DNA from: Limnobacter sp. MED105
GTDB taxonomy: Bacteria > Pseudomonadota > Gammaproteobacteria > Burkholderiales > Burkholderiaceae_B
Length of the DNA: 64,000 bases
Assembly: GCF_000170915.1 (NCBI RefSeq)
Contig: NZ_ABCT01000004.1
Location: 62,001 to 126,000, forward strand
Direction of reading: 5' to 3'
Shown here: positions 1 to 64,000 of the stretch, piece by piece
Layout: each line of letters starts with the position of its first letter
Position numbering within the stretch: the stretch's first letter is position 1
Program-made: the position numbers and the translations under genes
Notes under the pieces: model-generated
What the model saw: the letters and a program-made list of their open reading frames with translations, nothing else
The model's database searches: none
What the model was told of the DNA's origin: nothing

Positions 1-962
1 TTCGCAGTTTTGCCAAGAACCTGTTGGGTCAGGGCATTGCAGCCAAGCAGCTCACTGAATTGATCAGCCATCTGAACGACGTGCTCACCGAGCGTATTCT
101 GGAAGTGGTGGGCAACCGAATGGGCATTGATGCCAACAGCTACTGCTGGCTTAGTTTCGGCTCGGAAGGTCGTTCTGAACAAACCATTGCAACCGATCAG
201 GATAACGGCCTGTTGTTCATCAGCGATCAGCCAGAAGTGGACAGACCTCGCTGGCTGGCCTTCGGCAAAGAGGTGAATCAAACCCTGGATCAGTGCGGCT
301 ACCCCTTGTGCAAAGGCAATATCATGGCCAGTAACCCTGAGTGCTGCATGACAGCGGGTGAATGGTTGAACAAGTTTGCGCGATGGATCGATGTGGCCAC
401 GCCTGAAAACCTGCTGCGTGTGAACATATTTTTTGATCTCCGTGCCTTGGCGGGCAACAAGGAGCTGGCGCAGCCGCTTCGGGATTACATTGTGACCCGT
501 GCCAAAGAGTCCACCATATTCCTGCGCCTTCTGGCTGAAAACATCATGCGGTTTCGCCCACCCCTAAATTGGCACGGCAGCATAGACACCACTGAGATCG
601 ATGACATTCGCACTCTGGATTTGAAAAAGCAGGGTACCGCCGTATTTGTCGATGCGGCACGTTTTTTCTCACTGGTATTTGGGATTGATGAAGTGAATAC
701 TCGTCGTCGCTTCGAGGCCGTGGCCAAGCGGCTGAGTGTCGAAGAGCAACGCCGCGATGCTTGGGTGAGCGCCTTTGAGTTTTTGCAAATGATGCGCTTG
801 CGCATTCAACTGGACGAGGGCGTGGCTGTGCCCGATCTTCCCGACCAGCCCAATGTGGTGAACTACGATGTACTCGACAACATTGATCGCCGCATTCTGA
901 AAGAATGTTTCCGGGTAGGGCGCCGCTTGCAGCAGCGGATCGAAATGGAGCACATGCGTTGA
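1..962 (+). CDS. DUF294-type putative nucleotidyltransferase (3' part, 5' end outside window)
   Basis: The reading frame is open from base 3, so this is the C-terminal part of a longer protein. Near the start lies GSEGRSEQTIATDQDNG, the GSxGR...TDQD signature of the DUF294/GlnD-like nucleotidyltransferase fold. The rest matches the helical DUF294 C-terminal domain. Family members usually carry an N-terminal cyclic-nucleotide-binding and/or CBS pair, which would lie upstream of this window; that is inference. Such proteins are thought to be signal-dependent nucleotidyltransferases, with substrate unknown. The stop codon overlaps the likely TTG start of the exonuclease downstream, so the two are probably co-translated, an association common in proteobacteria. 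Confidence 0.85.
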   Translation, partial: RSFAKNLLGQGIAAKQLTELISHLNDVLTERILEVVGNRMGIDANSYCWLSFGSEGRSEQTIATDQDNGLLFISDQPEVDRPRWLAFGKEVNQTLDQCGYPLCKGNIMASNPECCMTAGEWLNKFARWIDVATPENLLRVNIFFDLRALAGNKELAQPLRDYIVTRAKESTIFLRLLAENIMRFRPPLNWHGSIDTTEIDDIRTLDLKKQGTAVFVDAARFFSLVFGIDEVNTRRRFEAVAKRLSVEEQRRDAWVSAFEFLQMMRLRIQLDEGVAVPDLPDQPNVVNYDVLDNIDRRILKECFRVGRRLQQRIEMEHMR

Positions 963-1693
963 GCACCACTTTGCAGGGTCAGCTGCTGCCTACTCAAGGC
1001 TGGGCTAGTTATATCAAGAATCGCTTGGTTCAAACGCTCGATTTTTCAAGCCCAAACCCTGACCGCTGGGTGGTGCTTGATGTGGAGTCATCGGGTCTTA
1101 ATCCGAAGAAAGACCGGCTTATTTCAGTTGCTGCCACCGCGATTGTATTTGATGCACAACGGCGTCCACGAATTTCGCTCACTGATACGTTTGAAGTCGT
1201 CATCAAACAACCCCCCGAAATTGTCGATATGATCGAGTTTGAGGCTATCGACAAGAACAATATTTTGATTCATGGAATTGGTATCGGTGCGCAGCAAAAA
1301 GGGGTCAAAGCCGAAGTGGCTTTGTCTGAATTCCTGCGCTATGTGGGCCATTCCCCCTTGATTGCCTTTCACAGCTGGTTTGATGAAATCCTGATCAACA
1401 AAGCACTGCGCAAGGTGCTTGGCCGCACAACCCACAGGCATTGGCTGGATCTGGAACATTTGGCCGCTGTGCTGCACAAGGAAAATCACCAGCTGCCGCT
1501 GGATGTGTGGATGCAGCGCTATGGCATTGAATGTGAACAGCGCCACCAAGCCGCAGCCGATGTGCTGGCCACTGCACAATTGCTGATGAAGTTGTGGCCC
1601 ATGCTGCAAAAACGAAAAGCCACCGACTGGAAAGGCGTTAAAACAATTGCCGGTGGCCTAAAAACCCTGCCGGGCCGGAATTTGCCAACCTAG
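959..1693 (+). CDS. DnaQ-like 3'-5' exonuclease (DEDDh family)
   Basis: This is an RNase T/DNA polymerase III epsilon-like exonuclease of about 244 residues. The DEDDh residues are visible: DVES (motif I, D and E), HSWFDE (motif II, D), and H-x4-D in RHQAAADV (motif III). It should degrade DNA or RNA 3' to 5' using two metal ions. The frame is open from an ATG at 905, which would overlap the upstream gene by 58 bases. The TTG at 959, overlapping the upstream TGA, is the more economical start; both are possible. Fused or adjacent DUF294/exonuclease pairs recur in proteobacteria, which suggests a joint but undefined role. It is too short to be the replicative epsilon subunit with a C-terminal alpha-binding tail. 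Confidence 0.8.
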   Translation: MSTTLQGQLLPTQGWASYIKNRLVQTLDFSSPNPDRWVVLDVESSGLNPKKDRLISVAATAIVFDAQRRPRISLTDTFEVVIKQPPEIVDMIEFEAIDKNNILIHGIGIGAQQKGVKAEVALSEFLRYVGHSPLIAFHSWFDEILINKALRKVLGRTTHRHWLDLEHLAAVLHKENHQLPLDVWMQRYGIECEQRHQAAADVLATAQLLMKLWPMLQKRKATDWKGVKTIAGGLKTLPGRNLPT

Positions 1694-1763
1694 TTGTAAA
1701 ACCGAGGCCCTGTTTTGCGTTATTCTGCCGGGCTGAACCTTCGTTTTGACTTTGGCTTTTTTC

Positions 1764-2792
1764 ATGCATGATTTTTCCGCTTACGACCTGATCATTGACG
1801 CACGCTCGCCCCGCGAGTACGGGGAGGATCACATTCCTGGTGCCGTCAACATGCCGGTGGTCAACAACGATGAATATGCAGAGGTGGGCACACTTCACCG
1901 AACCGACAAAATGGGTGCGTACAGCATCGGTGTGCGCTACTCGCTGGCCAACATTGCGCGTCACCTTCGCGAAGATTTACCCAAATATCCCAAAAACGCC
2001 AAGGTGCTGGTGTACTGCTTCCGGGGTGGCAAGCGCAGCAAGTTGTGGGTTGATGCGCTTGAAACCATTGGTTACGACGTCCAGAAATTGCCGGGGGGCT
2101 GGAAAGCCTACCGCCGCTGGGTGAATGACCAGCTTGAAGTAGCGCCCACGAAATTCAATTACCACGTGCTTAGCGGCCCCACAGGTTGCGGCAAAACCCG
2201 CCTGCTGTATGCCCTGCGTGAGGCGGGTTGCCAGGTGGTTGATCTTGAAGCAATTGCCCGCCACAGGGGTTCAATCATTGGTGCGCTGCCGGGTACCCCA
2301 CAGCCGTCCCAGAAGTATTTTGACACCCTGTTGCTGCAGGAACTCGCGCAATGCGATCCAGCTCGACCCCTGTTTGTAGAAGCGGAAAGCAAGAAAATCG
2401 GCAATGTTCAGCTACCCACGTCCATGCTCGATTCCATGCGCAAAAGCAAAACCATTCGCGTGCACGCCGACATGCAGCAGCGGGTTGAGTTGTGGCGGCA
2501 GGATTACAAACACTTTGAAGAAGATCCGGAAGGCATGCTCGAACGACTGCGTTTTATTCGCAGCCTTGTCGGTGGCGCTGAATTTGAAGAATGGGAACAG
2601 TTGGCTGCAGCCCGCCGAATGCCCGAGCTGTTTGAACGTTTGATGACCCACCATTACGACCCGGCTTACCGACGCTCCATTTTGCGCGAGTACCCGAATA
2701 TTGATGAATCACCTTTGATTGAACTGAATGATTTATCTCCAGCAGGCTTACTGCAAGTGGCGAAAAAAATTCGGGAACAATACGAACCCTGA
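1764..2792 (+). CDS. selU: tRNA 2-selenouridine synthase
   Basis: SelU/MnmH converts 2-thiouridine at the wobble position of some tRNAs to 2-selenouridine through a geranylated intermediate, using selenophosphate. Residues 1-125 form a rhodanese domain with the catalytic cysteine at about residue 85 (VYCFRGGKRS). A P-loop domain follows with GPTGCGKT at about 138-145. Length (342 aa) is normal. The ATG at 1764 is preferred; an in-frame TTG at 1746 only adds six residues. It is immediately convergent with the thioesterase on the other strand, the two stop codons abutting at 2792/2793. Its presence implies a selenophosphate synthase (SelD) elsewhere in the genome. Confidence 0.93.
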   Translation: MHDFSAYDLIIDARSPREYGEDHIPGAVNMPVVNNDEYAEVGTLHRTDKMGAYSIGVRYSLANIARHLREDLPKYPKNAKVLVYCFRGGKRSKLWVDALETIGYDVQKLPGGWKAYRRWVNDQLEVAPTKFNYHVLSGPTGCGKTRLLYALREAGCQVVDLEAIARHRGSIIGALPGTPQPSQKYFDTLLLQELAQCDPARPLFVEAESKKIGNVQLPTSMLDSMRKSKTIRVHADMQQRVELWRQDYKHFEEDPEGMLERLRFIRSLVGGAEFEEWEQLAAARRMPELFERLMTHHYDPAYRRSILREYPNIDESPLIELNDLSPAGLLQVAKKIREQYEP

Positions 2793-3209
2793 TTAAACCA
2801 CCAGCAAGGTCAGCTTGCTTCGAATGCCTTCGGGTATCGGTGTGGGGGTGTTGCTGGCCTTGTTCACAAACACATGAATGAAATAGCCTTCTGCACACAA
2901 TTCGCCCGCAGCATTGAACAAGCCCAGTTCATATCGCACTGAACTATTGCCCAGTTTGCCCACGCGCAGGCCCGCGGTAACCGGTTCCGGGTAGGCCAGT
3001 GGTTTCAGGTACTTGCACTGGCTTTCCACCACAAAACCCACCACCTCGCCGTTGTGAATATCGAGTCCGCCTTCTTCGATCAGGTAGCGGTTCACCACGC
3101 TGTCGAAGTAACTGTAATACACCACATTGTTCACATGACCGTAAATGTCGTTGTCGTGCCAACGGGTTTGAACGGTTTGATGCAGGGGGTAGTTGGCCAG
3201 TGTAGTCAT
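2793..3209 (-). CDS. Acyl-CoA thioesterase, 4-hydroxybenzoyl-CoA thioesterase/YbgC type
   Basis: This is a 138-residue hotdog-fold thioesterase. The N-terminal stretch RWHDNDIYGHVNN holds the family D-x-x-G-H-V-N motif with the catalytic aspartate, and YYSYFDSVVNRYL follows as in YbgC proteins. It should hydrolyse short or medium acyl-CoA thioesters in the cytoplasm; the exact substrate cannot be read. It is the last gene of a four-gene operon (fadH, DUF4442, alcohol dehydrogenase, this gene), 18 bases after the dehydrogenase. That context supports a role in acyl-CoA turnover. Confidence 0.85.
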   Translation of the reverse strand: MTTLANYPLHQTVQTRWHDNDIYGHVNNVVYYSYFDSVVNRYLIEEGGLDIHNGEVVGFVVESQCKYLKPLAYPEPVTAGLRVGKLGNSSVRYELGLFNAAGELCAEGYFIHVFVNKASNTPTPIPEGIRSKLTLLVV

Positions 3210-3227
3210 GATTTGAAATGGATTGTT

Positions 3228-4400
3228 TTAGTACGCTGCTTGGTAAATCGCCAATGCTTCAGCTTCGCTCACATCGCGTGGGTTGTTGCTCAGCAGGCGG
3301 GTTTGAAGCATGGCAGCGCTGGCCATCAAGGGCAAATCTTTCTCGCCAATACCCACTTCACGCAAGCCAACCGGCAAACCGGTAGAAGGCGACAAAGTGG
3401 CAGTGTAATCAATGAAGGCCTGTGCCAATTGAGACGCATTGTCACCGTGGTGGCCCAGCTTCAATACCTGGGCCAGTTCTGCATATTGCTGTTCTGCTGC
3501 AGGCAGGTTAAACCGCAATACATGGGGCAACACAAGTGAATTGCTCAAACCATGCGGCACGTGAAAAATGCCACCTATTGGATAGGCCAGGGCATGCACA
3601 GCACCCACTGGTGCGTTGGCAAAAGCCTGGCCAGCCATGCAAGAACCCAGCATCATCGCCTGGCGCGCTTCGCGGTTTGCCGGTTCTTTGCACACGGTGT
3701 GCAAGTTGGCGGCCAGTAGCCTTAGTGCTTCGCAGGCCAAAAAATCCGCATACGCATTTTTCAGCCGTTTGCTGGTGTAGGCCTCTATGGCGTGCACCAT
3801 GGCATCAATACCAGTGGCTGCTGTTACATGCTGGGGCAGGCTGAGTGTCCAGTCGGCATCCAGAATGGCCAGGTCGCCATACAACACGGGCGACACCACA
3901 CCCATTTTTGTGTCCACACCAGTGGTCACAATCGAAATGGGGGTTACTTCACTGCCTGTGCCCGCGGTGGTGGGAACCAGCACCAATGGCAGCCTGTCGC
4001 TGCTCACATTGCCCACGCCGTACATGGTTTTCAGTTCTTGTTTACCGCGTGCCAACACGGCAATCAGTTTGGCCACATCGAGTGTTGAGCCGCCACCGAT
4101 GGCCACTACCACATCGGCTTTGAAATCTACGGCCAGTGCGGTTACCCGGTGCACCAAGGCCTCGGGCGGGTCTGGTTCTACATCGTTGCAAATGTGCACG
4201 GCATGGTCAGCCGAAGTCAGGTTTTCACAAATGGTTTTGAAGGTTTGAGTGCCCGCAATAAAGGGGTCAACCAGCATGAACACTCTTGCCGTTTGCAGCC
4301 CGTGTTGGGTCAGCAAAGGGACCAACATGTCAGCCATTCGAAGCGAACTGCCCGATTCGCAAACTATCCGGTTCACTGTTCTGAATTCAAATGGCGCCAT
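3228..4400 (-). CDS. Iron-containing alcohol dehydrogenase
   Basis: This is a group III (Fe-ADH) dehydrogenase of 390 residues, a typical length. The N-terminal half has the NAD(P)-binding GGGSTLDVAK motif followed by PTTAGTGSE. The metal-binding region includes D (GIDAMVHAIEAY), H in ALAYPIGGIFHVPHG and H further on, as in the family. It likely interconverts alcohols and aldehydes or hydroxy acids with NAD(P)H. It lies in an operon with fadH and two thioesterases, so lipid-derived alcohols or aldehydes are reasonable substrates; this is inference. Thirty bases separate it from the DUF4442 gene upstream. Confidence 0.9.
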   Translation of the reverse strand: MAPFEFRTVNRIVCESGSSLRMADMLVPLLTQHGLQTARVFMLVDPFIAGTQTFKTICENLTSADHAVHICNDVEPDPPEALVHRVTALAVDFKADVVVAIGGGSTLDVAKLIAVLARGKQELKTMYGVGNVSSDRLPLVLVPTTAGTGSEVTPISIVTTGVDTKMGVVSPVLYGDLAILDADWTLSLPQHVTAATGIDAMVHAIEAYTSKRLKNAYADFLACEALRLLAANLHTVCKEPANREARQAMMLGSCMAGQAFANAPVGAVHALAYPIGGIFHVPHGLSNSLVLPHVLRFNLPAAEQQYAELAQVLKLGHHGDNASQLAQAFIDYTATLSPSTGLPVGLREVGIGEKDLPLMASAAMLQTRLLSNNPRDVSEAEALAIYQAAY

Positions 4401-4430
4401 GTGCTTGTCTCCCTGCTGTTTTTCTCTAGT

Positions 4431-4925
4431 TTAGCCTTTGCGCTTTGGGGTCCAGGCCCAAATGGCGCGAACAAAGATAGGTTCTTTGCTTTCGCCGTCA
4501 GTAATGGTCACAGCAACATCCACTTCACCCCGTTCTTCGGTTTGCATCATGGTGATTTGTTCTTGTGTCAGCATGGCTTCGGCTTTCATGTCGCCAGCTG
4601 CGCGTTTGCGGTAATCCACTTCCATGCGCTTGATCACAGGTATGGCGTTGGCGGGTACATTCAAACCTACCAATGCGCCAGTGGCTGATTCAGCAATCAT
4701 GATCATGGCCACAGCATGCACGGTGCCAATGTGGTTTTGCACAGTGGGCCGGTTTTTGATCACCACAATTGAATGATTGGGCTCAATCCACTCGAATTTC
4801 AAACCACTGGTTTTGAAGTATTTCACCGCACGGCCAAACAGCAGGGTAAAGGCACGGGTTTTCAAAGGTGTGGGCAGTTTGTCTACTTGCGCGTACACCT
4901 TTTGCAGCATCGATTTTTCGGTCAT
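4431..4925 (-). CDS. DUF4442 (hotdog-fold) putative thioesterase
   Basis: The 164-residue protein matches the DUF4442/PaaI-like hotdog group. Residues NHIGTVHAVAMIMIAES correspond to the central helix region of these folds, where an N/H-G-x-x-H-A motif precedes the hot-dog helix. The remainder is beta-rich. Members are assumed to be acyl-CoA thioesterases, but few have been tested. It sits 14 bases after fadH and 30 before the alcohol dehydrogenase, indicating co-transcription. Confidence 0.78.
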   Translation of the reverse strand: MTEKSMLQKVYAQVDKLPTPLKTRAFTLLFGRAVKYFKTSGLKFEWIEPNHSIVVIKNRPTVQNHIGTVHAVAMIMIAESATGALVGLNVPANAIPVIKRMEVDYRKRAAGDMKAEAMLTQEQITMMQTEERGEVDVAVTITDGESKEPIFVRAIWAWTPKRKG

Positions 4926-4939
4926 TTTTTGTTCTGCCT

Positions 4940-7194
<2,255 letters not shown>

Positions 7195-9696
7195 ATGCAG
7201 TCTTTTCAGTATTGGGCGCGGCAGTCTCGCCGTGCATCGTTCCGTATTTTGTTCGTGGCTTTGGTCCTGGCCGTGGCTGCCATTTCGTCTGTAGGGGTGT
7301 TCTCAGCTCGAATCGAAGCCGCCTTGGTGCGCGATGCCAGCCAGATGCTGGGCGGCGATCTGGTCATTGAATCCAAGCGGAACACCGACAATGCACCCTG
7401 GCTTTCAATTCTTGACAAGCCGGAATACGCAAATCTCAAGAAAGCAGAAAGCGTTGTATTTCCCAGCGTCGTGCCTTCCGAGCGCGTTGATTTGCTGGTT
7501 TCATTGAAGGCGGTGAACAACACCTATCCTCTTCGTGGGCAGATGACAGTGCGCAATGCACAGGGCCAGGATGAGAAAGTGGCCAGTGGCCCGCCTCAAG
7601 GCGAGTTGTGGGTAGACCAAGGCGTACTGGGTTCGCTGGATGTGCAGCTCGGCGATTCAATACAGGTGGGTGAAATCACCCGCCCTGTGACCCGGGTAAT
7701 TTTGGTCGAGCCTGACCGTGGCGGTGGCTTTGTGAACTTCGCCCCCCGCGTGATGATGAACACAGCCGACCTGGAAGAATCCAGGTTGTTGGGCTTGGGG
7801 TCTCGTGCAACCTGGCGCATTTATTTCACGGGCGCGCAGCCCGTGGTGGATCAATTGATCAGTGAACTCACGCCCGTGCTCTCGCCAGTGGAAGAAATTG
7901 AAACGCTGGAAAATGGGCGACCCGAAGTAAGCAATACTTTGGAACGTGCCAACGACTTTTTGGCCATGGCTGCCTTGATCGGCACCATGGTGGCTTGCGT
8001 GGGCATTGCACTGGTGGCACATTTGTTTGCCAAAGAGCAAGCCAGCGAACTGGCCGTGCTGAAAAGCCTGGGTTATACACCCAAACGGTTGCTACGCATG
8101 TGGGTCATTGGCATGGGCATGCTGACCTTGGGTGCAGGCGCGTTGGGTGTTGCCTTGGGTTGGGCCGCGCATTGGGGCCTGCTGGCCTTGCTGGCTGAAC
8201 TGGTGGGTGTTGATTTGCCTTTGGCTGGTTTGCATTACCTGCCCATGGGCATGTTGTTGTCGGCCTTGTTGCTGCTGGGTTTTGCGGCGGTACCCACCTG
8301 GTATGCACTGCGTGCGCCTGCTGTGGCTGTCATTCGGCACCAAACCTTGAAAAGCAGTCGGGGGCAACTTGTGTTGTCCGTGTTGTTTGGCGTTTTCACT
8401 GCGATCGCGGTGTGTTTGTTGATTGTGAACAATGTGGTGCTGGCCCTGTTGTTGTTTGCAGGTTTTGTGGGTACCTCACTGGTGTTCGCCCTGTTGTTCT
8501 GGGGGCTTTTAAAGGCGCTGGCTTATTTGGGCAAGGGCCGAAAAAGCGCAGGCACCCACATCGCGGTTTTTCAAAGCATGTCCAAACGTGCAAGTACTTT
8601 GGTGTTGCAGGGCGTCAGCCTGGCCCTGGGCTTGGCTGCACTGCTGATGTTGGCAGTGGTGCAGGGTGATTTGATTGACCGTTGGCAAGAAGCTGTGCCC
8701 GAAGATGCGCCCAATCGCTTTGTGTTCAACATTCAGCCTGATCAGGTTGAAGGTGTTCAACAAACCTTGAACACGGCCAGTCAAAGCCCTGTGAATTTGT
8801 ACCCCATGGTGCGCGGGCGTTTAAGCGCCATTAACGACGAAATCATCACGGCCGAAACATTCAGCGATGAGCGCGCGCGCAACACTGTTGAACGTGAATT
8901 GAACTTGAGCTTTGCTGACACTTTGCCCACGCACAACTCCATTGCGGCCGGCAGCTGGTTTGATGAAACACCGGTGAAGGCCGAGGTGTCTGTTGAAGAT
9001 GGCGTGGCCGAGCGTTTGGGCATCGGCATGGGCGACAAGCTCACCTTCGACATCGCAGGTACGCCGCTGACCGCAGAAATCACCAGCATTCGTGAACTGC
9101 GTTGGGATTCCATGGAAGTGAATTTCTTCATGGTGTTTCCAACCGAGGTGCTGCAAAGCTTTCCGCAAACCTGGATCACCTCTGTGAGCTTGCAGAAGGA
9201 CAAAGCCATTCCTGTTTCGCGAGAATTGGTGCGCGAATATCCAAACCTTACCGTGCTGGACACGGAACTGGTGATCACCCAACTGCGTAAAATTTTGGGG
9301 CAGGTGGGCCAGGCTGTTCAGTTCGTATTTTTGTTCACTGTAGCTGCCGGCGGTTTGGTGGTGGTGGCTTGTGTCATGACAGGCGCACGGGTACGCACTC
9401 GCGAGGCTGCAATTTACCGCGCCATGGGTGCATCAACAGCCCAGTTGCAACGCGCGGCATGGCTTGAGCTTTCCGTGTTGGGCGCCCTGGCGGGCCTGGT
9501 GGCAGCCATTGCTGCGCAAGGCTTGGGTTGGGGCGTTGCACATTTTGTGTTCGAGTTTGAATACTTCCTGTCGCCTTTGCACATTGTCGCGGGTGTAGTT
9601 GCCGGTGCAGTGGTGTCGGTGCTGTTTGGTGCCTGGTCGGTCAACAAGGTGTGCCGTGCGCCTGTAATGCAAACCTTAAGGCAAGCCACTGCTTAA
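7195..9696 (+). CDS. FtsX-family ABC transporter permease (YbbP-like)
   Basis: This 833-residue inner membrane protein has the layout of YbbP/FtsX permeases. There is an N-terminal membrane segment, a large periplasmic domain, three central membrane helices (about residues 260-385), a second long membrane/periplasmic unit, and three C-terminal helices ending near RAPVMQTLRQ. It would normally work with a LolD/YbbA-type ATPase in lipid or envelope export. No ATPase gene is adjacent here, which is unusual. The ATG at 7195 (MQSFQYW) is preferred over an in-frame GTG at 7168. The truncated haemoglobin gene follows after 63 bases. Confidence 0.85.
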   Translation: MQSFQYWARQSRRASFRILFVALVLAVAAISSVGVFSARIEAALVRDASQMLGGDLVIESKRNTDNAPWLSILDKPEYANLKKAESVVFPSVVPSERVDLLVSLKAVNNTYPLRGQMTVRNAQGQDEKVASGPPQGELWVDQGVLGSLDVQLGDSIQVGEITRPVTRVILVEPDRGGGFVNFAPRVMMNTADLEESRLLGLGSRATWRIYFTGAQPVVDQLISELTPVLSPVEEIETLENGRPEVSNTLERANDFLAMAALIGTMVACVGIALVAHLFAKEQASELAVLKSLGYTPKRLLRMWVIGMGMLTLGAGALGVALGWAAHWGLLALLAELVGVDLPLAGLHYLPMGMLLSALLLLGFAAVPTWYALRAPAVAVIRHQTLKSSRGQLVLSVLFGVFTAIAVCLLIVNNVVLALLLFAGFVGTSLVFALLFWGLLKALAYLGKGRKSAGTHIAVFQSMSKRASTLVLQGVSLALGLAALLMLAVVQGDLIDRWQEAVPEDAPNRFVFNIQPDQVEGVQQTLNTASQSPVNLYPMVRGRLSAINDEIITAETFSDERARNTVERELNLSFADTLPTHNSIAAGSWFDETPVKAEVSVEDGVAERLGIGMGDKLTFDIAGTPLTAEITSIRELRWDSMEVNFFMVFPTEVLQSFPQTWITSVSLQKDKAIPVSRELVREYPNLTVLDTELVITQLRKILGQVGQAVQFVFLFTVAAGGLVVVACVMTGARVRTREAAIYRAMGASTAQLQRAAWLELSVLGALAGLVAAIAAQGLGWGVAHFVFEFEYFLSPLHIVAGVVAGAVVSVLFGAWSVNKVCRAPVMQTLRQATA

Positions 9697-9759
9697 ATCT
9701 GTTTCATGCCGGTACAATGTGGATTACGAATTTTCAGTAATCCACACACCGGCATTTTC

Positions 9760-10242
9760 ATGAGCAACAACGATTCAATCAGTAGCGACAGCGCCCAACC
9801 CAAACCACCGATTGTTTACTTTGGCAGCACGCCCGAGGAGCAACAGGTGGGCGTGCGCAAGCTGGTCGATCTGTTCTACGACGAGATGGATCAAAACCCC
9901 AGTTTTGAGCGCATTCGCAAATTACACCCGGTGCACCTCGATCATTCACGCGAAAAGTTTTACCTGTTTTTGTCGGGTTGGTTGGGTGGCCCCGACTTGT
10001 ACTCACCTCAATTTGGCCATCCGCGTTTGCGCATGCGCCACATGCCATTTCCCATCTCCAGTGAAGACCGCGACCAATGGCTGCTGTGCATGGTGAACGC
10101 CCTGCGCTCAATGCAACTGCCCGAGAAAGTGATCGAAGGGCTGATGCTTTCATTTTTCCGCACTGCAGACTGGATGCGCAATAAACCCGATCCCGAAGGC
10201 AGTGCCAAGGGCTTGAACACCATTTCGATCAAGGGCGAATAA
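9760..10242 (+). CDS. Group II truncated haemoglobin
   Basis: This 160-residue protein has the 2-on-2 globin pattern of group II (trHbO). The N-terminal VRKLVDLFYDEMD helix is followed by KFYLFLSGWLGGP. The proximal histidine lies in RMRHMPF, and the tryptophan at G8 in DQWLLCM is a group II hallmark. About 25 N-terminal residues are extra and look disordered. Functions in the family include oxygen or NO chemistry and redox protection. The ATG at 9760 is chosen because the upstream extension to 9706 is not globin-like. rmuC begins four bases after the stop, so they may be co-transcribed. Confidence 0.9.
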   Translation: MSNNDSISSDSAQPKPPIVYFGSTPEEQQVGVRKLVDLFYDEMDQNPSFERIRKLHPVHLDHSREKFYLFLSGWLGGPDLYSPQFGHPRLRMRHMPFPISSEDRDQWLLCMVNALRSMQLPEKVIEGLMLSFFRTADWMRNKPDPEGSAKGLNTISIKGE

Positions 10243-10246
10243 GTTG

Positions 10247-11665
10247 ATGGATGGGCAACTGATGTGGGCTGTGGTGGGTTTGCTGGTATTGGTGTTGATT
10301 GGTTTGGTGCTGGTCTACCGGAAAATGACGGTCGACAACTCCGCAGAATTGGCGCAGTTTCAGCAGCAGGTTCTTGCAAATCTGGATGAGGTCATGGATG
10401 CCCAGGCGCAGCAGCGTTTTGCATCTGAGGAATTGGGCAAGCAACTTCGCCTGCTCAACCAGGACATCGAAGCGCGCCAAAGCAAACAATCTGAATTGTT
10501 GACGCAAACTTTTGCGCAAGCCCGCACAGAAAGCCAACAGGCTGCCCATGGTTTGCAGCAGGTTATCGTGGGGCAATTTACCCAAGGCAACCAGCTGCAA
10601 TCTGAAAAGCTGAACCAGTTTTCTGAAACCCTGCATCGCACCAATACGCTGATTCAAGATCAGCTCACGCAAATTCGTTTGTCAGTTGAACAGAAGCTGA
10701 AGGACATGCAGGAAGACAACGCCAGCAAGCTGGAGTTGATGCGTAAAACCGTGGATGAAAAACTTCACGCCACGCTTGAGACCCGTTTGGGCGAGTCGTT
10801 CAAACAAGTCAGCGAGCGCCTGGAGCAGGTGTACAAAGGGTTGGGTGAAATGCAAACACTTGCCACCGGTGTTGGCGATTTGAAGCGCGTGCTTACTAAC
10901 GTAAAAAGCCGGGGCACCTGGGGCGAAGTTCAGCTACAGGCCCTGCTTGAACAAATGCTGACCCCCTCGCAGTTTGGCCGTAACATCAAGCCCGTGCCCG
11001 GCAGCCACAATATTGTTGAATTTGCGGTGCGCTTGCCCGGCAAGGAAGACGATCAACCCGTGTGGTTGCCCATCGATTCAAAATTTCCCAAAGAACAATA
11101 CGAGCGCCTTCAGGAATGCTTTGACAGGGCAGATGCCGATGGCGTTGCCGTCGCCTCCAAAGCCCTTGAAATGGCCATACGCGCCGAAGCAAAAACCATT
11201 GCCGAGAAATACCTGGCGCCGCCGTACACCACCGATTTCGGCATTCTGTTCTTGCCCACCGAGGGATTGTATGCCGAGGTGGTGAAACGCCCCGGCTTGG
11301 TCGACGATTTGCAGCGCTTGCACCGCGTCACCGTGGCGGGTCCGATCACCTTAACCACCTTGTTGAACGCCTTGCAGCTGGGCTTTAAAACACTGGCACT
11401 TGAGAAGCGTTCCAGCGAGGTATGGACTGTGCTCAGCGCGGTTAAAACCGAGTTCGGCAAGTTTGGTGACATACTCGCCAAAACACGCGACACACTTGAA
11501 CGCGCTGCAAAGAATATCGAGCAGGCCGAAACACGTTCACGCGTCATGCAGAGAAAACTGAAAGGTGTCGATGAGCTGCCTGAAAAAGACGCGATTGAGT
11601 TGCTCGGTTTAAATGACGGCAAGGTGGACCCGCTTGATGATGACGACACACCCACAAACGCTTGA
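10247..11665 (+). CDS. rmuC: DNA recombination protein RmuC
   Basis: RmuC limits inversions at short inverted repeats and carries a PD-(D/E)XK-like nuclease domain. The 472-residue product has an N-terminal membrane anchor (residues 4-25), a long coiled coil to about residue 190, and then the conserved core (TRGTWGEVQL-type region read here as SRGTWGEVQL, WLPIDSKFP, and GILFLPTEGLYAEV). The ATG at 10247 lies directly after an in-frame TTG. The gene overlaps the asparaginase start by about 29 bases. Confidence 0.92.
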   Translation: MDGQLMWAVVGLLVLVLIGLVLVYRKMTVDNSAELAQFQQQVLANLDEVMDAQAQQRFASEELGKQLRLLNQDIEARQSKQSELLTQTFAQARTESQQAAHGLQQVIVGQFTQGNQLQSEKLNQFSETLHRTNTLIQDQLTQIRLSVEQKLKDMQEDNASKLELMRKTVDEKLHATLETRLGESFKQVSERLEQVYKGLGEMQTLATGVGDLKRVLTNVKSRGTWGEVQLQALLEQMLTPSQFGRNIKPVPGSHNIVEFAVRLPGKEDDQPVWLPIDSKFPKEQYERLQECFDRADADGVAVASKALEMAIRAEAKTIAEKYLAPPYTTDFGILFLPTEGLYAEVVKRPGLVDDLQRLHRVTVAGPITLTTLLNALQLGFKTLALEKRSSEVWTVLSAVKTEFGKFGDILAKTRDTLERAAKNIEQAETRSRVMQRKLKGVDELPEKDAIELLGLNDGKVDPLDDDDTPTNA

Positions 11666-12719
11666 TACCCTGCCGCGTGTGGCCTTGGTGGCCACCGGTG
11701 GCACCATTGCAGGCACCCTGATCGAGGGCTCTGAAACCTGGGCTTATGAATCGGCACAGCGCAGTGGTGAAAGCCTTGTGATGAATATTCCGGGTTTGCT
11801 GCGCCGTGCACAATGGCATTTTGAGCAGCCCTATAGCATCGGTAGCCAAAACCTTGAATTGACCCACATGCTGCAATTGCGTGCCGCGTTGATCCGTTTG
11901 CTTCGGTCCCCCAATGTAGATGCAATATTGGTGACGCACGGAACCGACACCATGGAAGACATGCTGTACTTCCTTTATCTCACTTTGCCCGCGCCGCTTT
12001 TGACCAAACCATTGGTTTTTACCGGCGCCATGTTGCCTTCCGATGCGGACAATGCTGACGGACCTGTCAATTTAAGCGGTGCTCTCGACTTCGCGGTGCA
12101 GTGTTTACCGTGCGACCAGCCTGTTTATGCAGCACCATTCGGTTTGTGCATGCAGGGACTGTTTACAGCCGCGCAGTGTGTGGAAAAACAAAGCACGGCT
12201 GGTTTGGATGCATTTGATGGTCCATATTCCATGCTGTCAGATTCGAATTGGTTCAGTAGTCTGAATACCTTAAGTCCACCCGCTGATTTGGGTGTTCCTG
12301 GACAGTTTTCCAATCTGTTTGGTACAGATACGCTGGCGCATCCCTTGTTTGAAGCCATGGAGGTGCCCATTGTTTTTTGTGTGCCGGGTAACGGGCCGCT
12401 GCGTCAATTGAATGACCTTCTGAACCGCAAGCCTGCATCCGTTGTTGTTGCTGCACCGGGACACGGCAACATTCCCGAATTCTGCGTGCCCGTGTTACGT
12501 CGACTTCTATTAAATGGTGTTAGCGTGGTGCGTGCAAGCCGAGTGGCTGCAGGTGGCGTGGAGCAGGGTGGCGAATTCAATGCACTCGACGATTTTCGAG
12601 AAGGCACGCTGCCTGCGGGTACAGTTGGCGTTTATTCAGAATCGGGCAGTTTAAGCTTGAGCAAGTGTGTAGTCTACGAACGGCTGCGAGTGCTAACCCG
12701 CAGCCTGATAGGGCTGTAA
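11637..12719 (+). CDS. L-asparaginase (cytoplasmic type)
   Basis: The enzyme hydrolyses asparagine to aspartate and ammonia. Both threonine motifs are present: ATGGTIAG near the N-terminus and THGTDTMEDM about 85 residues later. FTGAMLPSDADNADGP and the GNGPLRQLN region also match the family. At about 360 residues it is normal in length, and there is no signal peptide, favouring a cytoplasmic enzyme. Two adjacent ATGs (11637, 11640) inside the end of rmuC are plausible starts, with AAGGTGG upstream. Confidence 0.88.
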   Translation: MMTTHPQTLDTLPRVALVATGGTIAGTLIEGSETWAYESAQRSGESLVMNIPGLLRRAQWHFEQPYSIGSQNLELTHMLQLRAALIRLLRSPNVDAILVTHGTDTMEDMLYFLYLTLPAPLLTKPLVFTGAMLPSDADNADGPVNLSGALDFAVQCLPCDQPVYAAPFGLCMQGLFTAAQCVEKQSTAGLDAFDGPYSMLSDSNWFSSLNTLSPPADLGVPGQFSNLFGTDTLAHPLFEAMEVPIVFCVPGNGPLRQLNDLLNRKPASVVVAAPGHGNIPEFCVPVLRRLLLNGVSVVRASRVAAGGVEQGGEFNALDDFREGTLPAGTVGVYSESGSLSLSKCVVYERLRVLTRSLIGL

Positions 12720-12732
12720 TTTTTATTTTATT
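12701..12732 (+). terminator. Weak intrinsic terminator after the asparaginase gene
   Basis: CAGCC and GGCTG arms form a short five-pair stem across the last codons, followed by TAATTTTTATTTTATT. The stem is short, but the T-rich run and the convergent TolC gene support a terminator. Confidence 0.4.
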
Positions 12733-14746
12733 CAACCTGCGCTTGAGCAACATTCAGATTTTTTCTGGTCTGGGTTTGCGCCGTACTGACAGGCATGTTT
12801 TGTTCCCGAATAATTTGCCAAACACCTTTGTTTTCTTGCCAGGTCAAAACTTTTTTCGAGCGTTCCTGATACAACTTTGCGCGGTAGTCCTGAACAAAGC
12901 TGATTTCGTATTCATTGGGTTTGTCGAAGCTCGGTATCACTAGTAAGTCGGAAATCTCGATATCGATTCCCTGTGCTTTCGTAATGCGATCTCGGCGGTT
13001 ACTGACCCATGCTTCATAGCTGCCTTCTTCGGGTTTGAAGTTTGGCGCGTAAAACGCGATGTAACTGTTCAAGTCTTTGTTTTCCCAAGCCCTCGCCCAC
13101 GCTTTGGTCTTGTCGATCAGGCTTTTAGACACTTCTGCGGGGTCTCCAAATGCAGCCACCTGTTGGCTTGCAAGGTCACCGTTGTCCAATTGGGCCAATT
13201 GAATGGGCGGCAGGCTGTTGGTCGAATTCACTGACTTCAATGCCTCATCGAATCCAATGTTGGGCAAATCAAAGTCTTCCAGATTGATAAGGCGAGTGGG
13301 GCACCCTTCGGCCTCAGCGCCACTGTGGGTTTGTTCTTTGTAAAACAGAACATTGCGCTTGGTGGGTTCATCCACATTCACCAGTTCATCGACAGCAAAT
13401 AGCGTGATCAATTGGCCGGTGGCCGCCAGCAATTTCAATTTTGAAACACTTAAATCGGCTTCAATATTAATCAAAGCCCTTTGTGCCTGATAGTACTCAT
13501 TCTCTGCACTCAGCAAATCGAGCAGGCTGCGTCGCCCCACTGCAAATTGCTGTTCATAGGCTGCGCGCGCCTTGGAAATTGCAGCCGCCTGTTCACGAAA
13601 GTAATTCAGCTTTTTTTGAGAACTGACCACATCAAAAAGCGAGGTTTGTGTGGACTGTCGAATGGCCCTGCAAATCACCAGTTTGTCGTCCAGACTGCGC
13701 AGTCGACGTTTGATTGCCGCATTACGGGAGGCATTGTCGGCTCCACCACGGTACAGGTTAATCGTAGCCAGCAAGTCGATCGACGAAATTTGGCGCTCGT
13801 CAAATGTGGACAGGTAGTTGCTGTACACATCGGTTTTTGCGCGTAAATCAAGGCGGGGGTGAAAGCCTTCGCTGGCCGCAGTTACTGCCTGTTTGGCGGT
13901 AGCAATGGATGCATTGGATGCCTTCAGTAGCGGGTGGTTGTTCAGGGCGAATACCAAACGTTCGCGGTTTTCAACCTCAAAGTTGGCATTGACTACGTAT
14001 TCACCTGCCTGATTGACTGGCCAAACTGTGTCGGTAATTCGTTGATAGTTGGCCATCGCGGAAAAAGTGTTGGCTTTCTCGGTGGCCAGGTTACCCAAAG
14101 CCAAAGTGTACCGGCTGCGCGCCTGTTCCAGATCGGATTGACGCGTTACACCGCTTTTTACCTTTTCCTCAATGCGGTTCATCAGTTCTTGGTGATACTT
14201 CAGATTGTCCTCGGACAAACGAGTCAGGGCCTGAAAACGTGACACATCAACATGTGCACTGGAGGCATCAAAAGCGACCTGATTGGCCTTGTTCAGATAT
14301 CGGTAATAGCTTTGCATCGCCTCGGAGTAGGCTGCAAGGTAGCGGGCCTGAGAGGCAAAACCGTTGTACAGGTTTTGGCGCGCCTCAATGCCATAGGAGT
14401 TTGCGTTGTAGGTACGCGTGTCAGCGTCTTCGATCCGGGTTCGTTCGCGACCTGCAGAGCCCCGTGCATCAACCGTGGGCAACAAAGTGCCAAACACCAC
14501 GTTGGCCTCTTCCATTTGCGCTTCGAGCGCATGTACATCTGCGTCCAGTGCAGGGCTGTTTTGCAGGCCTTTGATCACGCTTTGTTGCAATGGGTTCGGC
14601 GCATTGTTTTCTGTGGGCTGCTCTGCGAGTATCGCCTGGTTTTCCTGTGTCCAGGCCGAAGGCGGGGCCAGGGTAAGAAGGGCGATGATCAATGAAGTGG
14701 ATAAGTTGTAGCTTGTGTTCATATTGGCTCGTTCGTTAAATTGCAT
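12728..14746 (-). CDS. TolC-family outer membrane channel with C-terminal Cds6-type NTF2-like domain
   Basis: This outer membrane component of the type I secretion operon has about 672 residues, well above the 430-480 of usual TolC proteins. A signal peptide is visible in the segment after MNTSYNLS (ending near PPSAWTQ). TolC-like coiled helices fill roughly residues 50-465. A variable linker follows, and from about residue 545 to 650 there is a domain with KAWARAWENKDLNSYIAFY, APNFKP and NRRDRI. That pattern is characteristic of the NTF2-like domain known from L,D-transpeptidase Cds6. The ATG at 14746 overlaps the upstream stop as TGATG; an ATG at 14722 is an alternative closer to the signal peptide. 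Confidence 0.85.
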   Translation of the reverse strand: MQFNERANMNTSYNLSTSLIIALLTLAPPSAWTQENQAILAEQPTENNAPNPLQQSVIKGLQNSPALDADVHALEAQMEEANVVFGTLLPTVDARGSAGRERTRIEDADTRTYNANSYGIEARQNLYNGFASQARYLAAYSEAMQSYYRYLNKANQVAFDASSAHVDVSRFQALTRLSEDNLKYHQELMNRIEEKVKSGVTRQSDLEQARSRYTLALGNLATEKANTFSAMANYQRITDTVWPVNQAGEYVVNANFEVENRERLVFALNNHPLLKASNASIATAKQAVTAASEGFHPRLDLRAKTDVYSNYLSTFDERQISSIDLLATINLYRGGADNASRNAAIKRRLRSLDDKLVICRAIRQSTQTSLFDVVSSQKKLNYFREQAAAISKARAAYEQQFAVGRRSLLDLLSAENEYYQAQRALINIEADLSVSKLKLLAATGQLITLFAVDELVNVDEPTKRNVLFYKEQTHSGAEAEGCPTRLINLEDFDLPNIGFDEALKSVNSTNSLPPIQLAQLDNGDLASQQVAAFGDPAEVSKSLIDKTKAWARAWENKDLNSYIAFYAPNFKPEEGSYEAWVSNRRDRITKAQGIDIEISDLLVIPSFDKPNEYEISFVQDYRAKLYQERSKKVLTWQENKGVWQIIREQNMPVSTAQTQTRKNLNVAQAQVE

Positions 14747-15900
14747 CAACAGACAGCAGCAGCTTCTTCAGCAGGTGCGCAGTTCGCAGAGTCAAAAGCA
14801 CTGGCGCTGAATCCTGAGGCCCAAGCTGTTTTACTTTGGATGTATTCGTTGGCCTGGTCGCGGGCTTGATCCAGATAGGTTTGTACATTTTCCTGAACGG
14901 CTTCAATTACAGAATCGACCGTGTATTGTTCAGAGGAATATTCGTGGTCGCCCATCTGCGTATTGCCCGTGTAGTCGCTGCTGTCGGTGTTGTCAGCGCA
15001 ATCGGTGTTGTCAGCAGGGTAATCGTTGTCGTTCACGGCTACGTCAATGGCGTCGACCTTCATGTACACATGGGCAGTGTCGGTCAGGCAACTGTCATCG
15101 CCGATGGTGTAGCTAATAACATCCTCTCCGCAAAAACCTTCATTGGGTGTGTAGTGCAACTTGCCATCCTTGATTTCCACTGTCCCGTTTTCGGCGCTTG
15201 CTTCGTTGATTCTTAAATCACCGCAGCCTAGGTCGTTTTTTAGAACGTCGACGATCACTGGGCAATCTGCCTTTGTGCTGGCGCAGTCATTGACCGCGTC
15301 AACCTCTGGGCAGTCCGGATCAGTTTTGCAATCTGGTTCGTCCACAGGCGGACAGGTGGGCGGTGTGGGGCACTCGCAGTCTTCTTCTTCGTCCACCGGC
15401 GGATCAACCGGTGGTGGTTCTTCATTTTCATCCACTGGCGTTGGGGGTGGCATGTCTTTACATTCCACACTCGCAGGGCCTTCTTTCTCAACCACTCGAA
15501 CTGTGTTGGTACCATTTTCGCCAACCTTGCTATCCATGCTGGGCAGTGGGTCTTGGTTAACCCGCTCCACCACATAGCCCTCGCTTAGTTTTGGAAGGTC
15601 TTCGGGCACATCGTTGTCTTGTGCGCCGACAGTGATGTATTTGCGGATCACATCTTTTTCAGGAGGGGTAGCAGCGTCGAATGGAACAATTTCACCGGTC
15701 TTTGGCTTGATCAGCCATTCCGTAGGTCCCTCCAGAGGGCGAACCATTTCAGGCGCGGTAATTTGTCCGTCTGTATAAGGACCTAGTTGAACAACCACCT
15801 CTGTTTGCGGTTTCCGCTTCAGGGCTGGGCGAGGTTTTCTGGCCAAGCCAAGGGTACTGGGATCGCATTCTTGGGCATTCACAACTGGCTTTTCGCTCAT
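14746..15900 (-). CDS. Cysteine-rich cadherin/Ig-like protein, presumed type I secretion substrate
   Basis: This 384-residue acidic protein has no Sec or Tat signal. It begins at ATG 15900 (MSEKPVVNAQ), preceded by GAGGA. Residues 30-140 are of unknown fold. Residues 148-200 are a Pro/Glu/Asp/Cys-rich linker. Residues about 200-285 match the bacterial cadherin-like/Big_9 repeat typical of type I-secreted adhesins (NGTVEIKDGKLHYTPNEGF, then DVISYTIGDDS). An Asn/Asp-rich segment (290-320), a predicted amphipathic helix (328-358) and an Ala-rich tail ending in Cys complete it. Fifteen cysteines are present, five in the Ig-like domain. There are no RTX nonapeptides. Its position between hlyD and tolC genes, with TGATG coupling to tolC, makes it the likely cargo or an exporter-associated surface protein. 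Function unknown. Confidence 0.75.
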   Translation of the reverse strand: MSEKPVVNAQECDPSTLGLARKPRPALKRKPQTEVVVQLGPYTDGQITAPEMVRPLEGPTEWLIKPKTGEIVPFDAATPPEKDVIRKYITVGAQDNDVPEDLPKLSEGYVVERVNQDPLPSMDSKVGENGTNTVRVVEKEGPASVECKDMPPPTPVDENEEPPPVDPPVDEEEDCECPTPPTCPPVDEPDCKTDPDCPEVDAVNDCASTKADCPVIVDVLKNDLGCGDLRINEASAENGTVEIKDGKLHYTPNEGFCGEDVISYTIGDDSCLTDTAHVYMKVDAIDVAVNDNDYPADNTDCADNTDSSDYTGNTQMGDHEYSSEQYTVDSVIEAVQENVQTYLDQARDQANEYIQSKTAWASGFSASAFDSANCAPAEEAAAVC

Positions 15901-16039
15901 GGGGGTCCTCGGGTTCGATGTCATTGATAAGTGATCGAGCCGCGAGTTTGGTTCCAAATCACCCGCGTGCCAAACAGGTGATTGGGTCAGGATTAACGGG
16001 AGTTAACTCTATCGAGTTATTGGAATGATTCGGTTGGGT
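15901..16039 (-). promoter_or_regulatory. Structured gap between adaptor and presumed cargo gene
   Basis: The 139 bases contain AATCACC (15957-15963) pairing with GGTGATT (15977-15983), and TAACTC-tatc-GAGTTA (16004-16019). The latter overlaps an alternative TTAAC/GTTAA dyad at 15993-16006. No T-run follows, so these look like leader or processing hairpins rather than a strong terminator. The cargo gene may have its own promoter here. The SD (GAGGA) is at the 15901-side end. Confidence 0.4.
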
Positions 16040-17398
16040 TTACTGCTCGGTAAAAGCCTGGATTGAACCGCGTATAACTGGTTTTGTGAGGTAGGACAAC
16101 ACGGTTCGATCTTCAGTTTCAATGCTCACATTGGCCACCATGCCAGGCATCAGTCGAATTTTCTCATTCACATTCAGGCGTGGTACTTTCACTTTCACAC
16201 TAAAGTAGGGTCGACCGAACTCGTCAAGTAAACTGTCTGCGGAGATACTTTCCACAGTTCCTTCCAATCCGCCGTATATGGAATAGTCATAGGCAGTCAC
16301 ACGAATGTTGGCGATTTGTTTGGGTCGAATAAACGCAATGTCTTTTGGGTTGATTCGGGTCTCGAAAACCAGTTGCTCATCAATTGGCACAATTTCGATC
16401 ACCTCTTTTCCTGCGGGGACAACAGCGCCTCGGGTGTTGTACAAAACTCGTTGCACAAGACCGTCCACCGGGGTTTTTAATGTGGCTTGATTCACTCTGT
16501 CCGTGAGCTCGATCTGGTTCTGCTCAAGACTGGCCAACCTCGCCTTGACTTCCGAGAGTTCGGTGCGCGCTTCATTAATCTGCTTTAGGCGAGTTTCCTC
16601 AATTTTTTCGCGAGCCTCGCGAATGGCAGAGTACAAGCGACTGGTTTGCGCCTTGGCTCCTTCATAATCGCCTTTTGCTTTGGCGACGTCGCGTTCAAGT
16701 CGCAGTACTTCAACCGGGGAAACTGCACCGCTTTTTAGCAGTGGCCGCATACTGCTCAACTCTTGTTCGGATATTTCCAGGTTTCGTTTGGCAGCGGTGG
16801 CGTTGCTTTGTGCCTCATCGAGTTCGCGTTGCCGTTGGTCAAGCTGTTGTTCATAAATTTGCGTTTGTGAAGCCCATTCCTGAAGTTTGGTTTGTAGCAG
16901 TTTGGATTCCTGCAGGTACAGATCGGGGTATTGCTGAATTAGCGAGGCAGGTATGTTCGGCGTGGTGTTGTTAAGTTGGGCCATCAGCCGGGCTTCACGA
17001 AATTGAAAAGACGCATCAACCGCTTCCTTTTCCTTCAGGCTTGATGAAAACCGGGTGATGTCGATTTGAACCAGCTTGTCGCCAGCCTTGACCAATTGGC
17101 CCTCGCGCACAAACACCTGGTTGATAACTCCGCCATCCACAGCCTGAATCACCTGCAAGCGCTGGGAGGGTACAACACGCGCCTCGCCGTGAGCTGCTTG
17201 GGGTACTGTTGCAATTGCAGACCATGCCAACAAGGCCAACAAGGTAAGGGCACAGCCATGTACCAGGCGTTTTGTGAGCACTTGTTGTTCATGCCAAAGC
17301 CTTGACTGCTCAAGCCCCGCTGTTGCCGGCATGTGGTGTTCGCCATTTTTCCCAAGAAGCCAGTTTATGAATCGTATGGTGTGGCGCTGAGTTTTCAT
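16040..17398 (-). CDS. Type I secretion membrane fusion protein (HlyD family)
   Basis: This 452-residue periplasmic adaptor links the inner membrane ABC exporter with the TolC channel. It has one N-terminal membrane helix (about residues 46-65), then a lipoyl half-motif (DGGVINQVFVREGQLVKAGD), a long coiled-coil hairpin (about 130-290), the second lipoyl half (LKTPVDGLVQRV), and a beta-barrel C-terminal domain (GMVANVSIETEDRTVLSYL). This is the HlyD/LapC pattern. Its ATG overlaps the exporter stop by four bases (ATGA), showing translational coupling. Confidence 0.92.
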   Translation of the reverse strand: MKTQRHTIRFINWLLGKNGEHHMPATAGLEQSRLWHEQQVLTKRLVHGCALTLLALLAWSAIATVPQAAHGEARVVPSQRLQVIQAVDGGVINQVFVREGQLVKAGDKLVQIDITRFSSSLKEKEAVDASFQFREARLMAQLNNTTPNIPASLIQQYPDLYLQESKLLQTKLQEWASQTQIYEQQLDQRQRELDEAQSNATAAKRNLEISEQELSSMRPLLKSGAVSPVEVLRLERDVAKAKGDYEGAKAQTSRLYSAIREAREKIEETRLKQINEARTELSEVKARLASLEQNQIELTDRVNQATLKTPVDGLVQRVLYNTRGAVVPAGKEVIEIVPIDEQLVFETRINPKDIAFIRPKQIANIRVTAYDYSIYGGLEGTVESISADSLLDEFGRPYFSVKVKVPRLNVNEKIRLMPGMVANVSIETEDRTVLSYLTKPVIRGSIQAFTEQ

Positions 17399-19518
17399 GG
17401 TTCAACCTGCGTTGTTTGCTTTCGTTGTGTGGCCAGAGCATTGGCCGCATGCAGTACTTCAGGTTTGTTGCCTTGTGCGTGAATTTGCCCGTTGTGCATC
17501 AGGGCAAGGCGACTCGCACAAGCCAACAACCCAAGCTTGTGGGTGGTAAACACCAACATGCTTCGTTCGGGTAGTTGTTGCAGGTGCTGCAACAAGCGGT
17601 TTTCCATATGCTGGTCCAGGCAAACAGTGGGTTCATCCAGCAGTATCAGTTGTGGTTGGCCTGCCAGCGCTCTGCAAAGCGAAACTGCCTGTTTTTGTCC
17701 CGACGACAAGTTGTTACCCTGGCTGTCTATAGCCATGTGAATACCGTCTGGGTGCTGGTCTACCCAGTCTTTCAAGCCAAGTTGTTGGAGAATTTCCCAG
17801 CAATCGCTTGAGTTGATGTGCGGGCGCATGAAGCGAATATTGTCGAGCAAACTACCCTTGAGTAACACAGGGGGTTGACTGGCGTAACCCACTTTGGATT
17901 GAAATTCACTGTTTTGATAATGTTCGATCGACAATTTGTTGACCACAAGTTGACCCTGATCGCATTTAAGTTGTTGGGCAAGCAGTTTGAGTAGGGACGT
18001 TTTTCCAGACCCTGTGGTGCCGATAACAGCTAGCCTGCCACCGGCATGCAATTGAAGGTTCACATTGCGCAGCAAGAAATCAAATGGTTGATTGGCTTCT
18101 TTGTTGCGCCCCGGTTTAATTACGCTGGCGAATTCAAGCGACATGTTGTTGATTCGTTCAAGCGCTGAACGTTGAACCGTGGTTGGGGTTTGTTGCCCCA
18201 AGAACTGGTCAAGTTCTTCGAAACTGGCTTGGGCTGAATGTGTTTGTACTAGATGAGCCTGTAGTTTTTGAATTGGTGCGAAACAGCGCATGGTGAGCAT
18301 GGACACTGCGATCAATCCACCCACGGTTAGTTGCTTTTCAACAATGAAATAAACGCCTAGCGTGATAGTAAGTACCCAACTACTTTGTTGTAACAGATGT
18401 ATTCGTTGATTCACTACAAACATTTGATCGCGAACTGCGTTGCCGCTTAATCGCGATTTAAGCTGAAGCTTGTTCAATAATTTGCCATGGGCTTGCTCAA
18501 CGCCATGTGCCTGAATGCAGTCCAGGCCAGACAGTGAATCAAGCCATTGGCTTTGTGTTTCCCGACTTTGTCGCATTTGCGTTTGCCCAAGCCGTGAAAT
18601 TCTCCTGTGCGATGTTGCAATGAACAGCAAAGTTAGTCCGATAACCCCGCCTGCGATCAACAGAAACAGCGGGTGAATCAGGGCTATTACTGCCAAGAAA
18701 AGTACTAAAAACGGAAGGTCAATCAGTGCAAGAAGAAATACACCAGTGACCAATTCACGCAGTTGCTCGAATGAACGCAAATGCTGTAGAAGCAGGCTTG
18801 GTTCAGTTTTGTAGACGGGTACATTCAAAAGTGATTTCGACAGATGCATCGTGCATCGGGTGTCGATCGAAGTTGCGGCAACCTCCATCAGGCGATGGCG
18901 CGCATGTTTCAAGGCATGTTCAAAACCCAGGCAAAGAAATACACCCAGTAGCAATGCAATCATTGAGGCATAGGCTTGGTTGGGAATGATGCGGTCATAC
19001 ACCTGAAGCGAGAAGAGTGGGCCCGCCAGTGCCAACAGATTGATCAGCAGGGAGGCATAAATCACCGGCTTAAAGCTTCCATTTTCGAAATCAAATGCTT
19101 CTCGTAACCACTTGCTGTCGCGAAGCTGTTGCCAAAAGTCAAGCAGGCCTGCCGGTGCTTGTTCATTTCCTTGAACTGTTTTTGGCGCTTCAATTTGCAA
19201 GGCCCATTTCAATGAAACCGGCGTGGCATTCGATGAAGTCAGTTCTTGAAGTCGACCACACTCACCGTTGTGCAGCGTGGCCAATGTGTGCAGGCCTAGG
19301 TGTTTGATTTCACTGACCGACACCTGATGAAAAAGCTGCCACGAAATATTGCAGGCGGATAGATAAGCCAACAATTGATTTAGATCGATGTCGTGTTCCG
19401 AGTCAGCCAGATCGGTTTGTAATTCCCATTGGCTGGGCAGAAATTCCAGTCCCATTTCCTCAAGCAGGCTGCACAAAGCGCGTTGCAATGGTTTGATGGG
19501 GCGCGGGTCTTGGAGCAT
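17395..19518 (-). CDS. Type I secretion ABC exporter (permease-ATPase fusion)
   Basis: This 707-residue half-transporter has an N-terminal C39-peptidase-like region without a recognisable catalytic Cys/His pair, so it probably only binds cargo, as in RTX/LapB-type exporters. Six membrane helices span about residues 155-440. The nucleotide-binding domain shows Walker A GTTGSGKTS, signature LSSGQKQ (variant of LSGGQ), Walker B LILLDEPT and an H-loop histidine in FTTHK. The ATG at 19518 is preferred over an in-frame TTG at 19530, which falls within a long hairpin. It is first in the secretion operon and lies 100 bases downstream of moeA. Confidence 0.92.
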   Translation of the reverse strand: MLQDPRPIKPLQRALCSLLEEMGLEFLPSQWELQTDLADSEHDIDLNQLLAYLSACNISWQLFHQVSVSEIKHLGLHTLATLHNGECGRLQELTSSNATPVSLKWALQIEAPKTVQGNEQAPAGLLDFWQQLRDSKWLREAFDFENGSFKPVIYASLLINLLALAGPLFSLQVYDRIIPNQAYASMIALLLGVFLCLGFEHALKHARHRLMEVAATSIDTRCTMHLSKSLLNVPVYKTEPSLLLQHLRSFEQLRELVTGVFLLALIDLPFLVLFLAVIALIHPLFLLIAGGVIGLTLLFIATSHRRISRLGQTQMRQSRETQSQWLDSLSGLDCIQAHGVEQAHGKLLNKLQLKSRLSGNAVRDQMFVVNQRIHLLQQSSWVLTITLGVYFIVEKQLTVGGLIAVSMLTMRCFAPIQKLQAHLVQTHSAQASFEELDQFLGQQTPTTVQRSALERINNMSLEFASVIKPGRNKEANQPFDFLLRNVNLQLHAGGRLAVIGTTGSGKTSLLKLLAQQLKCDQGQLVVNKLSIEHYQNSEFQSKVGYASQPPVLLKGSLLDNIRFMRPHINSSDCWEILQQLGLKDWVDQHPDGIHMAIDSQGNNLSSGQKQAVSLCRALAGQPQLILLDEPTVCLDQHMENRLLQHLQQLPERSMLVFTTHKLGLLACASRLALMHNGQIHAQGNKPEVLHAANALATQRKQTTQVEP

Positions 19519-19524
19519 GTCACA

Positions 19525-19567
19525 GGCCAAAATTCAAGAGCGCTCATGGTAGCGCTTGAATCTGGCC
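19525..19567 (-). repeat. Long imperfect inverted repeat before the exporter gene
   Basis: The arms run GGCCAAAATTCAAG-a-GCGCT on one side and AGCGC-TTGAATCTGGCC on the other, around the loop CATGGT. The only interruptions are a bulged base and one or two mismatches. It lies between moeA and the type I secretion operon, and its 3' arm (minus strand) ends seven bases before the exporter ATG. It could terminate the Moco operon (only four T follow the inner stem), mask the exporter start, or bind a regulator. Confidence 0.55.
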
Positions 19568-19588
19568 CTGAAAATCACTCACTTGGTT

Positions 19589-19609
19589 CACTCCCCCGGG
19601 CGGGGTGTG
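19589..19609 (-). repeat. GC-rich hairpin just after moeA
   Basis: CAC-t-CCCC and GGGG-t-GTG arms surround a short loop, ten bases after the moeA stop on the minus strand. There is no T-run, so it would be a transcript-end stabilising or rho-independent-like element of uncertain effect. Confidence 0.35.
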
Positions 19610-19618
19610 TGCGTACTT

Positions 19619-20863
19619 CTATATCAAACCTTCAAAGGGCAACGCCAGAACGGTGTCCCCAGCCTTCAAATCACCTTGGTCATGTTCCAGCACCAGCAAG
19701 CAATCGGATTCAGACATACTGCGCAAGATTCCTGATCCTTGGGCGCCGCTAAGGTGGGCAAGCAAAAGACCTTTTCCCATGGTCAGGCGGGCTCGTTGAT
19801 ACTCGGTACGTCCTGGGCGTTTGCGTACATTTTGAGCCAATTTTGCAGACACCATTGGAATTGGCAGTGCGTTGGCATTGGCCAGTTTGAACAAAGCGTC
19901 ACGCACGAATGCATAAAAGGTCACCATGACTGCGACTGGGTTGCCGGGCAGGCCGAACAAGTACGCAGAGTCACCATTGGTTGAATTGTGCACCTGGCCA
20001 AAGGCCATTGGACGGCCAGGGCGCATGGCAATTTTCCAGAAGTTAACGCTCCCCAGTTTTTCCATGACCTGCTTGGTGTAGTCTGCTTCACCCACAGATA
20101 CGCCGCCCGATGTAATGATCACATCGGCTTGTTCCATGGCCTGCAGCATCGCGTGTTCAAGGGCTTCCGGGGAGTCATGAACTACCCCCATGTCAAGCAG
20201 TTCAATAAACCTCAAACGAGTCAACATGCCATACAAAGTGTAACGGTTGCTGTCGTACACGCAGCCTTCATCCAGCGGCTGACCCAAGGAGCGTAACTCG
20301 TCGCCGGTGGAGAAAAATGCAACACGCAATTTTCTGCGTACCGAGATTTCGGCAACGCCCAGTGAGGCGAGCAGGCCCAAGTCAGCTGGTCGAAGTACCT
20401 TGCCAGCGGGCAGGGCGGGTTTGCCAATCGTTAGGTCTTCACCGGCAAGTCTGCGGTTGTCTCCGGCCTTGACAGCCCCTGGTGGAAAACTGATTTGGTC
20501 GCCGCTCACGGTGGCATTTTCTTGCACCAGCACGGTGTCGCAGTTCAGGGGCATCACTGCGCCGGTCATAATGCGCACGCATTCGCCATTGCCACAAGTG
20601 CCGGTGAAGGCTTTTCCCGCATAGGCGGTACCGATCATTGTCAGGTGAGTGATGTCGGAATTCTGTATGTTGCTGCTGTTGAAGGCATAACCATCCATCG
20701 CAGAATTGTCGTGAGCCGGCACATTGATGGGGGACAACAAATCCGCAGCAAGTACCTGGTCCAGCGCCTCGCGAATGGCCACCGTGCGTGTGCCTGTAAT
20801 CGGCTTGAGAAGCGACAGTATTTTTAGTCGCGCTTGTTCCACTGTTTGAAAATCAGTTTCCAT
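19619..20863 (-). CDS. moeA: Molybdopterin molybdenumtransferase
   Basis: MoeA inserts molybdate into adenylylated molybdopterin. The 414-residue length and motifs are typical: VPAHDNSAMDGYA near the N-terminus, IMTGAVMP, TSGGVSVGEADY (the MogA-like nucleotide loop) and LFGLPGNPVAVMV. It is the last gene of moaA-fdhD-mobA-moeA, 15 bases after mobA. The cofactor made here serves the formate dehydrogenase encoded divergently. Confidence 0.95.
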   Translation of the reverse strand: METDFQTVEQARLKILSLLKPITGTRTVAIREALDQVLAADLLSPINVPAHDNSAMDGYAFNSSNIQNSDITHLTMIGTAYAGKAFTGTCGNGECVRIMTGAVMPLNCDTVLVQENATVSGDQISFPPGAVKAGDNRRLAGEDLTIGKPALPAGKVLRPADLGLLASLGVAEISVRRKLRVAFFSTGDELRSLGQPLDEGCVYDSNRYTLYGMLTRLRFIELLDMGVVHDSPEALEHAMLQAMEQADVIITSGGVSVGEADYTKQVMEKLGSVNFWKIAMRPGRPMAFGQVHNSTNGDSAYLFGLPGNPVAVMVTFYAFVRDALFKLANANALPIPMVSAKLAQNVRKRPGRTEYQRARLTMGKGLLLAHLSGAQGSGILRSMSESDCLLVLEHDQGDLKAGDTVLALPFEGLI

Positions 20864-20878
20864 GCTTTGCCTTGCTAC

Positions 20879-21472
20879 TCAGGATTTCTGCTCAAGTTCT
20901 TTGAGTTCTTCAAGCGTGTTGACGTTGTGAAAGGCGGCTTCATCGTCAAACTCAACAGCCTCATGAGGAATATTGGCGTACCAGGCGTCAATTTTCCGGC
21001 CGCCCTTGCGCAGGAATTCTTCCATACTGGGCAACAGTTCGGTTCGCATCATGCAAAACACCGGGTGGTGGCGACCTTTGGTCGAAGCCACTGTCAACAT
21101 CAGCCCAACATTTTTCTCGAAGGGGGCGCTCAGTTTTTCAACCAGATTCACCGGGAACATGGGCACATCGCAAGGCACGGTCACCAAGAAAGGCACTGTG
21201 GCGTAACTAAGGGCTGTCTGCATTCCTGCCAGAGGGCCTGCAAAATCGGGTTGCTGGTCGCATATTACAGGTATGCCGAATCCTTCGTAGACACCAATGT
21301 TTCTGTTGGCATTCATGGTCATGCTGCCGACCTGCCCATTGAGTCGCATCATGGCATGAAGTGCCAGTGGTGCGTTTTTGTAATTGCGTAATCCTTTGTC
21401 GATGCCACCCATTCGGCGGCCCATGCCACCGGCGAGGATAACGCCGGTGATGTCATCCAGAGAGATACTCAT
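20879..21472 (-). CDS. mobA: Molybdenum cofactor guanylyltransferase
   Basis: MobA attaches GMP to Mo-molybdopterin, giving the MGD form used by DMSO-reductase-family enzymes such as formate dehydrogenase. The nucleotide-binding LAGGMGRRMGGIDKGL motif lies at residues 14-29, and TVPCDVPMFP supplies the metal-binding aspartate. The 197 residues are typical. Its ATG overlaps the fdhD stop by four bases. Confidence 0.95.
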   Translation of the reverse strand: MSISLDDITGVILAGGMGRRMGGIDKGLRNYKNAPLALHAMMRLNGQVGSMTMNANRNIGVYEGFGIPVICDQQPDFAGPLAGMQTALSYATVPFLVTVPCDVPMFPVNLVEKLSAPFEKNVGLMLTVASTKGRHHPVFCMMRTELLPSMEEFLRKGGRKIDAWYANIPHEAVEFDDEAAFHNVNTLEELKELEQKS

Positions 21473-22338
21473 GCGTATTGTGTGTCAGTTAAAGTGTTGA
21501 ATCGATGGGTGCCGGTGTAGAGCAAGTAATGCTTGCCCTGGCAGCGCCCCAGCATTGTGATATTCAATTTCTGGGCGATTTCATAGCCCATTTGTGTCAG
21601 GCCCGAGCGCGATACCAACACGGGTATGCCCATTTGTGCGCATTTAATGACCATCTCTGAGGTTAACCTGCCGGTGGTATAAAAAATTTTGTCCTCACCA
21701 GTCATGCCGTGTAACCACATTTGGCCAGCGATGGCATCGACGGCGTTGTGACGCCCAACGTCTTCAACAAACAGCAAAATTTCTCCGCGGTTCTCGCCGC
21801 TATTCGAACACAGTGCGCAACCATGCACAGCGCCAGCCTGTTTGTAGATTGACTCGTGTTTACGAACATTGTCCATCACGCCGTACAGCACGTCTTGCGA
21901 AAGGTGATAGGCGTTGCTGAGTTGAACCTTGTCCAGATCTTCCATCAAGTCCCCGAAAACGGTGCCTTGTCCGCAGCCCGAAGTTGTAGTTTTCTTCTCC
22001 AGCTTCTGGGCCTTTTCTGTGGTTTCCCAAATGGTTTGGCCGGTATTTTTCAACACAGCTGAAGTGACCGCAACACTCTCTGTTTCCCAGTCCACATGAA
22101 TTGCCGCGATCTCCGAGGGATCAGACACTAATCGCTGATTGCGCAGCCAGCCCAGCGCCAAGGCCTCAGGTTGTGAGCCCAAGGTCATGATGGTCAGCAG
22201 TTCTTTTTTGTCGAAGTACAGGGTGAGTGGGTGTTCACCAGAAATTTGAACCGGCACCTGTTCTCCGCGCTCGTTGGTGGCCGTAATTTCAACGGTGCTG
22301 GGTATGCTCGCCTGAGTGGTTTGTATTTGTGCTGCCAT
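21469..22338 (-). CDS. fdhD: Formate dehydrogenase accessory sulfurtransferase
   Basis: FdhD passes sulfur from cysteine desulfurase to the molybdenum of formate dehydrogenase and is essential for its activity. The 289-residue protein contains TTSGCGQGTVFGDL at the loop where E. coli has its CxxC pair, so only one of the two loop cysteines is present; this is a common variant. Other family stretches are AGAVHGCALC, EDVGRHNAVDAIAG and YTTGRLTSEMV. It sits in the Moco operon directly opposite the fdh operon. Confidence 0.95.
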   Translation of the reverse strand: MAAQIQTTQASIPSTVEITATNERGEQVPVQISGEHPLTLYFDKKELLTIMTLGSQPEALALGWLRNQRLVSDPSEIAAIHVDWETESVAVTSAVLKNTGQTIWETTEKAQKLEKKTTTSGCGQGTVFGDLMEDLDKVQLSNAYHLSQDVLYGVMDNVRKHESIYKQAGAVHGCALCSNSGENRGEILLFVEDVGRHNAVDAIAGQMWLHGMTGEDKIFYTTGRLTSEMVIKCAQMGIPVLVSRSGLTQMGYEIAQKLNITMLGRCQGKHYLLYTGTHRFNTLTDTQYA

Positions 22339-22356
22339 AACTTTTTCAATAAACCC

Positions 22357-23475
22357 CTATCCGCCGATGTAAGACATTTCAATTCTGTCCTTGGGCTGAG
22401 TGGTGTTTTCAGTTCGAATTTCGCTGTAGCGATCGGCCCTGACAGACCACAGATTTCTGATCGCATCGTTCAGTTGCTTGCCAATTTCTTCTGATGGAGA
22501 GTTTGAGCGAATCAATGGTTTTAAATCGTGCCCTTTGCTCGCAAACAGGCAGGTGTATAGCTTGCCTTCGGTGGACAAACGAATACGGGTGCAGTCTTTA
22601 CAGAAGGCTTGCGTTACTGAGGAAATCACGCCGATTTCACCTGCGCCATCGCTGTATTTCCAGCGTTCAGCCACTTCACCCGTGTAATTGGCATCCAGCA
22701 TTTGCAACTGCGACACCTGTTGGGAAATCATATTGACGATACGGGCGGAAGGAATAACTTCGTCCATTTTCCATCCGTTGCTACTGCCTACATCCATGTA
22801 CTCAATAAAACGCAGTATGTGGGGTGTGCTTTTGAAGTGTTTGGCCATGGGTAACACTTGGTCGTCATTCATCCCACCTTTGACAACCATGTTCACTTTG
22901 ATTGGACCAAGGCCTGCCTCGTGTGCCGCCTCGATGCCATCTAGCACCTCATCCACGGAGAAATCGACGTCATTCATGGCCTTGAAAACCGCATCGTCTA
23001 TCGCATCCAGGCTCACTGTGACACGGTTCAATCCGGCTTCTTTCAATGTTCTCGATTTTTTGCGTAGCAGGGTGCCGTTGGTAGTCAACGTGATCTCAAC
23101 TGGCTTTCCGCTTGGTGTGCGCAGGCGTGCCAGTTGCTCAATCAAAATTTCGATATTTTTTCGAAGCAGGGGTTCGCCACCAGTGAGGCGAATTTTCTCG
23201 ACACCCAGTGCAACGAATTCGCGAGCAACCCGCTCGATTTCTTCAAAGCTGAGCAAGTCTTTGTGTGGCAAAAACTGGTAGTCTTTGTCGAAAATCGACT
23301 TAGGCATGCAGTACACGCAACGAAAGTTGCACCGATCCGTGACAGAAATACGCAAGTCGTGAAGCCTGCGATTGAAATGATCTTTTGCGGGTACTTCACT
23401 GTTCTGCGGTGCGCTGAAATTCAGGGGAATTACGCGCGAATTGTCCTGGACCAGTTGAATAACTCGGTCTGTCAT
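22357..23475 (-). CDS. moaA: GTP 3',8-cyclase
   Basis: MoaA is a radical SAM enzyme that starts molybdopterin synthesis from GTP. The SAM cluster motif is CNFRCVYC near residue 50, followed by LTGGEPLLR. The C-terminal second cluster has cysteines in [10 protein letters not shown] and YTCLFA, and the protein ends in the conserved Gly-Gly tail (YIGG) that activates catalysis. The 372-residue length is normal. It is the first gene of the Moco operon and is transcribed away from DUF3305. Confidence 0.95.
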
Positions 23476-23595
23476 CGTTCAATCCCTCGCCCCATGGGGC
23501 AAACTCCTATTGTGATACTTGTGGTGTATCTTCTAATCTAATAACCATGAATTGTGCCCGTACTGGCGGGCACCGGCAACTCACAGAGGTGTTTT
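23476..23595. promoter_or_regulatory. Divergent regulatory region, Moco operon / DUF3305
   Basis: The region contains the perfect 12-base palindrome GCCCCATGGGGC (23489-23500), close to the moaA start, and a hairpin with GTGCCCG (23554-23560) and CGGGCAC (23567-23573) arms in the DUF3305 leader. An AGAGGT ribosome binding site sits at 23585-23590. No ModE-type palindrome or Moco riboswitch was recognised. Confidence 0.4.
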
Positions 23596-24063
23596 TTGAG
23601 CGCAAAATTTTTGGTGCTGGGTGAACTGGCTTTGAATGTCAAAATCGGGAAAGTGGCCCAGAACTCTCCTTGGCAGCCATTTCGCTGGCAAGTACTCGAG
23701 ATGAGCCCGATTGATGTTCCAATGATGCAAGGTGAAGATGAGCGGGTTCAGATCATCAATGTCGAGGTGTATCAAGATCAGTTACAGGGCTATTTTCTCA
23801 ATTTAGACACTGAGACTCCTTTTGTTTTCTTCGGTGTGCGTTACCCGGAAGAAAATAAAACGCTAATGCCTTCAATATTCGAGGCTACTTTTAGCTACGA
23901 CGAGGCGGCACGCTGGATGGACTCCAACGAAGAGGTACAAACCTTGCCGTTGCCCGCGCCAGTGGCGAGTTGGCTGGCGGAACTGGTTCAGGCGAAATAC
24001 CAGCCTGAGCCCAAACAGCGCAGGCGTCCACAGTCTTTCTTAAAACCTGAAGAGCGCAGTTAA
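23596..24063 (+). CDS. DUF3305 domain protein (formate dehydrogenase accessory)
   Basis: This is about 155 residues if translation begins at TTG 23596, which is preceded by AGAGGT at six bases. A GTG at 23554 is also in frame but falls in a leader hairpin. The product matches DUF3305, including the WQPFRWQV and YPEENKTLMPSIFEATFSYDEA regions and a basic tail. The family is found with DUF3306 beside formate dehydrogenase genes in proteobacteria. The role is unknown; assembly or maturation is likely by association. DUF3306 follows after four bases. Confidence 0.8.
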   Translation: MSAKFLVLGELALNVKIGKVAQNSPWQPFRWQVLEMSPIDVPMMQGEDERVQIINVEVYQDQLQGYFLNLDTETPFVFFGVRYPEENKTLMPSIFEATFSYDEAARWMDSNEEVQTLPLPAPVASWLAELVQAKYQPEPKQRRRPQSFLKPEERS

Positions 24064-24067
24064 TTCG

Positions 24068-24742
24068 ATGAGCGAAAATTTTTTAAGTCGTTGGTCCAAG
24101 CGGAAGCTTGAGGTTCGAGCCCAGGAGCAACTGGCCGAACAAGCGTCCGTCTTGCAGACAGAAGCACCTTTATCTGGTGTCGATTCCGGACAAGGTGCCG
24201 CGGCGGATGAATTAAGCACACCAAAGCCACTGGAGCAGACGGCGGCTACCCAGCCTGAGTTGCCTTTGCCGACGGAAGAAGATCTCCAGGCGGTAGAGCA
24301 GGGTGGTGATATCAAGGCTTTCATGGTCGAAAAAGTGTCCACGGAGCTGAAAAACAAGGCATTCAAGGCACTTTTTTCCCGCCCGGAATTCAATGTGATG
24401 GATGGTCTGGACATCTACATTGATGATTACAATAAATTTACACCGCTGAGTCAGGAGGACATCGGGAAAATGACCCTGTCCAAGCAATTGCTCAGCAGGC
24501 CTGACCTTGAAATATTGAAAAAGTCCGAGATTGATGAGGGGCTTGAGCGCGTTGGAGCAGTGCTTTCCGAAACTGATGACTCTGGGTCTCCTGTGTTAGA
24601 CGAAATCGATGTGTCTGAACATTCCGATCTTGAAAAATCAGATTTACAGAATGAGACTAGGGTTATCCCTGACACACTGCAAGATGCTGATTATAAAAAA
24701 GAATTAGAAAATCGTTCGTTTGAATCGCCAGATAAAAAATAA
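24068..24742 (+). CDS. DUF3306 domain protein (formate dehydrogenase accessory)
   Basis: The 224-residue soluble protein begins MSENFLSRWSKRK, the characteristic N-terminus of DUF3306. A low-complexity acidic/Pro/Gln segment follows to about residue 75. A conserved central block (LKNKAFKALFSRPEFNVMDGLD) predicts a small helical domain, and the tail is acidic and probably disordered. It is paired with DUF3305 and lies upstream of the sigma-54 promoter of the fdh operon, so it can be transcribed separately from the structural genes. Function unknown. Confidence 0.82.
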   Translation: MSENFLSRWSKRKLEVRAQEQLAEQASVLQTEAPLSGVDSGQGAAADELSTPKPLEQTAATQPELPLPTEEDLQAVEQGGDIKAFMVEKVSTELKNKAFKALFSRPEFNVMDGLDIYIDDYNKFTPLSQEDIGKMTLSKQLLSRPDLEILKKSEIDEGLERVGAVLSETDDSGSPVLDEIDVSEHSDLEKSDLQNETRVIPDTLQDADYKKELENRSFESPDKK

Positions 24743-24755
24743 CGAATACTTGGTA

Positions 24756-24796
24756 CATTTTGTCTGTGGCGTGTCCAGCCCGATACAGACAAAATG
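24756..24796. promoter_or_regulatory. Perfect 12-bp inverted repeat, candidate upstream activator site
   Basis: CATTTTGTCTGT (24756-24767) is matched exactly by ACAGACAAAATG (24785-24796) across a 17-base spacer. It lies about 80-115 bases upstream of the sigma-54 -24 element, the usual distance for an enhancer-binding protein site. It could also be the hairpin end of the DUF3306 transcript, but there is no T-run. Confidence 0.5.
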
Positions 24797-24810
24797 CACC
24801 AACACTCATG

Positions 24811-24822
24811 CTTGTATACAAG
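24811..24822. promoter_or_regulatory. Perfect 12-bp palindrome CTTGTATACAAG
   Basis: CTTGTATACAAG is fully self-complementary and lies about 50 bases upstream of the -24 element of the fdh promoter. It is a candidate operator or second activator half-site pair. The regulator cannot be named. Confidence 0.4.
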
Positions 24823-24872
24823 AGGTATTTCTAGGCGACTGATTCTAAATAAGAAAATTCTCCCCGCTGGTC

Positions 24873-24888
24873 TGGCACAAGTTTTGCA
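24873..24888 (+). promoter_or_regulatory. Sigma-54 (-24/-12) promoter of the formate dehydrogenase operon
   Basis: TGGCAC-aagtt-TTGCA matches the sigma-54 consensus TGGCAC-N5-TTGCA exactly, with the invariant GG and GC correctly spaced. Transcription would start near 24899, about 28 bases before the poly-ferredoxin ATG. This implies control by an enhancer-binding activator, whose gene is not in the window. Confidence 0.8.
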
Positions 24889-24926
24889 ATTAATTGCCAA
24901 ATAACCAAAATAGAAGTATCAATACA

Positions 24927-27041
24927 ATGACCAACTCGGATGTGTTTGTGTGTGGTTGCCAGGGCAGCGGCGAGACAGTCGATAAAGCGTTGCAAAACGT
25001 GAGAGTCGAGGGTATTCGTTTCATTTCAGCCCAGCGCGCTTGCCGCGACGGAATCACCGCAGTGCTGGACGCCAAGAACCAAACTGCTGGCGCTCGCTGT
25101 TTTGTGGGTTGTACGCAGGAACAAGCAGTATTTGAATCTGTTGCCGACGGCGCAACATCCCAAACTATTGAATTCTTCAATTTGCGCGGCCTGTTGCGAG
25201 GTCAGCCGACGGGTCAAAGCTCGCCCGAGGCCGCAGCCACGGTGGCAGCGTTGGCCGCCTACGAAACTGATTTCCAGGTTGAGCCCGTGCCGGCTGTGGT
25301 GTTTAAATCGCAAGGCCGTGTCGCCATTGTTTCCAACAGTGACAAGCAGTTGCACCATGCGCAAACCCTTTCGAACAACCTGACGGTTGATTTGTTGGTG
25401 GCTGATCCCGCAGGTCTCGTGCTACCAGCCAAGCGCGATCTAAACGTACTCGCATTAAGTGTCGATTCTGCCGAAGGCTACCTTGGCGCATTCTCCCTGA
25501 ATACACGAAAGACCAATCCGGTCGACATGGAAATGTGCACGCGCTGCGGCGCCTGTGTGGATGCCTGTCCCACCCAATCAATTTCCAAAGAATCGCTGAC
25601 CATCGATTTGAACAGTTGCGACCAATCCGGCGCCTGTATCAAGGCTTGTGGCGATTTCAAGGCGATTTCATTTGCCGACATGAGTACCGTGGCCGCGCGC
25701 CAGTACGACATGGTCATCGACTGCACCATGCCCGGTCTGTTTGCAGATCGCCAGGCGCCCTTGGGGTACTGGCATGTTGGTGACAGCGATCAATTGCTGC
25801 TCGAAGCAATGCTCGACGCAGTACAAACCGTGGGCGAATTCGAGAAGCCCAAATTCTTTGAGTACAAGTCAAGCATCTGTGCGCACAGCCGCTCGAACAA
25901 GGAAGGCTGCAATAGTTGCATCGACGCTTGCAGCACCAAAGCGATCAAGTCAGCTGGCGAGAAAATTGAGGTGAATCCTCACCTGTGCCTTGGTTGCGGT
26001 GCCTGCACCACGGTGTGCCCAACTGGAGCCATTCAGTTTGCTTTGAGTCCCGCGACTGTTCAGGGCCGTTCAATCAAGTCCGCACTCAAGGCCTTCCGTG
26101 CCAACGCTGGCAAGAAGGCCGAAGTTGTGTTGCACGGCCCAGACCTTGAACACAACTGGCTGGAGTCGGCAAAAAAAGCCGCGAAGCCAGCATCGGGCAA
26201 AGCTGCAATTTCAGACTTCAGCTTGTTGCCAATTGAATTGAATCACAGTGCCAGTGTCGGTCCGGATCTTTGGTTGTCTGCACTGGCTTTTGGTGCAGAC
26301 CGCGTCACCATCATGCAGTCTGCTGTTGAAGCAAGTCACTATGGCGAGCCCTTGGCCGCACAGGTGGGTTGGGTCAATGCCTTGCTGGAAGCCATTGGCT
26401 TGCAGCGCCGTGTTCGGGTGCTGCATGTCGGCCAAACAGACCAGTTGTTTGCCCCCAGCGACCTGCAGGCAAGTGGCGTAGCGCCAGCCAGCTTCGAGTT
26501 GTCCTCGAACAAGCGTACCCGCATGGAATTTGCAATCGACCACTTGGTCGAATATGCCCAACTGAAAGCAAAAGTGAGCTTTGCGGAACCGATCGCCCTG
26601 CCAGCAGCTGCGCCGTTCGGCGCGGTGTTGGTCAACAAAGACAAATGCACCTTGTGCATGAGTTGCACAAGCGCTTGCCCCGCTTCGGCGCTAATCGACA
26701 ATCCTGAAATGCCACAACTGCGCTTCATTGAACGCAACTGCGTGCAGTGTGGTTTGTGTGTCGAGACGTGTCCCGAAAATGCCATGCAGCTTGTTCCACA
26801 ATTGCTGCTTGGACCCGCTGCACGTGAAAAGCGCGTGTTGAATGAATCGCAGCCTTTCCATTGCATCAGCTGTGGTAAAGCTTTTGGCACCAAGCACATG
26901 ATCGACAACATGTTTGCCAAATTGAGCCAGCACAGCATGTTCGAGCGCAATGCGAATCGCTTGAAGATGTGTGCCGATTGCCGCGTGACCGACATGTATA
27001 GCGCCAAGGATGAAATGACCATTTTTGAGGTGAAGAAATGA
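24927..27041 (+). CDS. Multi-cluster 4Fe-4S protein of the formate dehydrogenase operon
   Basis: This 704-residue cytoplasmic protein carries several 4Fe-4S motifs. MCTRCGACVDACP (about residue 203) comes first, then a second looser motif (CDQSGACIKAC). CAHSRSNKEGCNSCIDAC and CLGCGACTTVCP follow near 315-365. Near 572-625 are CTLCMSCTSACP and CVQCGLCVETCP. A final C-x2-C...C-x2-C pair (HCISCGK, MCADC) near the C-terminus looks zinc-like. The N-terminus has FVCGCQG and CFVGC motifs. It probably relays electrons or assists fdh maturation. ATG 24927 is chosen; an upstream in-frame start at 24894 would lie before the predicted transcript start. It overlaps the chaperone gene by four bases. Confidence 0.85.
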   Translation: MTNSDVFVCGCQGSGETVDKALQNVRVEGIRFISAQRACRDGITAVLDAKNQTAGARCFVGCTQEQAVFESVADGATSQTIEFFNLRGLLRGQPTGQSSPEAAATVAALAAYETDFQVEPVPAVVFKSQGRVAIVSNSDKQLHHAQTLSNNLTVDLLVADPAGLVLPAKRDLNVLALSVDSAEGYLGAFSLNTRKTNPVDMEMCTRCGACVDACPTQSISKESLTIDLNSCDQSGACIKACGDFKAISFADMSTVAARQYDMVIDCTMPGLFADRQAPLGYWHVGDSDQLLLEAMLDAVQTVGEFEKPKFFEYKSSICAHSRSNKEGCNSCIDACSTKAIKSAGEKIEVNPHLCLGCGACTTVCPTGAIQFALSPATVQGRSIKSALKAFRANAGKKAEVVLHGPDLEHNWLESAKKAAKPASGKAAISDFSLLPIELNHSASVGPDLWLSALAFGADRVTIMQSAVEASHYGEPLAAQVGWVNALLEAIGLQRRVRVLHVGQTDQLFAPSDLQASGVAPASFELSSNKRTRMEFAIDHLVEYAQLKAKVSFAEPIALPAAAPFGAVLVNKDKCTLCMSCTSACPASALIDNPEMPQLRFIERNCVQCGLCVETCPENAMQLVPQLLLGPAAREKRVLNESQPFHCISCGKAFGTKHMIDNMFAKLSQHSMFERNANRLKMCADCRVTDMYSAKDEMTIFEVKK

Positions 27042-27664
27042 GCATCCAGGTTCAACAGGATGACAACCTGATCGCTGGTGAAGACTGGGCCCGTGCCGAT
27101 TTTTACGGTCTGTTGTCCCAGTTGTTTTCAGGCAATGTGACAGACGAGTTCTTGGCGCGTTTTCGCGAAATTGATCGCGAGTTGCTCGACATCACAACCC
27201 CTTTGGGTTTCGAGTTTTCGGAGCTGATCCGAGTGGTCGGACAGTTTGACAGTAAAAAGATCAATCAAGAGTTTGTGGATAATTTCATCGGCGTTGGTCG
27301 CCCGGAAGTCATGCTCTATGGCTCGTATTACATGGCAGGTTTTTTGAATGAAAAGCCCTTGATTGCCTTGCGAGATGACCTGGCCAAATTTGGATTGACC
27401 CGTGATGAAAGCCTGGTGGAGACAGAAGATCACATCGCATTTTTGTGTGAGGTGATGCGCTATCTGATTTTGGCGGATGACCCACCCGTATCGTTCGCCG
27501 AACAACGTGCCTTTTTCCAGGCTCACATGGCGAGTTGGTACGGTCGCATGGCTGACGACATAGAGGCTGCCAGCAATACCGATTTTTACAAAACAGTGGG
27601 TCGATTGACCCGCGTATTTTTTGATGTTGAAACACAGTCTTTCGATTTTGAAAGTGCCGTTTGA
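27038..27664 (+). CDS. TorD/DmsD-family chaperone
   Basis: This 208-residue all-helical protein belongs to the redox-enzyme maturation (TorD) family. The conserved EDHIAFLCEVMRYL segment matches the family E-x-x-H-x-x-x-x-x-x-x-M region. Such chaperones bind the Tat signal of molybdoenzymes and hold them until cofactor is inserted. Here the client is most likely FdhA, encoded two genes downstream. Its ATG overlaps the preceding stop. Confidence 0.87.
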   Translation: MSIQVQQDDNLIAGEDWARADFYGLLSQLFSGNVTDEFLARFREIDRELLDITTPLGFEFSELIRVVGQFDSKKINQEFVDNFIGVGRPEVMLYGSYYMAGFLNEKPLIALRDDLAKFGLTRDESLVETEDHIAFLCEVMRYLILADDPPVSFAEQRAFFQAHMASWYGRMADDIEAASNTDFYKTVGRLTRVFFDVETQSFDFESAV

Positions 27665-27678
27665 TTGGAGGTGATGAG

Positions 27679-27897
27679 ATGACCAAGAAAATGATAAATC
27701 AAGACAAACCCAAGCTAGCAAGACGCCAATTCCTGGTGGGTGCTGGTGCGGGTGTCGCTGCTGCCGGTGCTGCACTGGTGGTTAGCAAACAACCTGAAGT
27801 GGCCGAACAAGCCGCTGCCGCAGGCACCGAGAAAAAATCGAAGGGTTATCAGCTCTCTGAGCATGTGAAAACCTATTACAGAACCTTGCTGGTGTAA
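27679..27897 (+). CDS. Formate dehydrogenase-region Tat-signal small protein
   Basis: This 72-residue protein has a twin-arginine motif (ARRQFLVG) followed by a hydrophobic Ala/Gly-rich stretch and a short polar tail ending YYRTLLV. This matches the small 'formate dehydrogenase region Tat target' family. The ATG at 27679 follows GGAGGTGATG, a strong ribosome binding site. It may act as an exported accessory subunit of the complex. Function is not established. Confidence 0.8.
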   Translation: MTKKMINQDKPKLARRQFLVGAGAGVAAAGAALVVSKQPEVAEQAAAAGTEKKSKGYQLSEHVKTYYRTLLV

Positions 27898-27912
27898 TTC
27901 AAGGAGACCAGG

Positions 27913-30852
27913 ATGTTAAAGCGAAGAGACGAAAAGACAGTGGCCAAAGTGATTCCCAATCACAACCACAGCCTGCTCAATAAAATCGGATCCCGTTTGG
28001 GCGCCACTATGGACCGCCGTGCTTTTCTGAAGCGCTCCGGTATTGGTGTGGGTGCGGGTGCGGTTGCAGGCAGTCTGCCGTTTGGCATGGTGCGTAAAGC
28101 AGAAGCGGCTGCCGAAGGCGGTGCCGCAAGCGGCGCAATCGAGATCAAGCGTACGATTTGTACACACTGTTCAGTGGGTTGTGCCACAGACGCAGTGGTA
28201 CAAAACGGCGTGTGGGTTCGCCAGAACCCCGTGTTCGAAAGCCCCATTAACCTGGGCGCCCATTGCGCCAAGGGTGCTGCACTGCGTGAACACGGCCACG
28301 GCGAGTATCGCCTGAAGTACCCCATGAAATTGGTGGATGGCAAGTACCAGAAAATTAGCTGGGACGAAGCACTGGACGCCATCACCAAAAAAATGCTGGC
28401 TCTCCGTGAAGAAAATGGACCAGACTCCGTGTTTTTTATCGGTTCGTCCAAGCATAACAACGAGCAGTCTTACTTGCTGCGCAAGTGGGTGTCCATGTGG
28501 GGCACCAACAACACCGATCACCAAGCTCGTATTTGCCACTCCACCACAGTGGCTGGCGTTGCAAATACCTGGGGTTACGGTGCAATGACCAACTCCTACA
28601 ACGACATGCAAAATACAAAGTGTGCGTTGTACATTGGTTCGAACGCTGCTGAAGCTCACCCTGTGTCTGTATTGCACATGCTGCACGCCAAGGAAACCGG
28701 TGCGAAAATGATCGTGGTTGATCCACGTTTCACTCGCACGGCTGCCCGTGCAGATGAGTATGTTCGCATTCGCTCTGGTTCAGACATTCCATTCCTGTTC
28801 GGTATGCTGTACCACATTTTCAAGAACGGCTGGGAAGACAAAAAGTACATCAACGACCGTGTGTACGGTATGGACCAGATCAAGGCCGACGTAATGGCCA
28901 ACTGGACTCCCGACAAGGTGGAAGAAGCTTGTGGCGTGAACGAAGCGCAGATGTACAAAGTGGCTGAAATGATGGCTAAGAACCGTCCCAGCACATTGGT
29001 TTGGTGTATGGGGCAAACCCAACACTCCATCGGTAACGCCATGGTTCGTGCCTCCTGTATCGTGCAGTTGGCATTGGGTAACATCGGTGTGTCTGGCGGC
29101 GGTGCAAACATTTTCCGCGGACACGACAACGTCCAGGGTGCCACCGACGTGGGTCCAAACCCGGATTCATTGCCCGGTTACTACGGCGTTGCAGAAGGCT
29201 CCTGGAAGCACTGGTGCCGAGTTTGGGGTGTGGATTACGAATGGATCAAGAGTCGCTATGCCGAAGGCATGTCAACCAAAGCGGGTATGACAGTGTCACG
29301 TTGGGTTGATGGTGTACTTGAAAACCCGGAACTAATCGACCAGAAAGCCGGTAACTTGCGTGGCCTGTTCTTCTGGGGCCATGCACCCAACTCTCAAACC
29401 CGTGGTTTGGACATGAAGAAAGCCATGGACAAGCTTGACCTGCTAGTGGTGATTGATCCCTATCCTTCAGCCACTGCCTCAATGGCGGCAATGCCAGGTG
29501 ACCCCGCAGGTTTGAATCCAAACCGCGAGGTGTACCTGTTGCCTGCGGCAACTCAGTTCGAGTGTTCCGGCTCTTGCACTGCTTCCAACCGTTCGCTGCA
29601 GTGGCGTGAAAAAGTGATCGAACCCATGTTCGATAGCCGCACCGACCACATGATCATGTATCAGCTGGCTGAGAAGCTGGGCTTTGCAGACGAATTCAGC
29701 CGCTCACATACCTTGGTTAAAGGCAAGGGCGGCATGATGGAACCAGAAATGGAATCCGTCTTGAAGGAAATCAACAAAGGCACCTGGACCATCGGTTACA
29801 CCGGTCAAAGCCCAGAGCGCTTGAAGCTGCACATGAAGAACATGCACACCTTCAACGTTCGTACATTGAAAGCTGAAGGCGGTCCTTGTGATGGTGACTA
29901 CTTCGGTTTGCCATGGCCTTGCTACGGCACAGCCGATATAAAGCACCCTGGCTCGCCCAATCTGTACTCAACCGAGAAATCAGTGATGGACGGTGGTGGT
30001 AACTTCCGCGCCAACTTCGGTGTTGAGAAAGACGGTGTTAATTTGTTGGCCGAAGCTGGCTCACACCCAGTGGGTGCCGAGATTACTACTGGTCACCCTG
30101 AATTCACCGCAGACATGCTCAAACAGTTGGGCTGGTGGGACGACCTTACTGAGGCTGAGAAAGTCGAAGCCGAGGGCAAGAACTGGAAAACCGACCTTTC
30201 CGGCGGCATCCAGCGCGTAGCCATGAAGCACGGTTGCCACCCATTCGGTAACGCCAAGGCGCGCGCTGTGGTGTGGAACTTCCCGGATCCAGTGCCCAAG
30301 CACCGTGAACCGCTGTACTCGACCAAGCCAGATTTGGTGGCCAAGTACCCAACTCACGATGACAAGGCCGGCTTCTGGCGCTTGCCAACGTTGTACAAGT
30401 CAATTCAAGAGAAGAACGCCGACATCGGCAAGTCCTTCCCATTGATCATGACTTCAGGCCGACTGGTGGAATACGAAGGTGGTGGTGAAGAGACCCGGTC
30501 CAACCCATGGTTGGCTGAACTTCAGCAAAACATGTTTGTTGAAATCAACCCCAAGGCGGCGAACGACCGCGGCATCAAACACGGTGATCAGGTTCGTGTA
30601 ATGACGCCAACCGGCGCGAAGATTCAGGTACAAGCCTTGGTCACTCGTCGTGTTGGTGAAGATACAGTCTTCTTGCCATTCCATTTCTCTGGGCATTGGG
30701 AAGGCAAAGACCTTCTTCAGTATTACCCAGAAGGTGCGGCACCTGTTGTACGTGGTGAAGCAGTGAACACTGCAACTACTTACGGCTATGACAGCGTGAC
30801 GATGATGCAGGAAACGAAGACCACCGTATGCCAGATTGAAAAGCTGGTTTAA
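27913..30852 (+). CDS. Formate dehydrogenase catalytic subunit alpha (cysteine form)
   Basis: This 979-residue molybdopterin oxidoreductase oxidises formate to CO2. A Tat signal (DRRAFLKRSG, Arg35-36, cleavage probably after KAEA) sends it to the periplasm. The 4Fe-4S cysteines are at residues 83, 86, 90 and 118. The catalytic position in QARICHSTTVAG is Cys208, encoded by TGC at 28534, not selenocysteine. bis-MGD binding blocks span the rest, including the C-terminal molydopterin-dinucleotide domain. Start ATG 27913 has AAGGAG upstream. It resembles FDH-N/FDH3-type enzymes partnered with FdhB and a cytochrome b. Confidence 0.95.
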   Translation: MLKRRDEKTVAKVIPNHNHSLLNKIGSRLGATMDRRAFLKRSGIGVGAGAVAGSLPFGMVRKAEAAAEGGAASGAIEIKRTICTHCSVGCATDAVVQNGVWVRQNPVFESPINLGAHCAKGAALREHGHGEYRLKYPMKLVDGKYQKISWDEALDAITKKMLALREENGPDSVFFIGSSKHNNEQSYLLRKWVSMWGTNNTDHQARICHSTTVAGVANTWGYGAMTNSYNDMQNTKCALYIGSNAAEAHPVSVLHMLHAKETGAKMIVVDPRFTRTAARADEYVRIRSGSDIPFLFGMLYHIFKNGWEDKKYINDRVYGMDQIKADVMANWTPDKVEEACGVNEAQMYKVAEMMAKNRPSTLVWCMGQTQHSIGNAMVRASCIVQLALGNIGVSGGGANIFRGHDNVQGATDVGPNPDSLPGYYGVAEGSWKHWCRVWGVDYEWIKSRYAEGMSTKAGMTVSRWVDGVLENPELIDQKAGNLRGLFFWGHAPNSQTRGLDMKKAMDKLDLLVVIDPYPSATASMAAMPGDPAGLNPNREVYLLPAATQFECSGSCTASNRSLQWREKVIEPMFDSRTDHMIMYQLAEKLGFADEFSRSHTLVKGKGGMMEPEMESVLKEINKGTWTIGYTGQSPERLKLHMKNMHTFNVRTLKAEGGPCDGDYFGLPWPCYGTADIKHPGSPNLYSTEKSVMDGGGNFRANFGVEKDGVNLLAEAGSHPVGAEITTGHPEFTADMLKQLGWWDDLTEAEKVEAEGKNWKTDLSGGIQRVAMKHGCHPFGNAKARAVVWNFPDPVPKHREPLYSTKPDLVAKYPTHDDKAGFWRLPTLYKSIQEKNADIGKSFPLIMTSGRLVEYEGGGEETRSNPWLAELQQNMFVEINPKAANDRGIKHGDQVRVMTPTGAKIQVQALVTRRVGEDTVFLPFHFSGHWEGKDLLQYYPEGAAPVVRGEAVNTATTYGYDSVTMMQETKTTVCQIEKLV

Positions 30853-30877
30853 GCACTAATGCAAAGGAGATAAGAAA

Positions 30878-31480
30878 ATGGCACGTATGAAGTTTCTATG
30901 TGATGCCGAGCGTTGCATTGAGTGCAATGGCTGCGTCACCGCATGTAAAAACGAGCACGAGGTAGAGTGGGGCATTAACCGCCGCCGCGTGGTAACCATC
31001 AACGACGGCGAACCCGGAGAGCGTTCAATTTCCGTGGCCTGTATGCACTGTTCAGACGCGCCTTGCCAGGCCGTTTGTCCCGTGAACTGCTTCTACAAAA
31101 CCGATGAAGGTGTTGTATTGCACGACAAGGACTTGTGTATCGGTTGCGGTTACTGCTTCTACGCTTGTCCTTTCGGCGCACCACAATTCCCGCAAGAAGG
31201 TGCATTTGGTCAGCGTGGCAAGATGGACAAGTGCACATTCTGTGCCGGTGGTCCGGAAGAAGATGCTTCTGAAGCCGAGTTTGAGAAGTATGGTCGTAAC
31301 CGTTTGGCCGAGGGCAAGTTGCCTCTGTGCGCCGAAATGTGTTCAACCAAGGCATTGTTGGCAGGTGACGGTGACGTAGTTTCCGACATCTTCCGCAATC
31401 GCGTGGTTGTTCGCGGCAAGGGTGCCGAAGTGTGGGGCTGGAGTTCAGCCTATGGTCAACCTGCCAAGGAGGGCGCGTAA
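30878..31480 (+). CDS. Formate dehydrogenase iron-sulfur subunit beta (FDH3 type)
   Basis: The 200-residue electron-transfer subunit carries four 4Fe-4S motifs. They begin CIECNGCVTAC and CMHCSDAPCQAVCP, then CIGCGYCFYACP, with the last cluster split between KCTFC and CAEMC. There is no signal peptide, so it is presumably exported together with FdhA. It also lacks the C-terminal membrane helix found in E. coli FdnH, consistent with the shorter FDH3 beta family. It follows fdhA after 25 bases with AAGGAG upstream. Confidence 0.93.
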   Translation: MARMKFLCDAERCIECNGCVTACKNEHEVEWGINRRRVVTINDGEPGERSISVACMHCSDAPCQAVCPVNCFYKTDEGVVLHDKDLCIGCGYCFYACPFGAPQFPQEGAFGQRGKMDKCTFCAGGPEEDASEAEFEKYGRNRLAEGKLPLCAEMCSTKALLAGDGDVVSDIFRNRVVVRGKGAEVWGWSSAYGQPAKEGA

Positions 31481-31481
31481 T

Positions 31482-31745
31482 ATGGCGCTTCGCGGCAAGT
31501 TGATTCTTTCCGGGGCCTTCGCGGGCCTTATTTTGGCCACCGGCTGTTCACCCCTGGAAGACGCCAACAACGGCAAGGGGTATGCAGGCAAGGCTGACAC
31601 TCCTGCATTTGAAACAGGCGGCGGTCAGTACACCGCCGGCGGTTTTAAGGCAGGTGACAAGGAAAGCTGGGAAGAAACCCTGAACGTCCGAGCCAAAGCC
31701 CAGAACGAATACGTTCGTACTGGCGATTCGGCAAAGGCCCAATAA
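31482..31745 (+). CDS. Small lipoprotein within the fdh operon
   Basis: This 87-residue protein begins one base after the fdhB stop. A signal peptide ends in the lipobox LATGC, so it is probably lipidated at Cys22 and faces the periplasm. The remainder is hydrophilic, with Gly-rich GGGQYTAGG and SWEETLNVRAKAQNEY. I do not recognise a domain. The position between the beta and cytochrome b genes suggests a membrane-proximal accessory of the complex. An upstream in-frame extension into fdhB is rejected because GGAGG precedes 31482 properly. Confidence 0.75.
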   Translation: MALRGKLILSGAFAGLILATGCSPLEDANNGKGYAGKADTPAFETGGGQYTAGGFKAGDKESWEETLNVRAKAQNEYVRTGDSAKAQ

Positions 31746-31758
31746 GGAGAAGTCGATC

Positions 31759-32835
31759 ATGACACATTCAACCATTCGGGCTGCCGCGCGGCCAGGCTTG
31801 GGCAAGGCGTTGTTGGCCTTGTTCACCGCCCTGGTTTTTGCGGTGTGCTCACTTTGGTCAATGGGGGCCATGGCGCAAGATGCTTCTGAACGCTCACAAG
31901 CGCAAGTTCAAAAGCAACAAACGCAACCCCTCAACAATTCGCCAGTTTGGGAAGGCGTTGCGTCTGGTGAATCGTTCACCACCGTAACCAAAGGCCGTGA
32001 AACTGGTGTGCTGATCAACAAAAGCGGTGAAACTTGGCGCCAAATGCGCAATGACTGGATTTCCTACTATGGCGGCTGGGCCGTTGCGTTGGTATTTCTT
32101 GTAATTGTGGGTGCTCACTTGGTGAAAGGCCCTGTAAAGTTGCCCGAGCCACGCACCGGCAAGTTGATTGAGCGTTTTACTTCCGCAGAGCGTGTGGCCC
32201 ACTGGACCATGGCATTTAGTTTTGTGGCGTTGGCGCTTACCGGTTTGTTGTTGATGTTTGGCAAGTATGTGCTGGCTCCATGGATGGGTTTAACGCTCAA
32301 CTCATGGCTTGCATCAATCAGCATCGTGATTCACAACTTTGTGGGTCCGTTGTTTGCAGTCAGTATCATTGTGTTTTTCATCATGTACGTGAAAGACAAT
32401 CTGCCAGAGAAAAACGACATTGAATGGCTCAAGAAGGGTGGTGGTCTGTTTGGACATGCGCCAGCCGGTCGCTTCAATATGGGCGAGAAAATCTGGTTCT
32501 GGGGTGGCGTTACGGTGCTTGGTATCGTAGTGTCTGCAACTGGGCTTATCCTCGATTTTCCGAACTTTGACCAAGACCGCTTGCTCATGCAACAGTCACA
32601 TGTAATTCATGCCAGTGCTGCGCTTTTGTTCATCATCATGTCCATGGGCCATATTTACATTGGTTCGATTGGTATGGAAGGTGCACTTGAGGCAATGCGT
32701 GACGGCTATGTGGATGAAACATGGGCCAAAGCTCACCACGATGCTTGGTACGATGACATCAAAGCTGGCAAAATTTCGCCAGTGCGCTCCAAAGAAGGTG
32801 CAACAGCCATGGGTTCTCAAGTAATGGCCCGATAA
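31759..32835 (+). CDS. Formate dehydrogenase cytochrome b subunit gamma
   Basis: This 358-residue membrane protein passes electrons from FdhB to quinone. It has an N-terminal signal-like hydrophobic segment (ending near GAMAQ) and a periplasmic region to residue 110. About five membrane helices follow. Likely haem ligands are histidines in VAHWTMAF, VIHNFVG, VIHASAA and MGHIYIG, as in FdnI/FdoI. The N-terminal extension of about 100 residues is longer than in E. coli FdnI and is usual in betaproteobacterial homologues. It ends the operon before a strong terminator. Confidence 0.92.
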   Translation: MTHSTIRAAARPGLGKALLALFTALVFAVCSLWSMGAMAQDASERSQAQVQKQQTQPLNNSPVWEGVASGESFTTVTKGRETGVLINKSGETWRQMRNDWISYYGGWAVALVFLVIVGAHLVKGPVKLPEPRTGKLIERFTSAERVAHWTMAFSFVALALTGLLLMFGKYVLAPWMGLTLNSWLASISIVIHNFVGPLFAVSIIVFFIMYVKDNLPEKNDIEWLKKGGGLFGHAPAGRFNMGEKIWFWGGVTVLGIVVSATGLILDFPNFDQDRLLMQQSHVIHASAALLFIIMSMGHIYIGSIGMEGALEAMRDGYVDETWAKAHHDAWYDDIKAGKISPVRSKEGATAMGSQVMAR

Positions 32836-32876
32836 AAGGCGCCATCACACTTGAAGAAAACTTAAGCAAAATATAA

Positions 32877-32903
32877 CCCACTCAGCGATGAGTGGGTTTT
32901 TTT
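32877..32903 (+). terminator. Intrinsic terminator of the fdh operon
   Basis: CCCACTCA and TGAGTGGG form a perfect eight-pair stem with a GCGA loop, followed by seven T. It lies 41 bases after the cytochrome b stop. Confidence 0.9.
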
Positions 32904-32913
32904 ATGGCTCAAC

Positions 32914-32955
32914 AAAAAGCCCAATGAAAGAATAACTTTCATTGGGCTTTTGTTA
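32914..32955. terminator. Bidirectional terminator between fdh and rne
   Basis: AAAAGCCCAATGAAAG (32915-32930) is exactly complementary to CTTTCATTGGGCTTTT (32936-32951), with a five-base loop. A/T flanks give a T-run in both directions, so it can stop rne transcription from the right and back up the fdh terminator from the left. The remaining bases to 33070 hold nothing I recognise. Confidence 0.8.
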
Positions 32956-33070
32956 ATGCTTAGTTGAGCTGCAGGCTGCTAACTACCTGTATTCAACCAC
33001 TTCTATTGAACCGGTGTAGCGTCAATTCAGTGGCTGAGGGATATAGTTTCCTGCTGCTTTATTTGCCTAC

Positions 33071-35989
33071 TTAGTTTGAACCGCTTCTGAATTCAGGTTT
33101 GGTTTCAACCAAAACAAGGTTTTCTGTCGCAATTTGAACAACTGGTTTGCGTTCACGAGGAACACGCACTGGTTTAGGTATCGCCGCCAAACTGGATTGA
33201 ACCACAGACCATTTTTCATGGTCGGTTTCTACCCACAACATACCTGCACTACTCAACATTTGTTCCAGTTCAGCCTTATTCAGCTTTGCAGCCTGCTTGG
33301 CAGGTTGTTCAGCTTCAGCAGCCTCCACTGTGTCAACAACAAGGGGTGCTGCTTCCACGGTGGTTTCTACTGCCGCTTCAACAGGCGCTTCTATGGTTTC
33401 TGCCACAGGTGCTGAGCTCGTCTCTTGAACTTGGGTTACTGCCGCAATCACCGACTGTACTGCCTGCACTTCCGCGACAGCAACGTTGGATTCATCGGGA
33501 TTGTTTTCGGTGGAGCCCATTTGAGTAGGCTCTGCAGGCAAGCCCATTTCAGAGACATTCATGCCAGTGGCTGCAATCGGCTGTTCAGTACTTGCCTCGG
33601 AAACTTCATTTGGCTTGTCTGCCGAAGTTTCTGAATACTGTTGTCCAGTTTCAGCATTGTCACGTGCAGCACCATCACGATTGCCACCACGACCGCGGCG
33701 ACGGCGACGGCGACGTGGCTCATCGCCACCCGCTTCTTCGTCACTGCCATACGACATGGTTTCAGCAATCTTGTTGGCGAGGTCTTCATCATCTGCTGCG
33801 TCAGCGGCCTGGAAGGTGTCTTCCGATTGCATCGCAGCCTGGTCAACAGCTGCACCAGCTTCACCTTCACCGGCACCACGGCCTCCGCGACCACGACGGC
33901 GACGGCGGCGACCGCCATTACGTTCGCTTTGTTCAGCGGAAGTTTCGGCAGCATCGGCGGCAACGGCTTCTACTGCGGCCAAAGGTTTCACTTCCAGTAC
34001 TTCGGCGCCCGCTGCACGATCATCACGTGGTTTGCCTCGGCCACCACGATTTTGTTGACCAGAACGTGTTTGTTGGGCGTCGGCGGCTTTTGTCTCGTCG
34101 CCAGTTGATGCGCCAGTGGCCTCATCTTCGCGACCACGGCCACCGCGTCGCCGATTTCTACCTCCGCGACCATTGCGTTGATCGTTGCGATCACCTTGCG
34201 AACGGTTCTGTCCACGGCCACCACGGTCATTGGGCTTTTGTTCGATAACCACTGCTGGTGCTTCCGCTGTGGTGTCTCGCTTGAACCAGCTGATGATTCG
34301 CTGAATCAATGAAGGGCCTGCAGGTATAGCTGCCGCAACAGCCAATTCGGTTTTGGGTTTGCGTTCCTGATGGGGAGGCGCAGGCTGGGTCGGAATAACG
34401 CCTTTGATCACCGCTTCCTGACGTTTTACCGCTTCACCTTCCGTTTTTTTATCGTAATAGCTTTGCTCGTCTTTCGATGTGGCTAGTTCGAAACTTTGGC
34501 GCGGGTCTTCCAGGCGTTCATCGTCATGGCGCAGGCGAGTAATTTCGTAGTGCGGCGTTTCCAAGTTTTTGTTTGGAATCAGAAGCACATTGACCTTCAG
34601 GCGTGCCTCCAGTTTGTAAATCTCTGAACGTTTCTCGTTCAGCAGGAATGTAGCCACATCCACCGGAACCTGCACATGCACGCTTGCAGTGCCTTCCTTC
34701 ATGGCCTCTTCTTGCAGAATACGCAGCACATGCAAGGCAGTGCTTTCCGTGTCGCGAATTACACCAGTGCCATTGCAGCGTGGACAAGTGGTATGTGAAC
34801 CTTCATTCAGCGCGGGACGAATACGCTGACGGCTCAGTTCCATCAGGCCAAATCGGCTGATTTTGCCCATTTGTACGCGTGCACGGTCAAAGTGAAGGCT
34901 GTCTTTAACCCGATTTTCCACTTCCTTCTGGTTGCTGGCTTTCTCCATGTCGATAAAGTCGATCACGATCAAGCCGCCCAGGTCACGCAGGCGCAACTGT
35001 CGGGCCACTTCTTCAGCAGCTTCCAGGTTGGTGCGCAAGGCGGTGTCTTCAATGTCAGTGCCGCGTGTTGAGCGAGCCGAGTTTACGTCGATCGACACCA
35101 GTGCTTCAGTGTGGTCGATCACAATCGCGCCGCCCGAGGGCAGGGGAACCATACGGCTGTAGGCGGTTTCAATTTGGTGTTCAATCTGGAAACGGCTGAA
35201 CAACGGAATGTCGTCGCGGTAGCGTTTCACCAAATTCATCATGTCAGGCATCACATGCTGCATGAATTGTTTGGCTTGATCGTAAATTTCATCAGTATCA
35301 ATGAGTACTTCACCGATATCCGGGCTGAAGTAATCGCGGATGGCTCGAATCACCAAGCTGCTTTCCTGGTAAATCAGGAATGCGCCATTGGCTGATTTGC
35401 CCGCACCATCAATCGCAGTCCACAGCTGCAACAGATAGTTCAGGTCCCACTGCAGTTCTTCAACTGAGCGCCCAATACCCGCGGTACGGGCAATGATGCT
35501 CATGCCCTTTGGGTACTCAAGCTTGTCGAGTGCTTCCCGCAATTCCTGGCGCTCTTCGCCTTCAATACGACGCGAAACACCGCCGCCTCGAGGGTTGTTG
35601 GGCATCAGCACCAAATAACGGCCTGCCAGCGAAATGAAGGTGGTCAGGGCAGCGCCCTTGTTGCCACGTTCTTCTTTTTCAACTTGAACAAACAGTTCCT
35701 GACCTTCTTTGACGACGTCTTGAATGCGGGCTTTGCCGGCTTCAACGCCTTCCTTGAAATACTGACGGGAAATTTCCTTGAATGGCAGAAAACCGTGTCG
35801 GTCCTCACCATAGTTGACGAAACAAGCTTCAAGACTAGGTTCTACGCGGGTAATAATGCCCTTGTAAATGTTGCTTTTCCGTTGTTCACGGCCCGCTGTT
35901 TCAATGTCAATGTCGATGAGTTTCTGGCCGTCGACAATTGCGACCCGCAACTCTTCTGAATGAGTTGCGTTAAATAACATGCGCTTCAT
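33071..35989 (-). CDS. rne: Ribonuclease E
   Basis: This 972-residue endoribonuclease is the scaffold of the RNA degradosome. Starting at ATG 35989 (MKRMLFNAT), it shows the S1 domain (IYKGIITRVEPSLEACFVNYG), catalytic aspartates in SIDVNSARSTRG and VIDFIDM, and the zinc-link CPRCNGTG. From about residue 530 the C-terminal half is non-catalytic and low-complexity. It has three Arg-rich clusters (RRRRRRGRGG type) and Ala/Val/Glu-rich repeats, probably for RNA and partner binding. A frame extension to 36046 is rejected as leader sequence. A long 5' leader suggests autoregulation. Confidence 0.95.
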   Translation of the reverse strand: MKRMLFNATHSEELRVAIVDGQKLIDIDIETAGREQRKSNIYKGIITRVEPSLEACFVNYGEDRHGFLPFKEISRQYFKEGVEAGKARIQDVVKEGQELFVQVEKEERGNKGAALTTFISLAGRYLVLMPNNPRGGGVSRRIEGEERQELREALDKLEYPKGMSIIARTAGIGRSVEELQWDLNYLLQLWTAIDGAGKSANGAFLIYQESSLVIRAIRDYFSPDIGEVLIDTDEIYDQAKQFMQHVMPDMMNLVKRYRDDIPLFSRFQIEHQIETAYSRMVPLPSGGAIVIDHTEALVSIDVNSARSTRGTDIEDTALRTNLEAAEEVARQLRLRDLGGLIVIDFIDMEKASNQKEVENRVKDSLHFDRARVQMGKISRFGLMELSRQRIRPALNEGSHTTCPRCNGTGVIRDTESTALHVLRILQEEAMKEGTASVHVQVPVDVATFLLNEKRSEIYKLEARLKVNVLLIPNKNLETPHYEITRLRHDDERLEDPRQSFELATSKDEQSYYDKKTEGEAVKRQEAVIKGVIPTQPAPPHQERKPKTELAVAAAIPAGPSLIQRIISWFKRDTTAEAPAVVIEQKPNDRGGRGQNRSQGDRNDQRNGRGGRNRRRGGRGREDEATGASTGDETKAADAQQTRSGQQNRGGRGKPRDDRAAGAEVLEVKPLAAVEAVAADAAETSAEQSERNGGRRRRRRGRGGRGAGEGEAGAAVDQAAMQSEDTFQAADAADDEDLANKIAETMSYGSDEEAGGDEPRRRRRRRGRGGNRDGAARDNAETGQQYSETSADKPNEVSEASTEQPIAATGMNVSEMGLPAEPTQMGSTENNPDESNVAVAEVQAVQSVIAAVTQVQETSSAPVAETIEAPVEAAVETTVEAAPLVVDTVEAAEAEQPAKQAAKLNKAELEQMLSSAGMLWVETDHEKWSVVQSSLAAIPKPVRVPRERKPVVQIATENLVLVETKPEFRSGSN

Positions 35990-36409
35990 GCACACTCCAA
36001 TGGCACCGCAGTGCGAAAAGAGATGCTGAAAAAGCGGAAGGAACAAAGAGATGCAAAAACGAATACAACAAAGCGCCGCTCGGCTTTAACCAAGAGCGGC
36101 GATTAAACTAAGGCATTGATATTTAATAATAAATATTGGTTCAAATTTCACCTGCGTAAGGTGGGCCTGCGTCGTTTTTGTTAGTACCCAGCGCTTCTTG
36201 TGCGCGCTGGTGCGTAAAATTCTTTGTTTCCAGCTTAAGGCGGGCATTCAGCCGCGCGCCTCTTTTTCAGCCATCATTGCCACCATCCAGGGTAGGCGGC
36301 ACACCCACTAAATAAAATCGCGGTGGGGCGTATCCAGAAGTGATTTCGGACGCTTCCCAAGCGATAATCCGATTATATGCTGAACCCGCCCAATTGGTAA
36401 AACAAAGAA
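35990..36409. promoter_or_regulatory. Long rne leader and divergent rne/rluC promoter region
   Basis: This 420-base stretch has no gene. A minus-strand promoter reads TTACCA-17-TATAAT (36372-36400), placing the rne start near 36365 and giving a leader of about 375 nt. Hairpins in the leader include CGCCGCTC/GAGCGGCG (36074-36101) and CCAGCGC/GCGCTGG (36188-36210). Long structured rne leaders mediate autoregulation in E. coli; the analogy is inference. The rluC promoter must lie near 36340-36380, with GATAAT at 36363-36368 as a possible -10. Confidence 0.55.
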
Positions 36410-37417
36410 TTGAAAACACAGGAAAAACCCAATCCCGACAGGGCTGTTTTGCTCGAAATTGACGAAAAACATCAAGACCAGCGATTGGACAACTTTTTGT
36501 GCAACGTGTGCAAAGGTGTGCCCAAAAGCCATGTGTTTAGAATTATTCGGTCCGGGGAAGTTCGCATTAACCGAAAGCGCGCTGAAGCAAAAACCAAGCT
36601 GTGTGTTGGTGATGTGGTGCGCGTACCGCCAATTAAGGTTGTTGAAAAACAAGATCTTGATTCACTTTCTTTAAGTGCTGGTTTAAATAAAACTCAGCTT
36701 TTAAAAGCTGCTGCTGACCTACCGATACTGTTTGAAGACGAGCATCTGTTGGTGGTGAACAAGCCGTCTGGCATGGCGGTTCATGGCGGCTCGGGTTCAA
36801 GTTTTGGATTAATTGAATGTATTCGTGCACTTAGGGCGGAAACTCATCAAGATTTGGAGCTTGTTCACCGAATTGATCGCGAAACTTCCGGAATATTGAT
36901 TATTTCCAAAAAACGCAGTGCACTCAGAAAGTTACAAGAACAACTTAGAGCCAGGTCCTGGAAAAAATACTACAAAACCTTGGTGTTGGGTCATTGGCCA
37001 GAAGCTCTCCGGCAAGTCGATCTTCCATTGTTGAAAACACAGTCGAGCGAGAAAGAGGCCAGGGTTTTTGTGGATGAATCTGGTGATAAAGCCTGCACAA
37101 AGTTTAAGGTAATTCAGTGTTATAAATCATCTTATTCAAGCTTTACCTTAATTCAGGCTCAAATTTTGACCGGTCGAACTCACCAAATCAGAGTGCACAC
37201 CAGTGCCAACAAGTTTCCAATTGCTGGCGACGATCGCTATGGCAATTTTGAAATGAACAAGCAGCTGGCCAGGCAGGGCTTGAAACGCATGTTTTTGCAT
37301 GCAGCTCGCTTGCAACTTGTTCATCCCGCCACAAATGAAACTATAGTACTGGAGGCGCCTTTGGCTCCAGAATTAGATGGCTTTTTAAAATCGTTACAGG
37401 CAGTACAAAGCAGATGA
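36410..37417 (+). CDS. rluC: 23S rRNA pseudouridine synthase (RluC-type)
   Basis: RluC isomerises uridines 955, 2504 and 2580 of 23S rRNA. The 335-residue protein has an S4 RNA-binding domain (residues 20-80) and a catalytic domain with HRIDRETSGILI, where the aspartate is the nucleophile. GRTHQIRVH lies further on. Translation seems to start at TTG 36410, because an in-frame stop lies just upstream and no ATG occurs before residue 110; no clear ribosome binding site is seen. The stop overlaps the next ATG. Confidence 0.9.
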   Translation: MKTQEKPNPDRAVLLEIDEKHQDQRLDNFLCNVCKGVPKSHVFRIIRSGEVRINRKRAEAKTKLCVGDVVRVPPIKVVEKQDLDSLSLSAGLNKTQLLKAAADLPILFEDEHLLVVNKPSGMAVHGGSGSSFGLIECIRALRAETHQDLELVHRIDRETSGILIISKKRSALRKLQEQLRARSWKKYYKTLVLGHWPEALRQVDLPLLKTQSSEKEARVFVDESGDKACTKFKVIQCYKSSYSSFTLIQAQILTGRTHQIRVHTSANKFPIAGDDRYGNFEMNKQLARQGLKRMFLHAARLQLVHPATNETIVLEAPLAPELDGFLKSLQAVQSR

Positions 37418-38073
37418 CCTACAAAATGGTGGTGTTTGACTGGGATGGCACCATACTCGACTCAACCGGTGCAATTACCCGTTCCATTCAGCGAGCCTGT
37501 CTTGATGCAGGGTTGCCCGACCCTGGCGAAGAAATTGCCTCTTATGTGATCGGGCTAGGCTTGAGCGATGCCTTGCGTCATGCCGCCCCTGGGGCCAACG
37601 AGGCCCAGATCGCCTTACTGGTTGAAAGTTATCGCAAGCATTATCTCAGTAAAGATCACGAGCTGGAGCTGTTTACCGGCGCCGTCCCCCTTTTGAAAGA
37701 ACTGAATGAAATGGGGGTTATCTGCACTGTAGCCACCGGCAAAAGCAGGCAGGGCCTGAACCGTGCCATGGCCAATTCCGATACGGCCCGTTACTTTATG
37801 AGCTCGCGATGTGCCGACGAATGCCACAGTAAACCTCACCCCCAGATGATTCTGGAGTTGATGGAAGAATTCGACACAGACCCGGCTCACGTGGTCATGA
37901 TCGGCGATACCACACACGATTTGAATATGGCCAATGCGGCTGGTGTGCATGCGCTTTCCGTTCAAACCGGGGCACATCCCCCCAAACTTTTGAACCAGGT
38001 GCCTCATTTGCAGTCTTTTCGTTCTATCAATGAATTGGCCCCATGGCTAATTCAAACCATCTCATCACGCTAA
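37414..38073 (+). CDS. HAD-family hydrolase (phosphoglycolate phosphatase-like)
   Basis: This 219-residue haloacid dehalogenase-type phosphatase has the motif I nucleophile FDWDGTILDS, motif II threonine in TVATGKSRQG, lysine in HSKPHPQMI and acidic motif IV in MIGDTTHDLNMA. The helical cap between motifs I and II places it in the Gph/YqaB-like subclass. The substrate cannot be told. It overlaps rluC by four bases, an arrangement conserved in Burkholderiales. Confidence 0.88.
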   Translation: MTYKMVVFDWDGTILDSTGAITRSIQRACLDAGLPDPGEEIASYVIGLGLSDALRHAAPGANEAQIALLVESYRKHYLSKDHELELFTGAVPLLKELNEMGVICTVATGKSRQGLNRAMANSDTARYFMSSRCADECHSKPHPQMILELMEEFDTDPAHVVMIGDTTHDLNMANAAGVHALSVQTGAHPPKLLNQVPHLQSFRSINELAPWLIQTISSR

Positions 38074-38079
38074 TTTACT

Positions 38080-38457
38080 ATGCAGCAAATTCAAGTATGT
38101 CAATCAAGTGATCTTGAAGAGGGCGGTACGGGTTACCGCTTCAGGGTGCTGTACAACAGCGAGGAAACCACCGCATTCATCGTGCGGGTTGATGACGAAG
38201 TCAGGTGTTTTTTGAATCGCTGTTCGCATGTGCCTGTTGAGCTTGATTGGAACTATGGCGAGTTTCTCGATGATTCGGGTCGAATTGTAGTCTGTGCAAC
38301 GCACGGGGCCAGTTACGATGCCACCAATGGCAATTGCTTGGGCGGTCCATGCGACGGTAACCCGTTGGTGCGATTGAATGTCGAAGAAAAAGACGGTGCA
38401 GTGTACTGGACCCCGACCGACTTGATTACAGTACCAGCCGATGGTATCGAGGACTGA
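38080..38457 (+). CDS. Rieske [2Fe-2S] ferredoxin-like protein
   Basis: This 125-residue single-domain Rieske protein has cluster ligands in RCSHVPVEL (C-x-H) and CATHGASYD (C-x-x-H), with the GPCDGNPL loop following. No signal peptide or membrane helix is seen, so it is probably cytoplasmic. It may serve as an electron donor to an oxygenase or as a redox sensor. It lies six bases after the HAD gene and two before sppA, so it is co-transcribed with unrelated housekeeping genes. Confidence 0.88.
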   Translation: MQQIQVCQSSDLEEGGTGYRFRVLYNSEETTAFIVRVDDEVRCFLNRCSHVPVELDWNYGEFLDDSGRIVVCATHGASYDATNGNCLGGPCDGNPLVRLNVEEKDGAVYWTPTDLITVPADGIED

Positions 38458-38459
38458 AT

Positions 38460-39416
38460 ATGAGTGATGAAAACAATCAATGGGAGCGCAAGCTCCTTGA
38501 AAAACTGGCCTCTGAAGCGCTGGTTGAGCAACGAAGAAAGCGTCGCTGGGGTATTTTTTTCAAGTTGATCGGTTTGGTGTACGTGGGCATTTTGATTGCC
38601 TCTGTATTGGGGCTTACAGCCACTCCCAGTCTTGAGGTCAGCCGCCATACCGCTTTGGTGGATCTCGATGGCGTCATCGCCAGCGATAGCCTGGCCAGCG
38701 CCGACCGAATCAACTCCAGCCTTCGCACAGCATTTGAAAGTGAAGGTTCAGTTGGCGTCATTCTTCGCATCAATAGCCCGGGTGGGAGTCCCGTTCAGGC
38801 AGGCCTGATCAACGATGAAATCAAGCGCCTGCGCGCTAAATATCCGGAAAAGCCTTTTTATGCGGTGGTGGAAGAGGTGTGTGCATCCGGTGGGTACTAT
38901 GTTGCCGCGGCAGCCGATAAAATTTACGTCGACAAGGCCAGCTTGGTTGGTTCTATCGGTGTGGTGATGAACGGTTTCGGCTTCACAGGGACCATGGAAA
39001 AACTCGGTGTCGAACGCCGTTTGATTACCGCAGGTGAAAACAAGGGTTTCCTGGATCCCTTCAGTGAAGCAGACCCTTACCAGACTGAGTTTGCAAAGCA
39101 AATGGCAGAGGAAATTCATCAGCAATTTATTCAGGTCGTGAAAGAAGGCCGGGGTGAAAAACTGGCCCAAAACCCTGAGTTATTCAGTGGTTTGGTCTGG
39201 ACTGGCGCCAAGAGTGTCGAACTGGGCTTGGCCGATGAGCTGGGTTCAATCGACACTGTCGCGCGTGATGTGTTGAAGGCGGAGGATATTCTGGACTACA
39301 CCGAGCAGGATTCGTTTGCAGAGCGTTTTGCTGAGCGAGTAGGCGTGGTGTTTGGCCAAGGTGTTCGCAGTGTATTCCCAGAGTTTGGTGCACGCCAAAC
39401 CCTGGGTTTTCAATAA
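38460..39416 (+). CDS. sppA: S49 family signal peptide peptidase
   Basis: SppA degrades leftover signal peptides in the membrane. This is the short form (318 residues) with one N-terminal membrane helix (about residues 32-52) and a single protease domain. The serine is in CASGGYYVAAAADKIYV, and the lysine general base is expected in the GSIGVVMNG...  region downstream, as in SohB/SppA short forms. It ends the rluC operon, convergent with the RsmI-like gene. Confidence 0.9.
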   Translation: MSDENNQWERKLLEKLASEALVEQRRKRRWGIFFKLIGLVYVGILIASVLGLTATPSLEVSRHTALVDLDGVIASDSLASADRINSSLRTAFESEGSVGVILRINSPGGSPVQAGLINDEIKRLRAKYPEKPFYAVVEEVCASGGYYVAAAADKIYVDKASLVGSIGVVMNGFGFTGTMEKLGVERRLITAGENKGFLDPFSEADPYQTEFAKQMAEEIHQQFIQVVKEGRGEKLAQNPELFSGLVWTGAKSVELGLADELGSIDTVARDVLKAEDILDYTEQDSFAERFAERVGVVFGQGVRSVFPEFGARQTLGFQ

Positions 39417-39432
39417 TTCGGTTTTAAACAGC

Positions 39433-40128
39433 TCAGGCTGACAGCCACAAAAACAGGCAAGGTGACTTGCCTGGGCTGGGCACTCTCTTTTTCCAGTGTC
39501 CCACCGTCTTCGTGTGGATTTGTTGCTCGTCGCCAGTCAAATCCCAGCCTATACATAGCAATGTCGAGTCTGAAAGTTGTTTCAGCAGCGCGTCTATCAG
39601 TTTTTCGTTTCTGAAAGGCGTTTCAATGACGATTTGAGTGCACTGTTGGGTCTTCGACTCCCGTTCGCTTTGCTTGATCCACGCATCGCGCTGCCCGGGG
39701 TCAAGGGGGGGATATCCGTAAAAGCGGAAGTTTTGACCATTCAAGCCGCTTGCCATCAATGCCAACAAAATAGAGCTTGGCCCAACCAAAGGGTGGACTG
39801 GGCATTCCAGTCGATGCGCCAACGCAACAATTTCTGCTCCGGGGTCGGCCACGCCAGGGCAGCCTGCGTCACTCATCACCGCGATGGGGTCTCCAGCCTT
39901 GCATCGCTGAATAACATCATGGCGTTGCTGTGGATTCAATTGCGCAATTTCAAGTATTTGAAGGTCTCGAATGGCTACTGGCATATTGAATAGTCCCAGC
40001 GCAGCCCTGGCTGGTTTTGCGTTTTCCACCAACCAGGTGTTGCATTGCCGCACCAATGCCAGATCTGCCTCTAGCAAAGGCTGTTTTGGTGTTTTCTGGC
40101 TTAGTGGGCTTGGGACTAAATAAAGCAT
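39433..40128 (-). CDS. RsmI-like tetrapyrrole-methylase-fold methyltransferase
   Basis: The 231-residue protein has the SAM-binding patterns of the TP-methylase family: GDPIAVMSDAGCPGVADPG near residue 78 and VHPLVGPSSILLALMASGL further on, as in 16S rRNA 2'-O-methyltransferase RsmI. It is shorter than RsmI (about 280 residues) and lacks its C-terminal helical domain, so it is probably the YabC-related paralogue that often accompanies maf in betaproteobacteria. It begins one base after maf. Confidence 0.82.
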   Translation of the reverse strand: MLYLVPSPLSQKTPKQPLLEADLALVRQCNTWLVENAKPARAALGLFNMPVAIRDLQILEIAQLNPQQRHDVIQRCKAGDPIAVMSDAGCPGVADPGAEIVALAHRLECPVHPLVGPSSILLALMASGLNGQNFRFYGYPPLDPGQRDAWIKQSERESKTQQCTQIVIETPFRNEKLIDALLKQLSDSTLLCIGWDLTGDEQQIHTKTVGHWKKRVPSPGKSPCLFLWLSA

Positions 40129-40129
40129 G

Positions 40130-40711
40130 TCAGGGTAGGGTCAGTTCGAATTGTCGAAGCGCGTTTGCCACTTCGATCAGGGGTAGTCCTATCAGCGCCG
40201 TCGGGTCACTCGATTCGATCCTTTTGAGTAGTGAAATGCCCAATCCTTCGCTTTTTGCAGAACCTGCGCAGTCGTAGGGCTCCTCCGCAATTAAATAACG
40301 TTCAATTTCAGCCGCGTTCAACGCCCGAAACTCCACAGAGGTGGGTACCGTAAATTCAATGGATTGAGACGTTTCCTTGCAGCAAATACAAACCGCGGTG
40401 TGGAACACAATTGTTTTTCCACTCATGCTGCGTAACTGTGCCCGAGCCCTGTCATGGGTGCCTGGCTTGCTAATCGCCACGCCATCCACGTCTGCCACCT
40501 GGTCTGATCCAATGACAATGGCGGCGGGGTGTTCGGCGGCAACTGCCATGGCTTTTTCCCTGGCCAGACGTTGGCAAGTATCTAGCGGAGATTCATCGGG
40601 TTCAGGTGATTCGTCAATTTGCGGCGATTCGCACCTGAAGTTGATTTGCAGGCGGGTCAGCAACTCGCGGCGGTACTTGGAACTTGAAGCTAGATACAGT
40701 GAACGGGTCAT
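40130..40711 (-). CDS. Maf/YceF nucleoside triphosphate pyrophosphatase
   Basis: Maf-like proteins hydrolyse non-canonical or modified nucleoside triphosphates. The 193-residue product shows LASSSKYRRELL at the N-terminus, IDESPEPDE, GSDQVADVDG and a C-terminal GLPLIEVANAL. The DQV aspartate is the catalytic residue. The YceF (m7GTP pyrophosphatase) subgroup is the best fit given its place beside DUF177-rpmF. It is transcribed divergently from that operon. Confidence 0.9.
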   Translation of the reverse strand: MTRSLYLASSSKYRRELLTRLQINFRCESPQIDESPEPDESPLDTCQRLAREKAMAVAAEHPAAIVIGSDQVADVDGVAISKPGTHDRARAQLRSMSGKTIVFHTAVCICCKETSQSIEFTVPTSVEFRALNAAEIERYLIAEEPYDCAGSAKSEGLGISLLKRIESSDPTALIGLPLIEVANALRQFELTLP

Positions 40712-40729
40712 TTGAATAGCGCGCTGGCT

Positions 40730-40758
40730 TTGACAGATTACGTTAGGCAGAGTATTAT
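40730..40758 (+). promoter_or_regulatory. Sigma-70 promoter of the DUF177-rpmF-fab operon
   Basis: TTGACA (40730-40735) and TATTAT (40753-40758) are separated by exactly 17 bases, and the ATG of the first gene is at 40786. This is the strongest housekeeping promoter seen in the window. Confidence 0.8.
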
Positions 40759-40785
40759 CGCGCGTTTCCTGCTTTTCTTATCGGC

Positions 40786-41376
40786 ATGCGCCAAAAAGGC
40801 CCATTAAAACAGTTTGATGAATTCGACGCGTGGTCGTTTTCTCGCTTGGGTGAAAGCATCCGCAGTGAAGATGTAAAGTTTGATTTCCCAAGATTGGCGA
40901 GCGATGAGAACATACTGGCCAGTCATGTCGAAAGTTGGGAAGTGTCCGGGCGAATCAACGCCAAGTCTGAAAGCGTTATCCGGTTCAAAGGCCGGTTTAC
41001 CGCAGAGCTTTCTTGTGTAGTGTGTGATTCAGGTGTGCAGCACGCCATCGACTTTGATCGTCATTTGATTTTAATGACTTCCGAAGCTCAAGCTGATGGC
41101 TACGATGAAGACACACTAGATGAAGACACCGACGTTGTTGCATGCCCGGGTGCGATAAACTTGCGAGATTGGCTGGAAGACGAAATTTTGTTGGCATGCC
41201 CCATGTTCCCCAAGCATGACGCCTGCGCTGAAGAAGCAGGGCGAAGCTGGCGAGAAGAGGGTGCCGACCTTGAAGATACTGACGACCATCAGGATGACAC
41301 TGCTGATGGCCCAACACAGGAAGTACAGCGTCCTTTTGCCAACCTGAGCGATTTGCTCAAGGGCAGCAAGAAGTAA
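40786..41376 (+). CDS. DUF177 (YceD) family protein
   Basis: This 196-residue protein is the conserved gene preceding rpmF in most bacteria. It has the cysteine pair in ELSCVVCDSG, an acidic middle (YDEDTLDEDTD), INLRDWLEDEILLACPMFPKH and a C-terminal PFANLSDLL, all hallmarks of DUF177. In plants and E. coli, YceD relatives affect 23S rRNA accumulation. It sits 24 bases before rpmF. Confidence 0.9.
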   Translation: MRQKGPLKQFDEFDAWSFSRLGESIRSEDVKFDFPRLASDENILASHVESWEVSGRINAKSESVIRFKGRFTAELSCVVCDSGVQHAIDFDRHLILMTSEAQADGYDEDTLDEDTDVVACPGAINLRDWLEDEILLACPMFPKHDACAEEAGRSWREEGADLEDTDDHQDDTADGPTQEVQRPFANLSDLLKGSKK

Positions 41377-41400
41377 CACTTTTATACATGGAGCTTTAAA

Positions 41401-41583
41401 ATGGCCGTTCAACAGAACAAAAAATCACCTTCGAAGCGTGGCATGCACCGCTCACACCAGAACCTGACAGCGCCAACCTTGTCCGCTGATTCTTCTTCCG
41501 GTGAAACACACCTGCGTCACCACATCAGCCCCAACGGCATGTACCGTGGCAAGAAAGTAGTAAAAACCAAAGCCGACGAGTAA
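41401..41583 (+). CDS. rpmF: 50S ribosomal protein L32
   Basis: This is a 60-residue ribosomal protein with the typical [18 protein letters not shown] start and an [17 protein letters not shown] end. It lacks the zinc-binding cysteines (C- form). Linkage DUF177-rpmF-plsX is conserved across proteobacteria and couples ribosome and membrane synthesis. Confidence 0.97.
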
Positions 41584-41601
41584 TTATTTACAAATCAAAA
41601 A

Positions 41602-41622
41602 GGCAACTGCAGTCATGTTGCC
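41602..41622 (+). repeat. Hairpin between rpmF and plsX
   Basis: GGCAAC and GTTGCC arms surround a nine-base loop, 18 bases after the L32 stop. There is no T-run, so it is more likely a processing or attenuation structure than a terminator. Confidence 0.4.
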
Positions 41623-41648
41623 ATGAAAACCAAAAGGTCTAAGAACGG

Positions 41649-42731
41649 ATGGTTCGCATAGCGATTGATTGCATGGGTGGAGACCACGGTTTATCGGTCA
41701 CCATCCCGGCCTGTTTGCGCTTTCTCAAGCAGCACCCCGATGTTCAGCTAGTGCTCGTCGGAAAGCAGGCTGAAATTGAAGCAGCTTTGGCCAAGAAAAA
41801 AGCGTTGGAGCATCCCCAAATCACCATTCGTCACGCCAGTGAAGTGGTTGAAATGGACGAGCCGCCAGCGCAAGCCTTGCGCAATAAGAAAGACTCATCC
41901 ATTCGAGTGTGTGCCAACCTGGTGAAAGACGGGTTGGCGTCTGCGTTCGTCAGTGCGGGCAATACCGGAGCACTGATGGCTATTTCCCGTTTCGTGCTCA
42001 AAACCCTCGACAGTATCGATCGCCCGGCAATTGCATCGGCCTTGCCCAATATGAAAGGCAAAGGCACTCTGATGCTCGACCTTGGCGCCAATGTGGATTG
42101 TGAGCCGGCTCACCTGTTCCAGTTTGCGGTCATGGGATCTGCGTTCGTAAAAGGCACCGAGGGAATTGAAAAACCCACGGTGGGTTTGCTGAACATTGGT
42201 GAGGAAGTCATCAAGGGCAATGATGTAGTCAAAAAAGCTTCTGAGTTGTTGCGCGCGAGCGAGCTAAACTTCTATGGCAACGTGGAAGGAAATGATATTT
42301 ACAAAGGCACCACCGACGTAGTGGTGTGTGATGGTTTTGTGGGCAATGTCGCCCTGAAAACCTCTGAGGGCCTGGCTCAAATGCTGGGTGACATTATCAA
42401 GACAGAGTTCAAGAGAGGCCTTTGGCCCAAAGTTGCTGCTGTTTTTGCAGCACCAGTGTTGCTTCGATTCAAAAAAAGGGTGGACCACCGCCGCTACAAC
42501 GGAGCAGCGTTGCTTGGGCTTAAAGGGATTGTGATCAAAAGCCACGGCTCGGCAGACGCCTATGCCTTCTTCTATGCGATCAAGCGTGCTTACGATGCAG
42601 CAAACGGCAATTTGCTGGACAGTATCAGGCTCACCATGTCGCACTACGTGCCATTGGCCGCTCCGGCGTCTAACAGCACGCAAGAAGCTGCAGCGCTACC
42701 ACCCGAGGCAAAACCAGACCAAGTGATTTGA
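41649..42731 (+). CDS. plsX: Phosphate acyltransferase
   Basis: PlsX makes acyl-phosphate from acyl-ACP for phospholipid synthesis. The 360-residue protein begins [13 protein letters not shown] and contains [25 protein letters not shown] and [17 protein letters not shown], all diagnostic. The C-terminal 30 residues are Ala/Pro/Gln-rich and variable. Its stop forms TGATG with the fabH ATG. Confidence 0.97.
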
Positions 42732-43708
42732 TGTCTCAATACAGTGCAATCCTTGGCACCGGCGCAAGCCTGCCAAGGCGTGCGGTTTCAAACCAAGAGT
42801 TGACCGAGTTTCTTGCCAACAAAGGCGTGGAAACAAGTGCAGAATGGATTGAAACGCGCACCGGAATCAAGCAAAGATACCTTTGCGAAGCCGATGAAAC
42901 CAACTGTCAAATGGCCAGTAAGGCCGCTTTGCAAGCCTTGAATGCCGCAGGGGTGTTTCCCGATCAGGTTGACTTGATCGTATTGGCGACCTCAACTCCC
43001 GACCAGGTTTTCCCATCTACCGCGTGTGCAGTTCAAGCTGAAATTGGCGCTAAAAAAGCAATGGCTTTTGATATTCAAGCCGTTTGCAGCGGCTTTGTCT
43101 ATGCGCTGACTGTCGCTGATTCCATGATTCGTTCTGGTCAGGTCAGGAATGCGTTGGTTATTGGTTCTGAGGTATTTAGCCGCCTGATGGATTGGAGTGA
43201 CCGCACCACTTGTGTGCTGTTTGGAGATGGTGCTGGTGCTGTATTTTTACAAGCCAGTGACGAGCCGGGTATTTTGGGCTGCAAGTTGCACTCCGACGGC
43301 ACTCTGGGCTGTATTTTGAACACCACTGGTCGCATCGACGGCGGGAAAATTGTGGGTGATCCTTTTTTGCGCATGGATGGGCAAGCGGTGTTTCGTCAGG
43401 CTGTGTCGGTGCTGGGCAGCAATGCGCTTGAGTTGTTTGAAAGCCTGAATTTCAAGCTTGAAGACCTGGATTTCTTGGTGCCACATCAAGCCAATGTTCG
43501 AATTTTGCATTCGGTTGCCAAAAAACTGAAGCTTCCTGAAGAAAGGATAGTGATCACGGTTGGCATGCATGGCAACACGTCGGCGGCGTCTGTTCCCTTG
43601 GCTTTGAACCACGCCGTAGAGCAAAAACAGATTAAAAAAGGCGATAACGTGTTGTTACAAGGTGTCGGGGGCGGTTTTACGTGGGGCAGTGTGCTCGTTC
43701 GCATGTAA
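42731..43708 (+). CDS. fabH: Beta-ketoacyl-ACP synthase III
   Basis: FabH begins fatty acid elongation by condensing acetyl-CoA with malonyl-ACP. The catalytic triad is visible as Cys in AVCSGFVYAL, His in VPHQANVRI and Asn in HGNTSAAS, with the GVGGGFTWGS end. The 325-residue length is standard. The ATG at 42731 overlaps the plsX stop by one base. Confidence 0.96.
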   Translation: MSQYSAILGTGASLPRRAVSNQELTEFLANKGVETSAEWIETRTGIKQRYLCEADETNCQMASKAALQALNAAGVFPDQVDLIVLATSTPDQVFPSTACAVQAEIGAKKAMAFDIQAVCSGFVYALTVADSMIRSGQVRNALVIGSEVFSRLMDWSDRTTCVLFGDGAGAVFLQASDEPGILGCKLHSDGTLGCILNTTGRIDGGKIVGDPFLRMDGQAVFRQAVSVLGSNALELFESLNFKLEDLDFLVPHQANVRILHSVAKKLKLPEERIVITVGMHGNTSAASVPLALNHAVEQKQIKKGDNVLLQGVGGGFTWGSVLVRM

Positions 43709-43745
43709 AATAGCGCAAATTGCAAATTAGATGAATTCCTCGAAA

Positions 43746-44690
43746 ATGACAAAAAAAATCGCCTTTCTGTTTCCTGGGCAGGGTTCGCAAGCCGTGGGTA
43801 TGCTGAATGCATTCAAAAGCAATCAATTCACGGCCAGCGTTTACGCCACAGCAGCACTGGAGGCCGAGCAGGCACTGGGGCAAGACCTTGCAGCATTGAT
43901 TGAACAAGGGCCGGCTGAATCACTCAACTTGACTACCAACACACAGCCAGCCATGTTGATGGCCGATGTGCTGGTTCTGCGCGCCTGGCTTGCTGCTGGC
44001 GGTGCCATGCCCAATTTGGTCGCAGGGCACTCTTTGGGTGAATACGCAGCGCTGGTTGCAGCGGGTGTTTTCAGTCTCTCCGAGGGTTTGGGGCTGGTTC
44101 GTATTCGTGCCCAAGCCATGCAAGAGGCTGTTCCTGTGGGGCAGGGTGGCATGGCCGCCATTCTAGGCTTGACCGATGAGCAGGTTAAGCAGGCTTGTCA
44201 GCAGGCTTGCGTGAATGGTGAAGTGGCTGAAGCCGTGAACTTCAACGCACCTAGCCAGGTGGTGATTGCCGGTAGCGCCCAAGGGGTGAAAACGGCTTGC
44301 GAGGCCGCCAAGGCATTGGGCGCCAAACGTGCCCTTGAGTTGCCTGTGTCCGCGCCTTTCCATTCCAGCCTGATGAAGCCAGCTTCCGTCAAATTGGCGG
44401 CTGCTTTGAGCAACACAAATTTCAGTACTCCATCAATGCCTGTGTACAACAACATTGATGTGGCTGTAGAATCCGATCCCGCAAGAATTCGTGATGCGCT
44501 GGTGCGTCAGGCCTATGGCCCGGTTCGGTGGGTTGAAACCATTCAAGCCATGACCACTGCCGGCACAACACTGTTTGTGGAATGTGGTCCAGGCAAGGTG
44601 TTGGCGGGTTTGGTGAAGCGAATCAGCGATGTACCTGTGGTCAATATTTTTGATCCGGACAGCATTCATGCGGCGCTTGGCGCCGAATAA
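43746..44690 (+). CDS. fabD: Malonyl-CoA:ACP transacylase
   Basis: FabD loads malonate onto ACP. The protein starts MTKKIAFLFPGQGSQ and has the nucleophile elbow AGHSLGEYAAL, the arginine in GLVRIRAQAMQ and the second histidine in SAPFHSSLM. Length is about 314 residues. An in-frame ATG at 43731 would add five residues; the ATG at 43746 agrees better with other FabD N-termini. Confidence 0.96.
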   Translation: MTKKIAFLFPGQGSQAVGMLNAFKSNQFTASVYATAALEAEQALGQDLAALIEQGPAESLNLTTNTQPAMLMADVLVLRAWLAAGGAMPNLVAGHSLGEYAALVAAGVFSLSEGLGLVRIRAQAMQEAVPVGQGGMAAILGLTDEQVKQACQQACVNGEVAEAVNFNAPSQVVIAGSAQGVKTACEAAKALGAKRALELPVSAPFHSSLMKPASVKLAAALSNTNFSTPSMPVYNNIDVAVESDPARIRDALVRQAYGPVRWVETIQAMTTAGTTLFVECGPGKVLAGLVKRISDVPVVNIFDPDSIHAALGAE

Positions 44691-44703
44691 AAGGATTAGC
44701 CGA

Positions 44704-45456
44704 ATGACCATGTTTGATTTGACCGGAAAAGTAGCCTTGGTAACGGGTGCCAGTCGTGGCATAGGCCGTGAAATCGCCGTAACCTTGGGCCGAGCAGGGG
44801 CTACCGTGGTAGGCACGGCCACCTCTGAGGCGGGTGCAGCTGACATTTCTGAAGGTTTAAAGGCCGCAGGCGTAAAAGGTTTTGGTGCGGTACTTAATGT
44901 GACCGATACGGCAAGTCTTGAGCCCTTGTTTTCAAGAATTGCTGAAGAATTAGGGCCCTTGGCGATTTTGGTCAATAATGCCGGAATTACCCGTGACCAG
45001 CTCTCCATGCGCATGAAAGACGAAGATTGGGATGCGGTGATCGCCACCAACCTGTCTGCCGTGTTCAAGTTGTCCAAACTGGCCATGAAACCGATGATGA
45101 AGGCACGTACTGGTCGTATGATCAACATCACTTCAGTGGTGGGCACAAGCGGCAACGCCGGGCAGGCCAATTATGCTGCGGCCAAAGCTGGCGTGGCGGG
45201 AATGACGAAAGCGCTGGCGCGTGAACTGGGAAGTCGCAATATCACGGTAAACTGTGTGGCGCCCGGATTCATCCAAACTGACATGACTGATGCACTGAAC
45301 GAAACGCAAGTGGATCAGTTGAAGCAACAAATCCCGTTGGGTCGTATGGGGCAGGTAGGCGACATTGCTGCGGCAGTGCTATACCTGGCCAGCGATCAGG
45401 CGGGGTATGTAACTGGAACCACATTACACGTGAATGGTGGAATGTGGATGGGCTAA
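44704..45456 (+). CDS. fabG: 3-oxoacyl-ACP reductase
   Basis: FabG is the NADPH-dependent ketoreductase of fatty acid synthesis. The 250-residue short-chain dehydrogenase has TGASRGIG for cofactor binding, NNAG, the catalytic S (ITSVVGTSGN) and the Y-x-x-x-K pair in ANYAAAKAG, with the C-terminal GTTLHVNGGMWM. The real start is ATG 44704, 13 bases after fabD; the longer frame reaching into fabD is rejected. Confidence 0.97.
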   Translation: MTMFDLTGKVALVTGASRGIGREIAVTLGRAGATVVGTATSEAGAADISEGLKAAGVKGFGAVLNVTDTASLEPLFSRIAEELGPLAILVNNAGITRDQLSMRMKDEDWDAVIATNLSAVFKLSKLAMKPMMKARTGRMINITSVVGTSGNAGQANYAAAKAGVAGMTKALARELGSRNITVNCVAPGFIQTDMTDALNETQVDQLKQQIPLGRMGQVGDIAAAVLYLASDQAGYVTGTTLHVNGGMWMG

Positions 45457-45498
45457 TAGCAAGGCATTTAGAATATGATCTGTCATATCGCTTTGCTA
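45457..45498 (+). repeat. Nested inverted repeat between fabG and acpP
   Basis: Outer arms TAGCAA/TTGCTA (45457-45462, 45493-45498) enclose a second stem ATATGA-tctg-TCATAT (45473-45488). It starts right after the fabG stop. There is no T-run. It may separate the heavily expressed acpP message from fabG or bind a regulator. Confidence 0.45.
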
Positions 45499-45538
45499 TT
45501 CTCACTCGATTTTATTAAAAACCCACGGAGGCTCCGTA

Positions 45539-45778
45539 ATGGAAAACATTGAACAGCGCGTTAAAAAGATTGTGGCCGAGCAACTCGGCGTAAAAGAAGA
45601 GGAAATCAAGAACGAATCTTCTTTCGTAGATGATCTGGGCGCTGATTCCTTGGACACAGTGGAATTGGTCATGGCTTTGGAAGAAGAATTTGAAACAGAA
45701 ATTCCTGACGAAGAAGCTGAAAAGATCACCACAGTTCAACAAGCGATTGATTACGTTAAGACAAACTCTAAGTCTTAA
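45539..45778 (+). CDS. acpP: Acyl carrier protein
   Basis: ACP carries growing acyl chains. The 79-residue acidic protein has the phosphopantetheine serine in [18 protein letters not shown] and a strong GGAGG ribosome binding site. Its position between fabG and fabF is conserved. Confidence 0.98.
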
Positions 45779-45791
45779 TGGCTGAATTTGA

Positions 45792-45826
45792 AGGGGTGCG
45801 GAGGAAGCCTGCCTTCCTCGGCCCCT
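45792..45826 (+). repeat. Strong hairpin between acpP and fabF
   Basis: GAGGAAG (45801-45807) pairs exactly with CTTCCTC (45813-45819), and an outer AGGGG (45792-45796) pairs with CCCCT (45822-45826). No T-run follows. It starts 13 bases after the acpP stop and could protect the acpP 3' end or reduce read-through into fabF. Confidence 0.5.
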
Positions 45827-45862
45827 GCCTGTTCAAGCAAACATTGGATATAGGGAGGGCTT

Positions 45863-47101
45863 GTGAGCCGTAGACGAGTTGTTATTACCGGTTTGGGCAT
45901 CATTAGCCCTGTGGGTAATTCTGTAAGCGAGGCTTGGACAAGCCTGACCCAAGGCAAATCTGGCATTTCGACCATTACCCGGTTCGAAACGGAAGCCCTG
46001 ACAGCAAAAATTGCCGGCGAAGTCAAAGGCTTCGACGTGGCTGAATATATTCCCGGGAAAGAAGCTGCTCGAATGGATACATTCATCCATTATGGGCTGG
46101 CTGCAGGCATTCAGGCATTCAAAGACTCTGGTCTTGAAGTGACCGAACAAAATTCTGAAAGAATTGGCGTAAGCATTGGTTCCGGTATCGGTGGTTTGCC
46201 GATGATTGAAGACACGCACACTGATTTGATCAACAAAGGGTACCGTCGTATTTCCCCATTTTTTGTACCAGGTAGCATCATCAACATGATCTCCGGCCAC
46301 ATGTCCATTATGTACGGCCTGAAAGGTCCTAATATTGCCATGGTGACTGCGTGTACAACGGGAACGCATTCAATTGGTGAGGCTGCGCGAATTATTGAGT
46401 ACGGTGATGCCGATGTCATGATTGCCGGTGGTGCTGAATCCACTGTTTCACCACTGGGCATCGGTGGTTTTGCTGCCATGCGTGCCTTGTCTACCCGCAA
46501 TGATGACCCAACAGCTGCAAGTCGCCCCTGGGACAAAGACCGTGATGGTTTTGTTTTGGGCGAGGGCGCCGGTGTGCTGGTGCTTGAAGAATACGAGCAT
46601 GCCAAAAAACGTGGCGCAAAAATTTATGGGGAAGTGGTGGGTTACGGCATGAGTGCCGACGCGAGCCACATGACAGCCCCGTGTGCGGATGGTGATGGTG
46701 CAGCGCGCTGCATGAAAGCCGCTTTGCGCAATGCCGGGATGAACGCTGATGATGTGAACTACGTGAATGCACATGGTACTTCGACTCCCTTGGGGGATGT
46801 AGCCGAAACCATGGCAGTCAAGCGTGCACTGGGTGATCACGCTTACAAAACTGTGGTGAATTCAACCAAAAGCATGACAGGTCATCTGTTGGGTGCTGCG
46901 GGTGGCATTGAAGCCGTATTCACTGCACTGGCCGTTCATCACCAGGTTTCGCCACCCACAATCAACTTGATTGAGGCTGGCGAAGGTTGCGATCTCGATT
47001 ACTGCGCCAACACGGCCCGCGAGATGAACATCAAACTGGCCTTGTCTAATTCCTTTGGCTTTGGCGGTACCAACGGTACCTTGGCCATTGCACGGGTGTA
47101 A
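45863..47101 (+). CDS. fabF: Beta-ketoacyl-ACP synthase II
   Basis: FabF elongates acyl-ACP. The 412-residue protein has the catalytic Cys in [14 protein letters not shown], and histidines in [11 protein letters not shown] and [15 protein letters not shown]. It starts at GTG 45863, preceded by GGGAGGG. It is the last fatty acid gene before the sigma-E operon. Confidence 0.97.
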
Positions 47102-47112
47102 CGGGGCGCTCC

Positions 47113-47511
47113 TTGTCAAACATTCGGTCGGGCAGCATGTTGAATGAATTTACATTCGCTGCCCGAGTTGTATCTGCCTCGCGCAAACCCGAAAAGCTTG
47201 TGTTCAACTTCACCTCGGAATGCGATTCAGACACATACGTTAAGTTTGATCCCCGGTTCTTTCTGATCCGCGCAATATCAAACGGACAGGAGCACCATCT
47301 GGTTTCTTTTTATCGGGCTTGGGTTTTGCCGTTCGGCATATTCCTGTTTTCACAACAATCTGCATTTTTGAAAGCCAGGGTGCTGTTTGTACCTGCTTCT
47401 TCACCGGCGTTTCGTAAGCTGCGTGTTTTGGCGTGTCGGCTACAGTCGCATGAAAACGCCGAAAAGCCTTCACTTTCCAGTTATTTTTGGAGGATGAATG
47501 TCCTCCGATAA
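47113..47511 (+). CDS. Uncharacterised protein between fabF and rpoE
   Basis: This frame of 132 residues (TTG 47113) or 124 (ATG 47137) runs from just after fabF and overlaps the rpoE start by 14 bases. No domain is certain. A basic, hydrophobic middle (HLVSFYRAWVLPFGIFLFS) is followed by a basic tail. The central pattern of an AW-x-x-P segment, a turn and then RxLRVLxxRLQ faintly recalls the C-terminal half of YgfX/CptA-type small proteins, but without their two membrane helices. Small genes of unknown function occupy this slot in other Burkholderiales. Existence is supported by tight packing only. Confidence 0.5.
   Translation: MSNIRSGSMLNEFTFAARVVSASRKPEKLVFNFTSECDSDTYVKFDPRFFLIRAISNGQEHHLVSFYRAWVLPFGIFLFSQQSAFLKARVLFVPASSPAFRKLRVLACRLQSHENAEKPSLSSYFWRMNVLR
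47205..47231 (+). promoter_or_regulatory. Possible sigma-E-type promoter for rpoE
   Basis: CAACTT-16-TCAGA resembles the sigma-E consensus GAACTT-N16-TCTGA with two differences. It lies inside the upstream small gene, about 265 bases before rpoE. Autogenous sigma-E control is usual, but a match of this quality can occur by chance. Confidence 0.25.
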
Positions 47512-48100
47512 AGACGATGATCTGTTGATCGTTCAGCGCGTTCAGGCGGGTGACAAACTCGCATTCAACTTGTTGGTGAACAAATACCACAGGCGAGTGG
47601 CCCGCTTGCTCACGCGCATGGTTCGCAATCAGGAAGACATTGAGGATGTGGTTCAGGAAACATTCATCAAGGCTTACAGGGCCATCGGTAATTTCCGGGG
47701 TGACAGCGCCTTTTACACCTGGATCTACCGCATTGCCATTAATACCGCCAAGAATTTGCTGGTGACGCAGGGACGGCGTCCTTCTACCCTGAAAGAATCA
47801 AATGACGGGGACAGTGAAACTTTTGAAGACAATGCTGCTCTTAGTAACATTGATACGCCGGAATCGCTCTACCAAACCAAGCAGATCGGTGAAGCGGTCA
47901 ATGAGGCCATGGCGGCGTTACCCGAAGAGTTGCGATCTGCAATTGTCATGCGCGAGATTGATGGCCTGAGTTACGAAGAGATTGCCGCGGCAATGGATTG
48001 CCCAATCGGCACGGTTCGATCCCGAATCTTCCGTGCGCGAGAATCCATTGCGGCAAAAATCAAACCTTTGTTGGAACCCAAAGGCAGTAAGCGTTGGTAA
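47498..48100 (+). CDS. rpoE: RNA polymerase sigma factor RpoE (sigma-24)
   Basis: This 200-residue ECF sigma factor directs the envelope stress response. Region 2 has EDIEDVVQETFIKAYRAI and FYTWIYRIAINTAKN; region 4 has LPEELRSAIVMREIDGLSYEEIA and CPIGTVRSRIFRARE. The gene heads rpoE-rseA-rseB-mucD, the standard betaproteobacterial order. Confidence 0.97.
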   Translation: MSSDKDDDLLIVQRVQAGDKLAFNLLVNKYHRRVARLLTRMVRNQEDIEDVVQETFIKAYRAIGNFRGDSAFYTWIYRIAINTAKNLLVTQGRRPSTLKESNDGDSETFEDNAALSNIDTPESLYQTKQIGEAVNEAMAALPEELRSAIVMREIDGLSYEEIAAAMDCPIGTVRSRIFRARESIAAKIKPLLEPKGSKRW

Positions 48101-48116
48101 ACCGGTGAGTGTAGAA

Positions 48117-48767
48117 ATGAACAGAAACGAACAAATTTCCGCGATGTTGGACGGCGAGCTTGATGAAGCTGAGCTTAAACTCTTGCTTGGCGCCATGGGT
48201 GCCGAAGAGGCCCAGACCTGGCAGGGTTATTGCGCGGTGGGCGACTTGATTCGTTCAAGCGAGATGATCGCATTTCACTCGCCAGATTTGGTGGGGCGCA
48301 TTTCGGCAAGTTTGGAAAACGAGCCCACAGTGGTTGCGCCAGTTCTGGCTGCTCAAATGGGCCGTCAAACTGCACTGCAGCGCGTATTTGCCGCTGGGCG
48401 TTCGCGCCGTTTGCTGGCTTCGGTGGCTGCCGTGGGATTTTTCAGTTTCGCATTGAACCAAGCCATCCCACCCTTGGATAGCCAGGTACAAATGGTTCGG
48501 ACACAGGCTGTCGAAAATACATTTACCGATGAAGAGTTGGCACTTTGGCAAGAATATTTCATGGCTCATCAACAGAACAGCATTCGAGGCGGATTGTCGG
48601 GTGTGTCGCCAATAGCCAGGGTAGAAGCAGACCGTCCGATGCTGGATAACACCGAAACCATTATCGTGAACAACTCTGGCGCTGGTGAATGGATGAATGT
48701 GTGGGAACCTTCCCCCTACAGCACCGATCCCAGTGTTGAGTTCAATTATGTTTCATCCCGCCGCTAA
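48117..48767 (+). CDS. rseA: Anti-sigma-E factor RseA
   Basis: This 216-residue membrane protein has an N-terminal RseA domain (MNRNEQISAMLDGELDEAE), one membrane helix at about residues 98-117, and a periplasmic tail that RseB would bind. It holds sigma-E inactive until cleaved by stress proteases. The ATG at 48117 is chosen over the in-frame GTG slightly upstream, because MNRNEQISA is the usual family start. Confidence 0.92.
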   Translation: MNRNEQISAMLDGELDEAELKLLLGAMGAEEAQTWQGYCAVGDLIRSSEMIAFHSPDLVGRISASLENEPTVVAPVLAAQMGRQTALQRVFAAGRSRRLLASVAAVGFFSFALNQAIPPLDSQVQMVRTQAVENTFTDEELALWQEYFMAHQQNSIRGGLSGVSPIARVEADRPMLDNTETIIVNNSGAGEWMNVWEPSPYSTDPSVEFNYVSSRR

Positions 48768-48781
48768 GTGACATTGAAACT

Positions 48782-49762
48782 ATGAAGATGTACCGCCCGT
48801 TTCACTTTGCCAAACATGTTGCAACCGGCGTTTTGTTGGCTTCGGTCGCTTTCGCTGCGCACGCGGATCAAAGTCTGTGGAGTTTGGTGTGGGCTAGCCA
48901 CGATCAAGCCAAATCCTTGAGCTATTCGGGGTTGCTGATCACCGAATCTGGCAAACACTCTCAAACCAGCAAGCTTTTGCATCAGGCAACTGCAGGTGGT
49001 GAGTTCGAGGTGCTTGAACGACTCGACGGTCAGCCTGCAAAGTGGATTCGGCACAACGATCAAATTCAATGTGTGATCCCCGATCGTAAAATGATCCTGA
49101 CTGAGCGTCGCCATACCTCGATTGCATTTCCCAGAGTGCTGGCCGGGGCGGACGGTTCCAATTCCCTTGAAAAGCTATACACAATCAGTGAAATGCCAGG
49201 TCGCCGTGTTGCGGGCCGTGCGGTGCGTGTATTGAAGTTGACCCCGAAAGATGATTTGCGTTACGAATATAGGCTTTACGTCGATCGCGAAAACAAGCTT
49301 TTAATGCGCTCGGAGCTGTATTCTCCGCAGGGTGAGGTGCTTGAAAACGTGGGGTTTAAGGAAATATCATTTGAACCGGCACTGATAGAAAATCCCTCGT
49401 TGGCCAAGGCAGGGCCTGGGTGGCGAACCAGTAGCACAGAGGTGCGTACACTGACCCCCAGCGAACTGACCTATGATCTTCCAGACATCGCGTTTGGATT
49501 CAAGAAGGCTGACACGGTTTGCAGGGTGAAATCCAAGGACGATCAGATTCATCAAACCGTTTATTCGGATGGTTTGTCTACATTGTCAGTGTTTGTTCAG
49601 AAAATACAAGCCAGTCACTCAATGCCGCAAGTGCCTATGAGCCACGGTGCAGTGATGTCGAAGTCTGAAACTCAGGGCCAGCACCTAGTGACAGTGCTGG
49701 GTGAAGTGCCCGAGAAGACCTTGGGACTTTTTTTAAAGTCCGTTCGTTGGAAGTCTCAATAA
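48782..49762 (+). CDS. rseB: Sigma-E regulatory protein RseB/MucB
   Basis: RseB binds RseA in the periplasm and protects it from proteolysis while sensing lipoproteins or LPS. The 326-residue product has a signal peptide ending near AAHADQ and a MucB/RseB N-terminal lipoprotein-like fold (LSYSGLLI, IRHNDQIQCVIPDRKM). The C-terminal domain includes QTVYSDGLSTLSVFVQ. It lies 14 bases after rseA. Confidence 0.93.
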   Translation: MKMYRPFHFAKHVATGVLLASVAFAAHADQSLWSLVWASHDQAKSLSYSGLLITESGKHSQTSKLLHQATAGGEFEVLERLDGQPAKWIRHNDQIQCVIPDRKMILTERRHTSIAFPRVLAGADGSNSLEKLYTISEMPGRRVAGRAVRVLKLTPKDDLRYEYRLYVDRENKLLMRSELYSPQGEVLENVGFKEISFEPALIENPSLAKAGPGWRTSSTEVRTLTPSELTYDLPDIAFGFKKADTVCRVKSKDDQIHQTVYSDGLSTLSVFVQKIQASHSMPQVPMSHGAVMSKSETQGQHLVTVLGEVPEKTLGLFLKSVRWKSQ

Positions 49763-49777
49763 CAAGGAAATTTTTAA

Positions 49778-51253
49778 ATGAGATCTGAAGTGTTGAATTC
49801 CCGAAATTTTGTATGGATGGCCTTTTTTTTGCTGGCCACATTGCTTTTTGCAGGCTCGATTCCAGCCCATGCCCAAGCCAACTCACGCGGCTTGCCCGAC
49901 TTTTCCGATTTGGTGGATCGCGTTGGTCCCGCTGTGGTCAATATTCGCACCACCCAAAAAGTAAGCCAGAACCCTCAGGGCTTCCCCGGTTTTCCGGGTA
50001 TGGATCCCAATGATCCGTTTTTCGAGTTTTTTCGCCGCTTCATGCCTCCAGGCACGCCGATGCCAGGACAGCCGGGCCAAGCACCTCGTGGAGGCCAGCA
50101 GGCCCCGGAACGTGAAGTACCGAGCGGTGTAGGCTCAGGTTTTGTAATCGATTCAGACGGCTACTTGCTGACTAATCACCATGTAGTAGACGGGGCAGAG
50201 TCAATTATCGTCACCTTCCCGGACAAGCGGGAATTCAAGGGCAAGGTGATTGGTTCAGACCAGCGCACTGATGTTGCTTTGGTGAAAATTGAAGGCAAGA
50301 ACCTTCCATTTCTGAAAATTGGCAACGTGAACAACACCAAGGTAGGTCAATGGGTGGTTGCGATCGGTTCACCTTTTGGTCTCGAGAATTCAGTGACCGC
50401 GGGTATTGTGAGTGCCAAAGGCCGCGATACGGGTGAGTATTTGCCGTTTATTCAAACTGACGTGGCTGTCAATCCCGGCAACTCTGGTGGCCCACTGTTG
50501 AATCTTGATGGCGAAGTGATTGGCATCAACTCCCAGATTTACAGCCGCACTGGCGGTTTCATGGGTATTTCTTTTGCCATTCCAATTGATGAAGCCATGC
50601 GTGTGGCCAAGCAATTGCGTGAGAACGGCAAAGTAAGTCGCGGGCGTATCGGCGTTGGAATCGGAGAGGTGGACAAAGACGTGGCCAAGGCTTTGGGACT
50701 AGATTCCGCTGTGGGTGCCTTGGTGGGGTCTGTTGGCAAAGACAGCCCAGCCGACAAAGCGGGTGTAATCGCTGGTGACATTATTTTGCGCTTTGATGGC
50801 AAGAAAGTGGAGAAGGCCTCGGATTTGCCACGAATAGTGGGTGAAACCAAGCCGGGTAGCAAAGTTAATATGGTTTTGTGGCGCAAAGGTGCTGAGAAAA
50901 CTGTGTCAATTACAGTGGCAGAATTTGAAACTGAGGCTGCAAAGCCAGCGGCGGCACCTGCTGAAAAACCAAAACCAGTTGAGGCTGACAAACTTGGCTT
51001 GACCGTGACCGATCCAACCGGTCAGGAAAAGTCGACTTTGAACCTGGCTGGCGGTGTGGTGGTGCACAATGCTGTCGGTATGGCCGCAGCGGCGGGCATT
51101 ACGGCGGGTGACGTAATTCTGCGAGTGGGTCGAACCGACATCACCTCGGCCAAGCAATTTGCAGACTTGGTCAAGGCGATTCCAAAAGGGCAGGCAGCCC
51201 CAATGTTGGTACGTCGTGGAGAGAACTCTTTCTTCGTGGTGTTGACACCCTGA
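49778..51253 (+). CDS. mucD: Periplasmic serine protease of the Do/DegP family (MucD)
   Basis: This 491-residue HtrA protease-chaperone has a signal peptide ending near AHAQA. The catalytic triad is His135 (LTNHHVV), Asp165 (RTDVAL) and Ser236 (GNSGGPL). Two PDZ domains follow, separated by an Ala/Pro/Lys linker. A Pro/Gly/Gln-rich loop (about residues 65-112) is longer than in E. coli DegQ. It degrades misfolded periplasmic proteins and closes the sigma-E operon. Confidence 0.95.
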   Translation: MRSEVLNSRNFVWMAFFLLATLLFAGSIPAHAQANSRGLPDFSDLVDRVGPAVVNIRTTQKVSQNPQGFPGFPGMDPNDPFFEFFRRFMPPGTPMPGQPGQAPRGGQQAPEREVPSGVGSGFVIDSDGYLLTNHHVVDGAESIIVTFPDKREFKGKVIGSDQRTDVALVKIEGKNLPFLKIGNVNNTKVGQWVVAIGSPFGLENSVTAGIVSAKGRDTGEYLPFIQTDVAVNPGNSGGPLLNLDGEVIGINSQIYSRTGGFMGISFAIPIDEAMRVAKQLRENGKVSRGRIGVGIGEVDKDVAKALGLDSAVGALVGSVGKDSPADKAGVIAGDIILRFDGKKVEKASDLPRIVGETKPGSKVNMVLWRKGAEKTVSITVAEFETEAAKPAAAPAEKPKPVEADKLGLTVTDPTGQEKSTLNLAGGVVVHNAVGMAAAAGITAGDVILRVGRTDITSAKQFADLVKAIPKGQAAPMLVRRGENSFFVVLTP

Positions 51254-51344
51254 ATCTTTAGTTCTGAACAACTCGATAGCCCTAGCGAAATATGCTGTAA
51301 AGCAAGGCCTGATCGGGTAAAATGAGACGTTACCGAAATTCTCA

Positions 51345-51367
51345 GGGGGCCAAGCAGCCCCCTTTTT
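51345..51367 (+). terminator. Terminator-like GC hairpin directly before lepA
   Basis: GGGGGC (51345-51350), loop CAAGCA and GCCCCC (51357-51362) are followed by TTTTT. The structure has full intrinsic-terminator form, yet the first lepA ATG is only two bases past the T-run (51369). The AGGGGG arm is the only SD-like sequence nearby, so the helix may also regulate lepA translation. A possible -10 (TAAAAT, 51318-51323) lies upstream. Confidence 0.65.
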
Positions 51368-51377
51368 AATGATGCAA

Positions 51378-53171
51378 ATGCAGCACATACGCAATTTTTC
51401 GATCATCGCCCACATTGATCACGGGAAATCCACGCTTGCCGACCGCTTGATTCAAAAATGCGGTGGTTTGAGTGATCGGGAAATGGATTCTCAAGTGCTT
51501 GATTCGATGGACATTGAGCGAGAGCGTGGCATCACAATCAAAGCGCAAACCGCCGCGCTTACCTACAAAGCCAAAGACGGCAACACCTATTTGCTCAATT
51601 TAATTGACACACCAGGGCACGTCGACTTTTCTTACGAGGTGAGCAGGTCGTTGTCGGCCTGTGAGGGCGCTTTACTGGTTGTTGACGCCTCGCAGGGTGT
51701 AGAGGCCCAAACCGTGGCCAATTGTTACACCGCTTTGGACCTGGGTGTCGAAGTACTGCCGGTGCTGAATAAAATCGATTTGCCGCAAGCCGATCCAGAA
51801 AATGCCAAGTCTGAAATTGAAGATGTGATTGGCATTGATGCTTCCGAGGCCATCGCCATTTCCGCAAAAACCGGTCTCGGCGTGGACGACGTACTGGAGT
51901 TGATCGTCAACAAGGTTCCACCCGCTCGCGGTAGCCGAGATGCTCCTTTGCAAGCCTTGATTATCGATAGCTGGTTTGATAACTATGTGGGTGTGGTGAT
52001 GTTGGTCCGCGTGATCAACGGTGTACTAAACCGCAAAGACAAAATCAAACTGATGGCCACAGGTGATACCTACATTGCCGACGACGTGGGTGTTTTTACG
52101 CCCAAGTCGGTTGCGCGCGATTCGTTGTCCGCTGGCGAAGTAGGTTACATCAATGCCGGTATCAAGTTGCTGGAAAGTGCCAAGGTTGGAGACACAGTAA
52201 CATTGGCAGGCAAGCCTGCTGACAAACCCTTGCCCGGCTTCAAGGAAGTACAGTCTCAAGTGTTTGCGGGTTTGTTCCCCGTAGAATCAAACCAATATGA
52301 GGCTTTGCGAGAGGCCTTGGACAAATTGCGTTTGAACGATGCTGCCCTGAATTACGAACCTGAAGTATCTCAGGCGTTGGGATTCGGTTTCCGTTGTGGT
52401 TTCCTGGGCATGTTGCACATGGACATTGTGCAAGAGCGTTTGGAACGAGAATTTGACATGGACCTGATCACCACCGCCCCCACGGTGGTGTACGAGATCA
52501 AGCAGCGCGATGGCACCATTCTTCGCGTAGACAATCCATCTAAAATGCCTGATCTTAGCAAGGTGGACGAAATTCGTGAACCGATTGTAGTGGTCAATTT
52601 ATTAATGCCACAAGAATATGTCGGTTCAGTCATGACCCTGTGTACTGGTCGGCGTGGTACGCAAACCAATATGGTTTACCACGGGCGTCAGGTGCGTATT
52701 ACGTTTGAAATGCCCATGGCCGAGATCGTGCTCGACTTTTTTGACAAGTTGAAGTCGACCTCGCGTGGTTATGCATCCATGGACTATGCATTCAAGGAAT
52801 ACAGGCCAGCAGACATCGTGAAAGTAGACATGTTGATCAACGGTGAGAAAGTGGATGCCTTGTCGATCATGGTTCACCGAAGCAATGCGGTTTACCGAGG
52901 CCGAGCAGTGGCGGGCAAAATGCGGGAAATCATTTCCCGTCAAATGTTTGATGTGGCCATTCAGGCGGCAATTGGCGCCAACATTATTGCCCGTGAAACT
53001 GTAAAAGCCCTGCGTAAAAACGTATTGGCCAAGTGCTACGGGGGTGATATTTCACGCAAGAAAAAACTGTTGGAAAAGCAAAAGGCAGGCAAGAAACGCA
53101 TGAAGCAGGTCGGTAACGTGGAAATTCCGCAAGAAGCGTTTTTGGCTATTCTCCAAGTGGAAGACAAATAA
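51378..53171 (+). CDS. lepA: Translation elongation factor 4 (LepA)
   Basis: LepA is a ribosome-bound GTPase. It shows G1 [13 protein letters not shown]2/G3 [11 protein letters not shown] and DTPGHVDF, and the N-K-I-D motif in [13 protein letters not shown]. The C-terminal LepA-specific tail ends with [22 protein letters not shown]. The start at 51378 gives [12 protein letters not shown], matching the usual MxxIRNFS N-terminus; in-frame ATGs at 51369 and 51372 are alternatives. No canonical ribosome binding site is seen beyond the hairpin arm. lepB follows two bases after the stop. Confidence 0.96.
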
Positions 53172-53173
53172 CA

Positions 53174-54040
53174 ATGAATTTTTCCCTTATTTTGTTTTTG
53201 CTGGTGTTGTTCACCGGCTTTTTCTATGTGCTTGATGTGTTTGTGTTCAAGCCAAAACGAAAAATAGCTGCAGAGCGAGCCTTGGCTGGTGCGGGGGGCA
53301 ATGCCAACCTGAACGGTGATGCTGAAAGGCGAATTCGTCAGCAGTACATGAAGCAGCCATTGTGGCTGGAATACAGCGCAAGCTTTTTTCCAGTTATTTT
53401 GTTTGTGTTTGTGTTGCGTTCGTTTGTGGTGGAGCCGTTCAAAATTCCATCGGGCTCGATGATTCCAACTTTGTTGATTGGTGATCTGATTCTGGTGAAT
53501 AAATTCACATATGGAATTCGCTTGCCAATTGTGGACAAGAAAATTATTCCAATCAATGATCCTCAGCGTGGCGATGTCATGGTGTTTCGATATCCGCTAG
53601 ATCCTTCCCTTGATTACATCAAGCGCGTGGTGGGCGTGGGTGGTGATGTGGTGGAATATCGAAACAAGAAGCTGTCGATCAATGGCCAGGTTCTGCCAGT
53701 GAAAGAACTGGACAAATACTACGACCCCAATAATTTTTCTTATTCACTGCAGTTTCAGGAAACCCTGGGCGGTAAAAAACACTTGGTATTGAATGATGAA
53801 GATGCGCCGCCTTACGTGATTGGTGCGCAGTCATTCAAGAATCGGGACAACTGCAAATACGATGTGACCGGCTTTCGCTGTGTAGTACCACCGGGACATT
53901 ATTTCATGATGGGCGACAACCGGGATAATTCAAGCGACAGCCGTATCTGGGGCTTCGTTTCGGATGAGCAAGTGGTTGGCAAGGCATTTTTGGTGTGGAT
54001 GAACTTCAATGACTTTTCCCGAATTGGCTTGTTTCATTAA
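53174..54040 (+). CDS. lepB: Signal peptidase I
   Basis: LepB removes Sec and Tat signal peptides. The 288-residue protein has two N-terminal membrane segments (residues 3-23 and 68-86), catalytic Ser95 in PSGSMIPTL and Lys150 in DYIKRVVG. The MMGDNRDNSSDSR box is in the C-terminal part. lepA-lepB-rnc is the conserved order. Confidence 0.97.
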   Translation: MNFSLILFLLVLFTGFFYVLDVFVFKPKRKIAAERALAGAGGNANLNGDAERRIRQQYMKQPLWLEYSASFFPVILFVFVLRSFVVEPFKIPSGSMIPTLLIGDLILVNKFTYGIRLPIVDKKIIPINDPQRGDVMVFRYPLDPSLDYIKRVVGVGGDVVEYRNKKLSINGQVLPVKELDKYYDPNNFSYSLQFQETLGGKKHLVLNDEDAPPYVIGAQSFKNRDNCKYDVTGFRCVVPPGHYFMMGDNRDNSSDSRIWGFVSDEQVVGKAFLVWMNFNDFSRIGLFH

Positions 54041-54060
54041 AGCCAGCCTGGAGGTTTTGA

Positions 54061-54777
54061 GTGGATAGTTCAAAGTATTCAAGTCTTGAAGCTGCATTGG
54101 CGTACTCGTTCAAAGACCAGGCCTTGCTTCGTCTTGCCTTGACGCATCGCAGCTACAGCAGTCATCACAATGAGCGCCTTGAATTTTTGGGTGACAGCGT
54201 CCTGAACTGCGCGGCCTCCATCTTGTTGTTTGAAACACATCCAGACATGGATGAGGGCAAGATGTCGCGTGTGCGGTCGCATCTGGTTAAACAAGACTGC
54301 TTGGCCATGGTGGGTCGCAATCTGTTGCTCGATCAGTATTTGTTTCTGGGGGCGGGCGAGCTTCGCAGTGCGAAAACCATCAAGGACAGCATTGTTGCCG
54401 ATGCACTTGAGGCCCTTTTTGGCGCCATTCTTCTGGATTCAGGCTTTGAGGCCGCACGCGATTGCGTGGTGCGTTTGCTCAAGCCGGTGATGCTAGAAAC
54501 TCCAATCGAGTCCATGGGCAAAGACCCCAAAACCCGCCTGCAGGAACTGCTGCAGGGCAAGCGCATGAAACTGCCAATGTACCGTGTGTTGGTAGAGGGT
54601 GGAACCTCAGCCAGTCCCGAGTTCAGTGTGGAATGCGCAGTTGAAGACCTTGAAATTACCAAGGTTGGGCAAGGGCATTCTCGCCGGGTGGCTGAGCAGC
54701 ACGCCGCGCAAGCGGTGCTTATCGAATTGCTTGAACGGGAGTATTCTGACCCCAATCAAGCCAGCAGGAGGCAATGA
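54061..54777 (+). CDS. rnc: Ribonuclease III
   Basis: RNase III cleaves double-stranded RNA in rRNA processing and decay. The catalytic signature ERLEFLGDSVLN is present, with a second acidic site in DALEALFGAILLDSG and a C-terminal dsRNA-binding domain (DPKTRLQELLQ to HAAQAVLIEL). It starts at GTG 54061 after GGAGG. era begins one base after the stop. Confidence 0.97.
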   Translation: MDSSKYSSLEAALAYSFKDQALLRLALTHRSYSSHHNERLEFLGDSVLNCAASILLFETHPDMDEGKMSRVRSHLVKQDCLAMVGRNLLLDQYLFLGAGELRSAKTIKDSIVADALEALFGAILLDSGFEAARDCVVRLLKPVMLETPIESMGKDPKTRLQELLQGKRMKLPMYRVLVEGGTSASPEFSVECAVEDLEITKVGQGHSRRVAEQHAAQAVLIELLEREYSDPNQASRRQ

Positions 54778-54778
54778 C

Positions 54779-55675
54779 ATGGCCGAATCAAAATGCGGCG
54801 TGATTGCCGTGGTAGGGCGCCCCAATGTGGGCAAGTCCACCCTCATGAATGGAATGATCGGCGAGCATTTGTCGATCACCTCCAGCAAACCGCAAACCAC
54901 CCGTCACCGGGTGCTCGGTGTAATGACTGAGACCATTAAAGATGTGCCCACCCAGTTTATTTTTGTGGACACGCCTGGATTTCAAACCAAGCATTCCAAC
55001 GCCTTGAACAAAACCATGAACCGAGCCGTGCTGACTGCATTGGCTGACGTGAACGTGATTTTGTGGGTGATTGAGCAGGGCAAGTTGACCCCGGCCGACA
55101 TGAAGGTACTGGAGCTTTGCCCCAAGGGCGTGCCGCTTGTGGCAGTGGTGAACAAGGTCGATTTACTGGAAAAGAAAGCCGAGATGCTGCCTTTTCTTCA
55201 AAAGGTAAGTGGGCAACGTAATTTTGATGCAATTGTGCCTTTGAGTGCGCAGGCCATTAAAAATCTGGATGCGCTAAAAGAAGCAGTGTCAGCCTTGTTG
55301 CCCGAGCAACCTTTCTTTTACGACGAAGACACGCTGACCGATCGTCCGGAAAAGTTTCTTGCGGCAGAGCGTATTCGGGAGAAGCTGTTTCGTTTGGTGG
55401 GCGATGAGTTGCCGTACACCTGCACGGTGGTGATCGATAAATTCGAAATTGAGGAAGGTCGAAGGGTTATCTATGCCTCGATCCTGGTAGATCGCTCTTC
55501 CCACAAAGCCATGATTATTGGCAAAGGTGGCGAGAAACTGAAACGAATTGGTTCGGAAGCACGGCAGGATATGGAACGTTTGTTTGGTGGCAGCGTGCAT
55601 CTTGAAACCTGGGTGAAAGTGCGCAGCGGTTGGGCGGACAATGCAAGCCTGCTTCAAAGTCTGGGGTATGAATAA
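54779..55675 (+). CDS. era: GTPase Era
   Basis: Era assists 16S rRNA maturation. Motifs are G1 GRPNVGKST, G3 DTPGF and G4 NKVD, and the C-terminal KH domain shows SSHKAMIIGKGGEKLKRIG. The 298-residue form starts at ATG 54779, with AGGAGG upstream; the longer frame reaching into rnc is rejected. Its stop lies eight bases inside recO. Confidence 0.97.
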   Translation: MAESKCGVIAVVGRPNVGKSTLMNGMIGEHLSITSSKPQTTRHRVLGVMTETIKDVPTQFIFVDTPGFQTKHSNALNKTMNRAVLTALADVNVILWVIEQGKLTPADMKVLELCPKGVPLVAVVNKVDLLEKKAEMLPFLQKVSGQRNFDAIVPLSAQAIKNLDALKEAVSALLPEQPFFYDEDTLTDRPEKFLAAERIREKLFRLVGDELPYTCTVVIDKFEIEEGRRVIYASILVDRSSHKAMIIGKGGEKLKRIGSEARQDMERLFGGSVHLETWVKVRSGWADNASLLQSLGYE

Positions 55676-56402
55676 CACTCGATCTACCACTGATTTTGCC
55701 TATGTACTGCACAGTGTGCCGTACAAGGAAACCAGTTTGATTGTTGAGTTGTTTTGCAAGGAACACGGGCGTTTGCCAGTGGTGGCGAAGGGCGCCAAAA
55801 GGCCGCATTCAGGTTTGCGGGCGGTGTTGGTTAGCTTTCAGCCACTTTCAGTTCGTTTTACCGGCAAGTCAGAAGTCAAAACCCTGATGCAAGCCGAGTG
55901 GCTGGGTGGTTTGATGTCGCCAGATGGAAAAGCTTTGTTTGCTGCTTATTATCTGAATGAATTACTGATGCGCGGTTTGAGCCGCGAGGACACGCACCCA
56001 GATTTGTTCGAGTTGTATCAAAACACCTTATTGGGTTTGGCTGGTGGCGATGACATGAATGTGTGTGTTCGCCAGTTTGAGGTGGGCTTGCTTCAATCCT
56101 TGGGATACGGCCTTGATTGGCAGCAGGACAGGACTGGCGTAGCAATTGATCCTGAGCGTCACTACGTGTGGCAAGACCACGAGGGTTGGTCTCCCTCAGA
56201 CGGGGGAAATGTAAACAATTCGACGAGTAGCAGCGTTGAGCAGATGGTCCAGGGATTGTGGATTGCTGAAATTCAGAATGGCATTTGGTCAAAGTCTGCT
56301 GCGAGTGCCTTAAAACCGATTACCCGCAAACTGTTGATGACGCACATCGCGCCCAACGGTTTGATGTCTAGAGTCTGGATGGAGCATTTGTTAAGAGCAT
56401 GA
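55668..56402 (+). CDS. recO: DNA repair protein RecO
   Basis: RecO works with RecF and RecR to load RecA on gapped DNA. The 244-residue protein has an N-terminal OB-fold ([31 protein letters not shown]) and the helical C-terminal domain with [21 protein letters not shown]. It lacks the zinc cysteines of some homologues. It starts at ATG 55668 within the end of era and overlaps pdxJ by four bases. Confidence 0.94.
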
Positions 56403-57139
56403 TTGAACTCGGTGTAAACATTGATCACGTGGCCACGATCCGCCAAGCCCGCAGGGGGCATGAGCCCGATCCATTGCGGGCTGCTCTGCTGGCTGAAGAA
56501 TATGGCGCGGATGCCATCACCGTGCATGTTCGTGAAGACAGGCGCCACATGCAGGATGACGATGTGCGAAGAATTCGGCCTTTGATCAGTACGCGTATGA
56601 ATTTTGAGTGTGCGGTGGTTGAGGAAATGATTCGCCTGGTCGAGGATGTAAAGCCTCAGGACGTGTGCTTTGTGCCTGAACGCCGGGAAGAAGTGACGAC
56701 CGAGGGCGGCCTGGATGTGATTGGTGGTTTTCACCTGATCGCGCCTGCTGTGGCACGTTTGAAAGACCAAGGAATGAGAATTTCGCTGTTCATTGACCCA
56801 GACTTGGATCAAATCGAGGCAGCCTTGAAATGCGGCGCGGACGCGATTGAGTTGCACACTGGGCGATATGCCCACGCGCTGGGATCTGCGGTAGAGCTCG
56901 AGCTGTCCAGAATTCGGAAGTCGGCCAATTTTGGGGTGGCCGAGGGCCTACGAGTGAATGCAGGGCACGGCTTGAATTACGACAATGTGCAACCAGTGGC
57001 CGCGATTGAAACCATTTCAGAGTTGAACATTGGTCATAGCATTGTTGCCAATGCGGTGTTCATGGGTTGGGAAGGCGCAATCAAGAAAATGAAAGAGCTT
57101 ATGATTTCAGCAAAATTGGATGCAATTCGGCCCCGATAG
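56399..57139 (+). CDS. pdxJ: Pyridoxine 5'-phosphate synthase
   Basis: PdxJ condenses 1-deoxyxylulose 5-phosphate with 3-amino-2-oxopropyl phosphate to make pyridoxine phosphate. The 246-residue barrel begins [19 protein letters not shown] and has [21 protein letters not shown] and [12 protein letters not shown]. Its ATG overlaps the recO stop. pdxJ-acpS linkage is conserved. Confidence 0.97.
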
Positions 57140-57163
57140 ACGAAAATAGGTTTAATTGCCTCG

Positions 57164-57568
57164 ATGATAGATGACATTCTTGGTTTGGGTTGTGACATTC
57201 TTGAGGTAGATCGGCTTGAGGGTTTGTTGCGCAAGGGCAGGGATGTGTTTATCAAACGCGTGCTGACTACAGCAGAGATTGATGAATACGAACGCCGATC
57301 CGACAAATCAGCCATTCGAGGAACCTTGTTTGTTGCAACACGCTATTGCGCCAAAGAAGCTTTTTCCAAGGCCATGGGCACAGGAGTGGGTGCCCATTTT
57401 TCGTTCCAGGATTTGTCAGTGTTGAATAGCGATTCCGGGGCACCCGTTTTGGTCTATTCCGAACGTCTCGAGAATTGGTTACAGTCCCGCAGGGCTCAGG
57501 CAAAAATTTCAATCAGTGATGAACAAAATTACGTGATTGCAACGGTAATTTTATATTCAAAACAATAA
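57164..57568 (+). CDS. acpS: Holo-ACP synthase
   Basis: AcpS transfers phosphopantetheine from CoA to the ACP serine. The metal-binding motifs are GLGCDILEVDR (Asp) and RYCAKEAFSKAMGTG (Glu). The 134-residue length is normal. It is likely to modify the AcpP encoded 11 kb upstream. Confidence 0.95.
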   Translation: MIDDILGLGCDILEVDRLEGLLRKGRDVFIKRVLTTAEIDEYERRSDKSAIRGTLFVATRYCAKEAFSKAMGTGVGAHFSFQDLSVLNSDSGAPVLVYSERLENWLQSRRAQAKISISDEQNYVIATVILYSKQ

Positions 57569-57592
57569 ATTACATTAAGGAATTCATTCAAT

Positions 57593-58615
57593 ATGCTAGG
57601 TCCATTCATCATTGGTTTGACGGGTTTGACTTTGTCCAAAGAGGACATTGCACGTATTCAAAACCCGGCCGTTGGCGGACTTATTCTTTTCACGCGGAAC
57701 TTTGAAAGCAAAGCGCAACTCATTGATTTGGTAGAATCTATTCGCTCAAACGGCGGTTTGAGCAAACCTGTTTTCGTGGATCACGAGGGCGGCAGAGTAC
57801 AGCGTTTTCGGAACGGCTTTACTGCAATTCCGTCGATGCGCCAAATTGGACAGCGTGCCGAAACTGATTTTGATGATGCAGTGCTTTTGGCCCGTGAGGC
57901 AGGCTTTGTCATGGCCGCCGAATTGCGCGCCTGTGGCATTGATATGAGTTTTGCGCCCGTACTGGACCTGGATTGGGGCAATAGCGAAATTATCGGGGAC
58001 CGCTCGTTTGGCAAAGACGCCCGAATGGTCTCCCGCCTGTCCTCGGCCTTGATGAATGGCATGGCCCTTGCAGGCATGCAAGCCTGCGGAAAACACTTTC
58101 CAGGGCATGGTTGGGTGAGCTTGGACAGCCATTTGGCTTTGCCTCACGACAATCGCTCATTGAATGAAATTTTGAAGGTGGACGCGCTGCCCTACCAATT
58201 GAATTCGACCCTGAACATGGCCAGCATCATGCCGGCTCACGTGGTGTATTCCGAGGTGGACCCTATGCCAGCGTGTTTCTCCAGCTTCTGGATTCAGGAG
58301 GTGTTGAGGGTGAAGTTCAGCTTTGATGGTGCAGTGATCAGCGATGACCTGGACATGGTGGGGGCGCATGGAGTGGGGGATATTCGTGCCCGAGCAAGCG
58401 CTGCTTTGCAGGCGGGGTGTGATGCCGTACTGGCTTGCAACAACTTCGATGACATTGACACTTTGGTTAATAAACCAGTGCCCGAAGTTCATGAAAACAG
58501 GGAAGTAAGAAGCCGTCGCCTGAGTCGTTTGCTATCCGGGCAATCGATGAATTGGGACGATCTGCGTCAGAGTTATGTGTACCAGGCTGCAATTGACAGA
58601 ATAAGCAATGCCTGA
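57593..58615 (+). CDS. nagZ: Beta-N-acetylhexosaminidase
   Basis: NagZ removes N-acetylglucosamine from cell wall muropeptides during recycling. The glycoside hydrolase family 3 protein (340 residues) has DHEGGRVQRFR, CGKHFPGHG with the catalytic histidine, and the nucleophile aspartate in ISDDLDMVGA. No signal peptide is present, consistent with the cytoplasm. It ends the long operon before a terminator. Confidence 0.95.
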   Translation: MLGPFIIGLTGLTLSKEDIARIQNPAVGGLILFTRNFESKAQLIDLVESIRSNGGLSKPVFVDHEGGRVQRFRNGFTAIPSMRQIGQRAETDFDDAVLLAREAGFVMAAELRACGIDMSFAPVLDLDWGNSEIIGDRSFGKDARMVSRLSSALMNGMALAGMQACGKHFPGHGWVSLDSHLALPHDNRSLNEILKVDALPYQLNSTLNMASIMPAHVVYSEVDPMPACFSSFWIQEVLRVKFSFDGAVISDDLDMVGAHGVGDIRARASAALQAGCDAVLACNNFDDIDTLVNKPVPEVHENREVRSRRLSRLLSGQSMNWDDLRQSYVYQAAIDRISNA

Positions 58616-58628
58616 ATTACTGTTCGTT

Positions 58629-58666
58629 AAAAAAAGCCGCCAGTGTTTTGACTGGCGGCTTTTTTA
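58629..58666. terminator. Terminator after nagZ (bidirectional)
   Basis: AGCCGCCAGT (58635-58644) and ACTGGCGGCT (58651-58660) form a perfect stem with a GTTTTG loop. It is flanked by A-run and T-run on the two sides, so it serves nagZ and the convergent foldase gene. Confidence 0.92.
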
Positions 58667-58686
58667 ATTCAGGACACTGAAAGTGT

Positions 58687-59469
58687 TTACTTGACCTTGG
58701 CACCTGACAACAGTTTGCCCTGGTACTCTTCCCACTTGTCGTTGATCATTTTCTGCTCAAGCTGCGGGCGAATTTCCTCAAGCTTGGGTGGGGTGGCCTG
58801 ACGGGTATCGGCCAATAGAATGACGTGGTAACCAAACTGGCTCTTCACTGGGGTCTTGGTGTATTCGCCTTTCTTCAGGCCGACCATGGCTTGAGAAAAC
58901 TCGGGCACAAAGCTGTTGGGGTTGGCCCAATCAAGGTCACCACCATTGGGTGCTGAACCGGGATCTTTGGACTTGGCCTTAGCGATGTCTGCGAATTTTC
59001 CGCCTTTGCCCAACTGGTCGATAATTGCTTTGGCTTCGGCTTCTTGCTCAACCAGAATGTGGCTGGCGCGGAACTCGCTGCCGCCCATCATTTTGGCAAT
59101 TTCAGCATATGCGGTTTCGACTTCTTTGTCGGTCAGCTTGGTGTTCTTGTAAAAGTCTTCACGCAATGCATTGGCCAAAATGGCCTGATTCATCATTTGC
59201 ACCTGATATTTCACTTCAGGGCTGCTTCCCAAGCCTTTCTTCACGGCTTCCTGCTTCATCACTTCCTGATTGATCAGTTCTTGACGAATGGTGGCGCGCA
59301 TTTCCGGTGAGGCAGCCTGGCCGCGCTTTTCCTGCTCGGCCATGATGAAGTCAACCAGCGCGCTTGGAATGGACTGACCATTCACCACAGCGGCGTTTTG
59401 AGCATGCACGGGGGTGCCCAGAACCAGTACGGCGGCCAGGCAAGTTGCTTTCAGGGTGGTTTTCAACAT
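58687..59469 (-). CDS. Periplasmic parvulin-type peptidyl-prolyl isomerase
   Basis: This 260-residue foldase has a signal peptide ending near TPVHAQ, an N-terminal SurA/PrsA-like helical chaperone region, and a rotamase domain (SHILVEQEAEA, GGDLDWANPN, FGYHVILL) at about residues 135-230. It likely helps fold periplasmic or outer membrane proteins. Many betaproteobacteria have such a gene beside bolA-yciB. Confidence 0.92.
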   Translation of the reverse strand: MLKTTLKATCLAAVLVLGTPVHAQNAAVVNGQSIPSALVDFIMAEQEKRGQAASPEMRATIRQELINQEVMKQEAVKKGLGSSPEVKYQVQMMNQAILANALREDFYKNTKLTDKEVETAYAEIAKMMGGSEFRASHILVEQEAEAKAIIDQLGKGGKFADIAKAKSKDPGSAPNGGDLDWANPNSFVPEFSQAMVGLKKGEYTKTPVKSQFGYHVILLADTRQATPPKLEEIRPQLEQKMINDKWEEYQGKLLSGAKVK

Positions 59470-59526
59470 AACAAAATAACCTTGTGTCTCAGAGAGTTAA
59501 TACGGATGACTTTGGCTGCCATTCAT

Positions 59527-59796
59527 TCATGCGTCTTCGGTGGAGTCCTCAGTGGAATCAATAGCCAAGGCGTGGATTTCTTTTTTCATCCATTCTGCCA
59601 AAGCATCATACACGAGACGATGGCGCGCTAATGTTCTCAGCCCATTGAAGCGTGCAGACTTCAGTTTGACCCGGTAATGCCGCCCGCCAGACTTGGCACC
59701 TTCATGCCCCGCATGTAGGTGAGATTCATCAATCACTTCCACTTCGGCATCGAGTGCAGTTTCAAGGCGCTGTTTGATGTCTTCACTAGTGACCAT
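59527..59796 (-). CDS. BolA family protein
   Basis: This 89-residue BolA-like protein has the helix-turn motif and the conserved SHLHAGHEGAKSGG and ARHRLVYDAL segments, including the invariant histidine. BolA proteins bind Fe-S clusters with monothiol glutaredoxins or regulate transcription. It begins three bases after the yciB stop. Confidence 0.92.
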   Translation of the reverse strand: MVTSEDIKQRLETALDAEVEVIDESHLHAGHEGAKSGGRHYRVKLKSARFNGLRTLARHRLVYDALAEWMKKEIHALAIDSTEDSTEDA

Positions 59797-59799
59797 GGA

Positions 59800-60435
59800 T
59801 TACTTGGCCTCGCTGTTTTGTTCATTGGGTTGTTTCATATGTTTCGACATGTAAAAGCCTTGCCCAAACACGAAGATCAGGGTGGCCCCCAAAGAGCCGA
59901 ATAATTTGAAGTCCACCCACACCTCGGTCGAGAAGGAGTAGGCAACCGCAATGTTCAAAACGGCCATCACGACAAAAAAGCTGACCCAGGCCCACAATAA
60001 ATTCACCCATGCATGGGGCGGCAGCTCAACCTGGCCTTTCATCATCAATTCAATCGGATTTCGCTTGAAGGCATATGCAATCAGGAAACCTGCTGCCATG
60101 GCCAGGTAAAGAACGGTGGGTTTCCACTTGATGAAGGTTTCATTCTGCAAAATCAATGTGGCCCCGCCAAACACGGCGATCAGGATCAGGCCGATCCACT
60201 GCATGTTCTCTACCTTTTTGCCGGTGGCTTTCTGGTAAATAATTTGCAGCACTGTGGCCAGAATGGCGACCACTGTGGCGAGCAAAATTGGCAATTGTGC
60301 TGTTTGTACTTCTGCATTGGAAATACTGCCCAGGATGGGCTCCAGCATGGCTTGAGCCAGTTCGGGGTTGCTGCCAGCCCATTTGAAGCTGACGAAAAAC
60401 AGAACAATCGGTAGAAAATCGAGTAACAGTTTCAT
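59800..60435 (-). CDS. yciB: Inner membrane septation protein YciB
   Basis: This 211-residue protein has about five to six hydrophobic helices and the family's start (LLLDFLPIVLFFVSFKW) and MQWIGLILIAVFGGATL. YciB affects cell division and envelope integrity. The C-terminal tail is charged. It is in an operon with bolA, probably also with msrB. Confidence 0.93.
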   Translation of the reverse strand: MKLLLDFLPIVLFFVSFKWAGSNPELAQAMLEPILGSISNAEVQTAQLPILLATVVAILATVLQIIYQKATGKKVENMQWIGLILIAVFGGATLILQNETFIKWKPTVLYLAMAAGFLIAYAFKRNPIELMMKGQVELPPHAWVNLLWAWVSFFVVMAVLNIAVAYSFSTEVWVDFKLFGSLGATLIFVFGQGFYMSKHMKQPNEQNSEAK

Positions 60436-60453
60436 GTTGTAGTTGTAGTGTAG

Positions 60454-60867
60454 TTAAGCCGATGAGTCTGATGCAAAGGGTTCAAACGCCAAGCTGACCG
60501 AGTTGATGCAGTACCGCAGGCCAGTGGGTGCGGGCCCATCTTCGAACACGTGCCCCAAATGGGAATCGCATATCTTACAGGTCACCTCGGTGCGAACCAT
60601 GCCGTAGCTGCGGTCTGTGTGTTCTTCAATGTTGTCAGGGTTCAACGGTGCAAAGTAGCTGGGCCACCCACAGCCAGAGTCAAATTTTGTGTCGGACGCA
60701 AACAAAGGTGTGGCACAGCAAATGCAGCGGTATATGCCGGGTTCGTGATGATCCCAGTATTGTCCGGTGAAGGCGCGCTCGGTGCCTTTTTTTCGGGTGA
60801 CTTCAAAGCTCGTGGGCGTGAGCTCTTCCCGCCATTGGGCCTCTGTTTTCACTATTTTTTCTGTCAT
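60454..60867 (-). CDS. msrB: Peptide-methionine (R)-S-oxide reductase
   Basis: MsrB reduces methionine-R-sulfoxide. The 137-residue protein has two zinc CxxC motifs (CICC, CKIC), the GCGWPSYF box, and the catalytic cysteine in RYCINSVSL. The Cys form is encoded, not selenocysteine. It lies 18 bases after selO and before yciB. Confidence 0.96.
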
Positions 60868-60885
60868 GGTCTTGGTCTCCGTAAT

Positions 60886-62454
60886 TCATGACGAACAGCT
60901 CAGCACCAGCGATTTGGCCCAGTCGGGTGGCTGTGCCGTGTAGTCGCCTAGCAGTGACGCCGCATTGTAAGGGTCAGACAACGCCGCAAACAATCGGTTC
61001 ACCTCAGCAAAATCACCCTTTTGCGCTTGCTCAATCGCGTGCTGTAGCAGGTGGTTGCGCAGCACGAACGCCGGGTTGGTCTGATCCAGATTTATTCGCC
61101 AGGCTTCCACGCTGGAAGTCGGCTGGCTTGTTGCTTTTAGCCATTCGTTCAGCCACAGCTTTGAGTTGTTCAGCTGCGCTTCATCGCCCAAAGCCAGCGG
61201 GAAAAAGGGGCTTTGCTGCCAGCTGGCGAAGTTTTCTTCCAAAGTGGCTGTTGGGTTCAGTGCAGAAATTGATCTAAAAAACCGGGTGAAATCCAGCGTG
61301 TGTTCGTGCATGAATTTCAGGGTGTTTTCAATCAGGGTGTCTACGGCATCGCCTTGCTCATGGGCCAAGCCCAATTTGCGTGCAAACAGGGTGCTGTGCT
61401 CTGCATGGAAAACATCTGCAAAGCCATCCAGCAGGTTTTGAAGCGTCTCTTTGCTGTCAGGGATCAGTGGGCTCAGGGCCTGGGCCAAGGCATACAAGTT
61501 CCAGTGGGCAATTCTGGGTTGGTTGCGGTAGCTGTATCGCCCTTGGTGATCGGAATGGTTGCAAATGTGGTCAATGTCGAAACCGTCCATGAAGCCATAG
61601 GGACCATAGTCGATGGTTAAACCCAGCAAGCTCATGTTGTCGGTGTTCATCACACCATGACAAAACCCCACTGCCTGCCACTGGGCCGCCATGCGCGCAG
61701 TGCGCGCGACGACCACGCCCAGCCACTGTAGCAAGCCAGCGTGGAAACTGGTTTCAGTGTCGCCCAGGTCAATGTCGGGGTGATGTTGTTCAATGTGCCA
61801 GCTCAACAGGTTGCGCAAGGCGTCCAGTTGATTGGTGTAGCAAAAAAATTCCACATGACCAAACCGCATGAAACTCTCGCTGACGCGGCAAACCACCGCG
61901 GCAGTTTCTGTTGTTTCACGAAACACGGGGTCAACGCTGGCAGTCAGGCTGAGCGCACGTGTGGTGGGTATGCCGAGCGCGTGCATGGCTTCAGACGCCA
62001 AATATTCACGTATAGAAGAGCGAAGCACCGCGCGGCCGTCCGCATGGCGGGAATAGGGGGTAGGGCCGGCGCCCTTGAGTTGTAGCTGGCGGTACTGTTT
62101 GCCCTTGCGAATTTCTGCAATCAGCAGGGCTCGGCCATCGCCCAGCTGGGGCACAAACTGCCCGAACTGGTGGCCGCAATATACGCTGGCTCGGCTTTGA
62201 TAACCGGGAAACGGGGTGTTGCCAGAAAGAACATCAATACCCTGTGCCTTGCTCAATTCTTCAGCATTTAAACCCACCTCATTGGCCAAGGCCGTATTCA
62301 GGTGAACCAGGCTGACTTCTGTGCGAAGGGGCGTGGCGGGCACTTCGGCAAGATATGGCGCACCTAAACTTGCGTATTCTTGAACCAAAATAGAATCGTG
62401 ATTATGAAACAAAGGGCGGTCCTGAAGTATAGTTTCGTTAAACAACCCCACCAT
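60886..62454 (-). CDS. selO: Protein adenylyltransferase SelO
   Basis: SelO is a pseudokinase-fold enzyme that AMPylates proteins in redox stress. The 522-residue product begins at ATG 62454 (MVGLFNETIL). Diagnostic stretches are YCGHQFGQFVPQLGDGRA, LQLKGAGPTPYSR (ATP-binding Lys), HGVMNTDNMS and TIDYGPYGFMDGFD (metal-binding Asp). The C-terminus is SCSS, where eukaryotic and some bacterial forms carry selenocysteine in place of this cysteine. A frame extension to 62796 is rejected because it runs across the divergent ligase. Confidence 0.95.
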   Translation of the reverse strand: MVGLFNETILQDRPLFHNHDSILVQEYASLGAPYLAEVPATPLRTEVSLVHLNTALANEVGLNAEELSKAQGIDVLSGNTPFPGYQSRASVYCGHQFGQFVPQLGDGRALLIAEIRKGKQYRQLQLKGAGPTPYSRHADGRAVLRSSIREYLASEAMHALGIPTTRALSLTASVDPVFRETTETAAVVCRVSESFMRFGHVEFFCYTNQLDALRNLLSWHIEQHHPDIDLGDTETSFHAGLLQWLGVVVARTARMAAQWQAVGFCHGVMNTDNMSLLGLTIDYGPYGFMDGFDIDHICNHSDHQGRYSYRNQPRIAHWNLYALAQALSPLIPDSKETLQNLLDGFADVFHAEHSTLFARKLGLAHEQGDAVDTLIENTLKFMHEHTLDFTRFFRSISALNPTATLEENFASWQQSPFFPLALGDEAQLNNSKLWLNEWLKATSQPTSSVEAWRINLDQTNPAFVLRNHLLQHAIEQAQKGDFAEVNRLFAALSDPYNAASLLGDYTAQPPDWAKSLVLSCSS

Positions 62455-62507
62455 TGTAGTCGGGGAAGGCCGCAGAACAAACGTAATACCTGGAGGAGAG
62501 AGCGCAA

Positions 62508-64000
62508 ATGCAAGGTTTGATGATGAACATGCCCCTGTTGATTTCATCGGTGATGGAACACGCAGAGCGGCACCACCCGCATGTTGAAGTTGTGTCACGC
62601 CGCACGGAAGGCGATATTCATCGGACCACCTACGGCGAAGTGGCCAAACGCACCAAGAAACTGGCCAATACCCTGACCAGCCTGGGTGTTCAACAAGGTG
62701 AAAACATTGCCACGTTGGCCTGGAACGGCTATCGCCATGTGGAAATTTATTATGCGGTGTCAGGTATGGGTGCAGTGGTGCACACCTTGAATCCACGCTT
62801 GTTTCCCGAGCAACTGGTTTACATCATCAACCATGCGAAAGACACAATGGTGTTTTTCGACAGCACCTTTGCGCCATTGATCAAAGCAATTGCGCCAGCA
62901 TGCCCAACCGTGAAGCGCTGGGTACAAATGTGCGATGAAGCTGCCATGCCTGCTGAGCAGGCAGTGGCGGGCTGCCTGAACTACGAAGCCTTGATCAAAG
63001 ACGCTTCGGATCACTATGTGTGGCCGCAACTGGATGAAAACGCAGCTTCAGGTCTGTGCTACACATCCGGTACAACTGGCAACCCAAAGGGGGCCTTGTA
63101 TTCACACAGGTCTACCGTACTTCATGCAATGGCGGCCTGCACACCCGATGCATTGGGCTTGAGCAGCCGCGACACCATTTTGCCTGTAGTGCCCATGTTC
63201 CACGTCAACGCTTGGGGTATCCCCTACATTGCCTTGATGACGGGTGCAAAAATGGTGATGCCTGGCGGGGCTTTGGATGGTGCTTCCATTTACGAACTGC
63301 TGGAAAGCGAGAAGGTGAATTTCTCGGCCGGCGTACCCACCGTGTGGTTGGGTTTGTTGAACCATGTACAGCAAAACGGGTTGAAGTTTACCTACTTTAA
63401 CCGCACCGTGATTGGTGGCTCTGCCGCGCCAGCAGCGATGATTAAAACGCTGAACAGTTTGGGTGTTGAGGTTATTCATGCCTGGGGCATGACTGAACTT
63501 TCGCCCCTGGGCACCGTATGCCGCTTGAAGGCTCAGCACATGGAGTTGTCGCTGGAAGAAAAGCAAAACATCATGCAAAAGCAGGGCACCGCAATTTTCG
63601 GTGTGGACATGAAAATTGTCAGCGACGATGGTGAGGAATTGCCTTGGGATGGCGAGGCCTTTGGTGATTTGCTGGTTCGCGGGCATTGGGTAATTGACAG
63701 CTACTACGGCGGAGAAGGTGCAAAGGCATTCACAACCGACAAGGATGGCAAGAAGTGGTTTGCCACCGGTGATGTTTCGAAGATCAATCGCGAAGGTTTC
63801 ATGCAGATTACGGATCGCAGCAAAGACGTGATCAAGTCAGGCGGTGAATGGATTAGCTCAATCGACCTTGAAAACGTGGCCATGGCGCACCCTGCGGTGC
63901 ATGAGGCGGCCGTGATTTCTGTTTACCATCCGAAATGGGATGAACGCCCACTGCTGGTGGTAGTGCGCAAGCCAGGTGTGGAGGTTAGCAGGGAAGAACT
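62508..64000 (+). CDS. Fatty-acyl-CoA ligase / AMP-binding enzyme (3' end outside window)
   Basis: The frame opens at ATG 62508 ([11 protein letters not shown]), preceded by GGAGGAG, and remains open to the window edge, about 497 codons. The AMP-binding motif is [36 protein letters not shown] and the hinge SGGEWISS follow, as in medium- or long-chain acyl-CoA ligases (AlkK-like). About 45 residues are missing compared with the usual 540. It activates fatty acids to acyl-CoA in the cytoplasm and is divergent from selO with 53 bases between. Confidence 0.93.

Follow-up and report, generated by a model that had tools for sequence, protein, structure and literature searches.

The closest described systems are those of the Lap adhesins, which follow a plan of an N-terminal beta retention domain, a helix with the cleavage site, an unstructured segment spanning the conduit, and outer beta domains; the motif cleaved by LapG is [T/A/P]AAG (both from the available part of PMC13090378). 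Type I cargos without RTX repeats are also known (HasA, PlyA, and PlyB), and type I-exported RTX lipases and S-layer proteins are noted as lacking cysteine (PMC3034196, available part). BapP of Pseudoalteromonas tunicata has Big_9 repeats and is presumed to leave by a type I route, and the accessible text of that report describes no LapA-type retention module as found (PMC12153261). In CdrA/CdrB, the end of the adhesin is held by a cysteine hook in its own outer-membrane pore (PMC7616799, available part).

In the window (the whole 64,000-nucleotide stretch of Limnobacter DNA analysed), the minus strand between 12728 and 19518 encodes an ABC exporter, a HlyD adaptor, a 384-residue protein, and a TolC channel with a Cds6_C tail (Table 1); all four genes of the type I operon proposed in an earlier, sequence-only reading are thus present. 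The small gene was found in all 16 Limnobacter genomes, at the same locus between hlyD and tolC; the ten-gene neighbourhood is intact on a single contig in 12 and is interrupted by contig ends in four. The expectation that homologues would not lie away from secretion genes held for the whole protein, as none was found and the strain's own genome has a single copy. The small gene occupies a constant position across Limnobacter, and purifying selection on its N-terminal half is strong; we take both as signs that the arrangement reflects more than chance. A literature search for Limnobacter and “type I secretion” gave no papers. To call the system undescribed was too strong, since the exporter is related to those of Lap type and differs in its cargo. 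Our analysis agrees with the proposal of a type I system dedicated to a small partner protein, and the relatives of the exporter serve giant adhesins.

Table 1. Positions of the features in the window
Feature	Positions	Strand	Basis or remark
TolC-type outer-membrane channel	12728..14722	-	OEP; frame opens at 14749, start near 14722 is our choice
Cds6_C NTF2-like domain, TolC C-terminus	12800..13120	-	PF24125, E 1.7e-18
Three-part protein of 384 residues, presumed cargo	14746..15900	-	15 Cys, Big_9
Fast-evolving tail, residues 283-384; presumed C-terminal export signal	14749..15054	-	dN/dS, structure model
Single Big_9 / tandem-95-like domain, residues 202-282	15055..15297	-	PF17963
Pro/acidic/Cys linker, residues 151-201	15298..15450	-	boundaries are our own
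N-terminal beta module, residues 31-105; proposed retention domain	15586..15810	-	dN/dS, structure model
Conserved non-coding stretch with GAGTTAACTC dyad and GGAACCAAACTC block	15901..16039	-	identity in relatives
HlyD-type periplasmic adaptor	16040..17398	-	TIGR01843
ABC exporter (permease/ATPase), LssB-like	17395..19518	-	Pfam and TIGRFAM profiles, motifs

The exporter frame spans 17395-19530, and the ATG at 19518 is the start used previously. Its ABC_tran (E 2.6e-28) and ABC_membrane (E 9.4e-12) matches are both above the Pfam cut-off, and the ATPase motifs are intact (Walker A GTTGSGKTS, signature LSSGQ, Walker B LILLDEPT). The curated LssB model TIGR03375 scores 457.6 bits, under its cut-off of 693.1, with the match beginning at residue 130; a Pfam scan at E<=1 gave no C39 peptidase in the exporter. 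The adaptor scores 345.9 bits with TIGR01843 (cut-off 208.65) and is 40-43% identical to Lap-type rows; all five of its relatives from 369 class genomes adjoin LapA retention-module adhesins or LapG. In a HlyD tree built from best matches, with long branches flagged, the Limnobacter clade (100/100) joins the Lap rows at 94/96, a fork that the tool draws open. TolC matches OEP above the Pfam cut-off (E 1.6e-43) and falls slightly under that of TIGR01844 (218.5 against 225.15 bits), and 10 of 13 regions around its relatives outside the genus contain a LapA retention-module adhesin or LapG nearby. Judged by sequence, the exporter groups with exporters of retention-module adhesins, and the locus resembles LapA/LapBCE of Pseudomonas fluorescens and related beta- and gammaproteobacterial systems in exporter kinship and in its Cds6_C-tailed TolC; PF24125 was also found on both Lap-type TolC relatives scanned (L114 and L119). 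The Cds6_C tail is absent from the sequence-only reading. The TGATG coupling to tolC that it described is present (14748-14744), with the same join in 10 of 16 genomes, but tolC may start elsewhere: a conserved AACGAG..ATGAAC just downstream of TGATG suggests a putative start near 14722. A disulfide between cargo and TolC special to the genus was considered and rejected, as the two TolC cysteines of 15/15 genus rows also occur in 13/13 outside relatives and are therefore a family trait.

The single Big_9/cadherin-like repeat recognised earlier in the small protein matches PF17963 well (E 5.3e-12, 46.9 bits, cut-off 23.6), and a scan with the RTX nonapeptide pattern agreed that there is no RTX motif. 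The tandem-95 model NF012211 gives 35 bits, below its cut-off of 90. Reading by eye and a hydropathy scan found neither a signal peptide nor a transmembrane stretch. Among orthologs the linker varies from 48 to 157 residues; the model gives it no structure, with pLDDT below 50 for the most part. The tail has a predicted helix at 328-361 and an acidic/small-hydrophobic end. The N-terminal module, seen only in Limnobacter, is modelled as beta strands (pLDDT about 70-83), although with modest confidence, since two models differ (four strands and a short helix versus six strands). It gave no Pfam match in 15 members and no match to PDB folds at E<=0.001, and a search of solved structures with its profile gave a best E of 0.44, which is chance level. 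The LapA retention module NF033682 has no match in the whole protein at E<=1 or in residues 1-114 at E<=0.1; with an hhalign probability of 0.1 as well, obtained against a two-row alignment, we rejected it as the identity of the module. A SPOR or GYF domain, hinted at by VVQLGPF on reading by eye, was dropped too, as Pfam and fold searches gave no support; the own-genome search for SPOR PF05036 at E<=1 lists six places, none at the small-gene locus. For the whole protein, whose model is of low confidence (mean pLDDT 52.8), a fold search at E<=0.001 returned six matches, all collar proteins of Agrobacterium phages (Milano, 7-7-1) with an rmsd of about 10 Å.

Purifying selection acts throughout the small gene and is strong in its N-terminal half. 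The dN/dS ratios, which are rough because synonymous sites are near saturation, are 0.009-0.028 for residues 31-105 (six pairs), 0.061-0.084 for ABC, 0.039-0.047 for HlyD, 0.036-0.046 for TolC, and 0.155-0.363 for the tail, the fastest part (five pairs where computable). Residues 1-30 have no amino-acid change in five of the six pairs, and residues 1-105 evolve more slowly than all three transport proteins. In the aligned linker codons, dN is 0.008-0.034 between five close species and 0.617 for G001, and the linker appears more conserved than a mere spacer would need to be. Orthologs were measured in 14 genomes, leaving out G002 and G003, where the gene is split over contigs. One of the 14, on a low-coverage contig, is missing Big_9, and for this reason the domain is probably not the defining part of the protein. 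The count of 15 cysteines given earlier is true for the window strain but is a property of that strain, the range in the measured orthologs being 3 (the L. litoralis type, G004) to 33. Most have a Cys-rich linker, and Cys12 is the only invariant cysteine in the 11-row alignment A2. Disulfide cross-linking, previously offered as a possible function, gained no support as a general one and was rejected as a conserved one; an obligate role is weakened by the variation in cysteine number.

We consider it probable that the small protein is the cargo of the operon exporter. More tentatively, we propose that the four genes form a dedicated Lap-type system whose 384-residue protein stays in the TolC of the same operon, retained by a domain unrelated to that of LapA; the assignment of this retention to the N-terminal module is equally tentative. 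The unfolded protein would be exported through ABC, HlyD, and TolC with its C-terminus leading, so that Big_9 and the tail would emerge on the cell surface and the unstructured linker would occupy the TolC conduit. The N-terminal beta module would leave last, fold on the periplasmic side, and be unable to pass, and the protein would therefore stay as a short surface tether, in effect a miniature LapA without RTX repeats or LapG cleavage. As a polyproline helix the shortest linker (48 residues) would measure about 150 Å, close to the length of a TolC tunnel. The predicted structure resembles the Lap plan, running from a beta module through an unstructured segment to an outer beta domain. Unlike Lap adhesins, the protein has 384 rather than thousands of residues, has no RTX, T1SS_VCA0849-type C-terminus, LapG motif, or retention_LapA match, and is Cys-rich, whereas the complete Lap-type adhesin frames seen have no cysteine (L146, 2,259 aa; L148, 1,495 aa). 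The [T/A/P]AAG motif is missing from 18/18 ortholog pieces, and LapG (PF06035) was found in 3 of 16 genus genomes and not in the strain's own. Against a tether stand the lack of a sequence link to the LapA module, the disagreement between the module models, the absence of LapG and RTX from the strain's genome, and the small change in the linker codons.

Among the other systems, HasA and PlyA/PlyB, as described in the part of the source available, resemble the small protein as type I substrates without RTX repeats. BapP, so far as its report could be consulted, shares Big_9, presumed type I export, and no LapA-type retention module found, but has many Ig-like repeats, an N-terminal beta-propeller, and another exporter arrangement. 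CdrA/CdrB differs as two-partner secretion with a C-terminal anchor, whereas Limnobacter has a type I system and an N-terminal module. HasA and PlyA/PlyB are freely secreted enzymes or haemophores and are not known to have a comparable N-terminal module and linker.

Full release by the operon exporter, with the small protein acting in a matrix or coat and its cysteines possibly cross-linking in Cys-rich strains, is in our view unlikely, although the kept gene position, the presumed C-terminal signal, the Cys-rich linker of most orthologs (up to 33 cysteines), and the existence of free non-RTX cargos such as HasA, PlyA, and PlyB (PMC3034196, available part) would all suit it. A free protein has no obvious need for an N-terminal module with a slower rate of change than that of the exporter, and the three cysteines of the L. 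litoralis type argue against cross-linking. That residues 1-105 are so extremely conserved and that the gene keeps strictly to the operon would also suit a fixed partner that is not exported, for instance a plug, an adaptor, or a regulator in the periplasm or cytoplasm, with the true cargo elsewhere. A fixed exporter partner had been raised before, and the slower evolution of the N-terminal module fits that description. However, without a signal peptide the protein could reach the periplasm only by way of its exporter, Big_9 domains typically occur in secreted proteins, and in the strain's genome (95.93% complete, searched with PF00353 and PF17963) neither an RTX protein nor a further Big_9 protein above cut-off was found; we think a non-exported partner distinctly improbable. 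The same search bears on the earlier concern that a large adhesin elsewhere uses this exporter: none of these two kinds was found, which leaves room for adhesins of other make.

That the exporter serves a substrate encoded elsewhere, the small protein being incidental, seems very unlikely. RTX proteins occur in 8 of 16 genus genomes and the genus has other type I operons, but the operon is retained in the eight genomes without RTX matches, this strain's included, and the RTX-bearing genomes have further HlyDs (G003 additionally a complete Lap operon). The single Big_9 could be the leftover of a collapsed tandem-95 array, the gene then being what is left of a giant adhesin gene that decayed or was collapsed in assembly; this idea is largely refuted by the similar lengths in G007 (409 aa) and G009 (489 aa), two genomes assembled as one contig, the purifying selection throughout, and the absence of a LapA module.

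If the small protein is retained, the N-terminal module would be a second domain, besides the LapA retention module, that solves the problem of retention, and its protein is smaller by a factor of about ten or more. Conduit length, stalk length, and stopper could then be varied one by one, which would make it a simple system for studying the surface retention of such proteins. We can imagine, more doubtfully, that a Lap-type exporter lineage gave up a giant adhesin released by a protease and took on a permanent tether of miniature size, its genus-specific N-terminal domain having evolved independently as a stop in the TolC conduit and its short Pro/Glu/Cys stalk being tuned to span it; of the type I surface proteins known to be retained it would be the smallest, and N-terminal retention would have been solved a second time by an unrelated domain. 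If the protein is released, it would be an unusual type I cargo in being Cys-rich, given the lack of cysteine noted for exported RTX lipases and S-layer proteins. Under both readings, this common aquatic genus has in the small protein a surface candidate that is conserved and single-copy.

No Rfam family matches the non-coding stretch that separates hlyD from the small gene. A structured RNA leader was considered and rejected, as both partners change in 3 of 29 pairs and the term for covariation is unfavourable. Two sigma-70-type promoters were found, both on the opposite strand, and shuffled sequences give 5.3. The stretch is 71-89% identical to the window in nine genus relatives, and GGAACCAAACTCNCG occurs once upstream of the small gene in each of 11 of the 16 genomes.

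Pfam and NCBIfam searches return the same three exporter parts that the sequence-only reading had named (ABC exporter, HlyD adaptor and TolC), and its type I operon with a 384-residue presumed cargo, the small protein, proved real and conserved. The ATPase motifs of the ABC exporter are intact; two NCBIfam models, the LssB-type one for the ABC exporter and the type I one for TolC, match but stay below their curated cut-offs. A Cds6_C NTF2-like domain forms the C-terminal end of TolC, a fusion that Lap-type TolCs (kin of the LapBCE exporter of the adhesin LapA) share. The window is part of a genome assembly of 3.39 Mb (46 contigs, 95.93% complete), in which the small-protein gene is single copy.

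Coordinates of the secretion operon and of features within it
Feature	Position in window	Strand
ABC exporter, HlyD adaptor, 384-residue protein and TolC	12728-19518	minus
Gene of the 384-residue protein	14746-15900	minus
Cds6_C NTF2-like domain of TolC	12800-13120	
Stretch between hlyD and the small-protein gene (139 bases)	15901-16039	

In a search of 60 relatives, the small protein was found in 15/15 other Limnobacter genomes and in 0/20 genomes from the family's other genera; 5/24 genomes of the order matched it in the Big_9 domain (residues 202-282) only, in open frames of 905-6,789 residues. A profile of its N-terminal β module (N-module, residues 31-105) matched 2/399 order genomes, both within the genus. 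Peptide patterns from the N-module alignment, which very divergent kin would escape, located 14 loci in the GTDB contig collection, nine from Limnobacter and five on MAG contigs (G001, G002, G003, G008 and G013). The genus of the N-module bearers is Limnobacter. The gene order moaA-fdhD-mobA-moeA-ABC-hlyD-small-tolC-asparaginase-rmuC is contiguous in 12 of the 16 genus genomes; contig ends interrupt it in G002, G003, G010 and G013 (in G013 the contig stops short of the ABC gene), and the remaining genes keep the same order. G002 is the most divergent genome; there, a stop ends the N-module frame after about 217 residues close to a contig end (locus L055, 12278-12878), and a Big_9-bearing frame opens a different contig (start of L056).

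The non-coding stretch between hlyD and the small gene is strongly conserved: nine relatives match the window there at 71-89% identity. It holds dyads, among them AACTC-N4-GAGTTAACTC, and a GGAACCAAACTC block. Taken with NCG, the block occurs once each in 11/16 genomes, always directly upstream of the small gene and nowhere else in them; an exact match is absent from the other 5/16. The stretch may be a separate, putative promoter or operator of the small gene, which, if true, would suit production of the cargo in excess over its exporter. However, the sequence in front of the ABC gene is equally conserved (72-86%).

Fourteen orthologs could be measured (G002 and G003, in which the gene is split over contigs, were excluded), with part boundaries of our own choosing. 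They comprise an N-terminal part of 131-150 residues, a Pro/acidic/Cys linker of 48-157 (13 orthologs with a Big_9 domain), a Big_9 domain of 80-81 (present in 13/14) and a tail of 96-129. The ortholog without Big_9, from G010, lies on a contig of only 3,952 bases with a coverage of 2.2, and its gene start is disrupted. Cysteines number from 3 to 33 per ortholog; Cys12 is invariant across an 11-row alignment, and C191, C206 and C271 are nearly so. All measured C-termini finish with acidic and then small residues (EEAAAVC, EDVAVVA and EEMHAA, for example). In some type I signals the last residues are an acidic one and then hydrophobic ones, which is a lead for these C-termini and not a test.

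Selection differs by region. Six pairs were compared, each with the window copy of the gene; as synonymous sites are close to saturated in some places, the ratios are rough and the ranking of regions is the result. For residues 31-105, dN/dS is 0.009-0.028 in six pairs, and residues 1-30 show zero amino acid changes in 5/6. The ratio is 0.035-0.049 for Big_9 (four computable pairs) and 0.155-0.363 for the tail (residues 283-384, five pairs); aligned linker codons (within residues 151-201) give a dN that is also low, 0.008-0.034, in five close pairs, but 0.617 in G001. The neighbouring genes in three genomes give 0.061-0.084 (ABC), 0.039-0.047 (HlyD), 0.036-0.046 (TolC) and 0.036-0.062 (MoeA). 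Judged from these rates, the slow N-module would suit contact with conserved exporter surfaces, and the fast tail an outward-facing position.

The AlphaFold2 model of the whole protein (11 sequences) is poor (mean pLDDT 52.8). It places strands within 32-91, folds Big_9 as a sandwich, and shows a helix at 328-361 and an unstructured linker. Modelled with 15 sequences, the N-terminal 114 residues form six strands (block pLDDT about 70-83, mean 64.5, pTM 0.44); the two models disagree in N-module detail. Against PDB folds, the N-module gave no match at E≤0.001, and Pfam gave none at E≤10 in 15/15 members. For the whole model (md0bcb142dfed), the top fold matches are collar proteins of two Agrobacterium phages, Milano and 7-7-1, at E 1.7e-5 to 1e-4 and an rmsd of about 10 Å.

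The exporter itself points to Lap kin. TolC relatives at E≤1e-60 occur in 14/300 order genomes, 12 of them outside the genus. Of 13 regions around such relatives, eight hold a gene for LapG (the releasing protease) and two a tandem-95 adhesin with a retention module; in the other three (L112, L113 and L118) no Lap gene was seen, the scan there covering only one ORF each in L112 and L113. HlyD relatives at E≤1e-95 are found in 6/369 class genomes, our own among them; four of the five others adjoin a retention_LapA (NF033682) protein and the fifth has LapG and a large adhesin next to it. The Limnobacter rows of a 28-row HlyD tree fall into a single clade (100/100) joined to Lap rows at 94/96, a fork that the tool drew open with a long-branch warning and for which the Lap rows had been preselected as best matches. 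G003 carries a full Lap operon (retention module, HlyD, ABC, TolC, LapG and LapD-like; L160, G003:C36) alongside the small-cargo operon, and the two are therefore separate systems.

According to PMC13090378, the Lap plan consists of a β retention domain, an unstructured conduit-spanning segment and outside β domains. Set against that account, the small protein has its parts in the same order, but lacks both the targeting helix and the cleavage site. It has no retention_LapA match, the [T/A/P]AAG cleavage motif is missing from 18/18 ortholog pieces, and hhalign of the N-module with the LapA module, itself an alignment of two rows only, gave 0.1%. We suggest as most likely that the small protein would be exported C-terminus first, with the N-module arresting it as the Lap plan has it; all steps after translation we infer. 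That it is a miniature Lap-like tether, permanently retained by an independent retention domain, is possible but somewhat doubtful. PMC8277102 associates inactive-C39 exporters with large RTX cargos. A non-RTX type I cargo as such is not new; we found no report in the open-licence literature of a small Cys-rich cargo with its own N-terminal domain on a Lap-type exporter.

The search for another cargo covered the marks RTX, LapG and Big_9, and a large adhesin without them would escape it. RTX repeats occur in 8/16 and LapG in 3/16 genus genomes, neither in our own, whose only other Big_9 place is below cut-off in a PKD-type protein; thus, the small-cargo operon persists where an RTX cargo is not seen. 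At least one type I HlyD, further or equal, is found in 16/16 genus genomes, and two in our own. There is a second operon with type I parts (ABC, HlyD, TolC), at G000:C44, L126 5687-13123 in our own genome and also at L127, L128, L129 and L131. Two proteins, one of about 473-509 and one of 273-303 residues, come after it, and this arrangement is the same in 5/5 genus genomes examined. The pair scanned gave no NCBIfam match, and one member has a sub-cut-off Pfam match. In some genomes, a sigma/anti-sigma-like pair lies upstream of this operon.
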